From contig NW_023501095.1 in assembly GCF_014066305.1 (NCBI RefSeq), positions 55,001 through 119,000 on the forward strand: a stretch of 64,000 bases of DNA, read 5' to 3'. A program made the translations under genes and the position numbers. How positions within the stretch are numbered: position 1 is the stretch's first letter; each line of letters begins with the position of its first letter. Positions 1 to 64,000 of the stretch are shown here, one piece after another. The notes beneath the pieces are model-generated. The model was not told the origin of the DNA. It did not search any database and was given only the letters and a program-made list of their open reading frames with translations. This DNA comes from Letharia columbiana (Eukaryota; Ascomycota; Lecanoromycetes; Lecanorales; Parmeliaceae).

Positions 1-1744
1 GTACCGCCCTACAAGTACTCATAGACCTGGACCGGAGGGTCCTCCGTCTTAAGGAAGTTGTGTGTGGCGAACAGCAAATTGCTATACTCGTAGCGGAAGC
101 TGTGCCTTGAGTGCGCAGCGGCTCTCCGTAGTCCCGATGAAATGGAATGTTTGAATGTCTGAATGCCGCTCGAAGTTTGTCCCATGTTGCCGCTGCAGCG
201 AATTGTGTCTTTACGAGGCAGGTCTGTTTGAAGAAGCAAGACAACAACATTCATCAAGCGTGGAAGCTCGGACGCCGGCAAGGTTCAGATTAGCGTGCCA
301 AGGATGTCCTATCAGTCAATCTCTTGGCGTTTGGTCTGCGATTCTTTTCCCGCTGACAACCTGCATCATGGACGCACTGCTAATGGTCCCGGCATACATT
401 CAGGAAGATGCGGCATCTGTGAGCTTGTTGCAAAGGCAAAATGCAAAATGCAAAATGCCGCAATGTTGGCTTGAGGATACTTTATCATACTCTAGCGGAA
501 CATGGCCGCACTTGATCTAACCCGGTAGCAGCCTAGTTTCCGCTTACCCGCTCTTTCCTCCTTTCCGAGACGTTGCCGAGAAGGCCTCGGAAAGGAAGAC
601 AGAGAAGTCATTCCATTCCGTCTTCATCATATCCTCATATCATCTGATCCTGCACCTGCTCCCCATCTTTCTCTTCTTCTCTATTTCCATTTGAATACGC
701 CATCATGCAGCATGTTCAAGGTATAGATTAAGGACTAAATAAAAGTGTTGCTAGCCTTCTTCAAGGGCTGGCCCCATGTCCTTCCGAGGTCCTTTGCTGG
801 ATTACCGCGGCTGATCACCTTACACCAGTCCACACATGAGCTGTTTTCATACTGCGGTTTCTTTGATCTCCTTCAATCTCTTCATTCATTGTACAATCAG
901 ACATCATTTAGTCTCCGCCTCTTTCCGTTGTCGTCAAGAGTGATGATGGTGCCTTGCCACTCTCGCTAATGTCGAATGCATAGATCGTTGATCGATCACT
1001 GCTCTACATTAGGAAACTCGCTCCAGCCTGGACTTTTAAGGACTCCTACATCATTCAACGTTCTAGTACAACAAGTCTGGCCTCCATCACAGCAGGATGA
1101 AGAAAACGGACAAAGAAACTTTCTTACTTCTAAGAAGAAGGGATCGATCCCGCCCTTGTGCTTCAGGCCGCTTGAGTTCCCCATTTCTCCCGGTCACTGG
1201 AGCATGCCTGCAACAATACGTGGACCACTAAGCACCCTGCAAAATAGTTAGCTACAGGTCTGCGGCATTCGCTGGCGCGAATGCTTACATGGGGTCGGTA
1301 GAATTATTTCAAATTTCCCCCAATCACTATAGGTCCAGACTTTTAGAAACCATGGTGGATGATATTGGCCTCCAGTCAATCCACTGGGATCGCTGTCCTA
1401 TGCAGCGGAAGTCGGTGGGCCATGCAAAGAGTGACCATGCGCAGCTTCGTTGGCGATCGAGTAGAGAAGACTTCCTTTAGGGTATCGTCTCCATGCTCCA
1501 TGGCATCTACCCCGCTTCCATTGTTTTCCGAGAGCTGCCCTGCATCCCCAAGTCTCTTTCCTGTCTGCACGCCTTCCGCGACATGCCGCAAGGCGTCCGT
1601 TCCGTCTTTCCTAAGATCTGGGCACGTCGTCCGATATCAAGGCACAGGTTCAATCACATTCTCATTTTCAATTTAAAAAGCCTTCGATTGCTTCGCCATT
1701 CCACCTCTCAAACTCGTGATAGTTCCTCCTGGCATTCTTCCACC
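1..1744. other. Left-edge region without a recognisable gene
   Basis: No reading frame here looks like a known protein, and the short ORFs on both strands overlap one another without conserved motifs. A small tandem repeat of the unit AAAATGC sits near 437-458. The last few hundred bases (about 1400-1744) are pyrimidine-rich and should hold the promoter and 5' leader of the NRPS-like gene that starts at 1745. Confidence 0.5.
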
Positions 1745-4700
1745 ATGGCTACCAACCATACGACTACCCCTCCAGCGGACTACGGACACAGATTGATACC
1801 CTCTCTGGTGGATGAATATGCTCGAACCGATCCAGACTACGTCTTTGCACTGGTTCCAAAGGCGGCAAGCTTCGCGGATGGCCTGGAGAAGATCACTATC
1901 AGTACCTTTGCTCGGGCAGTGAACGAGATTGCCTCGCGGATCGACTCGACTCTTGGGAAGAGTACTGATTTCGACACGATTGCCTACATTGGTCCCAGTC
2001 AGTCACTACGTCAACGAAAATGAACCACTCCAAAGCTGACCCCCAGTAGCGGATCTCAGGTACTTTGTCATTGCCATTGCTGCTTCCAAAGCGGGTTATA
2101 AGGTCGGTCTACGCGTCTGAATTCCAGAGACCTTACCATAAAACTAATACATACCCCAGACTTTACTACCCTCCCCACGCAATAGCATCGAGGGCATTCT
2201 ATCTCTTCTCCAATCCACCAAATGCCAGACCTTGCTCAGCGCCCCCGATACCAAAGTCGACCACATCTTGGAAAAGCATTCCATGCGACACATTGTCATT
2301 AGAACATTCAAGGAGTGGGTGGCTTCAGAGTCTGTTGCCCACTATCCATACGAGAAGACTTTCGAGGAGGCAGCTCATGACCCGTTCATCGTCATACATA
2401 CATCGGGGAGTACTGGCTTACCGAAGCCTGTCACACTTTACCACGGAGGACTCGCAACTCCAGATGCGCATCACATGATGCCTCGGTTGGATGGTTACGA
2501 TCCTGAGATCATTACTCCACAAGGCCAAGGCCCTACACGCATTTTCACTAGCCTGCCCCCGTTTCATGTAAGTCATATTCTACATCTATCCACCTCACTG
2601 CAGACGTTGTCGTGTATTCATATCAAGTACAGGTGGCCGGGATACTGGGTTCACTTGTTCTTGCCTTGTATTACCACCAAACAATCGTTTGGCCGCCTGC
2701 TGGCCGACCAGTCAGTACAGATATGGTCGATGACCTTCTCGATAACGTGGAGGTAGACGGTTGCTTCCTTGCACCTTCTGTGTTGGAGGACTTGAGTCAG
2801 TCGGAGAGCTCTCTGGAGAAGCTGAGGAAAATCAAATTTGTGGAATATGGTGGAGGTCTGGTCCCTCGCATCCCTTTCATATTCGCCATGCTGACTAAGT
2901 ATAAGGGCCTCTTGCCAGACGTGCTGGTGATATAGTCGCAAAGTATACCAATGTCATCAACATATTGGGCTCTTCAGAAGCGGCACTCTCACCACTGTAT
3001 CACAAGGAGCCAGAAGACTGGATGTATTTCCACTTTAATCCTGAGATGAAAGGTGTCGAATTCCGAGAGGTCAGTGACGGGCTTTACGAACAGTTCTTTC
3101 TGCGTCATCCGTCCACGGATACCTATCACGCCACGTGGTACACTTTTCCGGACCAGTCAGAGTACTCGATGAAAGACCTCTTCTCTAAGCATCCGACTAA
3201 ACCCAACTTATGGTTCTATGAGGGCAGATCAGACGATGTGATTGTGTTCTCCAATGGTGAAAAGTTCAATCCCAGCGCAATGGAAGCCACATTGCGTACG
3301 CACCCGGATGTCACTCATGTTGTTGTTGTTGGGCAAGCGAGGTTCGAGCCAGCCGCGTTGATTGAGCTCAAGGAATCACCGTTGGAAGAGGCGAAGAAGG
3401 ATCTACTCGATAGCTTCACACCATACCTCATCAAGGTCAATGAGACCGCCCCAGCTTACGCGAAGCTTCAGCGAGATCACATCGCTTTTATCAAACCAGA
3501 CAAGCCAATGATTATGGCGGACAAAGGTACTATCAAGCGAGCCGCGACTACGAAAGCGTACGAGGAGGAGATCGATCAAATCTATGCGAATGCTGACGAT
3601 GCTTCATTACCTACAATCAGTCTGGATGCTGAGGATCTAGATGCTCTAACAGAAGGGTTGCGAGAGCTGTTGGTGGGGACTATCGGACTGGAAGCCATTG
3701 CACCAGACCAGGACATCTTCGCCGTTGGAGCGGACTCCTTACAAGTCATGAATCTCGTGCGACAGCTCCGGTCTTCTTTCACAGCTCAGCAGGGACATGG
3801 AGTGATCCCTCCTCATTTGATTACGCCAAAGATCGTATACTCCAATCCAACAGCAGCCAGACTAGCCAATGCTCTCCACCAACTGACGGGTCATAGCGCA
3901 GAAGTTTCCGAGAAATTGGAGGAAGAACGAATCAAAAAGATGGAAGAAATGCTTTCCAAGTACTCCGAAGACCTACCGAAAGCCTCTGCGAAAGACCTAC
4001 CGGAAGCCTTTGCCAACGGTATTGATATCAAAGAAGACAACGACAAGCTGACTGTTGTCCTCACGGGCAGTACCGGCTCCCTCGGCTCCTACCTTCTCGA
4101 CGCTTTGCTGGCCTCTGACCAAGTGTCGAAAATCATCTGCCTCAACCGTGGAATCCACAGCGAAGACAAGCAGAAAAGATTGAATGCCTCTCGAGGCCTT
4201 GTTACTGAATGGGGAAGAGACAAGGTCCAATTCCTTACTACTGACCTCGGCAAACCTCGTCTCGGCTTGAACGACCATGACTATGGTCTTCTCGTCAAAG
4301 AAGCCTCCTTCATAATCCGTAAGTCAACTATCATCCCCCACTTTGCCGAAATCCTCGCTAATCGTCAAATCAATCAGACAACCAATGGCAGGTAGATTTC
4401 AACCTCAGCCTCGACTCGTTCGAGCCCCACATCGCCGGCGTCCGCGACTTCATCACCCTCTCAAGCGAATCGGCGAAGAAGCCCCCGATCCTATTCACAT
4501 CCAGCGTCTCCACGCTCGGGAACTGGCACGCCAAACACCCGGGCGAGAAAGTGCCGGAAAAGGCGTTTCACGACTTCACGATCCCCTCGGCGATGGGTTA
4601 CGGCGAGTCGAAATACATCGCCGAGTTGCTGCTCGAAGCCGGCGCGGAGAAGTGCGGGGTCCCCGCCGTCATCTGCCGGGTGGGGCAGCTGGCGGGTCCG

Positions 4701-5405
4701 GTGACGAAGAAGGGAGGGATGTGGAGTAAGCAGGAATGGCTGCCGAGTGTAAGTTTCCGCCCGTCCTTTGTCCTACGCATCATCAATGTGTCGCCCGAAG
4801 AAAAGCGTGGAAGTTGTGATTATCAAGGTACCATCACCTCTACCCCGAGCTGACATCACATTCCCGACGTCAAGATAATAGCAAGCTCGAAATACCTCAA
4901 CCAAATCCCCACCGACATCCCAAGCCAGGACACCGTATCCTGGGTCCCCGTCGACATCACCGCCAACATCATCCTCGACCTCGTCCTCGCCAACGCCTCC
5001 CAACCACCACCACCATCATCGTCAGCCGAGGCCCCCAAATCCCACAACTACAACATCGTCAACCCGCACCCCGGCTCCTGGTCCGCCCTCGTCCCCGCCG
5101 TCACCCGCTATTTCCAAGGCGGCAACGACGGCACGACCAAAACCCCCGCACCACCCATCACCCCCGTCCCCTTCACGGCCTGGCTCTCCGCCCTCCGCGC
5201 CTCCGCGGCCCTGGGCACCGAGGACGTGGCCCGGAACCCGGGCATCAAGCTGCTCGAGTTCTACGGCGGGATGAGCGAGGACGGGGCGGAGGAGGAGGTG
5301 ATGCTGGAGACGGCGGAGACGGCGAGGGGCAGTGCGAGCATGCGGGCGTTGGGGCCGGTGGGGGAGGAGTGGATGGGGATTTGGTTGGGGCAGTGGGGGT
5401 TTTAG
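1745..5405 (+). CDS. NRPS-like adenylation-carrier-reductase (A-T-R) enzyme
   Basis: Predicted 1084-aa multidomain enzyme that should activate a carboxylic acid as an acyl-AMP, load it on a carrier domain and release it reductively with NAD(P)H. Seven exons fit: 1745-1997, 2047-2102, 2160-2567, 2633-2855, 2906-4318, 4378-4748, 4875-5405, with phases that close. The start is the ATG in the context CACCATGG. The AMP-binding core VIHTSGSTGLPKP lies near residue 180. The phosphopantetheine-site GADSLQV is near residue 590. The reductase Rossmann motif TGSTGSLGSYLL is near residue 700, with YGESKY further on as the probable catalytic Tyr/Lys pair. There is no condensation domain, so this is not a peptide-forming NRPS. 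The order matches fungal carboxylic-acid-reductase-like and Lys2-like enzymes; the missing alpha-aminoadipate N-terminus argues against Lys2. The substrate cannot be told. No other biosynthetic gene adjoins it. Confidence 0.9.
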
Positions 5406-5444
5406 GTTGGTGTAGGGTTGATTGAATTGGGTTGATGAAAATTG

Positions 5445-5477
<33 letters not shown>

Positions 5478-6197
5478 AGTTGTCCCATTCATGAAAAACA
5501 CGCATCAATGCACGCATAGGGGCCCACATAGAGTGTAGAGAGTGGTTGGGCCGTCTCACGCCGGGGGATAGCAAGCCTAAATAGGCCTAAATGGAGGCCT
5601 GAACAGGCAAATTTCTCGTACCCCAGCGCAAGAAAACTCCCATGCCTATGGCATAGACCTGGAGTGGAATGATAGCTAGCTATGTACAGGTGTGGGTGGG
5701 TGGGACAAAAAGTATGCAATGGCTCCGAAAGAGACGAGATCGAGTTGAAGAGCCATTGACGGGTGCGAAACAGGTGGCTATATAGGTAGCTCGTACTGGA
5801 CACCTGTCTCCTTCCTTACCCCTTGCGGGGGTACCGACAGGGCCATGAAACAGGGGCATGTCATGTGACCCACTAACCCCCAGTCTCACTGTGGCGACTA
5901 TGCTGGGTAGATACAGTACTGTGCCCCAAGCAGGTCCTTACGAATCTAGCCTTACTTGACCGTCTTACTCGACCGCGATTCACAGAATTCAATTCTTGGT
6001 TCATTCAGTGGGCCCGCGTGATCAGAACAGTGAGGCGGAATCCTACCTCACGGCGAGGACCCGTGAGAAGCTTGGTACCGTGACGACCCAGCCTGCGCTC
6101 CGCACGTCTAGGAGCAAAAGGAATAGGAAGCCAAATCGGGTGCTCGTGTCCCGTTACATCCACCGAGGTGTAGCGACGCCATTCACAAGCCCATACG
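5406..6197. other. Intergenic region with an ATTG microsatellite
   Basis: This is the gap between two convergent genes. A GATT/ATTG tetranucleotide run lies at about 5444-5475, directly after the NRPS-like stop codon and probably within its 3' UTR. No coding frame on either strand shows a recognisable motif. Confidence 0.5.
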
Positions 6198-7974
6198 TCA
6201 CCGGTAGGAAAACCTGTCATCGTCGAGCCGATCCCAGAAGGGTGACGGGCGGACCATTTCGCCGTCCATGACGAACGGCATCCGGATGTGAGGGCCCTTG
6301 GTCGCTCTTTCGGTCGCGGTGTTCATGATGAGCTCTTGCTGATGGGTCCAGAGAGGGTCTGCCGAGGACAGTTTGGTCCGGAGCGCTTTGAGCTCGGCGC
6401 AGTGGACGTGGGCGATGCCGACGCGGGCCTCGTCGTCGCGGTCGGATAGATCGAAGGTGAAGCGTTGCTGGTCTGCTCGCAAGGTGTCCAGGGAATATAG
6501 ACGAGAGGCTGCGGGACTTTTGGAGCCGGCGATGAGATCGAGGGATCGGAGGCGGGGTGTGGGGATCGGATGGCCTCTGCGAACCCGAGAATTGAGGATC
6601 TCCTGCCATAGGTATTGCCAAATTCCTGGGACGCTGTCTTCTGTTGCCTTGGGAGAAGTAGGGTTGTCATGTTGGGGATTTTCGATCAAGATGTTGAGCT
6701 CCAGATGGACAAGGAACCAAAATTCATCCGCGATGTATTTGAGCATTGTATATGGCCGTAGATGCCGTCAGCTTGACATTGGAGGCTATGACGACGTGGG
6801 ATATCGGACTTACCCACTCTTGCCCGTTACATTGAATATCAAGACCGAGGCTACGCAGGTTGCGGCAATACTTTGCTATGCGTCCCATGTCCCCGAAGGA
6901 TAAAACAAGTCTTTCACCCCCTCTGCCTACATTTTCGTCTTCATGCAGCCTCAGCTTGATCAATGTCTTCCCAGCGTTTTCCCACAAGTCTTCCTCGCTT
7001 ATCCGGATACAGGAGGTGAATCCAGTCAAGTCCAGGACTTCAAGCTTTTTACATTCTTGCAAAACAATGCCCAAAGGCACACTGTTATCACCAGAGTCTC
7101 CGGCTCGCAACAGAAGTGATTTGAGCCCAGCAAAGTCCGGCATGAACGTTGGAAGGTAAGACACACTGTCCAAGGACAGTCTTTCCAACATTTGCCAAGC
7201 GATTGGGAGTTTGACGATGCCGAAAATGGGGCCGTAAAGCTCAAGAGATCTAAGCAGAAGGATTTGGGGCTCCCCTTGCACCTGGTCTGGTGAAACGCGA
7301 GGAATGTTGAAAGCGGACGCGATCGTAAGGTCGCGCAAATTTGGAGCAGAGGAGAGTACCTTCTTAAGTTCTGTGAAAGCTTGATACTGTCCACTTGTAA
7401 GTGTTACGTCTAAAGAGAAAAGACAAGGTGAGGCGCATAGGCGTGGCAGAGTCTGGGCCGAATCCTGACTCCCGGGATGACGGGTATATAACAAGCATTG
7501 CGGATGGTGTGTTTGGAGGGTCTTTAGGAGCCAGGACAGTATAGGGTACTGGGCGTCCCAGATGAATGTCTTCAGCCCAGTCAATCTTGGTAAAGCTCGA
7601 CCGAGCAGTTCAAGATCCTCCTTGCTACCTTCCCCATGTTGGAGTTTGGCGGACGGAGCCCAGAGGATACGTATCTCTCGAACTTTGGCGCTCAAATCGT
7701 CGTCAGTCAACAGCTGTTTGACAAGTCGTCCGTTGACATCTCGCCTGCTACGGTTGAACGTGAAATGAATGACACGGTAAATGAAGCTCCTTGAAAAGTG
7801 GGACAATGATCTAGAGCTCAGCGCAACATTCAGCAGGGTTTTAGGGGAACTCTTGCTCAGCTGCAAGTAACATTAGAGCCTAGAGTATGTCATAATCCAA
7901 AGGTCGGATCTCCTCACCACTTCGAGAATCATCAGCTGGACATCTACGTCCAATGCCAGAAGAGCGTTTGCCAT
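6198..7974 (-). CDS. F-box-like / leucine-rich-repeat-type protein
   Basis: Predicted 534-aa protein. Three exons on the minus strand fit: 7918-7974, 6814-7860 and 6198-6698. The N-terminus reads MANALLALDVDVQLMILEVL followed by SKSSPKTLLNVALSSRSL, which is the usual shape of a fungal F-box (LPxEhLxxIhxxL, then a helix around SLxxLxxTSR). Downstream are leucine-rich stretches such as LLRSLELYG and KLEVLDLTGF, as in F-box proteins that recruit ubiquitylation substrates to SCF ligases. The start is the only ATG in frame; upstream extension lacks one. The first intron (57 nt) is clear. The second (6699-6813, 115 nt) is less sure: the donor is a perfect GTAAGT, but the acceptor was picked because it restores the frame. 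No substrate can be inferred. Confidence 0.7.
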
Positions 7975-9106
7975 GGTCTGGATGTCAGTGTTGGCTGTTC
8001 TGGGAGACTCGAGCTGTGCAGGCACAAGATTTGTTGCCCCGATGTTCGAGGATCTCAAAGTCTTGGCATCGGCCGTCTCGGCTGCCTCCGAACCAGCCGC
8101 CCTTGCCGCCGCCGAGTCAGCGAGACGAGCTCAGTGCGTGGCACGCTTATCTCCATCCCCAAAAGCCATCTGCTTATGACCATCGGCAATGCCTTCCTGC
8201 TCGAAATGAGATCCTCACGCCCGCATCCCGCAGTCCGGTGCGAGAGCCTCCGAACAATCAGATTAAAAGCTACAACATATGGCTCACGAAGCGCTTTCCA
8301 GTGCCTTTCCCGACGGCCATGCTTGCCTGCTTGCTTCTGCTGTTTGCCATCAAGGTTGGAGAAGCGCATATCTAGCTCTTGGCTGGGTGCCGGTATCAAG
8401 AGCTTGACTCTCTTGTTCCGCTCCGCTTCCTTGGCTTGCCGGACCTTTGCTCAGTTCTTGCATTGCTTGACTCGAGGTGCCTTTTTAATGTGTGTGCGGC
8501 AGCCCGGAATTGAGCTTAGTTGCTGTTATCGAGACCTTGGCTTGGTGTTGCCGGCTCGGGCGGGTCGTCTGGGTTCAGGTCTTGGAGAAGTGGTGGTGGA
8601 TGCGAAGAAGGAAAGGAGAACTTGGCTTGGGGTGCAAGGATATGCTATGGCTAGGCAATGTATCCAGAAGCCGTCACTATCGATGACGATGTTGTTCTGG
8701 AAGAAGTCATTGTTAGAAACAATAATGCCTGCGAAGGAATCCCTAGCAATCAGACATTCTGCCAGGTAACAGAACGCTGTGAGCACTTGGGACGTTTTGG
8801 CAAGTTCCCCTCAACTTGCACCTGCAATAAATATCCTCTCAGTGCTGGCCCATTGTTAAGGTGGAGAACAAGCTCGCTCATCTCGCTGACAAGGGTCAAC
8901 TCGGTTTGATGGAAGGAGTGTTGATGGATCTAGACGGCGGCAGTAGCACGCGCATCATAAAAATTTCGAAAGTTGTTACAGGCAAAAGCGGTGTTGCCAA
9001 ATGTAATTTGGTGCAGGTGATCCTGAGTGAACTTCTAAAATCCAACCTTTGCAGACCTCAGCCGGCACAATCTCACCCGCATCGCCAATCTCGTGATGAA
9101 TGCACA
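7975..9106. other. Divergent intergenic region, no confident gene
   Basis: This 1.1-kb gap separates the minus-strand F-box-like gene from the plus-strand gene at 9107, so it should hold both promoters. Open frames exist on both strands (for example about 8134-8769 plus and 8055-8399 minus), but they shadow each other, are rich in Arg, Ser and Cys, and show no domain. I see no supported gene. Confidence 0.45.
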
Positions 9107-10115
9107 ATGTCTCGACAACAGCGGCATTCCTCCATCCTCACACCGCAAGGCCTGGAAGGCTGCATCTTGTTCCTCAAGAAAATCAAAGACGTCCACAATT
9201 ACTATCTCGAGAAATATGACCTTGAGTCTTCAGTGTTCTGGCATCCAGTACTAGTCCTCCAGACTGACGACGATATGTATCGTCCGTGTCTCATTCGCCT
9301 CGCAGCAACAAACCTCGATGCTAACCTAGTCCTTGAGACAGCTGACTACACTCAACCATTGCAACGCAGAAGACTGCTTCCCTCCGTCAGACATCAAGCT
9401 CTACCTTGCCGTAAGGCCGAAGCATCCGCCTTACCCCGGCCAGCCTCAACTGAACCTCCAAGGTGACGCCACATTTCGCAGGCCAGGTTACATCAGCATA
9501 CGAAGAGAGTACCTCGTCCATCAAAGCATGCTGCAGCCTTACGATTGGGACCAGCCCCCAAACTACTACCGGCTCACTCAGAGAAGCTTTGCAGTCGTTG
9601 TCGCGAAACTCAATACTATTTACTACCACACAAGAGTCAATAAGCTCAACGCTGAGGACTGCGCAAGGAGACTAGCCACATCCAGAGCAAAGGAGTCCGC
9701 TGCCAAAGCTGCTAATCTCAACGCCGATGTAATGAGATTGATGACGGTTAGGGACTCACTGCCACCGAGCCGGCCAAGAATAGACCGCCAGCCTGAAAAA
9801 TCTGACCCTCCGGCTCCATTCGCCGTAATTACTACGAGATCCATTCGAGGAGAGTCTGAGACCTCCACTTCTTTCGGCCAGATCAAGTTGCTTGTATCTG
9901 TGGTTCTACTGGCTGCTGCTATGATCTGGGCAAAGGGCAAGTCAGATCCAGCCTGTAGTGAATGGCTTGTCAGAAGATCCTTCGAGATATTAATGCAGGT
10001 GTGGATAGTGGCTCTCGGTGTATCTTGGGGACTTGGGAAATTGATCACAATTGGTCTTAGGATGCTTGGAAACGCGGTCGGCGGTTGGGGCGAAGGGCTT
10101 CTAAGGAGTATCTGA
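9107..10115 (+). CDS. Fungal hypothetical protein with C-terminal membrane segments, frame disrupted
   Basis: The N-terminal part starts at ATG 9107 and reads LTPQGLEGCILFLKKIKDV and later FWHPVLVLQ. From memory this resembles a fungal protein class with a conserved (LTPGTIFWLP)...(HPVVVLS) signature. The C-terminal part, DIKLYLAVRPKHPPYPGQPQ then RREYLVHQSMLQPYDW and YYRLTQRSF, fits the same class but lies one frame away, with the switch at about 9325-9370. No GT-AG intron removes the shift without deleting conserved residues; 9282-9369 restores the frame but has a weak donor. Two hydrophobic segments near the end (LLVSVVLLAAAMIWA and LMQVWIVALGVSWGL) suggest membrane anchoring. The gene may be a recent pseudogene, carry a sequencing error, or use an intron I did not find. 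Function is unknown. Confidence 0.5.
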
Positions 10116-10290
10116 ACTGCGTTGGTGCAAAGGTCAATGGCGGCGTGGAAGAAGCCCCCGGGGGAGGGGATGTTAATCGAATGATATTACAGAGTACTGG
10201 GAAAAGCAGTCAAAGAGCTTGTGGATGGGGAGACTTGCCTGGTGGTCTTCTGGCTTGACGTTGCATGGAACCCGAGGGTGTTGAGGTTCA

Positions 10291-10351
10291 CTTCACGGTC
10301 TGGCTGGCGGGGAACGAATGAGAGAATCTGAGCCTGGGGCTGAAGACTTTT
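10291..10351. repeat. Direct repeat, copy 1
   Basis: About 61 nt, beginning TTCACGGTCTGGCTGGCGGG, that recur about 693 nt downstream at 10984-11046 with roughly 90 percent identity. It lies about 175 nt after the stop codon at 10115. The second copy lies about 175 nt after the stop of the relic ORF at 10645-10809, which suggests that a whole gene plus its 3' flank was duplicated in tandem. Confidence 0.75.
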
Positions 10352-10644
10352 CAACTGCAGCCATGTGTGTCGTCGGATGGTTCTGCCGGACGATCTACAA
10401 TTACTAACATTCAGATGGTGTCAAACGATTTAGTTTAATCACGAACGAACAACTATTGTTTTACTATTTCGGCTGGGCTTTAAATCTTATATCTGAGCGA
10501 GTTATTATCCGTGCTTGTGTAATATAAAATTGTGAACCTCGGCTGCAAAGCTTGCAACTACTAGTTTTCTAAACTCATACGACAAGCAACTGTCCATCCC
10601 GATCAACGCGATCCAGCTTTGATAAACACTGTGCAGGAATCGTC

Positions 10645-10809
10645 ATGCTTACTTCCGATGTGATTGCTCAGGGTCGCATATTCTGGCTTATGGATCCATA
10701 CAAAGATCAAGACTCAGACGGTGAGCCATATGATCTACCTGAGACAGTCAGCGGCATTAAACGCGGATTGCTTGGACATCCCGTTATGGTCTTGCACGCC
10801 CTAGAATAA
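10645..10809 (+). pseudogene. Relic of the same family as the 9107-10115 gene
   Basis: A 54-codon ORF beginning MLTSDVIAQGRIFWLMDPY, with GLLGHPVMVLHALE just before the stop. This is the same (start)...(GRIFWL)...(HPVxVL) arrangement as the N-terminal part of the preceding gene. The frame continues past the TAA with DVAVCLVSN, like the next conserved block, and then decays. No C-terminal half is found before 11 kb. I read it as a truncated tandem duplicate; a short functional peptide is possible but less likely. Confidence 0.55.
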
Positions 10810-10983
10810 ACGACTGATGTCGCTGTATGCCTCGTTAGTAATTATCTTCTACTGCCCGCCACTACCTTGCTGGTGATTGAATATCAATGCAACTCGTTCC
10901 AGTCTCAAGGCCGTGATCTCCAGATTGCAACACCCGTTGTGTAGTTCCCTTGCTGTTATCTTCAAGCCGCCATGTTCTATTCT

Positions 10984-11046
10984 ATTCACGGTCTGGGTGG
11001 CGGGGAACGAATGGGAGAATCCGAGTCTCGGGCTGGAAACTTTTCT
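10984..11046. repeat. Direct repeat, copy 2
   Basis: Second copy of the repeat at 10291-10351, with a handful of substitutions and one single-base gap. Same orientation as copy 1. Confidence 0.75.
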
Positions 11047-12279
11047 CTTCTGAAGACTAATCATTGCTCTAGACCTAGACAACCCGGAATCGACCCACGA
11101 TAAGAAGAGTAACCTGCAACGATACATAAAACCGGGCCAATTCACAACCCTAGTTTCAGCAGCATTTACATGTGACGCCACAACGACATTGAAGATCTTT
11201 ACAGAACTCGTTGACGCTCACAAGGTTACGAGACTCGCATTTACAGAAACAAAGCAAGAAAAGTCCCCTGGCGTCTCCGATACAGTGGGGGAATCCTGAA
11301 GGTATCGAGGATGGCTTGCTCATCGAGGATATTAAGAGGAACAAGCAAGACCTTCGGGGTTGTGGCAATTCTGGAGGGCCATGTTTTGCACCGTCGTCAG
11401 TGCAGCAAGAAGGCTAGGATAGAAGAGAACTTGCCTGGAAGCCTTGCGCTTTAAGATTGGATTGGAACTAGACGTTTGGACTCCTGTGTATGCATGACTA
11501 GACAAATCTCATGAGAGAAAAGCAAAGCCTTAGCTCGCAAAACTTGAATCTCGAGCATTCCTACTCGTGTGGGACACTATCGATGCTTTCAAGCGATAGT
11601 AAGAACAACTTCAATGTTACATGGCGGGCCTACCCTATCGGAGCCCATGGTCAGGCCACCTTTTCTGGATTCGAGTTCTAAGCTGTCCTCCATTGCCCAA
11701 ACGTATCGATGACTCCAAGATCGAGATAATTACGTACGCAAGAATGGTAGCGCTTTGCGAACCATCATTGCAATACAATGACGCCATCCACTGTTCATCA
11801 GCCGTGTACAAGCCTTCTCTCGGACCTTGGTCGTCCACACCGTAGAAATCTTATCTTTATCAGCATGTGTGCCATTCAATGCCTTGGAAATACTACTACA
11901 GACCATCACCGTTAACGCCATCAGAACGTTACATGTCGCTTTTGCTGGACCTGCTGTCGATCGCATGGCCCTCATTTTAGGCACAGACGTCCGAGTGGCA
12001 GGTAAATACGTGCGAATGAGAAATGGTCTGTCGTCGGCAGGTTGTTTGAGGAAAGATTTTAGTGTCGCCGCAAATGCACTTGAATCTCCAGCTTCTACTC
12101 GTAGACAGTCGTATTTGTTTGCCCTGTTAGAGCGCCATCTTTGAGGAATATCTAGAAACAGCTGGCCCCTCAACAGCGCAACACTCTGCTGTTATCGTTG
12201 TTCGGCTGTCAGGCAGCGGAGGCTCGGGGGCTGAAAGGAATTGTTGATATTTCTTATCTTATCTTAGCGTCACCACTTT
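11047..12279. other. Region upstream of RNR1 without a supported gene
   Basis: Overlapping ORFs of 100-147 codons exist on both strands at about 11730-12173, but neither shows a recognisable motif and they are shadows of one another. I do not call a gene. Confidence 0.4.
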
Positions 12280-12303
12280 ACGCGTACGCGCTAAAATACG
12301 CGT
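12280..12303. promoter_or_regulatory. Clustered MCB-type boxes (ACGCGT) in the RNR1 promoter
   Basis: ACGCGT occurs at 12280-12285 and 12298-12303, with the near-match ACGCGC at 12286-12291. The cluster is about 100 bp upstream of the ribonucleotide reductase ATG. ACGCGT is the Mlu I cell-cycle box bound by MBF (Mbp1-Swi6) in yeasts, where it drives G1/S transcription of DNA-synthesis genes including RNR1. Site and gene identity agree, so G1/S and DNA-damage-linked control is a reasonable inference. Confidence 0.75.
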
Positions 12304-12401
12304 TCACAAAACATATCATAACGCCCACTTCTCTCCCTTCCTTGCAGCACACCCAGGCCACCAAATTCGACCTGCATACTTGTCCATAATTCTCCGACGA
12401 G

Positions 12402-15400
12402 ATGTTTGTCTACAAGCGTGGTAAGTATTCGACGTTCCTGACCTCAGTACACTACACTCTGTTGCCACCAAAAGATGTCTTCCATTGGCTTCCCATATCG
12501 CTTGGATTCGAGGCGACATCTTTCTGCAACGGAGAGACAGCGGTCAGACAATCAGTAGCTGACCCGTACTCTATTAGACAACCGCAAAGAGCGAGTGCAG
12601 TTCGACAAGATCACTGCACGCGTTTCCCGCCTGTGCTATGGCTTGGACGCAGAACACGTCGACGCTGCTGCCATCACACAGAAGGTTATTTCTGGTGTCT
12701 ATCAAGGCGTCACCACTATCGAGTTGGACAACTTGGTAAGCCCGGCCAAACATACAGCATGGCATTGATCGCTAATCTTGCATATAGGCAGCAGAGACGG
12801 CTGCATACATGACCGTCACCCACCCTGACTATGCCATCCTCGCCGCTCGTATCGCTGTCTCGAACCTCCACAAACAAACAAAGAAACAATTCTCATCGGT
12901 CATCGATGATCTCTTCCATTACGTCAATCCTAAAAATGACAAGCCAGCACCCATGATTTCGGAGAAAACACACGAGACGGTCATGAAGCATGCAGAGGAG
13001 CTGAACTCTGCCATCGTCTACGACCGCGATTTCAACTACCAATACTTCGGTTTCAAGACCTTGGAACGCTCATACTTGCTGCGCCTGAACGGTAAAGTCG
13101 CCGAGAGACCTCAGCAGATGATCATGCGTGTTGCTGTCGGCATCCACGATGACGATATTGAAAAGGTCATCGAGACCTACAATCTTATGTCCCAAAAGTA
13201 CTTCACACACGCCTCTCCCACGCTCTTCAATGCTGGAACACCGAATCCACAGCTTGCATCATGTTTCTTGATCGACATAAAAGACGACAGTATCGAGGGC
13301 ATCTACGACACATTGAAGACATGTGCATTGATCTCGAAGACTGCAGGAGGCATTGGCCTCAACATCCATCGTATTCGTGCAACTGGCTCTTACATCAGCG
13401 GTACCAATGGCTCCTCGAACGGTATCGTACCCATGCTACGCGTGTTCAACAACACCGCTAGATACGTGGATCAAGGAGGCAACAAGCGTCCAGGTGCCTT
13501 TGCAATGTACCTTGAACCCTGGCACGCGGACGTCTTCGAGTTTTTGGATCTCCGAAAGAACCACGGAAAGGAGGAAGTTCGTGCTCGTGATCTGTTCTTC
13601 GCTCTCTGGATCCCAGACCTGTTCATGAAACGTGTCGAAGCGAACGGAGAATGGACCTTGATGTGTCCCAATGAAGCACCCGGGCTTGCTGATATCTACG
13701 GTGATGAGTTCGAGGCACTCTACGAGAGGTATACCATCCATTGAAGGCGCTGTACTGTTCCTGTCGCTGACTACTGTCTTGCAGATACGAGAGAGAAGGC
13801 CGTGGTCGTAAAACAATCAAAGCTCAGAAGCTGTGGTATTCCATTCTCGAGGCTCAGACTGAGACCGGGAATCCATTCATGCTGTACAAGGATGCGGCCA
13901 ACCGCAAGAGCAATCAAAAGAACCTTGGTACCATCCGCAGCTCGAATTTATGTACAGAAATCATTGAGTACACGGCACCAGACGAGGTCGCAGTCTGCAA
14001 CTTGGCTTCGCTTGCTCTACCTACCTTTGTGGATATCGCACGTGGCGAATACGACTTTGGCAAGCTACACGAGGTCACTCAGGTTGTCGTGAAGAATCTG
14101 AACCGAATTATCGAGGTCAACCACTACCCCGTACCAGAGGCCAGGAATAGCAACATGCGTCACCGACCTATTGGACTAGGCGTTCAAGGTCTCGCAGATG
14201 CTTTCCTGGCTCTCCGTCTACCATTCGACTCGGCCGAGGCCAAGCATTTGAACAAGCAGATCTTCGAGACCATCTACCATGCAGGTTTAACAGCATCCTG
14301 CGAGCTAGCAAAGGAACTTGGCCCTTACTCTTCCTACGAAGGGTCGCCTGTCTCTCAAGGCATTTTGCAGTATGACATGTGGAATGTCACCCCAACAGAC
14401 CTGTGGGATTGGGACGGTCTCAAAGATCAGATTGCCAAGCATGGTGTACGAAACAGTTTGCTCGTAGCACCCATGCCGACAGCCAGTACCTCTCAAATCC
14501 TCGGAAACAATGAATGCTTCGAGCCATACACCTCGAACATCTACTCACGCCGTGTGTTGGCTGGTGAGTTCCAGGTCGTTAATCCATGGCTTCTCAAGGA
14601 CTTGGTCGACATGGGGCTCTGGTCCGACAACATGAAGAACCGAATCATCGCCGACGGTGGTTCCATCCAGAACATCCCCAACATCCCTGCAGATATCAAA
14701 GCCCTGTACAAGACAGTCTGGGAAATCTCACAGCGGAAGATCGTCGAGATGGCAGCTGATCGTGGTGCCTTTATCGATCAATCGCAATCCCTCAACATTC
14801 ATCTCAAAGACCCAACCATGGGAAAAATCACGAGCATGCACTTCGCTGGCTGGAAGCTCGGCCTCAAGACTGGGATGTACTATCTTCGCACCATGGCCGC
14901 GTCTGCACCCATTCAATTCACGGTCGACCAAGAGCAGCTCAAGGTTGTCGACACCAACGTAGCTCGTACCGGCGCTGTCAAGAAGCGAATCGGGCCGTCC
15001 GCTGGCTACAACTCCAACTCCCACTCCGCTGTGCCACGACCAATGTATTTGCGAAAGCCATCGGATGGGACTGCTACCATGTCTCCTAACGGCATGCCCA
15101 CTCCCACAGCGACACCACCTCCAGCGTCAGAGAACAAGAAGTTCTCCCCACCGTCCAAGGCAGAGTCTGCGGTGCTCCCTACGTTCAAGGCCGACATCGA
15201 AGAGGGTGACAGCCCCAAGTCGCTGGCTACGGATCCGGTTGATATGCCGACCAAGGAGGAATTGCCCGAGCATGCTGTGAACGACGTCAAGCAGGAGGAA
15301 GATACCGAAGGGAGCGAGGAGAGGGAGAAAGATATCTATGCTCAGGAGGTCTTGCAATGTAGGTTGCCCATCTGATCACCGCTTGTGAGCCAAAGACTGA

Positions 15401-15455
15401 TAGTGTTACAGGCAGCATAGAGAACCGCGAAGAATGCATAATGTGCAGCGGATGA
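12402..15455 (+). CDS. rnr1: Ribonucleoside-diphosphate reductase large subunit (class Ia)
   Basis: Reduces ribonucleoside diphosphates to deoxy forms with the small subunit's tyrosyl radical; cytosolic. Five exons: 12402-12420, 12578-12735, 12788-13728, 13785-15358, 15412-15455, giving 911 aa with all phases closing. An ATP-cone starts the protein ([27 protein letters not shown]). The active site is complete and almost numbered as in yeast: Cys218 in QLASCFLI, then Asn427, Cys429 and Glu431 in SSNLCTEI, and Cys444 in CNLASLAL. The C-terminus ECIMCSG supplies the redox pair Cys906/Cys909 that re-reduces the active site, and is encoded by its own last exon. Before it is a Pro/Ser/Glu-rich linker of about 110 residues, typical of fungal enzymes but variable. 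The first exon is only 19 nt. MCB boxes precede the gene. Confidence 0.98.
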
Positions 15456-16399
15456 GGGCAGTGCGCTTCCCGGTCGTGTCCATCATAGAACACATATCGC
15501 TCTCGGGGGGCATTTGTTTATTGCTTGCCGCATATTTGATCTTCTTTGTCTGGGACCCGGGGAGTCGCTTGGATAGTAATGTCTTCCTGCTACGTGTATC
15601 ATACTCTCCGGCTTGCTAGCTTCAATGAAAGAAGCCACAATCGCACAACCCATCCATCCCGAACTCCATTGCTGTATGTTTGAGAGCCGAAACAACGGCA
15701 CTAGAAACGGTAGTATATGCTATGCTATGCGGCTCTTACTAAGATACCTCGAATATGAATAATCGACTTCTTGGTCCTGCGAGTCGCCCATCTCCCATCG
15801 CCCATCTCCCATCTCCCATCTCCCATCAGAGTCAGGGTCAATGAACCTATGTACATACCTACGCCTCAAGCCAGCTCCAAAGAGCCACCGACGCGATCGA
15901 TCCCGCGCGGTGGGGACGACGAGGTAGGTAGGTCGAGCACAGACACAGGCAGGGTCCTGGGACGGAAAAAATCCGGAGTTGCTGGAACGGCGCTGGGGGC
16001 GGGGGGGGGGGGATTATTGTCGCAAAAGAAGGAGGGGGGGGGAAGTCGTTACTGTACATGTGTTTCTTGCGTCTTCCTTCGGGGGGGGGGGGAAGTGTCG
16101 GCATCAAGTAAGCGAGCGAGCGGGCAGGAAGGAGGGAAGGAAGGAAGGAAGGAAGGGAGGAAGGGAGGAGGGGAGCTGTGCACGGGTGTTGGCTTGCAAG
16201 GAGATGTCGGTGGGCGAAGCGCCCGGCTTTTGGCCATGGATAAGTTACAGGCTGTGGTTTCGAAAAACAAGGGCGCCGGTGTTGATTGACAAGGAGGGAT
16301 GCATGAAAATGCTGCTGTAGAAAAGGTGACGTTACGGAGGAAAAAGCTCGAAGCGTGCCAATACGATACGACACGACACGAACGAACACCATTGCTCCA
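15456..16399. other. Intergenic region with poly-G tracts and GGAA repeats
   Basis: Between two convergent genes. CATCTCCCAT repeats lie at about 15787-15830. Runs of 9-13 consecutive G occur near 16002, 16035 and 16080, followed by a GGAA-type microsatellite at about 16127-16170. No coding frame is supported; apparent ORFs here are Gly/Arg- or Pro-rich translations of these tracts. Confidence 0.6.
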
Positions 16400-17907
16400 T
16401 TACCTATGAACCGGACGATTCATCAGATGAGGACTATCAGCCCTCGGGCCATCGTCCGAGTAGATCGAGGTGACATTGCTCGGCAGATTCGAAACAGGGC
16501 CCCTTCCACCCCGATCACCCCATTCGTTCCTTCCACGCACCGCACCGTTATCATCCACATGCATGATCGTCGTAGCCGAGCCCCGCCAGGCATTGCTCTC
16601 CTCGAGTTCCATGTATTCATCCTTGCCTCGATCAGCCGACTCGTACGCGCCGCTCCACTCTGGCACTTTGCTGGCACGGACGGGAACGAAGCAAGCGTGT
16701 TTGCTGGCGCCCGTGCTGCGACTGTGGCGACTGAGGGAGAGTTTGCTGGCGATTTTCGGGGCGAAATGGCGGAAGAAGTGGGGCATGGTGATGAGGCAGC
16801 CGCAGACGATGCCGGATGCGATCTCGGCGATACTGTTGTTGCGTGGTCAGCTCATGGGATTCAGCAAGCGCAGGCGACTTCAAGCTCACGTCCACAATGC
16901 CACAGGAAACAGATAATAAGTCTTGTCGGGACTTCTGGCGCTGGCAACACTTGTAACAAGGTGCATGATGCTTGAGATGCAGCCGCTAGTGGATCTTAGC
17001 CTTTTCTCTCTTACAAAGGTAGCAAACATACAACAGTCCAGTTGCAAAAACTGCAGAGACGCCTATCTTCCTTTGTGTCGACATATGCAAGCGCCAGACT
17101 TCGACGATGGGAAGGAGTAGTATTGTGAAGTCCGACACCACGTTGATAGTACCTCCTGCAACGAAGACCTCCTCGTTCTTGATGCAGTGGCCAGGCTCTG
17201 TTGGCGTCCACAGCTTGCTTCTCGGGACGCATGGCCAGATCTCGACTGGCAAGTTGGCGAGATAGAAGAGGAAGTTGAAGAGTATCACGCCTTGGATTAT
17301 CCAGTATGTTCTAGTCTTGCCGCTGGGGACGAATATTCGTAGAAAGAGAAGGAGAATGGAAAGTTTAGTGATGAATATTGTGGGTATATAGGCGATCTCG
17401 ATGCCGTTCGCAATCTGAAACAGGCAGGTTTTAGATACACGGTAGGATTTGCTGAGGAATATATAGCTGACCTTGGTCCATTGTATTAGGTTAATTACTT
17501 GTATATCCCACTGGTGTATGCCGGCGTTATGATTGAAGATGGGTACCAGCATCAAGGTAGCGTAAGCGATGAGACCAAGCTTCGAGGGCTTCTGTAAGCT
17601 TGATGCTACTCATGCAACGATTCGATTTTTTCTCACCCATGCAATGACGCAGGTGTCTAGAAAGAGTCAGTAGGCCACACCATTGCTCCAGCCAACGTCA
17701 GAACTCACAATCTTCCCACCCGTGAAATCGAGTAATGACAAATCTGGTGTATATGCGAATCGCAACACATATCGTCGCGACACTCACGCATATTATGTTA
17801 CAGGCCAGGTTCGCCGCCGATCGTGACTGCGGATCAATGAAGTTTGGCACGACACCGGGAGGAGGCTCCAAGCCGGGTCCTTCGAGGAGCTGCTCCAACG
17901 TCGCCAT
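16400..17907 (-). CDS. Rhodopsin-domain (PTH11-like) seven-pass membrane protein
   Basis: Predicted 416-aa plasma-membrane protein. Six exons on the minus strand: 17709-17907, 17637-17656, 17472-17591, 17032-17414, 16890-16985, 16400-16832, phases closing. The sequence runs from CVSVATICVAIRIYTR through GWEDYTC (the common GxDDxxx position) and LSILLLFLRIF, to DFTILLLPIVEVW and DKTYYLFPVALW before a long polar tail. That is the pattern of the fungal integral-membrane rhodopsin domain found in PTH11-related proteins. No CFEM domain precedes it. PTH11 itself senses surface cues in a rice pathogen; the ligand of this member cannot be inferred. One of four such proteins in the window. Confidence 0.88.
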
Positions 17908-18793
17908 TGTTGCATAAAACTAAGGGGTTCATGTGAGACGGAGATCAAGGGGGGAAAAAAGAAAGAGAGCAGGAAGTCTGTGGGGGACAGCAGGAAGACC
18001 ATGGAAAAGGCACTGAAATGAAGGGAAGCTGAAATTGAGAGAGCAAGTGTCAGAGAATGGTTTCGGGACTTTCGCAGTCCAATCAAACCCTTGCGTCTCT
18101 ACCCGTCATGGGATATATAAGTCGTAATCTACCTCTCGATATGCGGTTGGACCTTGTTGACGCCATATTGTGATTGCAAATGTCCTTTCCCCGCACATCG
18201 CGTCGCATGGCGTTCGTATGGCGCTCGCAGAGATGCATTAGTCTCATTAGCGAGGGGTCCCTAGAAAAGCACATGGCCATTCGAGGCTACTATTCGATAA
18301 TGTGGGAGAATGGTAGGCGATGAGCTACGTGCAGTAGATGATCGATATGACCTAAAAAAAGGTTCTTGGCACCCTAACAAAGACACTGTCTGCAACTGAA
18401 GCCATTGGCGACAGGTACCCCGGTTGATCAGTGCTGTCCCTGAAGCCACTGATGTGGGATATATGGGGAAGGAAGAAAGGAAGAAGGAAAGAAGAGACGG
18501 ATCGGAAGAAAGCTCGAGTAGCGTCCGCTCTCGCGGTTGTCTCACATTCGAGCGCTTAAAACTTCCCATATATTCTAACAAAATTCAATTGTCATCGTCA
18601 GACCATTGGCAATGCACTCTCGATGTTCACTGAGGCATAAAGGCAGGCAGGATCGGGGACGCCCAAAGCGAGCGAGCGCCGGCAGCTGGGAGGTTGCCTG
18701 ATCCCGTGTTGTTGGGGGTATTTAGTTCGTATTACCTAGGTGTACAATGGTGTTGCGGTGCTTTTTATTTTCTTCCCGAGGTGGGGAATCCTT
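17908..18793. other. Intergenic region, no gene seen
   Basis: Upstream region of the minus-strand rhodopsin-domain gene. A GGAA/GAAG-rich stretch occurs at about 18468-18510. Short ORFs on both strands show no motif. Confidence 0.45.
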
Positions 18794-19255
18794 TTAGCGT
18801 ATTCAAAACCGTCTGGAATGCTTGGCACCGGAGATTTTTCCACACACCCAAATTCGTACCTACTGTAGCACAGAAATCTCTCCGTAAAATCATTCAAATC
18901 AAGTAGCCACATCGCAAATAGTCGCATTTAATCAATTTTGAAGCTATACAACCTCAGCTATACCTCCCAAACGCACCAATAACGCAGCAGCCACCGGACC
19001 GCCGCTGCCGCAGCAAGAACTACCCCCCACAACTACTAAAATAGCCTCTGTTCAAGAAGCTTAGAAATAGATGACTGAGGGACTGAGGAACATGCCAAGA
19101 CTTCAATATAGCTTTATTCTTTTATTTCGGACCTATACTAACGATAGCAGTGTTATTGAATAATTTTGCCGAGAGATTTTTATGCTACAGTACGAATTTG
19201 GGTGTGTGGTCACTGGTGTGAGAGATCTCCGGTGCCAAGCATTCCAATACGCTAA
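18794..19255. mobile_element. Inverted-repeat element, possibly MITE or transposon remnant
   Basis: The left arm (18794-18899) and right arm (19154-19255) are inverted copies. Shared blocks include TTAGCGTATT, GGAATGCTTGGCACCGGAGA, CCACACACCCAAATTCGTA, CTGTAGCA and AAATCTCT. They differ by small indels (10 extra bases after GCGTATT on the left) and mostly transition-type changes. The spacer of about 250 bp has no coding frame. This fits a non-autonomous inverted-repeat element or two old insertions in opposite orientation. I could not identify target-site duplications. Confidence 0.6.
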
Positions 19256-19445
19256 TTTTCGTCGCCAAGAAAATGAAAATGAAAACCCCGTCCCTTCTGA
19301 CTCGCCCAGCTCTTGAGTCACCACAAGTCTGGACCATCGCCAGACGAGAGACTTGATCCGATCCCTGCCGCCATTAACATTGAGGCTCAAAAGAAACTTT
19401 CCTAGCCCTCCCCCTCCCCCAAAATCTACCCTTCACCCCAGCACC

Positions 19446-20051
19446 ATGTCCGACCCTCGACCCCGCAACGACACGCAGCTCTCCCAGGGCCTTCCAGGAC
19501 TCACGCACCACATAACCGGACACGATGCCTCCGGGCTCGCGATCGTGGAATCCGACCGGCCCGCCGCCTGGACGCCGAGGATCAACGACACGATGGCCTT
19601 CGACGTCGTCTACACCACCTCCACCTTCCCACCCAACATGAACGGCAACGCCGACCTCACCGCCCACGACAAGATCATCCAGTCGGACCAGCTGGGGCTG
19701 GTGAATCCCAACGGCACCGTGGCGCGGATGGTCGATTTCGGACCCGGCACTGAGGCCCTGATGCACCGGACGCAATCGCTCGACTATGGGATAGTGATTG
19801 AGGGAGAGGTGGAGATGATACTTGACGATGGGGTGAAGAGGATCATGGGGAGAGGCGATGTGGCGGTGCAGAGGGGGACGAACCATGGGTGGAGGAACGT
19901 GTCGAGTACAGAGTGGGCGCGGATGTTCTTTGTGCTCCAGGACGCGCAGAAGATCAAGATTGGGGACAAGGAGTTGGGGGCGGACTTCAGTAATGCGGGG
20001 AGTGATACTGAGGGCCTGGCTGGGGGACAGGATGTGGGGAGCAAACTTTGA
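19446..20051 (+). CDS. Cupin-domain protein
   Basis: Single-exon gene for a 201-aa protein, ATG in the context CACCATGTC. The C-terminal half carries a cupin_2 barrel: HRTQSLDYGIVIEGEVEMIL, then the second motif RGDVAVQRGTNHGWRN. A His at the first motif and another in the second could bind a metal. The N-terminal half (SDPRPRNDTQLSQGLPGLTHH, then AFDVVYTTSTFPP) matches small fungal cupin proteins found near secondary-metabolism or detoxification genes. Reaction and substrate are unknown. It lies between two minus-strand rhodopsin-domain genes with no evident partner. Confidence 0.85.
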   Translation: MSDPRPRNDTQLSQGLPGLTHHITGHDASGLAIVESDRPAAWTPRINDTMAFDVVYTTSTFPPNMNGNADLTAHDKIIQSDQLGLVNPNGTVARMVDFGPGTEALMHRTQSLDYGIVIEGEVEMILDDGVKRIMGRGDVAVQRGTNHGWRNVSSTEWARMFFVLQDAQKIKIGDKELGADFSNAGSDTEGLAGGQDVGSKL

Positions 20052-20275
20052 TGGGCGGGCTGTGTGCGTGATGAACTTACGACGACAATGAAGCTTACTG
20101 AAGCCAATCTGCCACGCCGTCTTCTCGATTGGTCCATAGCGATGTCATGAAAGCACTTTGTCCCAATGCATTTCTCCTATAAGGGAAGAACACCCTAGAT
20201 TACAGTGCCTTTCCGCTGGTCCCGAGAATGAAAGTCTCCCATCTGAAGTCTAATCATACCGCAAGTCATTTCGTC

Positions 20276-21747
20276 TCACAACGTCTCTTCCGTCCTGACC
20301 TATGGATCGCAAAAGTCAGATTTAATCCCGTCTCAGCTCTATGGAGCTAGTATACTTACCATATCCTGCCGCAACAATATGCGATTATGTGGCACGCTCG
20401 GTAGGACATCCTCCTGACTCTCCGTTCTACTACTTTTTGAAATGACCGTGTTCGGTGCCCCTTCTCGCTCTGCAGCCGCAACATGATCGAAAGAATCCCT
20501 CGGGTCCTGCGAATCGATTTCCAAGAACGTCCCTTGACGAATTGTCCCAAGCCGCATGGCCTCTGCGGGATACTTGGGGGATCGTATGCCGGAGGTAGAG
20601 CGGCCTGATGAGGATGGGTTTCGTCGTTTGTAGGCGGATTCAGAGCTGGCACGCTTGTTGAGTAGCCAACCGAAGGAAGGGAGGCAGGATACCACAACAG
20701 CTGTAAAGAGTAGAGTATCTCAGTAGGGAGTGTGGGACAGGACTTCGAGAATACTTACCGACGCTCGCTTCGATCTGGGACCATAAAGCTAGCCATATCG
20801 GATCAGCTTGGTGCTCCTTCGTTGTTCTAGTCTGGAAGACGCGAACGAGGGCCACGGCAATGATGAAGAAGCCGAGGCAGAAGAGGGCAGCCAAGCCTGC
20901 CTTCTGTTTCCGATTGACCCCGATAAGTCCTATGAGTAGGTGCAGAGGTAGAGCCATGACTTTGAATTGGGGATCAGCCAAGTATCAGAGTGGAGAGGAG
21001 TACAGGATTGAGTATGTACACTTACTTAGGAGATCACACGCGATATCGACTGCTGTGGAGTAGTAAAGACTGTCGTTCGACACCCCGATGTCTCTTGGCT
21101 TATCACAATCGCCTACAGGTGTCAGCTTAAATCTTGTGGATATCAATATCATTTTGTACCTATCTTGAAGTAGGACTTTAGTGGGCTGCAAGAATCAAAC
21201 TGCAAAGCCCAGCATCCCACATAAGTCAGACCGACAAAGACGACTACGGCCCACCAGGCATATAGATAAGCCCGCGAAAGTCTGTCGAACAAGCTCTTGT
21301 AGAATACCAGAATCGAAAGTTTGACAGCCCACACGCAAGTCCAGAAGAGTATAATGATGCCAAACTGGACTCTGAGATAGTAATCCGCTCGCTCCTCGAA
21401 TTCAAGCATAGTCTCCGGAGACAATGGAGGTTTGCCTGCGATGACCAAGTCCAGATCGAACATGATGGGTATGACCTGGCCGTACAACCCAGCCATTGTA
21501 ATCAGGGTCGCGAGTGCCAACAGTACAAGCACATCTGAAACAAGGACGTTGTCAATGGTTGTCTTCTTGACGATGAAGAGACGGATGGCGAAACGAAAAA
21601 CAACGAGGGTAATGGCAATAGCTGTGACAACCCAAACGATGCTCTGCAGTTCGCGTCAGTTGCATACCGATGAACTATGACATCAGACGTGGGACGAACC
21701 AAGAGCTTTGAAGGAGTCAGTCCACCGACATCGCCTGGCGACATCAT
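20276..21747 (-). CDS. Rhodopsin-domain (PTH11-like) membrane protein
   Basis: Predicted 394-aa seven-pass membrane protein. Exons (minus): 21700-21747, 21160-21643, 21026-21112, 20759-20959, 20360-20700 and 20276-20299. Signature segments are VVTAIAITLVVFRFAIRLFI, VLVLLALATLITMAGLYGQV, WAVKLSILVFYKSLFDRLSR, LTYVGCWALQFDSC, YYSTAVDIACDLL and AALFCLGFFIIAVALVRVF, followed by a polar tail. They match fungal rhodopsin-domain proteins. The 48-nt first exon (MMSPGDVGGLTPSKLL) rests on a 56-nt intron. The last exon is uncertain: a perfect GTAAGT at 20359 gives the tail VRTEETL, whereas reading through ends at 20339 with similar length. The ligand is unknown. Confidence 0.82.
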
Positions 21748-22274
21748 CGTTGCCTCTCCCAGGTGATGCACAGGTCAGAGGATACAGCGTTGAGAAAGTC
21801 AAAGAAGACATTGTGAAAGAAAGTCGCATGATTTTTTTCTGCACTCCTAGAGTACGAAGGAGGCATGCAAGGAGTGGTGATGCAAGGGCAGAGTGAATAT
21901 AACCGGTATGCAAGGGCCCGCATGATCGGTAGCCAATTAAAGAACGCTCAGCTCTCTAATCGCCTCGGAGCGACTTTTATTCCAAAAAGCGATGTGCATG
22001 GGTTTTCATGTAAACCACGTATTCTGAGCGCGCATCTGAAGTCACATCAAAGTCTTGGCTCGTGACGATGGCCATTCTCCTATCGACTGTCTCCATCAGC
22101 AGGCGAGGACTCGAACAACAACATTTAGAACTAGAATCTTAGATGCATAGAACACGACGTGTTCTATCTGGAGGAAAGAATTTTCTCTTTATTCGAAGGG
22201 CTACGCCGCCCTTCCTCTCCGCGCTTACTGACCAATCATACCTGAGACGTGGTCATCAAGTGGTCAGAAGAACA
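21748..22274. promoter_or_regulatory. Shared divergent promoter region
   Basis: This 527-bp gap lies between the start codons of the minus-strand rhodopsin-domain gene and the plus-strand TatD gene and must contain both promoters. I recognise no specific binding site. Confidence 0.4.
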
Positions 22275-23491
22275 ATGTCGGAGTACAAGTATGCTGATGT
22301 GAGCCTCTCGGACACCAAAAAAATGGGTGCCAGGACGTTGATACTGGATGATAGGTGGGCATCAACCTCACAGACTCCACCTTCAAAGGGGAGTGTAAGT
22401 TACATTTTCCGAGTCAATTTTTCCCCATTGGTGCTGTCTTATGGGTCACCACACATATCTCAAAAGTTCTCTGCTCCTAAGACATGTCCCGCGACTCGAC
22501 ACTCCTCCCGAAAGAGTAATGCTGACTCCGAAATCATCAAGACTACGGCAAACAGCATCACGCAGACGACACGGAGCATGTCATTCAAAGGGGTGTTGAT
22601 CTCGGGTGTCTCAAGTTCATGGTCACTGGAACCGATTTGGAGGAGTCGAAGAAGGCTATCGCTCTCGCAGAAGGATACCCAGGACGGTGTTACGCCACTG
22701 TAGGCGTTCACCCATGCCAAACAGAATCATTTGATAAGCACCCTGGCGGGCCTACAGTCTTGCTACAGGAGCTCGAGACACTGACCGTTGACGCAAAAGG
22801 TCGAGGTCTTGCTACCGCGTTTGGAGAAATCGGGTTGGACTACGATAGGTTACATTTTGCAGGCAAAGAGCAGCAGCTCAAGTACTTTGAAGCGCAGCTT
22901 GATATTGCGGTTAAAGTTCAGTTGCCATTGTTTCTTCATTCCCGCGCCGCTGGTGAGGACTTTGAAAGATTGCTGTCTGCTAGATTGCCTAGCTTACCGA
23001 GAAGAGGCTTGGTGCATAGCTTTACTGGCACCATGGAGGAGATGGAGAGCTTGGTGGCTCTTGGGTTGGATATTGGGGTTAATGGATGCAGCATGAAGAC
23101 CGAAGAGAATCTAGATGTCGTGAAAGCTATTCCCCTTGAACGTTTGCAGATCGAGACCGATGGACCATGGGTACGTTGTTCCTCTGGGAACGCTCGCTTC
23201 CGACCGTCCATTTTCCTGGCTGCTAATCGCTCAAAGTGTGAAATGCGGGCCTCGCATGCCTCAGCAAAATACAAAGATGACGCTCAAGGACTGCCGAAAT
23301 CAGTCAAAAAGGAGAAGTGGACCGCGGACTCAATGGTAAAAGGCCGTAACGAATCAGCCACCATTGTCCATGTTGTCCATGTCATTGCCAAGGTCAAGGG
23401 GATCTCGACCGCTGAACTTTGTCAAGCAGCATGGAATAACTCCATAAAGATGTTTGGCTTGGGAGAGACATCAGATCAGCAAAGGCCTTGA
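22275..23491 (+). CDS. TatD-family deoxyribonuclease
   Basis: Predicted 315-aa metal-dependent hydrolase of the TatD family (3'-5' exonuclease/endonuclease linked to DNA repair and apoptotic DNA breakdown in yeast and animals). Exons: 22275-22298, 22355-22394, 22542-23170, 23237-23491. Motifs: VGINLTDSTFKGE near the N-terminus (the usual D-x-x-x family position is GINLTD rather than the bacterial DxHxH), VGVHPC, AFGEIGLDYDR, LPLFLHSRAAGEDF, GLVHSFTGTMEEM and IETDGPWCEM, which together hold the metal ligands. Intron 2 (22395-22541, 147 nt) is much longer than the others and resembles long introns in two unrelated genes of the window. The first coding exon is only 24 nt. Confidence 0.93.
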
Positions 23492-24407
23492 AACGCGGTG
23501 TTACTCAGATACAACTCGCTTAGTTCGCTCAGTCCGGATGTACATGCAAGGTCGCGGCCCCGGCTCCTACGAACATCCTACGGGCTAACGCCGCGAGTCC
23601 TTTTACCAAACATAGTATCTTCTCACAAGACCAGCCATCGCGTCCCCGCATATATGGGCTCCTCCGGTAGTTCCTAACACAGAAATCAGGCCCGTGACCT
23701 CCGCGATGACTGGGTTTGCGCGGGTTTGCGCCTCGGAAAGCCCAAACCTAAGGCTCGTCTTGGCTCAAATTTGCTATACTTGTCAGCTTGCTTGACTTTA
23801 GAGCATGCCCGTACTCATCAGTATCATCGACCCGTATTCTAGTGTTCAGGACTGTAGATAGAGTAACAATAAGGACCCAGGATCAAGTGCAAAATGCTTT
23901 GTTGAACACGTGAAGAAATGCGAGAGAAAGCGGGAGATAAGATACACGCCAAGGCTATGCCTGCCCGTGCCGTGGAGAATTAAATAGAAACTAAGCTCCT
24001 TCGGGAAGCCGGGCTTGAGCCGGCATCGCAAGCTACGAATCTCAATTCTTTTCTTTAGATTTTCTTACCATCCCACCTTTCAACAATCTTACCCTCAACA
24101 CTTCCCAAGTACCATATTGTTGTTTCGACAGATACATACAAACACACACACAGACGCTCAGAGAAGCCTTCGTCGCCAGTCACAACAAAAGTACTCCCGC
24201 GCCAGCAATTTCAATATGGATTTACAGCACTCGATGCTTATTTCCAACGCACATCCTACAACATGTCCTTGAGAAGGCTGTAATCAGCTTTCCACTCCGG
24301 AAGATCCCCTCCCACATTTCGCTCTTCTCTTTCTTCATTCAGCCTACCTTTTTGGACACCTAGTAGACAAGCATTCAATCATCATCATCATCATCCTTGC
24401 CCACGAA
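23492..24407. other. Intergenic region, promoter of the phosphatase gene
   Basis: A 0.9-kb gap with no supported coding frame. The 3' part (24030-24407) is pyrimidine-rich with CA and ATC microsatellites, as expected of a fungal promoter and leader. Confidence 0.45.
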
Positions 24408-25391
24408 ATGGACGCCGAAGCCCAGAAAAAGATCGTCCAGAGTCATGGCCACCTTGTGTCTCACAAGCCTGCCCACCAAATCAGTTTGAAAGGCAAATTC
24501 AGCGCTGAAGACAGTGGTCCTCCGTCTCCCTCATCTGGACCTGTGAACAACTTCGGAGAAGTCGCGCCCGGCCTCTACCGGAGCAGCTTCCCGCATGCCG
24601 ACAATATGGAGCATGTGATGTCGTTGGGACTAAAGTCGATTCTGTAAGAAAATTCATCACTGATGGTCGAAGTGGTTCTGATCATGACCAGCACCCTGGT
24701 GAAGACACCTCACTCAGAAGATTTCCTCGAGTACGTGGAAGAGGAGGGCATTGAGCATTTCCGTATCATCGTCCCCGCGCACAAGAACCCTTCCAGTATC
24801 ATTCCGATAGACACGCTTCTCGAAACGCTCAAAATCATCCTCAATCGATCTAATCATCCGCTACTGATCCATTGCAACAAGGGCAAGGTATGTATTCAAG
24901 CTGTTCCACCGAGCCAAACCCTCAGCTAAAATCCTCAACAGCATCGAACGGGGTGCATGGTTGCTTGTTACCGGAAATTGTCTGGCTGGACCGACGCTGC
25001 TATCATCACGGAGTACGTAGCTGCCGGCACCGCAAATTGCTCGCCGCAACCCAGCATAGGCGACTGACTTTTTCACAGATATCGCACCTTCGCAGGGGAC
25101 AAATTCCGCCCTCTAGACGAAGCGTTCATCGCCTCCTTCAACGCAGAAGTGGCCCAGCAGATCCTCGATGGCGTGGATATCCCTTACGTCCCTCTCCAGA
25201 CGAGACCGGTTCAGAGAAGGCTAGGAAGCCCACCGCCTTTTCCCTGGGGCATCCAAGCCGAGTCCTTTCGTGTCGCGACGGACGACTCGGCCGACAGTCT
25301 CCCCACGCCGCCGCCTTCGGACAAATCGGAGAAAGGCTACGATGACGACGTATGGCCTCCGTCTAGGGGTCCCTCGCCGGACCGATGGTGA
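24408..25391 (+). CDS. Siw14/Oca-type protein tyrosine phosphatase-like protein
   Basis: Predicted 271-aa phosphatase. Exons: 24408-24643, 24692-24887, 24942-25012, 25079-25391. The active-site loop HCNKGKHRTG (Cys140-x5-Arg146) is split by intron 2 exactly between GK and HRTG. Other family marks are NFGEVAPGLYRSSFPHADNM, LGLKSILTLV, HFRIIVPAHKNPS and IITEYRTFAGDKFRPLDEAF. Yeast Siw14 cleaves the 5-pyrophosphate of inositol pyrophosphates, and related Oca proteins act in oxidative-stress responses; the same chemistry is likely here. After the phosphatase domain is a Pro/Ser-rich tail of about 60 residues that is probably disordered. Confidence 0.92.
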
Positions 25392-25619
25392 TGTTTCTGG
25401 CGTGGTAAAGACTGGACGGGGATGTCGAAGACTTGTACATGGGGTGCGTTTTGTCCATGTATGACAATGCAGCTTTCCTATCATTGAAAGATCCCGGGAG
25501 GCGCTCCGATTCTTAGGATACCCTGCGGTGGTCTTCTGCCGTATATATTTTTTTTTCTGAGTCTCTGTATGTGTAAAAGTTCAAGGAAAATGACAAATCC
25601 GGTTTCCAACCCCCGTCCT

Positions 25620-26135
25620 TCAACGCATTGACATACACCCACCACCTCACCGCCCCCAAGAATAAAAAAATTCAAAAAAATAAAAAAAAATCTAAACCCC
25701 TCCCCCCAATCCCCATCAAAACCTTCCACCTCCCTCCCACCACCACCACTTCCACTTCAAACGCCACCCTCCAACAACAATCCACCAAACCTACCACCCG
25801 CATCACCCACCGCGCATTCTACTCTAATCTACTCTACTTCCCTCTACAAAATGATTACCAACCCCAGTCCCACCCACCCACCCAAGTGAAACGCCAAAAG
25901 GGTCAAAAGGGCCAAACTGGATCGAAGGTGATGCCGCCTCCCCACACTCCACACAAGCCAAGTCAAGTTAAACCACCAAGCCAAGTCCAAACCAAACAAA
26001 AGCCAAACCAAACCAAGTTGAACCAAGCCAAGCCAAACCAAACCAAACCAAACCAAGCCAAGCCAAGCCAAGCCAAGCCAAGCCAAACCAAGCCAAGTCA
26101 ACCCAACCCAACCCAAGCCAAACCAAGCCACTCTC
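25620..26135. repeat. A/C-rich low complexity and CCAAG/CCAAA satellite
   Basis: Poly-A patches (25664-25690) and C-rich sequence grade into a 5-bp array of CCAAG, CCAAA and CCAAC units, densest at about 25960-26130. The plus strand has almost no G over long stretches. It translates into Trp/Leu/Gly or Lys/Pro/Gln repeats in all frames, so the ORFs here are not genes. Confidence 0.85.
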
Positions 26136-26269
26136 TACCTTATTACTTTATATACCTTACCTGACTGTACAGATTTCAGGTAAGGGACGTACCTAGATGA
26201 CAACTCGACGCATGGCTTATCCTGTGGTAAGGTATGGCCCACCGCTCAACTGAGCGAGCGAGCGGGTGG

Positions 26270-26640
26270 GTTTTATGTGGAGGGGGTGGGTGAGGTGGAG
26301 GAGGTGGGTGAGAATAGGTATGGTAGGATAGGGTAGGGTAGGGTAGGTGAGAATAGGTAGGGCAGGGTGGGTGAGAATAGGTATGGTAGGGTGGGTAAGA
26401 ATAGATTGGGTAGGGTAGGGTAGGGTAGGGTAGGTGAGAATAGGTATGATAGGGTAGGGTAGGTAAGAATAGGTAGGGTAGGATAGGGTGGGTGAGAATA
26501 GGTAGGGTAGGGTAGGGTAGGTGAGGGTAGGTGAGAATAGGTAGGGTAGGGTGGGTAAGAATAGGTAGGGTAGGTAGGGTAGGTAAGAATAGGTATGGTA
26601 GGGTAGGGTAGGGTAGGGTAGGGTGGTTTGTTGGATCTGT
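26270..26640. repeat. G-rich TAGGG minisatellite with GTGAGAATAGG units
   Basis: About 370 bp built from TAGGG pentamers interrupted at irregular spacing by GTGAGAATAGG or GTAAGAATAGG. The plus strand is almost free of C. It resembles, but is not, the fungal telomere repeat TTAGGG. It could form G-quadruplexes. The minus-strand ORFs encoding long Pro/Tyr/Thr/Leu repeats are by-products of the array. Confidence 0.85.
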
Positions 26641-26890
26641 GATGCGAGAGGTAGGCAAGGTACTTGGGACTCACTCAGGAGCGAAGATGGTATGAGGATG
26701 TAATGTAACGGAGCGGACGGCGAAGTTGATTTTCGCCGCGCAGTACACGAGGAACCAAGGAACCAAAACCAGATACTTGTGCGTCTACCGTGCATCCAAA
26801 AGGCTGACGGTACGACTCATATTACACATACATACAATCATTTGGCGGAAGAAGAAAACAAGATGCATACATAAACCCATCAAATCTACT

Positions 26891-27877
26891 TTAATCCGTC
26901 GCGCCTTCCTCCACCACCTCAGTCCCCACGCCCTTCTTCGACGCCTCACCTTTCCTCTCCCCGGGACCTCCATATTTCTCCCACCTCACCCTCAAATCTT
27001 CCTTGGCGCCCCCATTCTTCTCCACCACCAGGCCCCTCAACCACTCGTTCTCTGTCTCCAAGCGTCCAATGCGCTGCTCCAACTGGAGCGTCTTATTCTC
27101 CAAATCCTTGGCCGTCTGCTCAAGCGCCTGTTCGCGCTGCTTCTTCTTGACGCGGAAGCGCGCCGAGGCGGCGGTGTTGCGGCGACGTTTGTCTTCTTCG
27201 GCGGCGAGGCGGGCGGCGGGGGTTTCGGGCTCGGAGGGGTTGTTGTGGGCGGATGGACTTTCCGTTGGAGTGGGGGAGAGATGGTGTTTTTGGCCCGGGT
27301 AGGCGGCGGGGTTGAAGGCTTGTTCGAAGGAAATGGGAGATGTGGAGGTGGGGTATACGGCGGGCTGTAGTCCGTTGCTTGGATATTGGGATTGGATAGG
27401 AGCGGTGATGGCGGATTGAGGAGAGGTAGGGATGAAGGGCTCTATGCCGGCGAAGGGGAAGTCGCCTAGCGGGTTTGTATCAGCGTTGAGTTATGGATGT
27501 GGTTGAGGTACGTTTGTGAGGTACGCCTGCAGTCTTCTGTTGATGCGCGAAGACATGTGGACGTATTGGGTGAGTCTTCCGATCAACATACCCGTGACGA
27601 AATCCATGCCCTTGGCACCGATTTTATTGTTCGCAGCGGCGTTCTCCCTCCTCGCCTTCTCTTCTAGACTTGGATCATACTCAGGCATGGGTTGCTCGAG
27701 AAAGTCACCGGCGTCAAAATCGAGGAATTCGGTATTGGTGAACTGAGCAAGCTCATCGTCGAAATCATCCTGTTGTTGGGTCGCGACGTCATGGGCGGAT
27801 GGAAGTGCGTTGAGATTGGCGAGATAGTGAGAGACGTTTGGTGCCTTGCGACCCTTGTAGGCGTCCATGGCTGCCAT
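26891..27877 (-). CDS. metR: bZIP transcription factor, cys-3/MetR type (sulfur regulation)
   Basis: Predicted 286-aa nuclear activator. Exons (minus): 27592-27877 and 26891-27465, joined by a 126-nt intron. The basic region KRRRNTAASARFRVKKKQRE begins at about residue 188, followed by a leucine-zipper heptad series (LENKTLQLEQRIGRLETENE, then WLRGLVVEK). This basic region is highly typical of Neurospora cys-3 and Aspergillus metR, which switch on sulfate uptake and assimilation when sulfur is short. The N-terminal half has an acidic stretch (DDFDDELAQFTNTEFLDFDA) suitable as an activation region. The start ATG at 27877 is followed by another at 27868; either could serve. Assignment to the sulfur regulator rests on the bZIP motif alone. 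Confidence 0.88.
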
Positions 27878-30783
27878 GGTGAGTTAACAATGGGACGCAA
27901 TGGTCGAAAGACCGTGGATGTACGCAAGAACAGCGGAGGCAGCGGAGGATGGGTGAAGATGGTCTTTGAGGTGCGGATGTGAGTGTGTGGGCGGAAAGTG
28001 GGGGTGATTAGAAATATAGAAGTAGATAGCGGGAGTTGGAATTGGCGCTAGGATGTTTTGCGGGTAAGCGCTGCTTTCATCATGAACTTTTGCCGAACTG
28101 TGGGGGCCACATGTCGATTTCATTTCTAAAGTTCATGTAATTTACCGACACAAAAGTAGCCAGTAAGCAACATGCATGGTAGTATAATATTTAGAAAGGG
28201 TACATTGATACCTTTGTCTTTCGAAGTGCATTATGGAAAAGAATCTGTCTGTTAAGTATTGAAGTTACTAAGTATAGGGGAGAGAGGAATATCTTCTAAA
28301 TTGTAACGATTCCGAAAGCAATCAAGAGGGTACCTTAGGTACCTTACTGTTGAGTGTTGAATTCACCTCGGAAGCTCCAGTCCTTCTAGATTTTACCTTT
28401 GATTAATAATAAAACTGTGCTTCTGCGGCCCCATGGTCGACGCGCAATTAGCCGAGTCAAGATGATGCATGGAGAAGAAGGTGAGCTTCCACTTGTGCTT
28501 CTCTACGCGCCATTCCCCAGCCTCCCTACTTTCTTCCCAACAAAAAGTAATGGTGTGATGATATCCAAGATCAATCTCCATCGAAGAATGATGCGTTTTG
28601 TGTAGGAAGATGCTTCTCAGTATGTGACTCTTCGACGGCATCCTTCTTCATCCACATCCTTCCCTTGTGTGCTGCATTCAATGCACCATGTTCCATGACA
28701 GTGTGGCAACCTTTTAAAAACGAAGCTTCTTGAGGTATGATGCTTTGGAAACATAGTTCCCTCTGCCGTTGTGATAGTCTTAGGGTTCTAATTGCTTGAT
28801 CTGGCTCACTTAAAATATCTCATCCTTTACGAAAGTGTGACCATATCAAGGGTGAAGCCTGCAAGGCTATGAAGAACTACGCTTCACCGTGGAAGCGACG
28901 CTGAGGAGTTTCACAGCATTCACGGCTCCTAGCGTCGGCTGTCGAGAATACTTTGACCCCAAGCAAACCCATCTCCCGTCTCCACACATGGATACCACTT
29001 TGATCAAGCGCATGGCATATAACCTTTGCGTCCTTTCTATGGTTGCTTCTTTGCTATGAGAGAGTGTTCATGGAGTGGCTCGACCCCTTCAGATTGTGCA
29101 ACAGCACGTGAATCCTCAGTCAATGATACATGCGTTCAGGATATGTGCGCCGCACTTAAGCAAGCAGTAATGGCATCCAACCTCTAAATCTTCTATCTGA
29201 TGGCTTGACACTACGCGAAACTTGCTTGACGTGACTTACACGATGGTTTCGAAATGTGTAAGATCACATCATGTCTCAGTATCAGAGAGACATTTCTCCG
29301 GTTTGATACTTGCAACTAAAATCGCTGGCTCAGATTGGATTTGTGGCCACAAATCAAGTCATTCCCATATGTTTTGATCTTTTTGCCATTCCACCACTGT
29401 CTCCAACTGTAATAGAATGACTATCTTCGTAAGAACACGTATATCAAGACGTATTTGACCGCTGCGCCGCTTGCCGGAGCCGGATCAACAATGGGCACTG
29501 CGGTACGTATATATGCCAGCTTTCTTTGAATGTACTTACCCTCTGATACACTTCATATCTTTTTCATTGTCTGCTCACTTCTCAGCAGGGTAATACGCAG
29601 AAGTAAATCCATCGATCATTATTGAAGGAATCAGAAGGCTAATGAACAAAGGATAGTGTTTCAACGCCAATTATATTGCCCGGGCTCGAGTGCCAACGTC
29701 TGCTCGGCATCAGTGACAGAAGTCGTCATCACAAGTTTCAACAAGGAGCTGTTAACGAGCCAGCTGGTTGCCTATACAGAATCAGAAAACTCTGATCGGC
29801 ATGGTGACTTCCAATCAACCGTCGAAAATATTGCACGACCACGCCCACCGCAGCTGAATATACCGAAGTCAGTGCTACCACTTAGTGCCTACAATTGTTA
29901 TGAATGTTGGAAGAGACGACTATCCATCTGCAAACAAATCAGCGAAAAACCAACACAGATCGCAGCCCCAAACTGCCTAGAACGCTATCAAGGTCCTGCA
30001 AGAGGATTTAATAACAGCTCGGGCACGCGTCTCCTAGCGTGTGGTTGCGATGCTAAATGCTTTTGCTCATCTGCATTTACTTGACGAAGCTCAAGCTCGA
30101 ACATGCTTCCAAGCCACGGTCGAATGAAGAGGCATCCCGAAGCAGCCAAGAACATCCGTCCGCTCTTCCCTCCCGAGTACCAACCTCGCACATCCTGCGT
30201 CGGCAAAACAGCGCAGCCATGTCCAGTCCAGCTCAGCGCTCGCAGTCGACGCACGGGACCACCTGCGAACACACCGGTACAGATCGCAAGCCCAACCTCA
30301 CCTGACGAAGCTCGAGCAAAGCTCGAACATCCATCTCCTCTCTCCCGACGGGGCACCGAATCCGCACACGCAACGTCAGAGGAAGCGGCCCGACTACATC
30401 CAGCATCAGCCATCCGTGCCGAACAGACATCGGACCCTTCCCGAATCCGAACCGGAATCCCGACAGCCACAGCCTCCCAAGCCGTCCTCAGGGAAAAAGA
30501 AAGAAGAAAAAAAAAGAGAGAATGCGCAACGGATACGCCACGGCGCTTCAAACCCACCCAGCACGAGCAACAAAAGTCCAGCACACCCATGAGCCAAAAG
30601 GAAAAAAACAATCCCGCTCCACCCCATCGACCCCACTCCCACCGCCAGCCACGGCCACAGACTTCTACAACCGGTATCCGTAAGCACATGTCACACAGTA
30701 GATCAATCGATCATCGCTTCCCGGTTCCGTCGATCGAGGGACGGCGTGCCTGTTGGACGGAAGATTGGTCGGACGTCCACACC
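27878..30783. other. Gene-poor region
   Basis: Nearly 3 kb without a recognisable gene. From 28150 to 29650 no frame exceeds about 80 codons. The plus ORF that begins near 30103 (334 codons) has a Ser/Pro/Arg-rich composition with no domain and runs into the GA tract; the opposite strand is open too, so I do not call it. A short direct repeat (GACGAAGCTCRAGC and nearby ACAGATCGCA) occurs around 29957-30107 and again around 30277-30330. Confidence 0.45.
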
Positions 30784-30798
30784 GAAGCCCCCGCCTGG

Positions 30799-30806
30799 AG
30801 AAAGAA

Positions 30807-30839
<33 letters not shown>

Positions 30840-30965
30840 AAAGAAAAGAGAAGAGAGAGAAAGAGAAAAAGAGAGAGAAGAAAGAAAGAGAGAGAAGAAA
30901 GAAAGAAAGAGAGAAAGAGAGAAAGAGAAAGAAAGAAAGAAAGAAAGAAAGAGAGAAGGAAGTAG
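30799..30965. repeat. GA-rich (GAAA/GAGA) microsatellite tract
   Basis: About 165 bp of purine-only plus strand made of GAAA and GAGA units. All three frames stay open on both strands through it, giving spurious Lys/Arg/Glu and Ser/Phe/Leu repeats. Confidence 0.9.
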
Positions 30966-31355
30966 TCCGAGGAAAGGCAGGAAGCAAAACCAAAAAGGCA
31001 GGGGTAATAAACAAATAACCCAAGAGCGATTCTGCGCCAGCAGAGAAAAGATAGAGATAGATGTAGATAGGATATCCACAGATTGTGTACAGTGGCACAT
31101 GGCGTAGGCCCGGGGAACCAGAGAGAGGGGGTGGGGGACGATGCGATACAGGAAGTTTTGGGAGCTTTCTGGAAAAGAGATCGGATACATAGTTGTTCCA
31201 AGGTGTCAGATTCGACATGGACACCGACCATGTGATGTGATGTGCTACGCTATGCCATGCTATGTGAGCCCATTTCCAAAGCCTCAATTTTGGGCGGTTC
31301 TCTCCAGCGCCACGCTCAAACGCAGCATTCAAATCAAAGGATGGTTATAGATCTC

Positions 31356-34145
31356 TCAGCCAGGCCACTGCGCCTTATGTGATGACTCATCTCGCTGGCA
31401 GGAACATTCACCTTCCCTCCCATTGGCGTGACATGAGCATCGACTTTGGGCCCCCTCGCCCTCGACATGCTCACACATCGGCAGGTCTGAGGCCGTAGTC
31501 TCCGAGCTCGTCTTCTTCCTCCTGACCACGGCGCTGAAGATCCTGTTCGCTTTGTTGGGCGTCGTAGGTCTCATCTCGCCTCCGAGTATCGAGTTCTGCC
31601 GCATTTGTATAGGGTCTACCTGCTTCTTGGCTGCTGGGCTGATGGAAAAATAGATTGGCATCAGAGCACCAAAAGCAAAGACGGCGACCACCACGCAAAA
31701 CGCGTAGCGGACGCTATGATTGCTGACTACCGGCCACATGATGGCAGGGATAATGGCCCCGCCGGATGTCGCAGCTGTGAGGAATACCGAGCCGGTCTTG
31801 CTGTGCTTGCCCAGTCCACGCAAGGAGATGGCGAAGACGAGGGAGAAGATTCCGGATTCGAAGAAGAGGACTAGGACGATCATGGCGACGCCTTTGTAGC
31901 CGCTAAAGCTCATGGCGAGCGCAGAAGTGATTATGGCACCAATGAAAAGCAAGAAGAGGATACGGCGAGGTTTAATGAGCAGACCTGCGACGGCTGTTAT
32001 GAAGCGGCCGACTGCAAAGACGGAGTGTCCAACTGCTTGGTAGTTGAAGGGGCCGATGTCAGAGTTGGGCTTGACGTATGCGACATACTGTTCAAAATAT
32101 GTTGCCACGGATTCTTGGCCTCCGACGTAGCAGAATTGGGTAAAGATGCCGACTATGAGAGTCACATGGATGACTGGGAGACCGGCAAACCTTCGTCTGA
32201 AGACGCTTTCACGCCTCTCGGCCATCTCTTCCAAGTCGTCATCTGACGCTTCTGGTATCGGCAAGTAGAAGAATATGAGAGCCAGGCAGACGTCGAACAG
32301 AGCAATGCCAAGATACGTCCATTGTACGTCGATGAGTGAAGGCGCGTCGAGCACGTTTCTGAAAAGTACTTTCTTTGCGAGAATTGGAGACACCACACTC
32401 CCAATAGCTTGCACGCCTTGTGAAATATTCAGACGAACCTCGGCGTACTCTGGGGGGCCGCAGAGAGAAATGAATGGATTACCGGCCGTCTCGAGTGTGG
32501 CAATGCCAAGGCCGATGATGAAGTTTGAGACGAGGAAGGCAGGGAATGATGCCAGAACTGCAGAAGGCCAGAAGACCAGGGTACCGACACCGTATATGCA
32601 CAGACCAGTGATGAATGTTGCTTTGAACCCCCATTTCTTGAAAATGTACCTTCCAAAGGTAAGAGGCGCGAAGAAATAGGCTGCGTAGTACGCGGAGTGT
32701 AGTGCGACAGCTTGGCCCGCGCTTGTGCCAACAATGGTCTGGAATTGTTGATTGAGCACCTGCAAAAGACCATATGCAAATCCCCAGAGGAAGAAGAGGA
32801 CGGTGACCAGAGCTAGGGGAAAGTAGGATTGCTTGTTGGTCAGTTTCACCATGCTCTTAGCTTGACTGTCGTTGACGAAGTCGAAGATGGTCAGACTCGG
32901 TGTTCGGGGCCTAGCCGTACCAACAGTTGCCGCTGCGGCTTGTGTCTGCTGCAACATCGCAGGGGTGGTGTCCGGAGTCGTTAGGAAGTCCAGCATACCC
33001 ATACTGTCTCCTCCGCTTGACGCAAGATGGGTGCCACTCGTTGGACTGTGGGGAGGAGCAGCGATCGAGGTGCTTTGAGTCTTGGGAGCCAGATTTGCCC
33101 ATTGAGCGTCGCCAGGTCCGTAGAATGGGTTGCCAGTCAATTCTCCGGCGTGCTTGATGCGGCCAAGCAAGTTTGGGAAGACCTTAGTCACCAAAGGTTT
33201 GACGCCAGGGACGCACGCTACAATGATCCCCACGTGGACTTCCACGGCAGACCACATGAAGGACAGGGATGCTATCCACGAATAATCGTATTCTGCGTTG
33301 GAAGCAGCAGATCCGGAAGTATTTTGCAGGCGCGCCAAAGCCGCAGATTCCAGGTACGCTATCCTCACCACGTCAACCACTGCAACGAATGCACCAAAGC
33401 TGAATGTAATTATCAAGATGATCTTTTCGTTTCGGGGCAGCCTCATGCTTGTCAGGATAGGCATCGGTAGGAAGAGTATTGCCAGATCCGTGATGATGTT
33501 GACCGGTGCGGAGGAGAGGTATAGCGTGACAATATCGATGCATTTGGCCATTGGCTTTATCGGGTCATCGAAAGCGGCTCCCAGAGGACGGCATTGGAGT
33601 ATGTTGAGAAAGGTCAAGGCAAGGCCGGCCACATTTACCACGGCGAGTGTTGCGATGGTAGACCACCTGAATACTGAGTGATTCTTCGATAGGGTCAAGT
33701 AGAAGAGACAGATGGAGGTCTTGGTGGCCATTAATGCCGGGTTCTAATCTCATTAGCGATTATCCTCCAATTGCTCTAGATATGCACTTACATAGAGAAC
33801 GGAGAAGGCATATTCGGCTTTCTTCAAAGACTCTCGGTCGTGTGGCGCAACATTGGCTTCGTGACGGCCGAGTCCAACGCTTGTCCCATAGCAGATGGAG
33901 AAGGAGAAACCGAAAGCGACGAGCTGCCATCCATTAGTACTCGGTACCGTCCGCGAGGGAAGACTGTGACAGCTCACCCATGCGATACCGATCGCATAGT
34001 CGTCATTGCTCACTCGCTTCACCACACCCATGCGCGAGATGAGTCGCAGTATGATGAAGCCAGTGGACAGGCAGAGAAATGCTATCACGACTGCAAGCAC
34101 CGTTGGCCCACGATTTTGCATCGCCAAAGTCGTTGGGTCCGCCAT
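31356..34145 (-). CDS. Fusion of a rhodopsin-domain (PTH11-like) protein with an FucP-type MFS sugar transporter
   Basis: Predicted 895-aa polytopic membrane protein. Exons (minus): 33978-34145, 33792-33923, 31356-33743. Residues 1 to about 290 are a complete rhodopsin domain: VIAFLCLSTGFIILRLISR, SNDDYAIGIAW, STIATLAVVNVAGLALTFLN, IITDLAILFLPMPI and SWIASLSFMWSAVEVHVG. A polar linker of about 110 residues ends in TIFDFVNDSQAKSMVKL. From about residue 407 an MFS domain of the L-fucose/glucose-galactose permease family follows: FFLWGFAYGLLQVLNQQF, ALHSAYYAAYFFAPLTFGRY and LGIATLETAGNPFISLCGPP. Both domains and the linker lie in one uninterrupted 2.4-kb exon, so this is not an annotation join. 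The last 40 residues are Cys-rich (CSCHANGREGECSC). A sensor joined to a sugar carrier suggests nutrient sensing or transceptor function, which is inference. Confidence 0.88.
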
Positions 34146-35918
34146 GATTGTAGCCGCCACTCCACTCGTCCTCCGGTTCGCCGGGTATTATCATGGGATG
34201 TCGGGTATGATGACACTGTCCTCGAGAAGCATCATTGTCCCTTGGCTTGACTTGCATGAAGTTTTCATCTCGGTGGTTCGAGGGTAGAATGATTTGGAGC
34301 GATGAAAACAGTGATAGGCATGGGGTACGCTGGATGAGGTGTTCATGCATGTCTGCTAATTGTGGGTGCTGAGAAGGCATGATTGACAGATGCGATTCCG
34401 ACCGAGTTTCCCGATGATTGATACCAGGCCTGAAGTGGGAAAGTGGAATTGGGGGGGATGATATTTTGACTTTTTTATTAGCAGGCGAGGATCATTGGAT
34501 TGGATGATGATTTGGATGGTGTCATTGATAAAGTCATTAAAGTATTGGTGTGGGGAAGATTGAAGAGAGGGAAGAGAGAGTTCACCAGTAGATCCGCCCC
34601 TCGTTGGGTCAGTAGTGCCGGTGACTTGGTGGGGGGAAAGAAACAAACCTTGCTTAAGCTGGCATTAAGGTACCCTTAGCTCGCTTAGTTTAAAGTAGCA
34701 CGCGCCATGTCATGCTTCCCCGCAGATCCATTTGCCGAAACCCCCACCAGCCCCTAAACTCTTTGCGGACCATGTATATTCCTCGAACGCTCCAATCACA
34801 TCTGTCATCTTTCATACTTTCTCATGAGGCGAATGGACAAAAATAGTAAATATCAAGCCAGCAGTCTGCTCTGCATTCACAGTCTGAGCACGATACAGTC
34901 CCGCAATTATCTTGGCGACTGAGCCAGTATATCTCAATCAAGCAAGACGGAAAACCATCACACCAACAATCGCACGTCTTTGACTCTCGTCCGCACCTGG
35001 CTCTACACGCCCCAACTCCCCCGACCATCTTGCCTTGGCCAAACAGTCATCAGCAACAGGCGCCAAAACCGGCCTAGGCTTCGGGACGGGCCCTTCATTT
35101 CGTCATCATGGTCTGCACGTACATGGAACTCGAGTCGAGTACTTTGGGGGATTTGGTGTACTTGAGTTGGACGACAACTTTGCGAATCCGAGATCTACCC
35201 TCATATAGCAGACTTCATTGGAGAGAGCACTTGCTTACATAGTGTGCAGGGTACATACATAGAACACAGAAGTCCAAATACAGGTAGCAGAGTACAGATA
35301 CAGGAAACATGCGATATACTCCCATATTCGACAATATGTGTACAAGCTGCCGCTTCTAGATTTTCATCCGATGTTTGGGTCATAATGAAGACCGAATAGC
35401 CAATCAAGGGTTCCGATGCCCGTCCCATGAAGACAAACTGTAGTAACTCACTTGCCCTGTAGCGCTTGGATGCAGCCTTTGTCTGTTTGAGAAGCAAGCT
35501 CTCTCAGGGAAAGACAAGCATCCGAGCGTTTTCCATGAGGAGCAATGCCGGTAACATTGGCCGTAAGTTGAGGCTCTTTCGCTTTGAAGGTCCACATAGA
35601 TGCTGTGGTCGTTTACCCTTGGCGCTGGGTTCGGTACCAGTCGCTCTGTGAGCGATCGCAACAGTGTTTGCCATAAGGAAACATGATACCCCCCTCCCGC
35701 AACCTAATACGGAGGAGCCTTTCACATCTTCAACAAGACCCAGTAAGCAGTCTGTAGGCATATGTGGGCTTGTCGTCCTGGGGAGAGGATGGCCCCCATG
35801 GGCCGCATGCTGTCCAGCAAGCCTTCTTGGACGCTTTCTCGGGGGGATGCGAATCCTGACGTGCGATTTCGTTCGACGATCTCGTTGTTCATGGCTACAC
35901 ATAATCTTTCTCTTGGAA
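34146..35918. other. Intergenic region, no gene seen
   Basis: A 1.8-kb gap upstream of the fusion gene and downstream of the Zn2Cys6 gene (both minus strand). Short ORFs near 35500-36100 on both strands overlap one another and show no motif. Confidence 0.45.
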
Positions 35919-38336
35919 TCATGTTTGCGTCCAATGGCTGTTGATGTGGCTGTACGCAGGAGGACTGAGAATTGGATCTTCAAGTTGGGCCACCCTGAAT
36001 CCGTCTCGACTCAATTGGTCCCAACCATTGTTAGGGACATCCAGCATGGCGGAGATGTCCATAGGGCCATTCTGTTCATGAGCTTGAAGTGGCACACTGT
36101 GATCTGGGAATGGTGACCAGAACATGTCTGCTGGTGTGGCAAATGGTCTTGGGCTGTTTTTGACTGCTGAAAAAGGCAGCCCAATAGTTACATCCTTCGT
36201 GTGGACATTGTCCTGTTGCTGAGGATCGTCTGGCACAGACGACAGATATGTAAAGCCGTTTCCAGAAGCTTGGGGATCTTGCAAGCTCGCCGGTACCTCT
36301 GGTGGAAGATCATACGCTATTTGGGTGACTTCGGAAGGCAAGTGAATGTTCCACTGTCGGGAAAGAGCCATAATGATATCGGCGCTTCGGATGGCAAAAG
36401 CGTGGTTGGCGGAGATCCCGCGAAGGCAGGTGATATTCAGAGCAAGATTCTGGGCCGATGAAAGATTAGGAAGATTTAACAGATGGATGATTGATGTTGA
36501 TAAGAGGATATGAGTTGCGATGATTGGAACACGGCGAAGTCCATATATCTGACGATATGTTCCAACAAGCGAGGTCGCGTTGTTGGCACAAGATGTGCAA
36601 ATGTCTCGAGGCGACACTTTAGAATTCGTGAGATCAACTTTGAGAAATGGACGGAAGAGATGCAACACAACGGTATGATAGTATGCGCTGTCAGAGTCAG
36701 TTGAAAGCAATGATATGTTCCAGCGACAAGCGCAGCATGGAAAGGGAAATATTTGAAGACGCATCAGGTTTCTACACTTACTGCAGCAAGAGAATGTGAG
36801 GTGTAGAAACTTCCCGCAACCCGAGTTTGTCTGGCAGATTGTTGAACCATCGCGTGTACCTGGCATAAAAGTCAAGAAGCTTCTTGCTCGTAAATCGCTC
36901 ACGTGGCGCGTAGAACATGAAGACAGTGTCATTCACAATCTCCGAGAGAGAACTCATGGCACGCATGAGTGTGGTCGGCAGGGTAGGTTGCTCAGCGCCA
37001 GGTATGTTTATCATCCCGTAGTCTGTATACGGCCTCCAAGGCTTTTGCTCGTGTTGCTCTATGACATTCGGTAGGTCTAAGCTGATGGCGGTCCGTGGCA
37101 ATTGGGCGATCCTTCCAATGCAGATAGACCAGGTGCTTGAGGCTTATCAGTGTTGCGCTTGAAGAATGCCGGGTTTCGACTTACGTGTCGTTGATGAAGC
37201 AGCCCCAAAATGTGATCCTACGAACTTCCAATTCAGTGGGGCTGATCTTGTCACTGGCTGAAGCAAATGATAGATGTAGGCCGAGCTCGATCAACATCCT
37301 TACACATCTCCCCGCATACTGAAACCCGCTGCTGTCACGGCTGCAGCTTGCTTCACGAAGCCCCATCAGAGCCAAGCCTTGAACAGTGGTCAAGTTGGAA
37401 GCTTCATTTTCATTTAGCAGCCGCTTTGCTTCAGCGAAAAAGTGGTCTCCTGCGGTCCTAGGATCCGAAGGGTTTTCGCGAGCCTCTGGCCGATCCGAGT
37501 ATGCACATGCGAGTGCCAGTAGTGCGTTGACCATGAGTGGGCTGCAGTACTGGCTTCGACCTTTGGCCATATCATCCAAAAATAGCTCCTTTGAGAACAA
37601 GACATAGTAAGGATGTGCCCAACAAAAGTATATTTTCAGCAAGTGCTCAACGAACCCGGCGTCTCGAGTGACTCTGGTCCACACTTCTGAGACTTGGAGA
37701 TGCATAGGAGAGTGTTCACCGTCAGAAACCAGGCTCAGACTTGATGTATGTCCATAATGCTTGACCACTCCCGATGCATCTATGGAGGGACGACCTATAA
37801 AGTTTGACAACTCTGTTTCCGCAGATTTTGCACCAGGGCGTTCGGGCAGCATGACGTTCTTTTTGAGAGATTCCGCAATGTTGTCAAGGTCCTCATCTGC
37901 TCGTATCTGTTGCACGATCTCGGCGACTTCCGCATCGGTGGATGACCGTATCGAAGCAACGATGATACCGAGAGCGTCATTCTGTCCCTTCAATGCCTCG
38001 ATGTCTCGCTTCAATGCCGCTTTCCGTCGGTGGTCGCTATCGACATCATAGAAGCAAGGTGTTTGGTATACTGCGGTACAAGTCGAGCAGTTCGGCATGC
38101 CGCCATCGCACTGAGGGACAGCGTCAGTGAAGGGACTCTCGACCTGAACACGTCGCAGAGAAATCACAGCGGTACTAGGCCGACCGACAGCGGCAACGCA
38201 CCTTGGACTTGCGCTTCCGACATGGTATGCATGCGCTGGAGATGCACCTCCTTTTTGTAGACCTGGACAGGTTGGGTACTGAGTTTGGAGCAGATGTAGA
38301 GTCATCCTTCTCGTCCTTGGGTCGGATTGTCCGCAT
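35919..38336 (-). CDS. Zn2Cys6 binuclear-cluster transcription factor
   Basis: Predicted 727-aa nuclear regulator. Exons (minus): 38202-38336, 37185-38110, 36782-37135, 35919-36687. The cluster is split by intron 1: CISSACIPCRKRKSK then CDGGMPNCSTC and a last Cys in YQTPCFY, a C-x2-C-x6-C-x6-C-x2-C-x7-C pattern. A short coiled segment (KAALKRDIEALKGQNDAL) follows. The fungal-specific transcription-factor domain comes next, with the hallmark RRITFWGCFINDTTWSICIG across an exon junction. The ATG at 38336 gives a 30-residue leader before the cluster. It is transcribed away from the FAD monooxygenase at 38911, a common arrangement for a pathway-specific activator and its target. Inducer and targets are unknown. 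Confidence 0.92.
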
Positions 38337-38910
38337 CGCGTGTTGTGTAGTGGAGAGGAGAGAAGAGAAGGGCCTGGCCTAGGGGACGTCGAGCGGAAAC
38401 CACGTAGAGGGGCGCCAGAGGATATCGAATATTGTTCGAGGAACAATATGCCAAATGTCAACAATCAAGTACATATTCTTTCAAATATACGATTCATGTC
38501 TACATCGTCCTTATTTCCATGCCGCTAGCAGTGGAAAGTCCGGGCCTCGGCCGCCAAGTTCTCCCTCTCGAGCGAAAAACTACGCTCACTTCTTCAACGA
38601 TATATCACTCCATCGTTGCCAATGCATGCCTGATCTTTGTCCGCGTGATCAATTGCACAGTCTCAGTGTCAGCCGTCAAGATGCAGCAATTCTCGATGGA
38701 CGATAGTAGCAGGCTAACGTTACTGGCTGCTCGCGGATTTCTTCCCCGCGCTCTGATGCCGAAACCACTTGCCTCGAGTCTCTACCGTGAGCTCCGCACC
38801 ATCGTCAATCGACAGCGGCCGTGATGCTACAATTGATAAGCGTGACCACTCCTTTACCTGGAACGATACCACATCCTCGACCTTGACCAGCATGTTCACA
38901 GACCACCACC
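38337..38910. promoter_or_regulatory. Divergent promoter between regulator and monooxygenase
   Basis: A 574-bp shared upstream region. No gene is supported in it. Zn2Cys6 proteins bind CGG triplets and several CGG/CCG occur here, but I cannot single out a spaced pair with confidence. Confidence 0.5.
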
Positions 38911-40331
38911 ATGGCTGAGCTCACACTTCAGATCGCCATAATTGGAGCTGGCCTCGGTGGCCTAGCAGCAGCCATCGGAGTTGCTCGTGCAGGACACAAA
39001 GTCACGATTCTCGAGCAGGCGTCATTACTTGGAGAGGTAAGCTCCTATTTGCTAGATTTATACACCTGAACGATGCTGATTTCTTGTTGCAGATCGGTGC
39101 AGGCATTCAAATACCTCCAAATTCTTCCCGAATACTCAAACATTACGGCCTGCTTGACAAGATCGAGTCTGTCTCGGTCCGACCTAGAGACTTCATAATA
39201 CGCTCCTATCGAGATGGCACGATTCTCAGCAAGCAAAACATGGTACCCTACGCGGAAAAGCGTTACGGTGTCCCTTACCTACACATTCACCGTGCAGACT
39301 ACCACCGCATTCTGGTAGCTGAAGCCGAACGGTTAGGAGTGAAGCTGCAACTGGGTTCCACGGTCACAAAAATAGATTTCGATACGGCCTCCATTCTAAT
39401 AAGAGACAAGCCCGACTTTCATGCGGATCTCATCCTCGGTGCTGACGGGTTGAAATCTATCTGCCGTGAATCACTTCTTGGGCACGTCGACCCACCACAC
39501 CTGACTGGTGACCTGGCGTATCGAATCCTCATTAAGGCTGAAGACATGAAGAAGCATGCTGATCTGCGCGAGCTGGCCGGAGAGCCGGCAATCAATTACT
39601 GGATGGGACCCTATGGCCACGTCGTCTGCTACCTTCTGCAAGGCGGTGGGTTGTACAATATCGTACTCATTTGTCCTGACAACTTGCCTGAGATGATAAA
39701 TACTATCAAAGCGGACCTACAAGAAATGCGAGAATTCTTCGCTGGGTGGGACCCAAAGTTGAAAACACTATTGGGCCTTGTGCAGGAAACGACGAAATGG
39801 AGGCTGTTGAACAGCGAAGAGATGGAGAGCTGGAGTCATCCTAGTGGGAAATTTGCCCTGCTAGGGGACGCTTGTCATGCTACTTTGCCCTACCTGTAAG
39901 TCTTCCCCATATTTCGCCTCTGTCGTTTGCAAATTTGACAAGGAACTCGCAGTGCTCAAGGCGCGGCCCAGGCTGTTGAAGATGGAGCCGTCCTCGGTGC
40001 TCTTTTTGAGCGGATAGAGCAAAAGTCACAGATATCAGATGTTCTCACTATCTATGAGCGTCTCCGCAAGGAACGCACGACACGCGTCGTCAAGGGAAGC
40101 ACAGCTTTGAGGGACATCTTCCATATGCAGGATGGTGAACGCCAACGGGAGCGCGATCGCCAATTGACCCAGCAGGAGCCGTTCGAAGGATACCCAAATC
40201 GCTGGGCCGATCCTACATTCCAGGAATACCTATTTGGATACGATGCTTTTGCGGAAGTGGACATGGCGTGGAAAAGGTACAAATCGGGAACGTTCCCAGG
40301 TACTGCAGGCCATTTCAAATCGAACCTTTGA
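38911..40331 (+). CDS. FAD-dependent aromatic monooxygenase (salicylate hydroxylase-like)
   Basis: Predicted 435-aa group A flavoprotein monooxygenase. Exons: 38911-39036, 39093-39895, 39953-40331. The N-terminal FAD fold has GAGLGG at residues 12-17 followed by the acidic strand end VTILEQA; the middle DG motif is LGADGLKS; the FAD-ribityl GD motif is LLGDACHATLP. IGAGIQIPPNSSRIL is typical of salicylate 1-monooxygenase and 6-hydroxynicotinate 3-monooxygenase relatives. The enzyme should hydroxylate an aromatic acid with NAD(P)H and O2; the substrate is not determined by the sequence. No signal peptide is seen, so it is probably cytosolic. Control by the divergent Zn2Cys6 protein is likely but inferred from position only. 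Confidence 0.9.
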
Positions 40332-40809
40332 GGACGGGAATGTGAGACCGGATTTAAGATTTACCATGGGGACTCCCTTTATGACATGCAGGACCTCGTG
40401 TAGTAATTCAATTTCCACATAGCTTTGAATCAATGCAGTAACAAATTAGAGCACCTCTATCCTGATCACTATGTATCTAATTGTCTCTGATCATTGGGTT
40501 CCCAAAATCAGCAGGGACCATAGTCATGTAGGTTCTGATAGCCGTCGGTCTCAACTCGGCTCGCTCGGCTGTTTGGATAACGGTTCAAAAAAGCAAATTA
40601 CAACATACGTCAACCCATCATGGATTCGGCGACAAAAGACTAATCTTCAGATGTTCTGCGTAACTACACTCTCATTGTTTTTGGCAGAATTACATCCCAT
40701 GTCCAAATGCTCTTGATGGGCATGCAATCAGAATGAAGGGTTCGACAACACTGCCAACATAGATCCTAATCCTGGCCCCGGACACTCTTTCGTCCTTAGT
40801 CTCTACACA
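40332..40809. promoter_or_regulatory. Promoter region of the glycerol-3-phosphate dehydrogenase gene
   Basis: 478 bp between tandem plus-strand genes. No coding frame is supported and I recognise no specific site. Confidence 0.35.
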
Positions 40810-43138
40810 ATGGCGACCCGAAGCCGTTTCTTCCGGCCCCTCCTCTACACCGCTGCGGTAGCTGCAGCCGGAGGGGGCGTACTCTACATCTCGTACAGAC
40901 CGCGAAACATACCCGGCTCAGAGCCAGCACTTGTACCTCCGCCCAAGTATGGCGAAGAAGGGCACCTGGATCCTCCGAGGTTTCCCTTGGTCAAAAATCG
41001 AGAAGAGCAAATCGCGGATCTGAAGAGGAGCGCCGGCGTGATAAGCGCATTGGAAAAGGCAAAGGGCGTTCTGGGCAGCTTAACAGGACCTGGCGTTGTG
41101 GATCAGAGAATTCCCGAAGCAGAGCCATATGATCTGCTGGTCATTGGTGGTGGGGCTACAGGCTCAGGAATTGCACTCGATGCGGCTACACGTGGGTTGA
41201 AGGTTGCGATGGTGGAGAGGGACGACTTTTCTAGTGGCACAAGTAGCAAGAGTACGAAATTGGTGCATGGGGGAGTGAGATACTTGGAAAAGGCTGTGTG
41301 GGAGCTTGACTACAACCAGTATGCATACGACAACGTACTTGGACACCGCTGAATTGATTCAGGTACAAGCTCGTTAAGGAGGCCCTACGGGAGCGGAAGT
41401 ACTTTCTGGATACCGCACCTCATCTTTCGAGTTGGTTGCCCATCATGATCCCCATACAAAAGTGGTGGCAAGCGCCATACTTCTGGGCTGGTACTAAATT
41501 CTACGACTTCCTTGCTGGGTCCGAAGGCATCGAGAGCTCTTATTTCTTAACAAAGAGTAGGGCAATGGATGCTTTCCCAATGTTACGGAAAGACAACCTC
41601 TTTGGGGCTCTGGTCTACTACGGTATAGGAACCCTTCCCTGGATTTTGTATGGATCAATACTGACGTTCACCAGATGGTGCTCATAACGATTCGCGAATG
41701 AATGTATCGTTAGCAATGACAGCAGCGCTTTACGGTACTACTGTGGTGAATCATCTTGAGATTACTGGCCTGGAGAAAGACGCAGCTGGCAAGCTCATTG
41801 GAGCTCGGGCCAAGGATTTGGTGCAAGAGCGAGACGGAAAGAGCCCACAAGAGTTCAGCATTAGAGCCAAGGGTGTCATCAACGCCACCGGCCCCTTCAC
41901 CGACGCAATACGTAAGATGGACGACCAAAGTGTCAAGGAAATTGTTGCGCCTAGCTCTGGAGTCCACGTCATTCTACCTGGGTTTTACAGTCCTTCGAAG
42001 ATGGGTCTGATTGATCCCTCAACCTCGGACGGCAGAGTCATTTTTTTTCTCCCATGGCAGGGCAACACTATTGCTGGAACTACAGACGCACCTACAAACA
42101 TTACTCAAAATCCAATCGCTGGTGAAGAAGAGATCAACTGGATCCTCTCGGAGATTCGCGGCTACCTAGCTCCTGACATCAACGTGCGAAGAGGTGATGT
42201 ACTTGCGGCGTGGTCCGGTATCAGACCTCTCGTCAAGGATCCCAAATCCAAAAACACCGAGTCGCTTGTTCGGAACCACCTGATTACCGTATCTGACTCC
42301 GGCTTATTGACCTGTGCAGGCGGCAAATGGACGACCTACAGGCAAATGGCTGAAGAAACCGTGGATGAGGCCCTCAAACTCTACGATATTAAAGCCAGTT
42401 CTGTGCTTGAAGTGCCACACATCAGCGGCACCGAACGCATGGATGACAGCGCGCCGCTAGATGGTACTTGCCAAACCCATCAAGTCCGTTTGATCGGTGC
42501 GCATGGCTTCTCGAAAACGCTTTTTATCAATCTCATCCAGCATTTTGGCATCGAAAGTATTGTTGCTAAACATCTGTGCGAGTCATATGGAGACCGCGCG
42601 TGGACCGTGGCTGCCTTGTCATCACCCACAGAGCAAAGATACCCGGTGCGGGGCGTTAAGATCTCCGCGCTCTACCCCTTCATCGACGGCGAGGTTCGCT
42701 ATGCAGTACGCCACGAGTACGCCCAGACAGCAGTGGATGTCCTTGCGAGACGGACGCGGCTGGCTTTCCTCAATGCCCAGGCAGCCCTTGAAGCATTACC
42801 TACAGTCATCGATCTCATGGCGGACGAACTGAAGTGGGACCGGAAGCGAAAGGATAGGGAATGGAAAGATACAGTGCAGTTCCTGGCGTCGATGGGCTTG
42901 GCAAAGAGCAAGCTCAGCGTGACGAGGAAGGATGTGGAGAGTGGTAAAGCTGGAGAGTATGATGAGCATGAAAGGAAGCTCTACTCAAGGCATGGTATGT
43001 TCACGATCGGATAGTATCTTGATGGATTGCTACTGACGAAATGCTGCAGATGCTCCAGCGGATACGATGGAGAGTGATTCCAAGTTCAGCTCTGGCGAGA
43101 AGCCCGTTCTGAAGACAGACTCGTCCGTCAACAAATAG
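40810..43138 (+). CDS. gut2: FAD-dependent glycerol-3-phosphate dehydrogenase, mitochondrial
   Basis: Oxidises glycerol 3-phosphate to dihydroxyacetone phosphate and passes electrons to ubiquinone on the mitochondrial inner membrane, serving glycerol use and the G3P shuttle. Predicted 725 aa. Exons: 40810-41318, 41363-41622, 41675-42994, 43050-43138. The Arg-rich N-terminus ([10 protein letters not shown]) with a hydrophobic run ([16 protein letters not shown]) fits a mitochondrial presequence and membrane anchor. The FAD site [19 protein letters not shown] is at about residues 111-129. Family signatures are [55 protein letters not shown] and [13 protein letters not shown]. The short last exon encodes a polar tail ending SSVNK. 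Length and motifs match Gut2. Confidence 0.97.
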
Positions 43139-43698
43139 TGATCATGCTGGAGTGTATAGTATATCGACGAGACCAGGGTTCGTTTCTGGATAGCAATAGA
43201 TTGGGTCAATGAGACAATTTTCTTTAGCACAACCCAATCAGTGATACTGAGATACGGTCGATTTCATCACGGCCTCAGCAATGCTCGTTTTTGATCAGCG
43301 ATGCTTCCACTCGCTTTCTTCAGCCAATGCAATCCCCAGTTTCTACGAAACCCAAGTCCAACATGCTGAGGCTCCACCTCTGACAGTCTAATGTGCCGCA
43401 TCCCCGCCGCCAAGCCTCTCCCGCTTTCCTATGACGTCATTACCCCGTCGTTCGGGTGGAATTACTCGAGCCTCATATCTGCTCACGTTCATTGTTTGTT
43501 GGACAGTTGGACTTGATACTTTCCTCCTCTGTCTTATCAGTCACTACTGTGATGTTAGTGGATCCAGTCATCGTATCTCTGCACGCAAGGCATACATCAG
43601 ATTGGATCATTCATATTCTATCGCAAAAGATGTGGATGCCTTGTCAAAATATGAGGCCGATATTCCATTTCTCCTTTTCGAAATCGAACACTGCGTCT
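43139..43698. other. Intergenic region, no gene seen
   Basis: 3' flank of the glycerol-3-phosphate dehydrogenase gene. Short overlapping ORFs around 43431-43800 on both strands are without motif. Confidence 0.4.
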
Positions 43699-43761
43699 GA
43701 TAAACGCCGAGGCCCCGGCAACATAGGGCGAAATTTGTTGCCTCTCGACGTTTATCGGATA
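43699..43761 (+). repeat. 60-bp palindromic element, copy 1
   Basis: Begins GATAAACGCCGAGGC and ends GACGTTTATCGGATA, so its two ends are inverted copies. The inner arms CAACA/TGTTG surround a core TAGGGCGAAATT. A second copy, in opposite orientation and nearly identical in the central 30 bp, lies at 46161-46218 on the far side of the permease gene. It looks like a very short palindromic mobile element or a conserved hairpin-forming sequence. Confidence 0.75.
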
Positions 43762-44151
43762 ATTGGCTCATGCGAGAATGCCATTTAATAATGCCAATTG
43801 ACGCAATCATATGTGGAGAATGATGGCATTTTCCCTGGCAAGCTTAAAAAAAAGGAAGCAGCCGGATCTGCATATCTACCACGTACCTTACATTATCTTC
43901 ATGTACGGTAATAATACACACGCGACAATACCAACATTCACCAACATCCTTTAACCTTCAAGCATAGTTACATATCTTATCAGCATCCCAGCTCTTGCTT
44001 TCCCCAATCGCCCGCGTCGCTGTCTGCCTTCCGCCACCTCCCAACGCCCAAGGGTTGGAGCTCACTTAATAAGTACCTGTCAAGCCCGAATTCTTGGTTT
44101 GAGCTCCTCCCACCTCCCAGCATCCTCAAGCTGTTCAACCGCGCTTTAACT
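43762..44151. promoter_or_regulatory. Promoter region of the amino-acid permease gene
   Basis: 390 bp between palindromic element 1 and the permease ATG, with C/T-rich patches near the start codon. No specific site is recognised. Confidence 0.35.
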
Positions 44152-46018
44152 ATGGCTACCAACGATTATAAGCACGGCTACGGCGATGATGGCTTCGTCA
44201 ACGGCAACAGCTCAAGCCAAGACTACGACGAGAAGGCCCGCAGTGATCTTGAAGTCGTTCCTTCGAAGAGCAAGGGCTCTATGGGGAAGGACGATCCCTT
44301 TGGAGATGAGACGAATTCAGAAGTCAAATATAGGACTATGGCTTGGTGGTCAGTAGCGTCTTCCGAATTTCAGGCCTACCTTACGACTCGGCTAATAGCA
44401 TGTTCACAGGCAAGCGGGAATGAGTATGCAACCCAGGCTCGAGACCATTAGAAACCGCATCTTACTGATGGTCTGCAGTCATGATCGCCGAGACCATCTC
44501 CCTCGGGATCCTCTCGCTCCCCTCCGTTCTTGCCTCCCTCGGTATCGTACCGTACGTTCAGTTCCTCAAAGGCCCGCCAAGCCCATGACTGACGATGCTT
44601 CCAGCGCCGTCATCTTAATCATAGGTCTCGGCATCATCGCAACGTACACCGGCTACGTAATTGGCCAGTTCAAACTCGCCTATCCCCACGTCCACAACAT
44701 GGCCGACGCAGGCGAAGTCATGGCTGGTCGGATTGGTCGAGAGATCTTCGGCGGCGCCCAAATCCTCTTCCTGGTCTTTGTCATGGGCAGCCATATCCTC
44801 ACATTCTCCATCATGATGAACACAGTGACTTCTCACGGAACCTGCACGATTGTGTTTGGCATTGTGGGCATGATGGTGTGTATCGTCTTCTCGCTACCGA
44901 GGACGTTGAAGAAGGTTAGCTATATGGCTATTGCAAGTTTCATCTCTATCTTATCGGCCGTGATGATCACCATGATTGGTGTTGGTGTGGAAAGGCCGGG
45001 CAGTGGGAAGGTGGATGTGACGGTTCAGTCAGACCTCTCTAAGGGCTTTGAAGCAGTTACCAACATCATCTTCGCCTATGCAGGTAAAACCCTTCCTCCT
45101 CTCTTTTTATGTGTCTCCCCTACTAATACGGGACCTAGGCCACGTCGCATTCTTCTCCTTCATCTCCGAACTCCACACTCCAGAATCCTACCCAAAAGCC
45201 GTTTTCCTCCTCCAAGGCGTCGACGTCTCCATGTACCTAATCGTCGCAATCGTGACCTACCGCTATGCCGGCAGCGATGTCACATCCCCAGCTCTCGGCT
45301 CCACTTCCCCTCTCTTACGGAAAATAGCCTACGGAATCGCGATCCCTACCATTGTGTACGTTTTTTTGGACTTCAAATTCCCCTTTTCGTAATTGAATTT
45401 TGAGTCTTGAAGCATGTCTTGGGAGTGTCTACTCTCTAGACACGTTCCAAGGCTCTAAATACCCTCTTGAAACAGGCAGTACTGACTCCGGAATGAAATT
45501 TAGGATCGCCGGCGTGATCAACGGCCACGTCGCGTCAAAGTACGTATACGTTCGTCTGTTCAGAGGCACGGACCGGATGAGCAAGAAGAGCTGGAGCAGT
45601 TTTGGACTATGGGCAGTCATCGTGCTGGTGCTTTGGTTCATTGCGTGGATTATCGCCGAGGCCATTCCCGTGTTCAACGACTTATTGTCACTCATCAGCG
45701 CTCTGTTTGCGAGTTGGTTTACGTATGGGCTGAGCGGTGTATTTTGGTTATATTTGAATTACGGGCAGTACCGGAGCTCGAAGCGGAAGATGTTTTTGAC
45801 CGGGGTGAACGTCGGGTGTTTCTGTCTCGGGGCCATCATTGTGAGTTTCACCCTCTCATCCTCCTTGCTTACAGGGGGATTTCCCTGGCATTGAAACATG
45901 CTGACGGAGGCCTCAGTGTGGACTAGGACTATATTCGTCCGGGACGGCCATCAACAAAGACGCCACGAGCTCAAACGGGAGCTTTTCATGCGCGGATAAC
46001 TCCAAGAGTTCGTCTTGA
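44152..46018 (+). CDS. Amino-acid permease, AAAP family (neutral amino-acid permease-like)
   Basis: Predicted 472-aa transporter of the amino acid/auxin permease family (Neurospora mtr-like), with about 11 membrane helices. Exons: 44152-44348, 44410-44423, 44479-44551, 44605-45083, 45139-45355, 45504-45840, 45917-46018. The core begins YRTMAWWQAGMIMIAETISL, then GILSLPSVLASLGIVP, GLGIIATYTGYVIGQFKLAY, GHVAFFSFISELHTPESYPK and IAYGIAIPTIVIAGVINGHV. These are standard for fungal family members. Exon 2 is only 14 nt and is required to give WWQAGMI. Intron 5 (45356-45503, 148 nt) is much longer than the rest and shares its 3' block with two other long introns in the window. The N-terminal 65 residues are hydrophilic and cytosolic. 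Which amino acids it carries is not determinable. Confidence 0.92.
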
Positions 46019-46160
46019 GGCTCGCTTGCGAAGTATGGATCGTCATCTTTGGACTAAATAGTCTTGCATGTATGTAACGTTGAATTCACGCGCAGCTTAG
46101 ATGAGTGCGCCGAAAGTCAGCTCTTCCGCATCGAGCTCGCCCTGACTGATACCCTCTGGT

Positions 46161-46218
46161 ATCCGATAAACGCCGGAGGCAACAGATTTCGCCCTATGTT
46201 GCGGGGTTGCGTTTATCG
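46161..46218 (-). repeat. 60-bp palindromic element, copy 2 (inverted)
   Basis: ATCCGATAAACGCCGGAGGC, then the core ATTTCGCCCTATGTTG, and ending GCGTTTATCG: the reverse complement of the element at 43699-43761 with a few changes in the arms. It starts about 140 bp after the permease stop codon. Confidence 0.75.
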
Positions 46219-48448
46219 TATACATATAGCGTACGTACGTACATAAACAGAGCGCGCAAATGAAACGCTATCCAAAACACCACCACCCAATTGACCCCAA
46301 ATTTCTCGAGACCGCTCCCTCCCCCCCAGCTCAACCCGCTCCCTCCAAAGCGCCTCCTTCCCATACCCCCAGCCGCACCCTCTCCCTCCAGCCCGAACCC
46401 ACTCCACTCCACTCCACTTCACGTCCCCGGCACACCGAAACGACGATCGAACTCCGACGCCAGCACACGAGACGGACCGGGAAGTCGGGACGGGATACAG
46501 ACGGGAAAGGAACCCGACGAAGTGCCGATAGATATCTCGTGGTTCGATCGGTCAACGCTTGCAAAAAGGAAAAAAGCCCGACGGCGCGGACGAGAACAAG
46601 CGACAACGGTCCTCTGCCACGGAGCGGTCTTCAAGCGACGGCGACGGGCGGGGTAGATGGAGGAGGGGGAGGGGGAGGGGGAGGGGGAGGGTAGTTTTGC
46701 TTCCCGAGAGGTGGGAACGGGGGAGGGGGTTGGGGGGGAGGGATTGAAGCCAGGCGATGCGTTCTACCTACATACCCACATACCCGCGTTCGTCTCTCGA
46801 GCGAGGATTTAAGAGTTCTTTTCCTTGCGGTTGATGGGTTCAATGATGCGGTTGGAAGCAGTCGCCGAATGCACATTGGGTGTTTGATGATTGATGGGGT
46901 GAACGCTATGACGGCGGTCGATTGCCAGCTAGCTACATTGGTGCGCTCACTGTCTGAAGACCCAGCCCGTCGTCATCATCATCATTTTGCGCCCTCCGTT
47001 CATTCACACAGTCCTATTCCCTCCTTCTGCAGGCAGCAGAGGTCACCTGCTCTTTCTGCCTCGGCCGTGATACTTGCCACTGCCGCCACCGGCTCAGAAG
47101 CCCGTCGGGCTATACAGCTGACTGGCCAAAAGGGAAAAAAAGGGCAGATCGATAGGCGATACAGGCGCATGACTTTAACAAACAGCGAGTCCCAAGTCTC
47201 GGGGCGGTGGTCGATCCAATTGTGGGGAGAGGATGCCATGCAAGGGGTAGCCATTGTGACTGGAAGATAATCGGATTAGTGGAACGTGAGCCAGCCAAGA
47301 GCTGATGGCGATGGGAAGTACGCTTATGTTGATATGATTGCGGTCCCGAGCGGTGTAACGACATATCTGATGCCTAAGCCAGTCAAGATGCAAAAGTCGA
47401 GGTTCCTCGCGTATTACCCCATGGCTCAAGCTCAAAGTCGACCGTATCAGGGTCCTTTGGTGGATAACCTCTGACAGCGAGAGCGATTACACCGTAAAGA
47501 ACTGTCAAGGTTAGCCCCTCTAATAAATTTCGTTTTCAACGAAGATAATCTCCAAGTCAGGAATTGACCGCTTCACAACAGTTTGATTTACCGCCCGCCG
47601 TTGAATATCTCAGGCTTATGATGGCGAAAAAAATGCATGCGACTCCGAATCGATCGAATGAAAGTGTCATTTTTTGGATCTCCGAGCATCCAATCTCTGA
47701 GAAATGTGCAAGGTAACACTAACAGCAGGAGTAGCTGGGCGCTGCTGCTGATGCTGATCGCAAAGCTCCGCAGCATCTGATCACGGCAAGCTAGCGTTAT
47801 AGCATAAGGGTTATAGCCTCCCTATTTATTAGCAAAAGGACAAAACCAAGGAATACCCTCGAGAGACCAAAGCTCGACTGACTAAGATTGTCGACACTGT
47901 TGCAAACAGGGGTTGTACTGAAGCCTACGAGCATCGTATCAACAGCCACCATCAACACCAGCGCAACGCGGGAAACAGATGCAAGCGGCGCCTTTTCGCC
48001 GGTGTGAGCGACAGTGCCGCTGACAGAGGCTGCCAGACGAAGGCCGAGTCGAGCGACACCGCTTTCTCTGTCGACTCTGCGGTTCCCGATCCTCCATTTT
48101 CGCGCTTGTTGGTTAGGTCTGAGGATATGTCGCTTTCGTTCATGCCAACAGCAGGGGGGAGCAAGGCTTGTAGGGGTTGAAGAAAGGGTCAAGCATGTCA
48201 ATGTTTCCCCTACTTACGGTCGTTGAGATCAAGAGATCTAAGCGACATACATTAGCTGCTGGCGGGCCGAAGTGGATCGTCGGATGCTGCACCCCCAAGA
48301 TCTATCCGGGATTGCGTCACACTGCTTGCATAATCCCCTGCATTATACTCATATTCCTTCCGCAACGACGTCGGTCCATCTCCAATTTATCTTCAGTCTT
48401 GCCTATAATTGATCACAGAACAGCTTCCTAGCCCACATCTATATAACA
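46219..48448. other. Intergenic region with GA/G-rich microsatellite, no confident gene
   Basis: 2.2 kb. A GAGGGG-type repeat lies at about 46649-46700. ORFs of 60-144 codons occur on both strands at 46260-46900 and 47000-47450, but they are Ser/Arg/Gly-rich, overlap one another and have no domain. The sequence before 48449 is the promoter of the aldo-keto reductase. Confidence 0.45.
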
Positions 48449-49711
48449 ATGGCACCATCGCTTCCTACAAGACAGCTTGGCAAGAATGGTAAGGTCCCTC
48501 TCCGAGCGATTTTCCTCCAATTTGTACCCTCTTCGGAGTCTTTAAACATGATGTGGGAGTAATACGTCAGCTGTTCTGGTTTAAAGCTCCTCCGACATGT
48601 GCTGTAGCTTGAATCTCATCTTGATTTTGTGATGCTGACTCCGAAATTATAAAGGTCCTCAAGTCACCGCACTCGGCTTCGGCGCCATGGGTCTGTCTGC
48701 CTTTTACGGCAAGCCTGAGTCCGATGAGGACCGCTTCAAGATCCTTGACAAAGCGTACGACATGGGCGAGACATTTTGGGACTCAGCGGACGTTTATATG
48801 GACAATGAGGACTTGATTGGCAAGTGGTTCAAACGGACCGGTAAGAGGGACGATATCTTTTTGGCCACCAAGTTCGCCAACACCATGAAGGATGGGAGCA
48901 TGACGGTCAGAAGTGACCCTGAGTATGTGAAAGAGGCGTGCGAGAAGAGTCTGAAGCGCTTGGGCATCCCCACCATTGATCTTTACTACTGCCATCGCTT
49001 GGACCGAAAGACACCGGTGGAGAAGACTGTCGAGGCCATGGCTCAATTGAAGAAGTATGATTGTTGAAGTCCATTGTTTGGACCGACTCGTCGCAACACT
49101 CCAAGCGCACATGCTAACAAGTCTGCAGAGAGGGCAAGATCAAGTATCTTGGCTTGTCTGAAGTCTCGTCTGCCTCGCTCCGCCGTGCCCACGCCGTCCA
49201 CCCCATCTCCGCAGTACAAATCGAGTACTCCCCCTTCACCACCGATATCGAGTCCCCAGACATCGCTCTTCTAAAAACCTGCCGCGAACTTGGTGTCGCC
49301 ACTGTCGCCTACTCTCCTCTAGGCCGCGGTATGTTGACCGGCGCCTACAAATCACCAGCAGACTTTGAGGAGGGCGACTTCCGGAGTCGCTCGCCCCGCT
49401 TCTCGGAAGAAAACTTCCCCAAAAACTTGAAGTTGGTGGAAGAAATCAAACAGATTGCACAGAAGAAGGGTTGCACGCCGGGGCAGCTCACTTTAGCGTG
49501 GCTGTTAGCACAAGGCGAGGATGTGATTCCCATTCCCGGGACCAAAAAAATCAAATACTTGGAGGAGAATCTAGCAGCTCTCGAAGTCAAGCTTACGTCG
49601 TCTGAGAATGCGGATATCAGGAAAGCAGTCGAAAATGCTGAAGTACACGGACAGAGGTATCCCGAGCAGATGATGGTGACCCTGTTCGCTGACACCCCTG
49701 AGCTAAAGTAG
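48449..49711 (+). CDS. Aldo-keto reductase
   Basis: Predicted 340-aa NAD(P)H-dependent oxidoreductase of the (beta/alpha)8 aldo-keto reductase superfamily, cytosolic. Exons: 48449-48488, 48655-49054, 49129-49711. Catalytic residues are visible: Asp56 and Tyr61 in FWDSADVY, Lys86 in FLATKF, His127 in DLYYCHRLD. Other marks are [46 protein letters not shown] and the cofactor-binding [14 protein letters not shown]. It resembles the AKR13-like group common in fungi and plants that reduces aldehydes and ketones; the substrate is unknown. The first exon is 40 nt. Intron 1 (166 nt) is the longest coding intron of the plus-strand genes and is related to long introns in the TatD and permease genes. 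Confidence 0.93.
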
Positions 49712-50751
49712 ATCCATCTGCTGAATGATCTGGCTACTGCTTTAATCATAGTGGGTCACTGTGTTTGGTGTAATTAGCATGAATATAAATAAAAAATTCG
49801 CACATAATTTGTAAACCGGGTGAGGTCCCGAACTTACCATCCGTTGCCCTTATAGTTGCAAGAAATTGAAAGAGCTTGCTAAAGCTAATGCTGCAAAAGA
49901 AGGTAGATTTGATTAAAGATGTCCAACGTCCATATTGCTACAGCATCTGCCAGACATATCGGGTTTGCGGCGCACAACGGGGCTGTTCCCCATCCAGCGG
50001 CACGTTGCAACGTGCCGGGATCCCAAGTCCGTCTTCCTCATTTAGGACAAATAATGGCAGGATTTCCTTGCTAGATGGTAGCACTAAGTCTGTTTGCTAT
50101 GCACGTATCGTAATTCAATGACTGTTGTCCCGTAACACTCTGACTCGCAGTTATTTTGAAGAACAGGTGAAAACTGCGCGGACTATCAAAGTAGCAATCC
50201 CTTGCAATCTGACAAGCCAGGTGCATCTTCCTTTCCTATGGTCTTGTGCACCGTATTGCAGTGGCCGTTCCCCCATTCAAGCACTCAATCTCCAGGCCGC
50301 TGGTTGTCAGTATGAGCTCAGAGGAGCGCAGCGTACAGGAAGCAGCAGTGTTACACTACATGGGATCAATGCCGAAGGATCTCGGGCTGAAAAATGGCAG
50401 AAGTGAGCACGGGGGAAGGGAAGACTGCCATTGGCGAGAGCTATGAGCTGAGCTTTTTTTGAAAGTTGAGAGGCATCAGATATCTTGCCGCCCAATGGCC
50501 GCGATACCTTCAAGTCGACGCTAGAACCGGAACCGTAGGTTCTTGAGATACCAAGAAGCCATGCTTGAGACGACAGTCTCTTCCTAAGGGTGGGTTTCGA
50601 TGGAACTGGCGAAATCCTGACGACGAGAGTTCTGAGTAGCTAGACTAAGACTAGCGTTAGGGCAAACCGCGCAGCCTCGGCATCTTCCCCAGATTACTCC
50701 TCGTAATCTTAGACACAATGCGTGCCCCAGTCATGATCAACGACGAGCATC
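49712..50751. other. Intergenic region with a 20-bp perfect palindrome
   Basis: 1 kb between two plus-strand genes. It contains the perfect palindrome CGGCACGTTGCAACGTGCCG at 49998-50017. No coding frame is supported. The last few hundred bases are the thiolase promoter. Confidence 0.5.
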
Positions 50752-52242
50752 ATGGGTAAGAAACCAGTCTCGGCAGCCTACGTCTTAGGCGTAGGTCTCA
50801 CCAAGTTCATCAAACCTCGAGGCAAAGGTAGGCTTATCTCCCTCAGCGTCCTTCAGCCTCTCTGAGTCTCTCTGCAGTCGACTACACCGAACTCGGCTTC
50901 GAAGCTGGCATCAAAGCCCTTCTCGACGCCCAAATCAACTATGACGATGTTGAACAAGGTGTTGCCTGCTACTGCTACGGCGATTCGACCTGCGGCCAAC
51001 GCGTCTTCTACCAATTCGGCATGACCCAAATTCCCATCTACAATGTCAACAATAACTGCTCGACCGGCTCGACAGGCCTGCATATGGCGAGGAACATGGT
51101 CAGTCATGGAATGGCGGATTGCGTGATGGTCGTGGGCTTTGAGAAGATGTTTCCGGGGAGTCTGCAGTCTTTCTACAAGGACAGAGAGGATCCGTGTAGG
51201 ACGACGGGGGAGATGATGAGGGTGACGAGGGGGAGGACGGACGCACCGGGGGCGGCGCAGATGTTTGGCAATGCGGGAAGGGAGTACATGGAGAAGTACA
51301 CCTCGTCTCATTTCTCGATACCCGAGGACTCGTCCCAGCTGACAGCTGCCTTTCTCCAGATACGGCGCCAACGCAAGCGACTTTGCCGAAATTGCCCGCA
51401 TAAACCATCTCCACTCAGCCAAGAACCCCTACTCCCAATTTCGTGACGTCTACACCCTCGATCAGATACTTTCTTCACCCACCATCCATTCGCCCCTCAC
51501 AAAACTCCAATGCTGCCCCACCTCCGACGGCGGCGCCTCCGCTATAGTCGTCTCCGAAGACTTTCTCGCCGCTCGTCCCCATCTCCGTTCTCAAGCCATA
51601 CAAATAGCAGGCCAACACCTCGCCACCGACAGACCTGATCTGTTCGACCACTCCGCTATCAATCTGATGGGTTTCGGAATGACACAGCATGCCGCACGCA
51701 CTGCCCTGGCTGAAGCGGAGGTTGATCCGAAAGACGTAAGGGTGTGCGAGTTGCACGATTGTTTCTCAGCGAATGAGATGATCACGCTCGACGCTCTTGG
51801 TCTTTGCGACCCAGGCAAAGCACATGAGATGGTGCGAGCGGGAGACATAACATACGGAGGTCGCTGCGTGGTCAATCCCTCTGGGGGCCTCATATCAAAG
51901 GGCCACCCTCTCGGAGCAAGCGGCATCGCGCAGTGCGCGGAGCTCGTCTGGCAGCTGCGCGGCTGGGCCAACAACCGGCTAGTCGAGAACACCAAGGTCG
52001 CGCTGCAGCACAATCTCGGTCTTGGAGGCGCCGCGGTAGTGACGGTTTACAAGAGGGCGGACGGGAAGACGAATGAGGTCGTGCAAGATCGAGATGTCAA
52101 AAGCAAGACGTGGGTTGGGTACAACCCCGCGGTTGAGGCCAAGGGGTTCACGAAGGCGCAGGTGGATAAAGTGAGGAGTAAGAAATCGAGGAGCGAATGG
52201 GCGTTGCAGGATACGGAGAAGAAGGTCCAGGCGAGATTTTGA
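50752..52242 (+). CDS. SCP2/SCP-x-type thiolase (peroxisomal 3-ketoacyl-CoA thiolase-like)
   Basis: Predicted 458-aa thiolase. Exons: 50752-50827, 50878-51295, 51360-52242. The nucleophilic Cys lies in NVNNNCSTGSTGLHMARN (about residue 86). The remaining active-site blocks are CELHDCFSANEM and NPSGGLISKGHPLGASGIAQ, the form found in sterol-carrier-protein-X thiolases rather than acetoacetyl-CoA thiolases. There is no C-terminal SCP2 lipid-carrier domain, so it is a stand-alone thiolase. The family thiolytically shortens (often branched) 3-ketoacyl-CoA in peroxisomes. The C-terminus is ARF, at best a weak PTS1-like tripeptide, so location is uncertain. Earlier ATGs upstream are out of frame. 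Confidence 0.92.
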
Positions 52243-52687
52243 GATTTTGAGATAATGAGACGACGAAGTCTGAGCGGCCAGAGGGGAAGAATCGGGGTCG
52301 TATTGAATGTTGTTCGGATATGAGACCATGGTATCACGAAATTATGAAGAGTCAGGATACACATCCGAGCAAGCAAAACCAGGGCCAAAAGCCCCGTAAT
52401 ACTGTGAATCTTCAATCAAGCACCCGTTCAGGAGAGCAAGAGTGATGGCTCAAGCCCACCAAACCGTACCGTCCCGGGCTGCATCGAACCTCTAGAGACA
52501 ACCGTCGCAGCGGCATGAATCCACTAGAACGAGTCACCCGACCCCTCTCAACCACATAAACAGCACTCAAGTATCCATTCCGCTCGTAAAACCATCCCCT
52601 CCCCTCCCCTCCCCTCCCAACCAAACCAACCCAAACCAAAACCCCAACGCCCATTTCCCCAACCCCAACGCCCTTCCTTTCCCCCGT

Positions 52688-53145
52688 TTAAACACCCATC
52701 CCCTCCCCGTCCGCCTCGGCCCCCCGGACCGTCTTGCCCGTCTTCTTGATCTTCTCGAGCACGGCGGCAAAGGGGACGGCGTCGGTGTAGACGTCCGCGG
52801 TCTGGGCCTCGAGGTTGACGGCGTAGGAGGCGAGGCCTGTGGGGCTTCGTCAGCGGGAGGGTGGCGGGCGGGAGGTTGTGGGGGTGGGGGTGGGGGTGGG
52901 GGTGGGAAGGACGTGACGTGAACGGACGGACGGACGAACGAACGAACGGCGAGGAAGGAAGGGGGCCAAAGCAGGGAACATAGAATACGCGAGGGCGACG
53001 AGGGAGGCAGGGGAGGGGAGGGAAGGAATGGAAAAAGAGCCCTACCCTCCGTCTTCTTGAGGACGCGCTCGACGGCGCCGGAGCAGCCGCCGCAGGTCAT
53101 GGTGATGTCGAAGTGGTAGTGGTGGGCGGGCTCGGTGGATGCCAT
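52688..53145 (-). CDS. atx1: Atx1-like copper chaperone
   Basis: Predicted 82-aa metallochaperone with one heavy-metal-associated domain. Exons (minus): 53046-53145 and 52688-52836. The Cu(I) site MTCGGC (Cys18, Cys21) starts the first loop of the fold (YHFDITMTCGGCSGAVERVL). Exon 2 supplies LASYAVNLEAQTADVYTDA, then the helix VLEKIKKTGKTV. Atx1 takes Cu(I) in the cytosol and hands it to the Ccc2-type P-type ATPase in the Golgi. The 209-nt intron is unusually long for this window and carries a GGGGGT-type repeat and purine-rich tracts. Size and motif leave little doubt about the family. Confidence 0.93.
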
Positions 53146-54232
53146 GGCTGGTTCGTTCGTTCGTTTGTAGAAAAAGAGGTGGTGGGCACGAGTGCACGGT
53201 GGAGGTGGGATTCGGATGTTGGGGGATTGTGTGTGGTGTCGAAGCTGGCGGGTTGTGTGCGTGTGGGGGAGGGGTTTTCGGGTGGCGTGGGAGGTTTGAC
53301 TTGGTCGCAGGGTTTGTGGGTTTGTGGGGTTGTGCTGGAGGAGGGATATGATGTGATTTGATGTGATGTGATCTGGGTTGGTTTTTGCAGATGTTGACAA
53401 GTGTAAAGTAAAGTAAGTAGAGGGAGGTTACAGCCAGCCGCGGTTACGGTGTCATTGGGAAGGAAAGGGTTTATACTAAGAATAGGTCTATGGCGTGCTT
53501 TGTTCCTACGCCTATTCCAGCAGCAAAATTTCTGTTCCTCCATCTCTTGGCAAGACAATCCGCGAGGAATCGTACGGTCTGGCAAGAGAAGCCAATGAAC
53601 ACTTTCCGCTCCACCAGCCCCCCATCTGATTCGGACAACTACTCTAGAGAATGATTGATGGAATGGGGACTCGAAAGGGGAGCGATGTGCCCCCCCCCCG
53701 CCCTTCTCTGAATTCTTCGAAAGTCCCTTTACCAGCGACGACGACCCATTTGCAATTTATTGCCTCAAGTAAAGCGGAAGAAGTGAACTCCTGCGTATCT
53801 CCTTCACAAGAGTTGAAAGGGGCGAAAGAGGGACGTGATCGCTATTCTATTTTTGATACAGTCTAGGAACGTTTATCAGACCGGATTTGATTGAACTTGG
53901 GCGGAGCGAGCGTGCTCAGTCTGCTGCCCGATCCTCGTTGTACGATACGGGTGCACACGCTTCCCTGGCTCCGTACGATGTCTCTTATTCGGTGGAAGCA
54001 CCGTTACTGGGCTACGGCAGAGCTATCTTATATGACGGCTATCATATACGACTCTTCAAACTCCCCTAGCGCCGGCGATTCAAGCGCTGTCCCTTGTCAT
54101 CGTTAATCGTTTGATGCTCGACCTTCGTCGCGAGGTGAGCTGAAGACGGGTGGATTTATCATGGGTATGCCCTGGGACGCCTTTGCTTAGATACCATCCA
54201 TCTCAGTAATCTACAACATATTTGTTAGTATC
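53146..54232. other. Intergenic region, no gene seen
   Basis: Upstream of the copper chaperone (minus) and 3' of the HET gene. A GGTT/TGTG-rich stretch spans about 53220-53350. Short ORFs are translations of these biased tracts. Confidence 0.45.
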
Positions 54233-56203
54233 TCATTCCAAACAGATCCTCCCCCAATTGCCCTCCTCCACCAGTCCAAAAGCCTCCCCGTACATCAGCC
54301 CATCCACATAGGCCTCCCCAATCAACCGGCTACAACCCTTCCCTTCTCCTGACCGGATAACAAACGGCGTCCACGCATTCCGGATCACACAGATCTGATC
54401 TCCTACCCTCACCCCCTCAGGCCCCAAACCAATCCTTCCATGTTCCGTGGAAAAGTAACGCCGCCCTATACAACCGAAACTCGCAGAGCGGAAGAAGACA
54501 TTTACATCCACTGCCTGGGCGTCAGTGAACGGCTTACCCATCGAACGCGCAATCGCAGGCTGGCGCTCCATCGCGGCGGCGATAGCCAAGCCGACTTTCA
54601 TGAGGACGTACACGTCGCGCTGGTTGCTGGTGCACTTTTTGCCGTTCAGGGTGTTGGCGATAAGAGCGCGCCAATGCGCTTCTGGAACGTCTCTGCTTGA
54701 AGGCGAACAGTATACTCTTTGAGAGAGTTTCAAGCAAGCGTCTTCCCAAACGAGTGTACGAGCTGCTCGGCCGTCGCTGAGGCGGATGTTGGCGGAGTTG
54801 TCCCATTGCCAGCCATTGGGGACGACTTGGACGATTCGATCGAGTGTTACACCGCTGACGCTAAGGAGGTTGTTTACTGTGGACGTTGTGGCGTGAAAGA
54901 GGTTATTGAAGGCGTGAAGGATGCTAGAGGTAGAGGTTAGAAAGGAAGGGTTCAGGCCTGCGTGGTGAATCGGACCACCCTCGCCGTTTAGAGGTTTGTA
55001 TCGGGAGGTAGTCCGCGGACCCGCGAAGTCGGACCACAAGGGTGGGAGACTTGCGCACGGCTGGTTGGGAGACAGCAAAGGGAAGAATTTGACACCGGCA
55101 TTATTTGGCATATCATGCTTTGCTGCTTCGGTGCCGAGCATGGTTGCGGCCCGAGGGCCTGAGAAGTTAGGACACCAGGATGGGAGACCTTCAAGAGGCT
55201 GGTTGGAAGACGCACAACGTAAAATACTGAGAGTGGGGTCATTTGCGATGTCAAACTTTGCTGCTTCGATGTAAACCTCAACGGCCGGTTTAGTCACATC
55301 AACTCTGAGGATTTCTCCGAGAGCATCGGAAGCCAGGCCAAGGAGGCCGTAGACTTTATCGGCGTCTCGGGTGACGGAAAAATCACGGCTTGCTTCTAGG
55401 AGGCTCATGAAGCTGATGCCTCGACCATTAGCTCACCACTCTTTAGAGAGCGATATTCTTTGCACCATAGCCAGGCCTGTGAGAACGGCGAAGAAGTCTG
55501 AATCGGTATCTCTTGTCAAGTCCACCACTGACGCAGATGCCATGCTCGCCGTAAAGTCAACTAACTCATCCATATTCATAATCCTGTTCCCGCACATGAC
55601 CACAACGCTCTCAGCGAGGACTGCTTCTTGGAAAACCCACAACCTAGTGAACCAGGATCGAGAGAGGAGGTCCCGAGTTCCATGCCAAATCTCATCAGAG
55701 CGTTTTGGTAAACCATGCGACATCATCCTGTCGTCATTTAGGCCCAAACGGCCATCGAAACCACGGAGCCTCGGTATGAGTTCAGGTATCGCTTCAAGTG
55801 CCCGATCAACACGGGCGTCACTCTCGCCAAGCCAGACGATAACCTTGATGGCTTTTGTGTAGATGATTTGCATCAATGGAATTTGAGTGTTTTGGTCTAT
55901 AGGACTATCTTGATCGATGCAGATGGCGTCGATCCAGATATAGTTGGATTTGTATTCGAGATGAAGGTATGGTAAGAGCTTTTGAACGTTCGAGGTGACT
56001 GCTAGCAAAGTGTCATCGCAAAGAATGACTTGATCTCGTGATTGGCCATCCCAGCTGTATGATAAAGCATAGAAATTGGGGATGTTGTCTTTCGAGAAAG
56101 TCGACAAACAATAGCGTAATTGGTCTTCATCCCTCAGAACGCGCAGCAGACGGATGGTATTCGAAGCAGAAGGAGAGTAGACAAAGCGGCTGTAGCTCCG
56201 CAT
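54233..56203 (-). pseudogene. HET-domain (heterokaryon incompatibility) protein with an in-frame stop
   Basis: One frame of 657 codons runs from ATG 56203 to the stop at 54233, interrupted by a TGA at 55433-55435. The N-terminal HET domain is clear: NFYALSYSWDG, YIWIDAICIDQDSPIDQNTQ and SWFTRLWVFQEAVLA. After the TGA the family pattern goes on (FMSLLEASRDFSVTRDADKV, YGLLGLA), so the stop sits inside conserved coding sequence. HET proteins trigger cell death when incompatible hyphae fuse; null alleles are common. Splicing of a 48-nt stretch (55384-55431 region) with donor GTGAGC would bypass the stop but delete conserved residues. The C-terminal part contains an internal duplication of 39 aligned residues with a 46-residue period. 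It may be a natural null allele, a sequencing error or a read-through product. Confidence 0.8.
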
Positions 56204-57041
56204 TGGCGTTACGATCTTTGAAAGCACCAAAAATATCAATAATAATCTTTAGGGTTGAGAACGTCGCAAGGTGGTATACGCTAGAAGCTAGGCAGTAGTA
56301 TCCACAAGTCTGTACCTGATGAATAAGGGGGGTTGCAACGTAAGGCAATTCAAGTACCATTTCCGACAACCGGAGGCAGAAGGACGTGACCAATGGCCGG
56401 TAGGAAGGGCGGGTTTCCGGAGCATCACTCCTTGTCACTGCTTAGGAAATTGGCAAGCGCGGAGAACATCTCTGGAGAATCGAGAGCTCTATCGCGGTAT
56501 GGTCATGTAAGCAACTTTCGAGGTAGGTTTGAATTGGAGAATGAGCTCGACTTGTCAGCCATACTTCTGTATCTGGTGGCTTCTAGTGAGCGAGTGTCTC
56601 AAGGGCGCTTGGCCAATGCACAGAGAATGTTGTGTGCTCGGTGAATGGATTGTAATGACCACGTTGAGGAAGCCACCAAAGTCCCAGAGGAGGTCAATTT
56701 TTTTATATCGAAGCTGTTCGTACGTTCGACGATGTTTGTTGGTGCCTGGGGCCTGGTGTGAGAGAGCACGAGGCAGTGAAGTAAGGCATATTCGGTCCTA
56801 TCCCGATGAGAAAGATAGACCCTGCCAAGCCGGCAACGGAGACAGACTGCCGGATCAGTGATGCGGGTATGCTTACGCGAGAGTAACGATGCGTTGACGA
56901 CGACATACACCTGCGCTGTATATATCTTAAGACCGTTTCGTGAATTTGGACCTGACTATAAAAATGACATACCCCAGTTCACCTTGGTCTAACAGAAACT
57001 ACTCTGCCCATTCCTAATAATCTCCCTCCAGCTCCAGGCTA
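56204..57041. other. Intergenic region, no gene seen
   Basis: 0.8 kb upstream of the HET gene and downstream of the next minus-strand gene. Overlapping short ORFs on both strands have no motif. Confidence 0.4.
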
Positions 57042-58274
57042 CTATGTAGAACTGCAGCCACCTTGTTCATCGCGCGATCCCAATTTCTCGAGAACTTCCT
57101 GGATAGGCTCGAGATCCAAGGTCACATCGCTCATTTCTCCTATGGCGCTACCAGCTTGCCCGGCCTCCAATTCCGAAAGGCAGGTATCTCCAAACCCAGA
57201 GCCAGGAGAACCAGGAATTGAAGAAATAGAGCCTGGCGTATGGGGTGACGTAGCCCCTGAACCGGCAATGGAGCCGACGCCGGCCTCACTCAAAGCCTCT
57301 TCCACCTGCTGTCTGGCTATCCTTTGCATTTGCCGGCGAGCCCAAGAAATGTAGACGTTCTGGACAATAGCCTCGCGACCTTGCGGGACCAATTCCCTTA
57401 CATTTGAGACTACGTTCTCGGCTCCATCCAGGCGGCCGGCTTGGTCGCAGCGGGTTAGGATTCCACCAATGATGACAACGGATCCAATGACGATAGCTGT
57501 TTGAACGACGTTCTCATTTGTGACGTTGCCGTTGAAGACGAGATCGGCGACGGCTGCGACGCCACCGCCGACGGCGGCACCGCTTCCTGCGCTGATAAAG
57601 ACGGCCGTCCAATAGCTGTGGGTGTTCATAAGGAGATGTCGGAGCTCGTCATGGACTATAGCTTCAGTCTGGCCTGTGCTTGAAGTATTTCGACAGATGA
57701 GGCCGCTATTTAAGAGAGGATTTGCTTCTTCTATGGCTAGCTGGGCGACCACCGCTGTGTGATTGGCATATCTTGGATTGGGATTTTGCCTCGAATGTCG
57801 CAACATATACAAGTCGGCAACCATGTCGCGAAGGTCGGTGTTGTTGGTCGTTGTGCCATTGGTGAATGTGTAAACGCCTATGTCAGTACCAAGTTTAAGG
57901 CCAGTACCGCATTCAGAAAAGTCCACGCTGATGTTGTAGGTAGTCGTCCCCGAGCCCGTATCATCGTCCCAACATGACTGGTGAAGGCCGTATGAATCAG
58001 TGTAGGGGCCCGTTGCATCGGCACTAGCATAAGCTCTCTTGTTCTTTGAACCGGCGGTAATTGTATTATTGGAGGAGTTCCCCATGTTTATAGGAAAAAT
58101 CTGGTCCAAGAAACTACTCAGAGACTCACCCGCAGGCTGTGGTGGAAGCGTTAGAACGGCATCGGGAGACGATAATCCTGAGGCAGCGGCATACGGTGCG
58201 TCTAAAATATCGAGAGACGCTGATCCGGTGGCAAGAGCGTTGAAAATTGCGACGAGAGCAAGAAGGCACTTCAT
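57042..58274 (-). CDS. Secreted-pathway two-pass membrane glycoprotein of unknown function
   Basis: Single-exon gene for a 410-aa protein. A signal peptide is evident (MKCLLALVAIFNALATGSAS). Then comes a lumenal/extracellular region with several N-glycosylation sequons (NSSNNT, NISV, NGTTTNNT, NHT, NTSS) and a dibasic KNKR site that a Kex2-like protease could cut. Two hydrophobic segments follow at about residues 220-248 (SYWTAVFISAGSGAAVGGG...) and 258-276 (VVQTAIVIGSVVIIGGIL), then a polar Ser/Gly/Glu-rich tail of about 130 residues. Six or more Cys before the first membrane segment may form disulfides. I do not recognise the family. It may be a cell-surface or effector-like fungal protein, but nothing in the sequence proves it. 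Confidence 0.75.
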   Translation of the reverse strand: MKCLLALVAIFNALATGSASLDILDAPYAAASGLSSPDAVLTLPPQPAGESLSSFLDQIFPINMGNSSNNTITAGSKNKRAYASADATGPYTDSYGLHQSCWDDDTGSGTTTYNISVDFSECGTGLKLGTDIGVYTFTNGTTTNNTDLRDMVADLYMLRHSRQNPNPRYANHTAVVAQLAIEEANPLLNSGLICRNTSSTGQTEAIVHDELRHLLMNTHSYWTAVFISAGSGAAVGGGVAAVADLVFNGNVTNENVVQTAIVIGSVVIIGGILTRCDQAGRLDGAENVVSNVRELVPQGREAIVQNVYISWARRQMQRIARQQVEEALSEAGVGSIAGSGATSPHTPGSISSIPGSPGSGFGDTCLSELEAGQAGSAIGEMSDVTLDLEPIQEVLEKLGSRDEQGGCSST

Positions 58275-60211
58275 GCCGAGGTCACTCTCTTCTCATGGAC
58301 CAAAGGGAAAATGGATCGATGGAAAATCCAAAGTATATGCGGCGATGGCGGTTTGTCTCAGATGGTCAATTACAGAGGTACCTACCTCTTATTTATGGCG
58401 TTTGTGGTTGCGCAGAACACACACTCAGCGCATATCCCACCCACATATTACTAATAAAAATCTTTGCCGTGATCTCTGGTGTAGCCCCAAGTACTATCAT
58501 GACACGAGTACGTCCGAAGTTCGAAAATCATAGGAACGGTAGTAGCTATTCGAAGATTAGTATAAGCGGTTTCGTAATGAAGGGACATTTGAAACTTTGG
58601 GCAAACATACGATTGGCGGAGAATTTAGACGGCCAACTTGCTCATGGATATACGAGTAAACGCAGAAGCCTGGCTTATTACGGGTCACTCTTGCGGCTCC
58701 ATCCCCAATGCGATTCCCCGTACAACCCCGTGCTAAGAGCAAAAGATGTGGGGTGACTTTGACGGCTAGAACATCAATAATCTTGATATGGTTTTTTTGA
58801 CGCGGCTTTCCGAAAGGTTGAAGAAGCGAATTTCCCGCAGCGCTAGGAGATGCATCGTTAACGCGCATTCGGAATTGATGGTAAAGATTTTTATATTGAA
58901 ATCTCAAAAGACTCGATTGAATGAGCTCGAATTTTTGCTTGGTAGTAAATATCCAGGAGCGGAGTCGGAAACCTTAGGAGATGGGATAAAGCTGAGAGCC
59001 GTGGGAACGCCTTTCCTATCTTCGCCTTCCACATTTGCAGCCCGTAATTGTGTTTCAGAACGCTGTTGATGGATCTTTGCGACGAAGCGACGACTTGATC
59101 GTATCGATCCAGCGTCAAACCCGATACTTTAGTGGTTGATGTCATGTCTGTGGAACAAGTCGGGCACTGAAGGTACCAAGGGTGATGTTTGAAAAGTTGG
59201 GCGTGATGAATAAACGGTAATACCATTCAATTGGGAGTGACTGACCCCGGACCGTCTCCCGCAGCAGTCCCAATGAACAAGCACTGAGAAATGGGGCGAG
59301 ATGCTTTCTAGTCCGCTCTGCCGGAACCATCCATCGATGATTTGGCGTGCAAATCCTTTACTAAGGGTGAAACCCTGCAGGAAGAGTATGTCACTCGAGG
59401 GCAATTTTTCACATCAAAAAGCTCTCAGCTGGAACTGGAAGACACTGTTCGATCCTTTCCCACACTACCACCACTTCTTTCCATATCGCGGGTGGCAGCT
59501 CTGAATCCGAATCTGAATCTATCAATCATCTCTGATTATTCAGACTACCTTAGCCTGCTTACCTTAGTACGATCTTCAGCGTATCTAACGGAAGCTAAGG
59601 TAGGTACCGCACCAGTCAAAACGCAGCGCTTGTGCCTGGCATATAGTTCACCACCGCCACCACCGCCACCACCGCCGCCAACCAACTGCTCCATCACGCT
59701 ACGAGTAGAAAACAAGGGCCGCGATGCAGGCAAGATCCCACACTGTGCCTAAAGTACTCCCGGAACATGGTGGCATCACGCCTCTGCGCATCCTTTTCGA
59801 CACCATTATTATCGGCACCGACGACAATGGAAATGCTCATGCCAAGTATATCGGGTAGAATCTACTTTATGCACTACCTACCTAGAGCAGTGGATCATTC
59901 TCCTAACAATCTAGAGCTCACGGCCTCTCCCAACGCCCCTGTGACGAAAAAATTTTTAAAAATTCTCCCAACGCCCCTGTGCACGGCGCCTGGCCTAGAC
60001 TTATTCGGAGAATTAAGGTAAGGTAGGTATATAATGCGGAGAATTAGCGTGGCTACCGGGCTCTACTTTAGTGGTTCCCCACATTGTTCTTAGTGTCATA
60101 CGTTCCATGATCGGGCAGCGTTCCCCGGCTCGACCTCGACATCGGCTTCGGTTCGAGACTTTCCTCTAAATGCACCGCTTGCTCATGCTTACTTCTTTTG
60201 TCTGCTATCTG
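58275..60211. other. Intergenic region with possible gene fragments and short repeats
   Basis: 1.9 kb. No complete gene. A fragment is listed separately at 58891-59145. A CCACCG trinucleotide-type run lies at about 59651-59682, and an exact 18-nt direct repeat (TCTCCCAACGCCCCTGTG) lies at 59926-59943 and 59964-59981. Confidence 0.45.
58891..59145 (-). pseudogene. Possible N-terminal fragment of a fungal protein of unknown function
   Basis: An 84-codon frame starting MTSTTKVSGLTLDRYDQVVA, then SSQRSINSVLKH. The start resembles the N-terminus of large fungal hypothetical proteins that open with a (GxxxDxYDxVVAxSQxxIN) block, from memory. Nothing that could be the rest of such a protein follows before the stop codon. 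It could be a relic or chance. Confidence 0.25.
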
Positions 60212-60320
60212 AACTGTGCACGGCCTCGTAGGAGGTTATGGCCCCTTTGACAACTAGTCAACCAACTGCGCACGGCCTCGTAGGACTTTTCATGGCCCCT
60301 TTGACTATATATTCAATCAA
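60212..60320. repeat. Two-copy tandem repeat in the promoter of the CFEM-like receptor gene
   Basis: Copy 1 starts at 60212 and copy 2 at 60264. Each contains GCACGGCCTCGTAGGA, then ATGGCCCCTTTGAC, then TCAAYCAA. The period is about 52 bp. The copies end about 95 bp before the start codon at 60416, so the repeat sits where activator sites would be expected. Confidence 0.75.
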
Positions 60321-60415
60321 CTCCTGCCCGGCATCTTCGCACCTCTGTACCCATCTTCTTCGCCCTCCCATATGAAAGGCTCCATCGAAGCTTTTCATCG
60401 TTGAAGGATAGCAAC

Positions 60416-62301
60416 ATGGCTTCTCCTCCTCCGGAACTCATCAAATTAGCTGCGCAATATGTCCTCACATGGCCCTCGTGCATTGTGCGTTTACCAGCAA
60501 GCACTCAGTGACGATAATTTCCCAGCTAACCTACTGACCTTAAAGCAACCGGATGCAATCAAGGGCATGATTGCCAGCGGGTGTCCTTCTGATCCAAAGT
60601 GTTTCTGCGAAGACAAGATATTTCGTCTCGAGCTGCTGGCTGGCATCACAACAAACTGCACTGCAGCTGATATGCTCAGTGAGTGCTTGTTTTTCCTAGC
60701 CGTGAACCTTGCCCGGTCCCCAGTATTTTTCCCGTGATCTAAGTGTGAGAGTGATTTCAATATGCTCATAAATCTTCAACAGCAACGCAAAGTCTCGCCA
60801 AGGAGCTCTGTCCCGTCCTAGACGAAAGCCGAGAGGCCACAGTCATTGCAGTTTTGGTCGTCATTACTCTGCTGGCACTCGTCTTGGTAGCTCTGCGCAT
60901 TGTCTCCAGGAAGATCGGACATGTCAAGTTTTGGTGGGAGTACGTCTTTCCTGACTCGTTGTCCCCCTTCAGTAGCGAATCCCTAGTCCAAAGACATTTT
61001 GAGGAGTATATGGCCCTATCATGCTTCTCGGGGTATCTTTGGGGCGACTGAGCATTTTCTATCGGCAATGCTAACTTCAAACCAATGTGTAGTGATTATC
61101 TGATTTTCTTCGTCATGGTTCGTTTCCAAAAAAAATCTCAACGAGCCAATCCGACTAATTTCATTGCAGTTGGTCACCCTAGGTGAAACAGCGAACATCT
61201 TGAGCGGTGAGTTTCATGTTCCCGAGTTCCTTGAGTACCATTGGAACGGGTATGTGGGACCAGAAGACTCACGCTTGTTCGATGATCAGGAGTAGTTAAC
61301 GGCATGGGGAAGCATATCGTGACACTTGGTGCTTCGCACATGACGGGGTTTCTCAAGGTCTGCTATCCAGACGCTTCCCCAAGTCTTGGGGAGAGGTTCT
61401 GAAGACTGATGTTCTCCAGAACTTCTGGATCACGCAAGTCCTCTTCGCTTTCTCAATGACGGGACTGAAGATGTCCATCCTCCTATTCTATCGCCGGCTC
61501 TTTACGGGACGCCCGATGGCTTTCACTCTGATTCTCGCCGGATGTTTCAACCTAGCCTGGTTTGTCGCTCAATTTGTCTCCGTCATGGTCTCCTGCCGAC
61601 CTCTGGCCTACTTCTGGGACAAAGCTATCCCTCACGGTAGATGCATCGACGAGAACCTAGCGAGTTATTTAATCACGGGCGTCAGCCTGCTCATGGACGT
61701 CATCATCTTCTTGATACCAATCCCTCCACTTTGGGGCTTGAAAAAATCGTTGGCACAACGCCTAAGTCTCATCGGACTCTTTCTAGCCGGTGCTCTGTAA
61801 GTGACGCGCCCCATGCCCCCGCTGATGAACCGCAGCGCCCGGAACTAACGCCACTCTTCTCACAGCGTATGCGTAGCAGGAGCGGTCCGCATCCCTTTCC
61901 TTGTAGAGTTGGATCTCACCGACATCACGTGGTCCGTCGTCCCCGCCGGTCTCTGGATCCAAGTAGAGGTCAAAGTCGGCATAGTCTGCGCCTGCCTTCC
62001 TACCTTGCCGCCACTGTTCCGCCGCGTGCGTCAATACCTGCTTCTCCTCAGCAGCGGCAGTGGCAACAGCGAACGTTCGCCCTCCTCGGGTGACAAAAAC
62101 GGCGGAAGTGTCGTCGTCGCGGTTGATGATGCCAGGAATGGCGACGCGAGTCCGGACCGGGAGGGCAGGGGCAGGAAGCAGCAGGGCTGGTATTCGCAAA
62201 TGCTGAATAGCTTGAGCAACAAGAGTGCAGAGGGACGAACGGAGAGTCGAGAGGAGATTTTTGAGGTTCACGAGAGGAAGTTTTCTGATGACTCCGTTTG
62301 A
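60416..62301 (+). CDS. CFEM-like, rhodopsin-domain (PTH11-type) receptor-like protein
   Basis: Predicted 433-aa plasma-membrane protein. Eight exons: 60416-60484, 60546-60678, 60783-60939, 61093-61117, 61170-61206, 61290-61357, 61420-61796, 61866-62301, phases closing. The N-terminal region is Cys-rich like a CFEM domain (SCIQPDAIKGMIASGCPSD, KCFCED, TTNCTAADM, KELCPVL), but I count six Cys where classic CFEM has eight. Seven membrane segments follow: VIAVLVVITLLALVLVALRI, DDYLIFFVMLVTLGETANIL, MTGLKMSILLFYRRLF, FNLAWFVAQFVSVMVSCRP, YLITGVSLLMDVIIFLIPI and SLIGLFLAGALVCVAGAVRI among them, then a polar tail. This is the class I PTH11 architecture, linked in some fungi to sensing host surfaces. 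Introns of 104 and 153 nt occur near the 5' end. Confidence 0.88.
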
Positions 62302-64000
62302 GGGCGGGGCGATCCTATGACAGACGCTTGATGCTCAATTCCCATTCCACCCAGCTGTATCATGTTTACCCAGCGTTGAAGTTGATGACGGCTTGTTGTT
62401 TTTCTATGGAGTTTGTGTGCTACTTATAGTTGTTGCCAAGCACAATAGGGCTGAGATGCTGAATTCCAACACCCAGCTATGTAATCATGAGCAGAGTTGT
62501 CCTAGAGCTGATATAGGTAATTACTCCTGTCGTAAGACGGGGACACATCCCTTCTTGCTCGGCGCAAGTTTGAACTCCGTCATCCCGCACTGCGGTCACC
62601 GTCGAGGTCGAATTCTAGCTCTGATCATGGCACCTAAAGACGACAGAACTGCACCTACCTCCGTCAGGGTTGGCCCGAAGCTGACGAGCAGGAGTCCCGC
62701 AGCACCCTAACCCAGGGAAATCCAGCCACCACCTCTAGCTATATCTACCCGAATCCACCGTATTGACATCATTGCCATTCCAAGGTTGTAGACTTCCACT
62801 AGAAATCAAACAAAAAAAAGGGCGTCAACACATCAACCGCCCAAACGATCCCGACAAGTGTAGTGCCCCGACAAGGTCACAACCCCTCCGGAAAATCCCC
62901 TGCATCCTCCATGTATGTACACGTAACGCCGCTTTCCCACGCCCTCATCCGGACCCCGGCTCTCAAAAATAGGGCGACCCTACCGCTCGAAATGTCCCCA
63001 TACTCCCGGGCTCAACCGACCCCTCCCCCAACCGGTCACCGCGTCGAGTTTGTCTCCGCACCTTTCCATCAAAAGAGCCAACTCCCACCTTCCACGCTGG
63101 TAAGTCAGATCGTCATATCACCAACCGAGGACGCACGGGCCAATTACCGTCACGCGCGGTCATTAGAGTAGGCCAAGAACTGTGCCATGAAAAGTCCACG
63201 CCACCATAGTGTCGTCAGCGAAAAAAAAAAGAAAAAAGAGTAAGACTTGCAGCAGCAGAGATACACCACGTAGCTTCCAAACATCTGTCGGACGATCAGG
63301 GTGTGGATGCCACACGGCTATGACCAGTTAAGCGATGCCACCGTAGTCCCTCCCACGTCGCGTTGCATAAGACGGGTATGCCCAAGACCATCGAAGCGGA
63401 CGTCCTGGTGGGTGAGTCGGATACGTCGACGACTTCGGTACGGACATGGTTATTACCCAGCAGCAGCAGCGGCGGAGAAGAAGAAGAAGGGGGATCTTTC
63501 TGACCGGCGTAGGAGTGCCGGGTAGATGGCTTCCTTGAAGGGATTCGGGTGTTCAAAAAGGCTGCGCCGGTGGATGGAATGAGGCGGCGTGATTCAAAGG
63601 GGGGGGGGGGGGTCGTGGCAGTGGGGGACGGCTCTGACGCGTTCGGGTTCCGGTCCGTGGTTCTCGTTGCTTCGAGAGCCGTGTCGGAATAGGAGAGGTC
63701 TTGAGATTTCGTCATCGTGCTGGATTGATTTGGAGATGGCTGTTGTCCTGTTAGGTGGAGACGTTTGTTGAGAAGGTTGGCTGGGATGGTCGAGATGTTG
63801 GAGATGGAAATCATGGCAGGAGATTGACGGTCAGAGGAATAGCTGGGATGTTTGAGACGATGAGCTTTCGGGGATGGGGGAAGGATGTCGGATGTCGTAG
63901 AGAGTAATTGTGGATTGATGGGGAGTCACTTTGTCTGCGAAAAGTACCTTGATAATTCGAAGCGGGACGTAGTCGGACTGACAAAAATAATTATAAGCGA
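62302..64000. other. Right-edge region without a confident gene
   Basis: A minus-strand ORF at 63296-63814 (172 codons from ATG 63814) is Ser/Pro/Thr-rich and contains a Pro run encoded by a poly-G/poly-C tract at about 63598-63613. It shows no domain and could be a small hypothetical gene or chance. A/T-rich patches such as poly-A near 63218 are non-coding. Confidence 0.35.

Follow-up and report, generated by a model that had tools for sequence, protein, structure and literature searches.

Related introns in unrelated genes of the lichen-forming fungus Letharia columbiana are introner-like elements with palindromic family consensuses

Why do two introns in unrelated genes of a lichen-forming fungus resemble each other? 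The question is raised by a 64-kb stretch (G000:C60:55001-119000, hereafter the window) of the genome of Letharia columbiana (Parmeliaceae, Lecanoromycetes), which comprises 52,243,142 bases in 161 contigs. A sequence-only reading of the window had proposed that intron 1 of an aldo-keto reductase (AKR) gene and intron 2 of a TatD-type DNase gene are related introner-like elements (ILEs). The former lies at 48489..48654 on the plus strand (166 nt, phase 1, GTAAGG..AAAG) and the latter at 22395..22541 on the plus strand (147 nt, phase 1), and these positions and lengths were borne out. Identity over the last 69 nt had been estimated at about 70%; the ungapped comparison gives 49 of 69 positions (71%). 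The exact 14-mer GCTGACTCCGAAAT is indeed identical at 48634..48647 (AKR) and 22521..22534 (TatD), both on the plus strand. It consists of CTGAC, which we take to be a branch-point motif from general knowledge of fungal introns, followed by the 3' near-terminal inverted-repeat element TCCGAAAT. Local alignment of the two introns scores 38, a value reached by none of 3000 dinucleotide shuffles. Ordinary introns of the window had been put at 44-70 nt. In a spot check of two, TatD intron 1 (56 nt) falls within this range and the ordinary AKR intron 2 (49055-49128, plus strand, 74 nt) lies outside it.

The window holds a third, more diverged relative, an intron of an amino-acid transporter gene at 45356..45503 on the plus strand (148 nt, phase 2). 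Its pairwise similarity is weak or borderline (20 and 36 of 3000 shuffles reach its scores), and it is counted as a relative because the profiles of the families described below show it, with partial-length matches of 28.4 bits (B1) and 27.8 bits (A). AKR intron 1 scores 131 bits with the profile of family B2, of whose 10 sequences it is one, and TatD intron 2, itself part of the family-A profile, scores 144 bits with that profile. Nothing at 13 bits or more was found when the reversed window was scanned. A weak B1 match (13.9 bits) at 60958-61028 may be a further decayed introner. Other repeats were also observed in the window: a 31-nt inverted repeat at 43714-43744 and 46176-46206 (94% complementary), between whose arms, 2.4 kb apart, the transporter intron sits; a 66-nt direct repeat at 10287-10352 and 10980-11045 (86% identity); and short tandem repeat stretches at 25965-26650.

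The host genes of the three introns are unrelated. The AKR gene begins with a start codon at 48449 on the plus strand; exon 1 extends to 48488 and exon 2 covers 48655-49054. Intron 1 lies in phase 1 and interrupts the codon that follows LGKN; the spliced protein is 100% identical over 340 aa to the annotated HO173_010644 of L. columbiana. Orthologous proteins occur in L. lupina and in Pseudevernia, Alectoria, Usnea and Imshaugia. TatD intron 2 interrupts the tyrosine codon of GEYYGKQHH, also in phase 1, and the protein read from the joined exons has a PF01026 match over residues 10-231. For the transporter intron, the joined flanks match PF01490 over residues 1-157 of 171.

Are there further copies in the genome? 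The AKR intron as a query returned itself and one relative. The TatD intron returned at least 40 scored matches, itself included, which is a lower bound as 40 of 62 candidates were scored; the 39 others are 79-85% identical to it, and 29 of them cover its full length (1-147). The shared 3' motif, with up to three mismatches, occurs at 246 genome sites, compared with 17 for the reversed pattern. The family-A 5' motif occurs at 36 sites (control, 0) and the family-B 5' end at 32 (control, 8). Thus, further genomic copies do exist, and they lie in unrelated genes.

These copies fall into at least three related families. Family A, with a length of 147 nt, has 49 copies scoring 60 bits or more with its profile among the fetched loci, a count that excludes five further places found by the TatD-intron and 5'-motif searches. 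Divergence of its copies from the consensus ranges from 4.8% to 16.8%, with a median of 8.7%, and the two most similar copies are 97.3% identical. Family B1 comprises nine sequences (consensus 156 nt, median pairwise identity 71%) and family B2 ten, including the AKR intron (consensus 166 nt, median pairwise identity 62%). The B1 and B2 sets were drawn from 16 of 20 fetched B sites together with L002, L055 and the AKR intron from earlier loci; L093, L109, L110 and L111 were omitted as off-family, short or doubtful. The consensuses are 0.75 (A-B1), 0.66 (A-B2) and 0.75 (B1-B2) identical with one aligner, and 0.76, 0.76 and 0.81 with a second. This comparison indicates that the AKR and TatD introns belong to different, related families. 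The relationship claimed for them therefore stands, with the refinement that they are members of B2 and A and not copies of one element.

When the three profiles were run on 159.5 kb of merged loci, 83 matches of 20 bits or more were found, and none in the reversed sequence. Fifty-three of the 83 reach 60 bits and are mostly query copies; the other 30 are weaker and more diverged. Among the weaker matches, 25 share a stretch with a strong copy, 24 of them on its strand and one not, and five have no strong copy beside them. At the density of the window, three matches per 64 kb, the whole genome would hold about 2,400 (Poisson range about 500-7,200); this figure extrapolates from a single window chosen for these introns. 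An LCAT gene (L037, G000:C2:1288889-1291911) contains four introner-related matches on one strand within about 1.7 kb. Some stretches are near-identical between contigs: L127 (C33:650017-650239) and L128 (C91:50883-51105), and likewise L135 and L136 (C75 and C88). One of these pairs carries an introner-like intron with its exons, which presumably encode GMP synthase, as judged by eye. Such stretches are either recent duplicates or redundant haplotype contigs, and copy counts may therefore include a few doubles.

The borders of the family-A copies coincide with splice sites. GT stands exactly at the predicted start and AG near the predicted end in 46 of the 49 copies, with AG at the predicted end in 42 and 1-2 nt before it in four. 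The three copies without one of these dinucleotides were dropped from later counts. Spliced flanks were translated for 39 copies with a clear frame, and 20 of these were tested against Pfam: 16 gave a match above the cut-off, one (Kelch) a match below it, and three none. The hosts belong to many families, namely short-chain dehydrogenase, MFS transporter, alpha/beta hydrolase, methyltransferase, LCAT, aconitase C, pectate-lyase-like, IMS polymerase, GNAT, MRJP, trehalase, amino-acid permease, enolase-like, D-serine dehydratase, AAA_11 and peptidase M13. In 11 of the 16, the best match extends at least three residues beyond the junction in both directions. In the dehydrogenase and M13 hosts, the junction is where the match ends or starts, and in the methyltransferase, IMS and GNAT hosts the match lies on one side of it; in the methyltransferase host, another Pfam family spans the junction. 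A codon model trained on the 16 Pfam-matched copies scored the spliced sense frame above the antisense frame in 26 of the 30 copies outside the training set. The sense score exceeded 5 in only 13 of these 30 and in none of 46 shuffled controls, and no antisense score above 5 beat the sense score among the 30. The four copies that score better in antisense include TatD, although the TatD gene is certain. Reading frames together with the public gene model suggest that splicing takes place at the element borders.

Related genes offer sites at which the presence of the intron can be compared. The two closest AKR paralogs, on C75 and C88, are 65-66% identical to AKR over residues 126-310 and near-identical to each other. 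Both have an uninterrupted reading frame across the position of AKR intron 1, and within this genome the intron is thus not shared by the gene family. Further along, both paralogs show frame breaks, seen by eye, that read as introns where AKR has none. They are therefore no retrocopies devoid of introns, and it is simpler to assume that AKR gained its intron. By eye, the C75 paralog lacks about 40 nt of exon present in C88 and may therefore be a broken copy. For the MFS host on C93, 21 of 34 other matches, at about 28-41% identity, cross the junction unbroken and stop-free, and five more cross it with stops; the rest do not cover the junction. Compared with their paralogs, the introners of both AKR and MFS appear to be recent gains. 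Two MFS paralogs, L133 (C25:202840-203060) and L134 (C25:338480-338720), have ordinary introns near the position of the C93 introner, roughly 10-12 nt from it by eye and not at it. They recall the near-coincident intron positions described in the accessible text of PMC4457414. Taken together, the many copies, the unrelated host genes and the empty AKR paralogs support the introner-like reading, and the AKR and TatD introns are ILEs.

The three families have a common design. The whole length of each consensus (A, B1 and B2) forms an imperfect palindrome, which folds as a long hairpin. Alignment of the A consensus with its reverse complement gives a score of 25, whereas shuffles score -13.9 +/- 7.2 and one of 2000 reaches this value; none of 1000 shuffles each reaches the symmetry of B1 or B2. 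The corresponding z values are 5.4 (A), 7.7 (B1) and 6.3 (B2). A symmetry z above 2 is found in 33 of 46 A copies compared with none of 46 upstream exon controls, and in eight of nine B1 copies and five of ten B2 copies; the AKR intron has no symmetry left (z -0.46). Both arms of the A consensus carry AGACATGTCT. By eye, TTTCNGAG near the donor can pair, except for one base, with CTCCGAAA between branch point and acceptor. Despite the imperfect whole-length symmetry, the outermost bases GT..AG are not inverted repeats. The A consensus folds with -47.8 kcal/mol (z -6.1), and single copies have a mean z of -1.9, with z below -2 in 18 of 46, so that structure is weak in many of them. In the minimum-energy fold of A, the 5' end pairs with a stretch upstream of the branch point, and the folds of B1 and B2 extend to the 3' end. 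The three consensuses share a fold, as alifold gave -45.7 compared with -7.8 +/- 2.7 for column shuffles. Of 47 pairs across them, both sides have changed in four and one side in seven, and 16 contain a broken member. Families with different 3' ends had been expected to have 5' ends complementary to them; by eye, only the core TTTCNGAG / CTCCGAAA recurs at 20 fetched sites, and the flanking part of the forecast was unsupported. The TatD copy with its flanks (251 bases) had no Rfam match at E<=1.

Is the hairpin kept in the copies? Covariation, which would have proved an RNA structure kept in them, is absent: two-sided compensations in family-A hairpin pairs number 11, against 11.1 expected by shuffling. 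Divergence is 10.6% at paired and 7.8% at unpaired sites of family A. The parts that change least are the first 6 nt (3.6%) and the last 27 nt (5.6%), low values that are flattered by the finding of some copies via end motifs. Because the pairs decay base by base without compensation, the hairpin is not maintained in resident introns. It was present in the elements that spread, and it is not kept up for the sake of splicing. Simulated neutral change of a perfectly palindromic founder reproduces the remaining symmetry of the three consensuses, as judged by a blunt identity measure in which a shuffled sequence averages 0.62. Selection for the hairpin in source elements is therefore not claimed. 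Family-A copies show no RIP-like decay, as C>T and G>A have no clear excess over other transitions. Two loci with unusual arrangements were observed. L116 (G000:C9:236198-236420) is an intron-like stretch that, by eye, contains an inverted copy of its own 3' end, with arms of about 40 nt each and a short loop between them, as if from fold-back copying; it might bear on the origin of symmetric introners. In L102 (G000:C2:520990-521220), a further GTACGT stretch comes immediately after a B1 element without its hairpin centre (107 nt); these may be tandem or nested introns.

The insertion sites of family A have their own features. There is no excess of target-site duplications (TSDs) of 1-6 nt over re-paired flanks. 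Among shifted comparisons, one (3 nt, shift 3) has a nominal p of 0.036, which we take as chance among many tests. C is found at -2 in 28 of 46 copies (p 5e-7) and at +2 in 25 of 46 (p 5e-5), compared with 26% in nearby exons, and C at -2 is common across all three phase classes (4/6, 15/21 and 6/12). AG| precedes the intron in one of 46 copies, and an AG|GY preference is thus not seen; we do not treat AG|GY as defining because the preference varies among known ILEs. The B families do not have the C motif of family A, with C at -2 in six of 19 and at +2 in one of 19, and they show T at +2 in 12 of 19 by raw count. Phase 1 is preferred in family A. In the 16 Pfam-matched copies together with TatD, phases 1, 2 and 0 number 12, 3 and 2 (p 0.002), and nine of 12 are in phase 1 when the 11 copies with a domain across the junction and TatD are considered (p 0.004). 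Guesses from open frames for 39 copies give 21, 12 and 6 for phases 1, 2 and 0 (p 0.007), counts that are approximate because TatD was guessed to be in phase 0 and is in phase 1. A reading of family A as [D1,2] stwintrons was rejected, as the external donor G that should immediately precede the internal GT is found at -1 in only 11 of 46 copies.

How might such introns spread? A source intron, once spliced from its host transcript, would fold back as a hairpin that holds the two ends in contact and stabilizes the free intron RNA. This RNA could then be reverse-spliced into other transcripts or into transcribed DNA, and the inserted intron would be copied to DNA and fixed. The resident copy would be an ordinary intron, whose hairpin may erode while the splice signals stay. 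An RNA route is favoured because the elements have splice-site borders, lie in sense in coding sequence and show no TSD of 1-6 nt. In the accessible text of PMC8469720 and PMC9860276, reverse splicing followed by reverse transcription has been proposed for other fungal ILEs. It is very probable that the introns are ILEs of L. columbiana; that they spread through such hairpins and reverse splicing and later eroded is the route we infer for them. The simplest picture of reverse splicing would favour the AG| context, which is rare in family A (1/46). This rarity and the palindrome are unexplained by plain reverse splicing, and a DNA foldback route therefore keeps some weight.

The elements might instead be non-autonomous DNA transposons (MITE or foldback) with splice sites, of which only spliceable sense copies in genes survive. 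The whole-length inverted symmetry of the three consensuses resembles a foldback element, and most introner families outside ascomycetes show DNA-transposon signs according to the accessible text of PMC9860276. However, introners of this type would carry TSDs of 3-9 bp, and TSDs of 1-6 nt are lacking in family A; the ends of the elements coincide with GT and AG, and most of the copies examined lie in sense in coding frames, whereas random insertion would be expected to leave many neutral copies in non-coding DNA. We regard a transposon origin as unlikely, if still worth some weight. Somewhat less likely again is a route without reverse splicing, in which the repair of breaks in transcribed genes takes up intron cDNA by fold-back DNA synthesis or template switching. 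The palindromic design, the lack of TSD and the inverted copy of its own 3' end in L116 (by eye) would suit this route, but break repair usually adds or loses bases, and the precise splice borders of 46 of 49 copies would be hard to obtain in this way. That the introns are old and conserved and resemble each other by chance around the branch point is highly improbable and was rejected on copy number: the branch-point motif is indeed part of the longest exact match, but no shuffle in 3000 reaches the score, dozens of copies exist and the paralog sites are empty. Duplication of genes or segments, suggested by the near-identical stretches on different contigs (L127/L128 and L135/L136, by eye), has just as little probability and was rejected because the flanks are unrelated, as family-A flanks differ from one another and the hosts belong to many different Pfam families.

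Introns that spread by reverse splicing of a hairpin remain our preferred reading, and they can be compared with known systems, here through the accessible parts of the cited papers. Like the ILEs of Dothideomycetes (Fulvia fulva, Dothistroma septosporum and Zymoseptoria tritici; PMC4457414), the Letharia elements are similar spliceosomal introns in unrelated genes, are longer than regular introns, form several families per genome and include older, degenerate copies. According to the summary in PMC8469720, those ILEs also insert seamlessly and have inverted repeats or stable predicted structures, as the Letharia elements do. Unlike them, the Letharia elements belong to another fungal class, and family A has C at -2 and +2 and no AG|GY preference; this comparison is by description and not by sequence. 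An AG|GY site preference is reported for Capnodiales and was not seen in Hypoxylon (PMC8469720). The nearest layout, again by description, is that of the internally symmetrical sister (stw)introns of Xylariales (PMC8469720, PMC12403724), whose letters differ. Both have 10-nt palindromes, inverted symmetry that is lost in more diverged copies and a near-terminal inverted repeat located between the branch point and the acceptor; in both, TSDs are absent, the introns function only on the coding strand, and there are paralogs without the intron. The Letharia elements are plain introns of 147-166 nt, whereas those of Xylariales are stwintrons, and the palindrome is WTTCTAGAAA in Xylariales and AGACATGTCT in Letharia. 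Family A shows a phase bias and an exon motif, whereas PMC8469720 reports neither for its introns. That the hairpin is not maintained in resident family-A introns agrees with the conclusion drawn there for Hypoxylon. As in the introners of algae and other aquatic eukaryotes (PMC9860276), introns multiply across unrelated genes. Many of those introners carry TSDs or TIRs of DNA transposons; the same source gives ascomycete families as having neither, whereas the Letharia consensuses have an imperfect inverted symmetry over their whole length.

No report of introners in lichen fungi was found in the literature searched, and an unnamed record in supplementary species lists is possible. In the accessible text of PMC11889510, introner-like elements are mentioned only generally and lichens only in the references; in that of PMC9860276, pezizomycotina fungi are named and the word lichen is absent. 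The accessible part of PMC11708051, which covers 829 fungal genomes including 52 of Lecanoromycetes, reports that 5,831 of 25,467 introns of horizontally acquired genes match their own genome by BLAST, with 86% average identity, and does not contain the word introner. Repeated introns in such fungi may therefore already be counted there, unnamed. Oligonucleotides of the element occur in one paper, which by its title and abstract concerns a Listeria enzyme. ILEs are known from some other fungi, and the Letharia set adds a lichen fungus, which is unreported in the literature searched.

The origin of new spliceosomal introns is an old open question, and fungal ILEs are among the few systems that allow a direct view of it. 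The Letharia set separates two roles of the hairpin that are easily mixed, its maintenance for splicing and its presence in elements that spread. We tentatively suggest, and would not bet on it at even terms, that the mobile intron works through its palindromic hairpin, that only sources with an intact hairpin multiply, in bursts that each have their own target, and that the architecture of Lecanoromycetes and Xylariales arose separately or was inherited. If this is true, each family would be a lineage of self-complementary intron RNAs, and the targets of the bursts would be C at -2 and +2 for family A and perhaps T at +2 for the B families. Thousands of introns, perhaps most of the longer ones, would then be eroded former hairpins.
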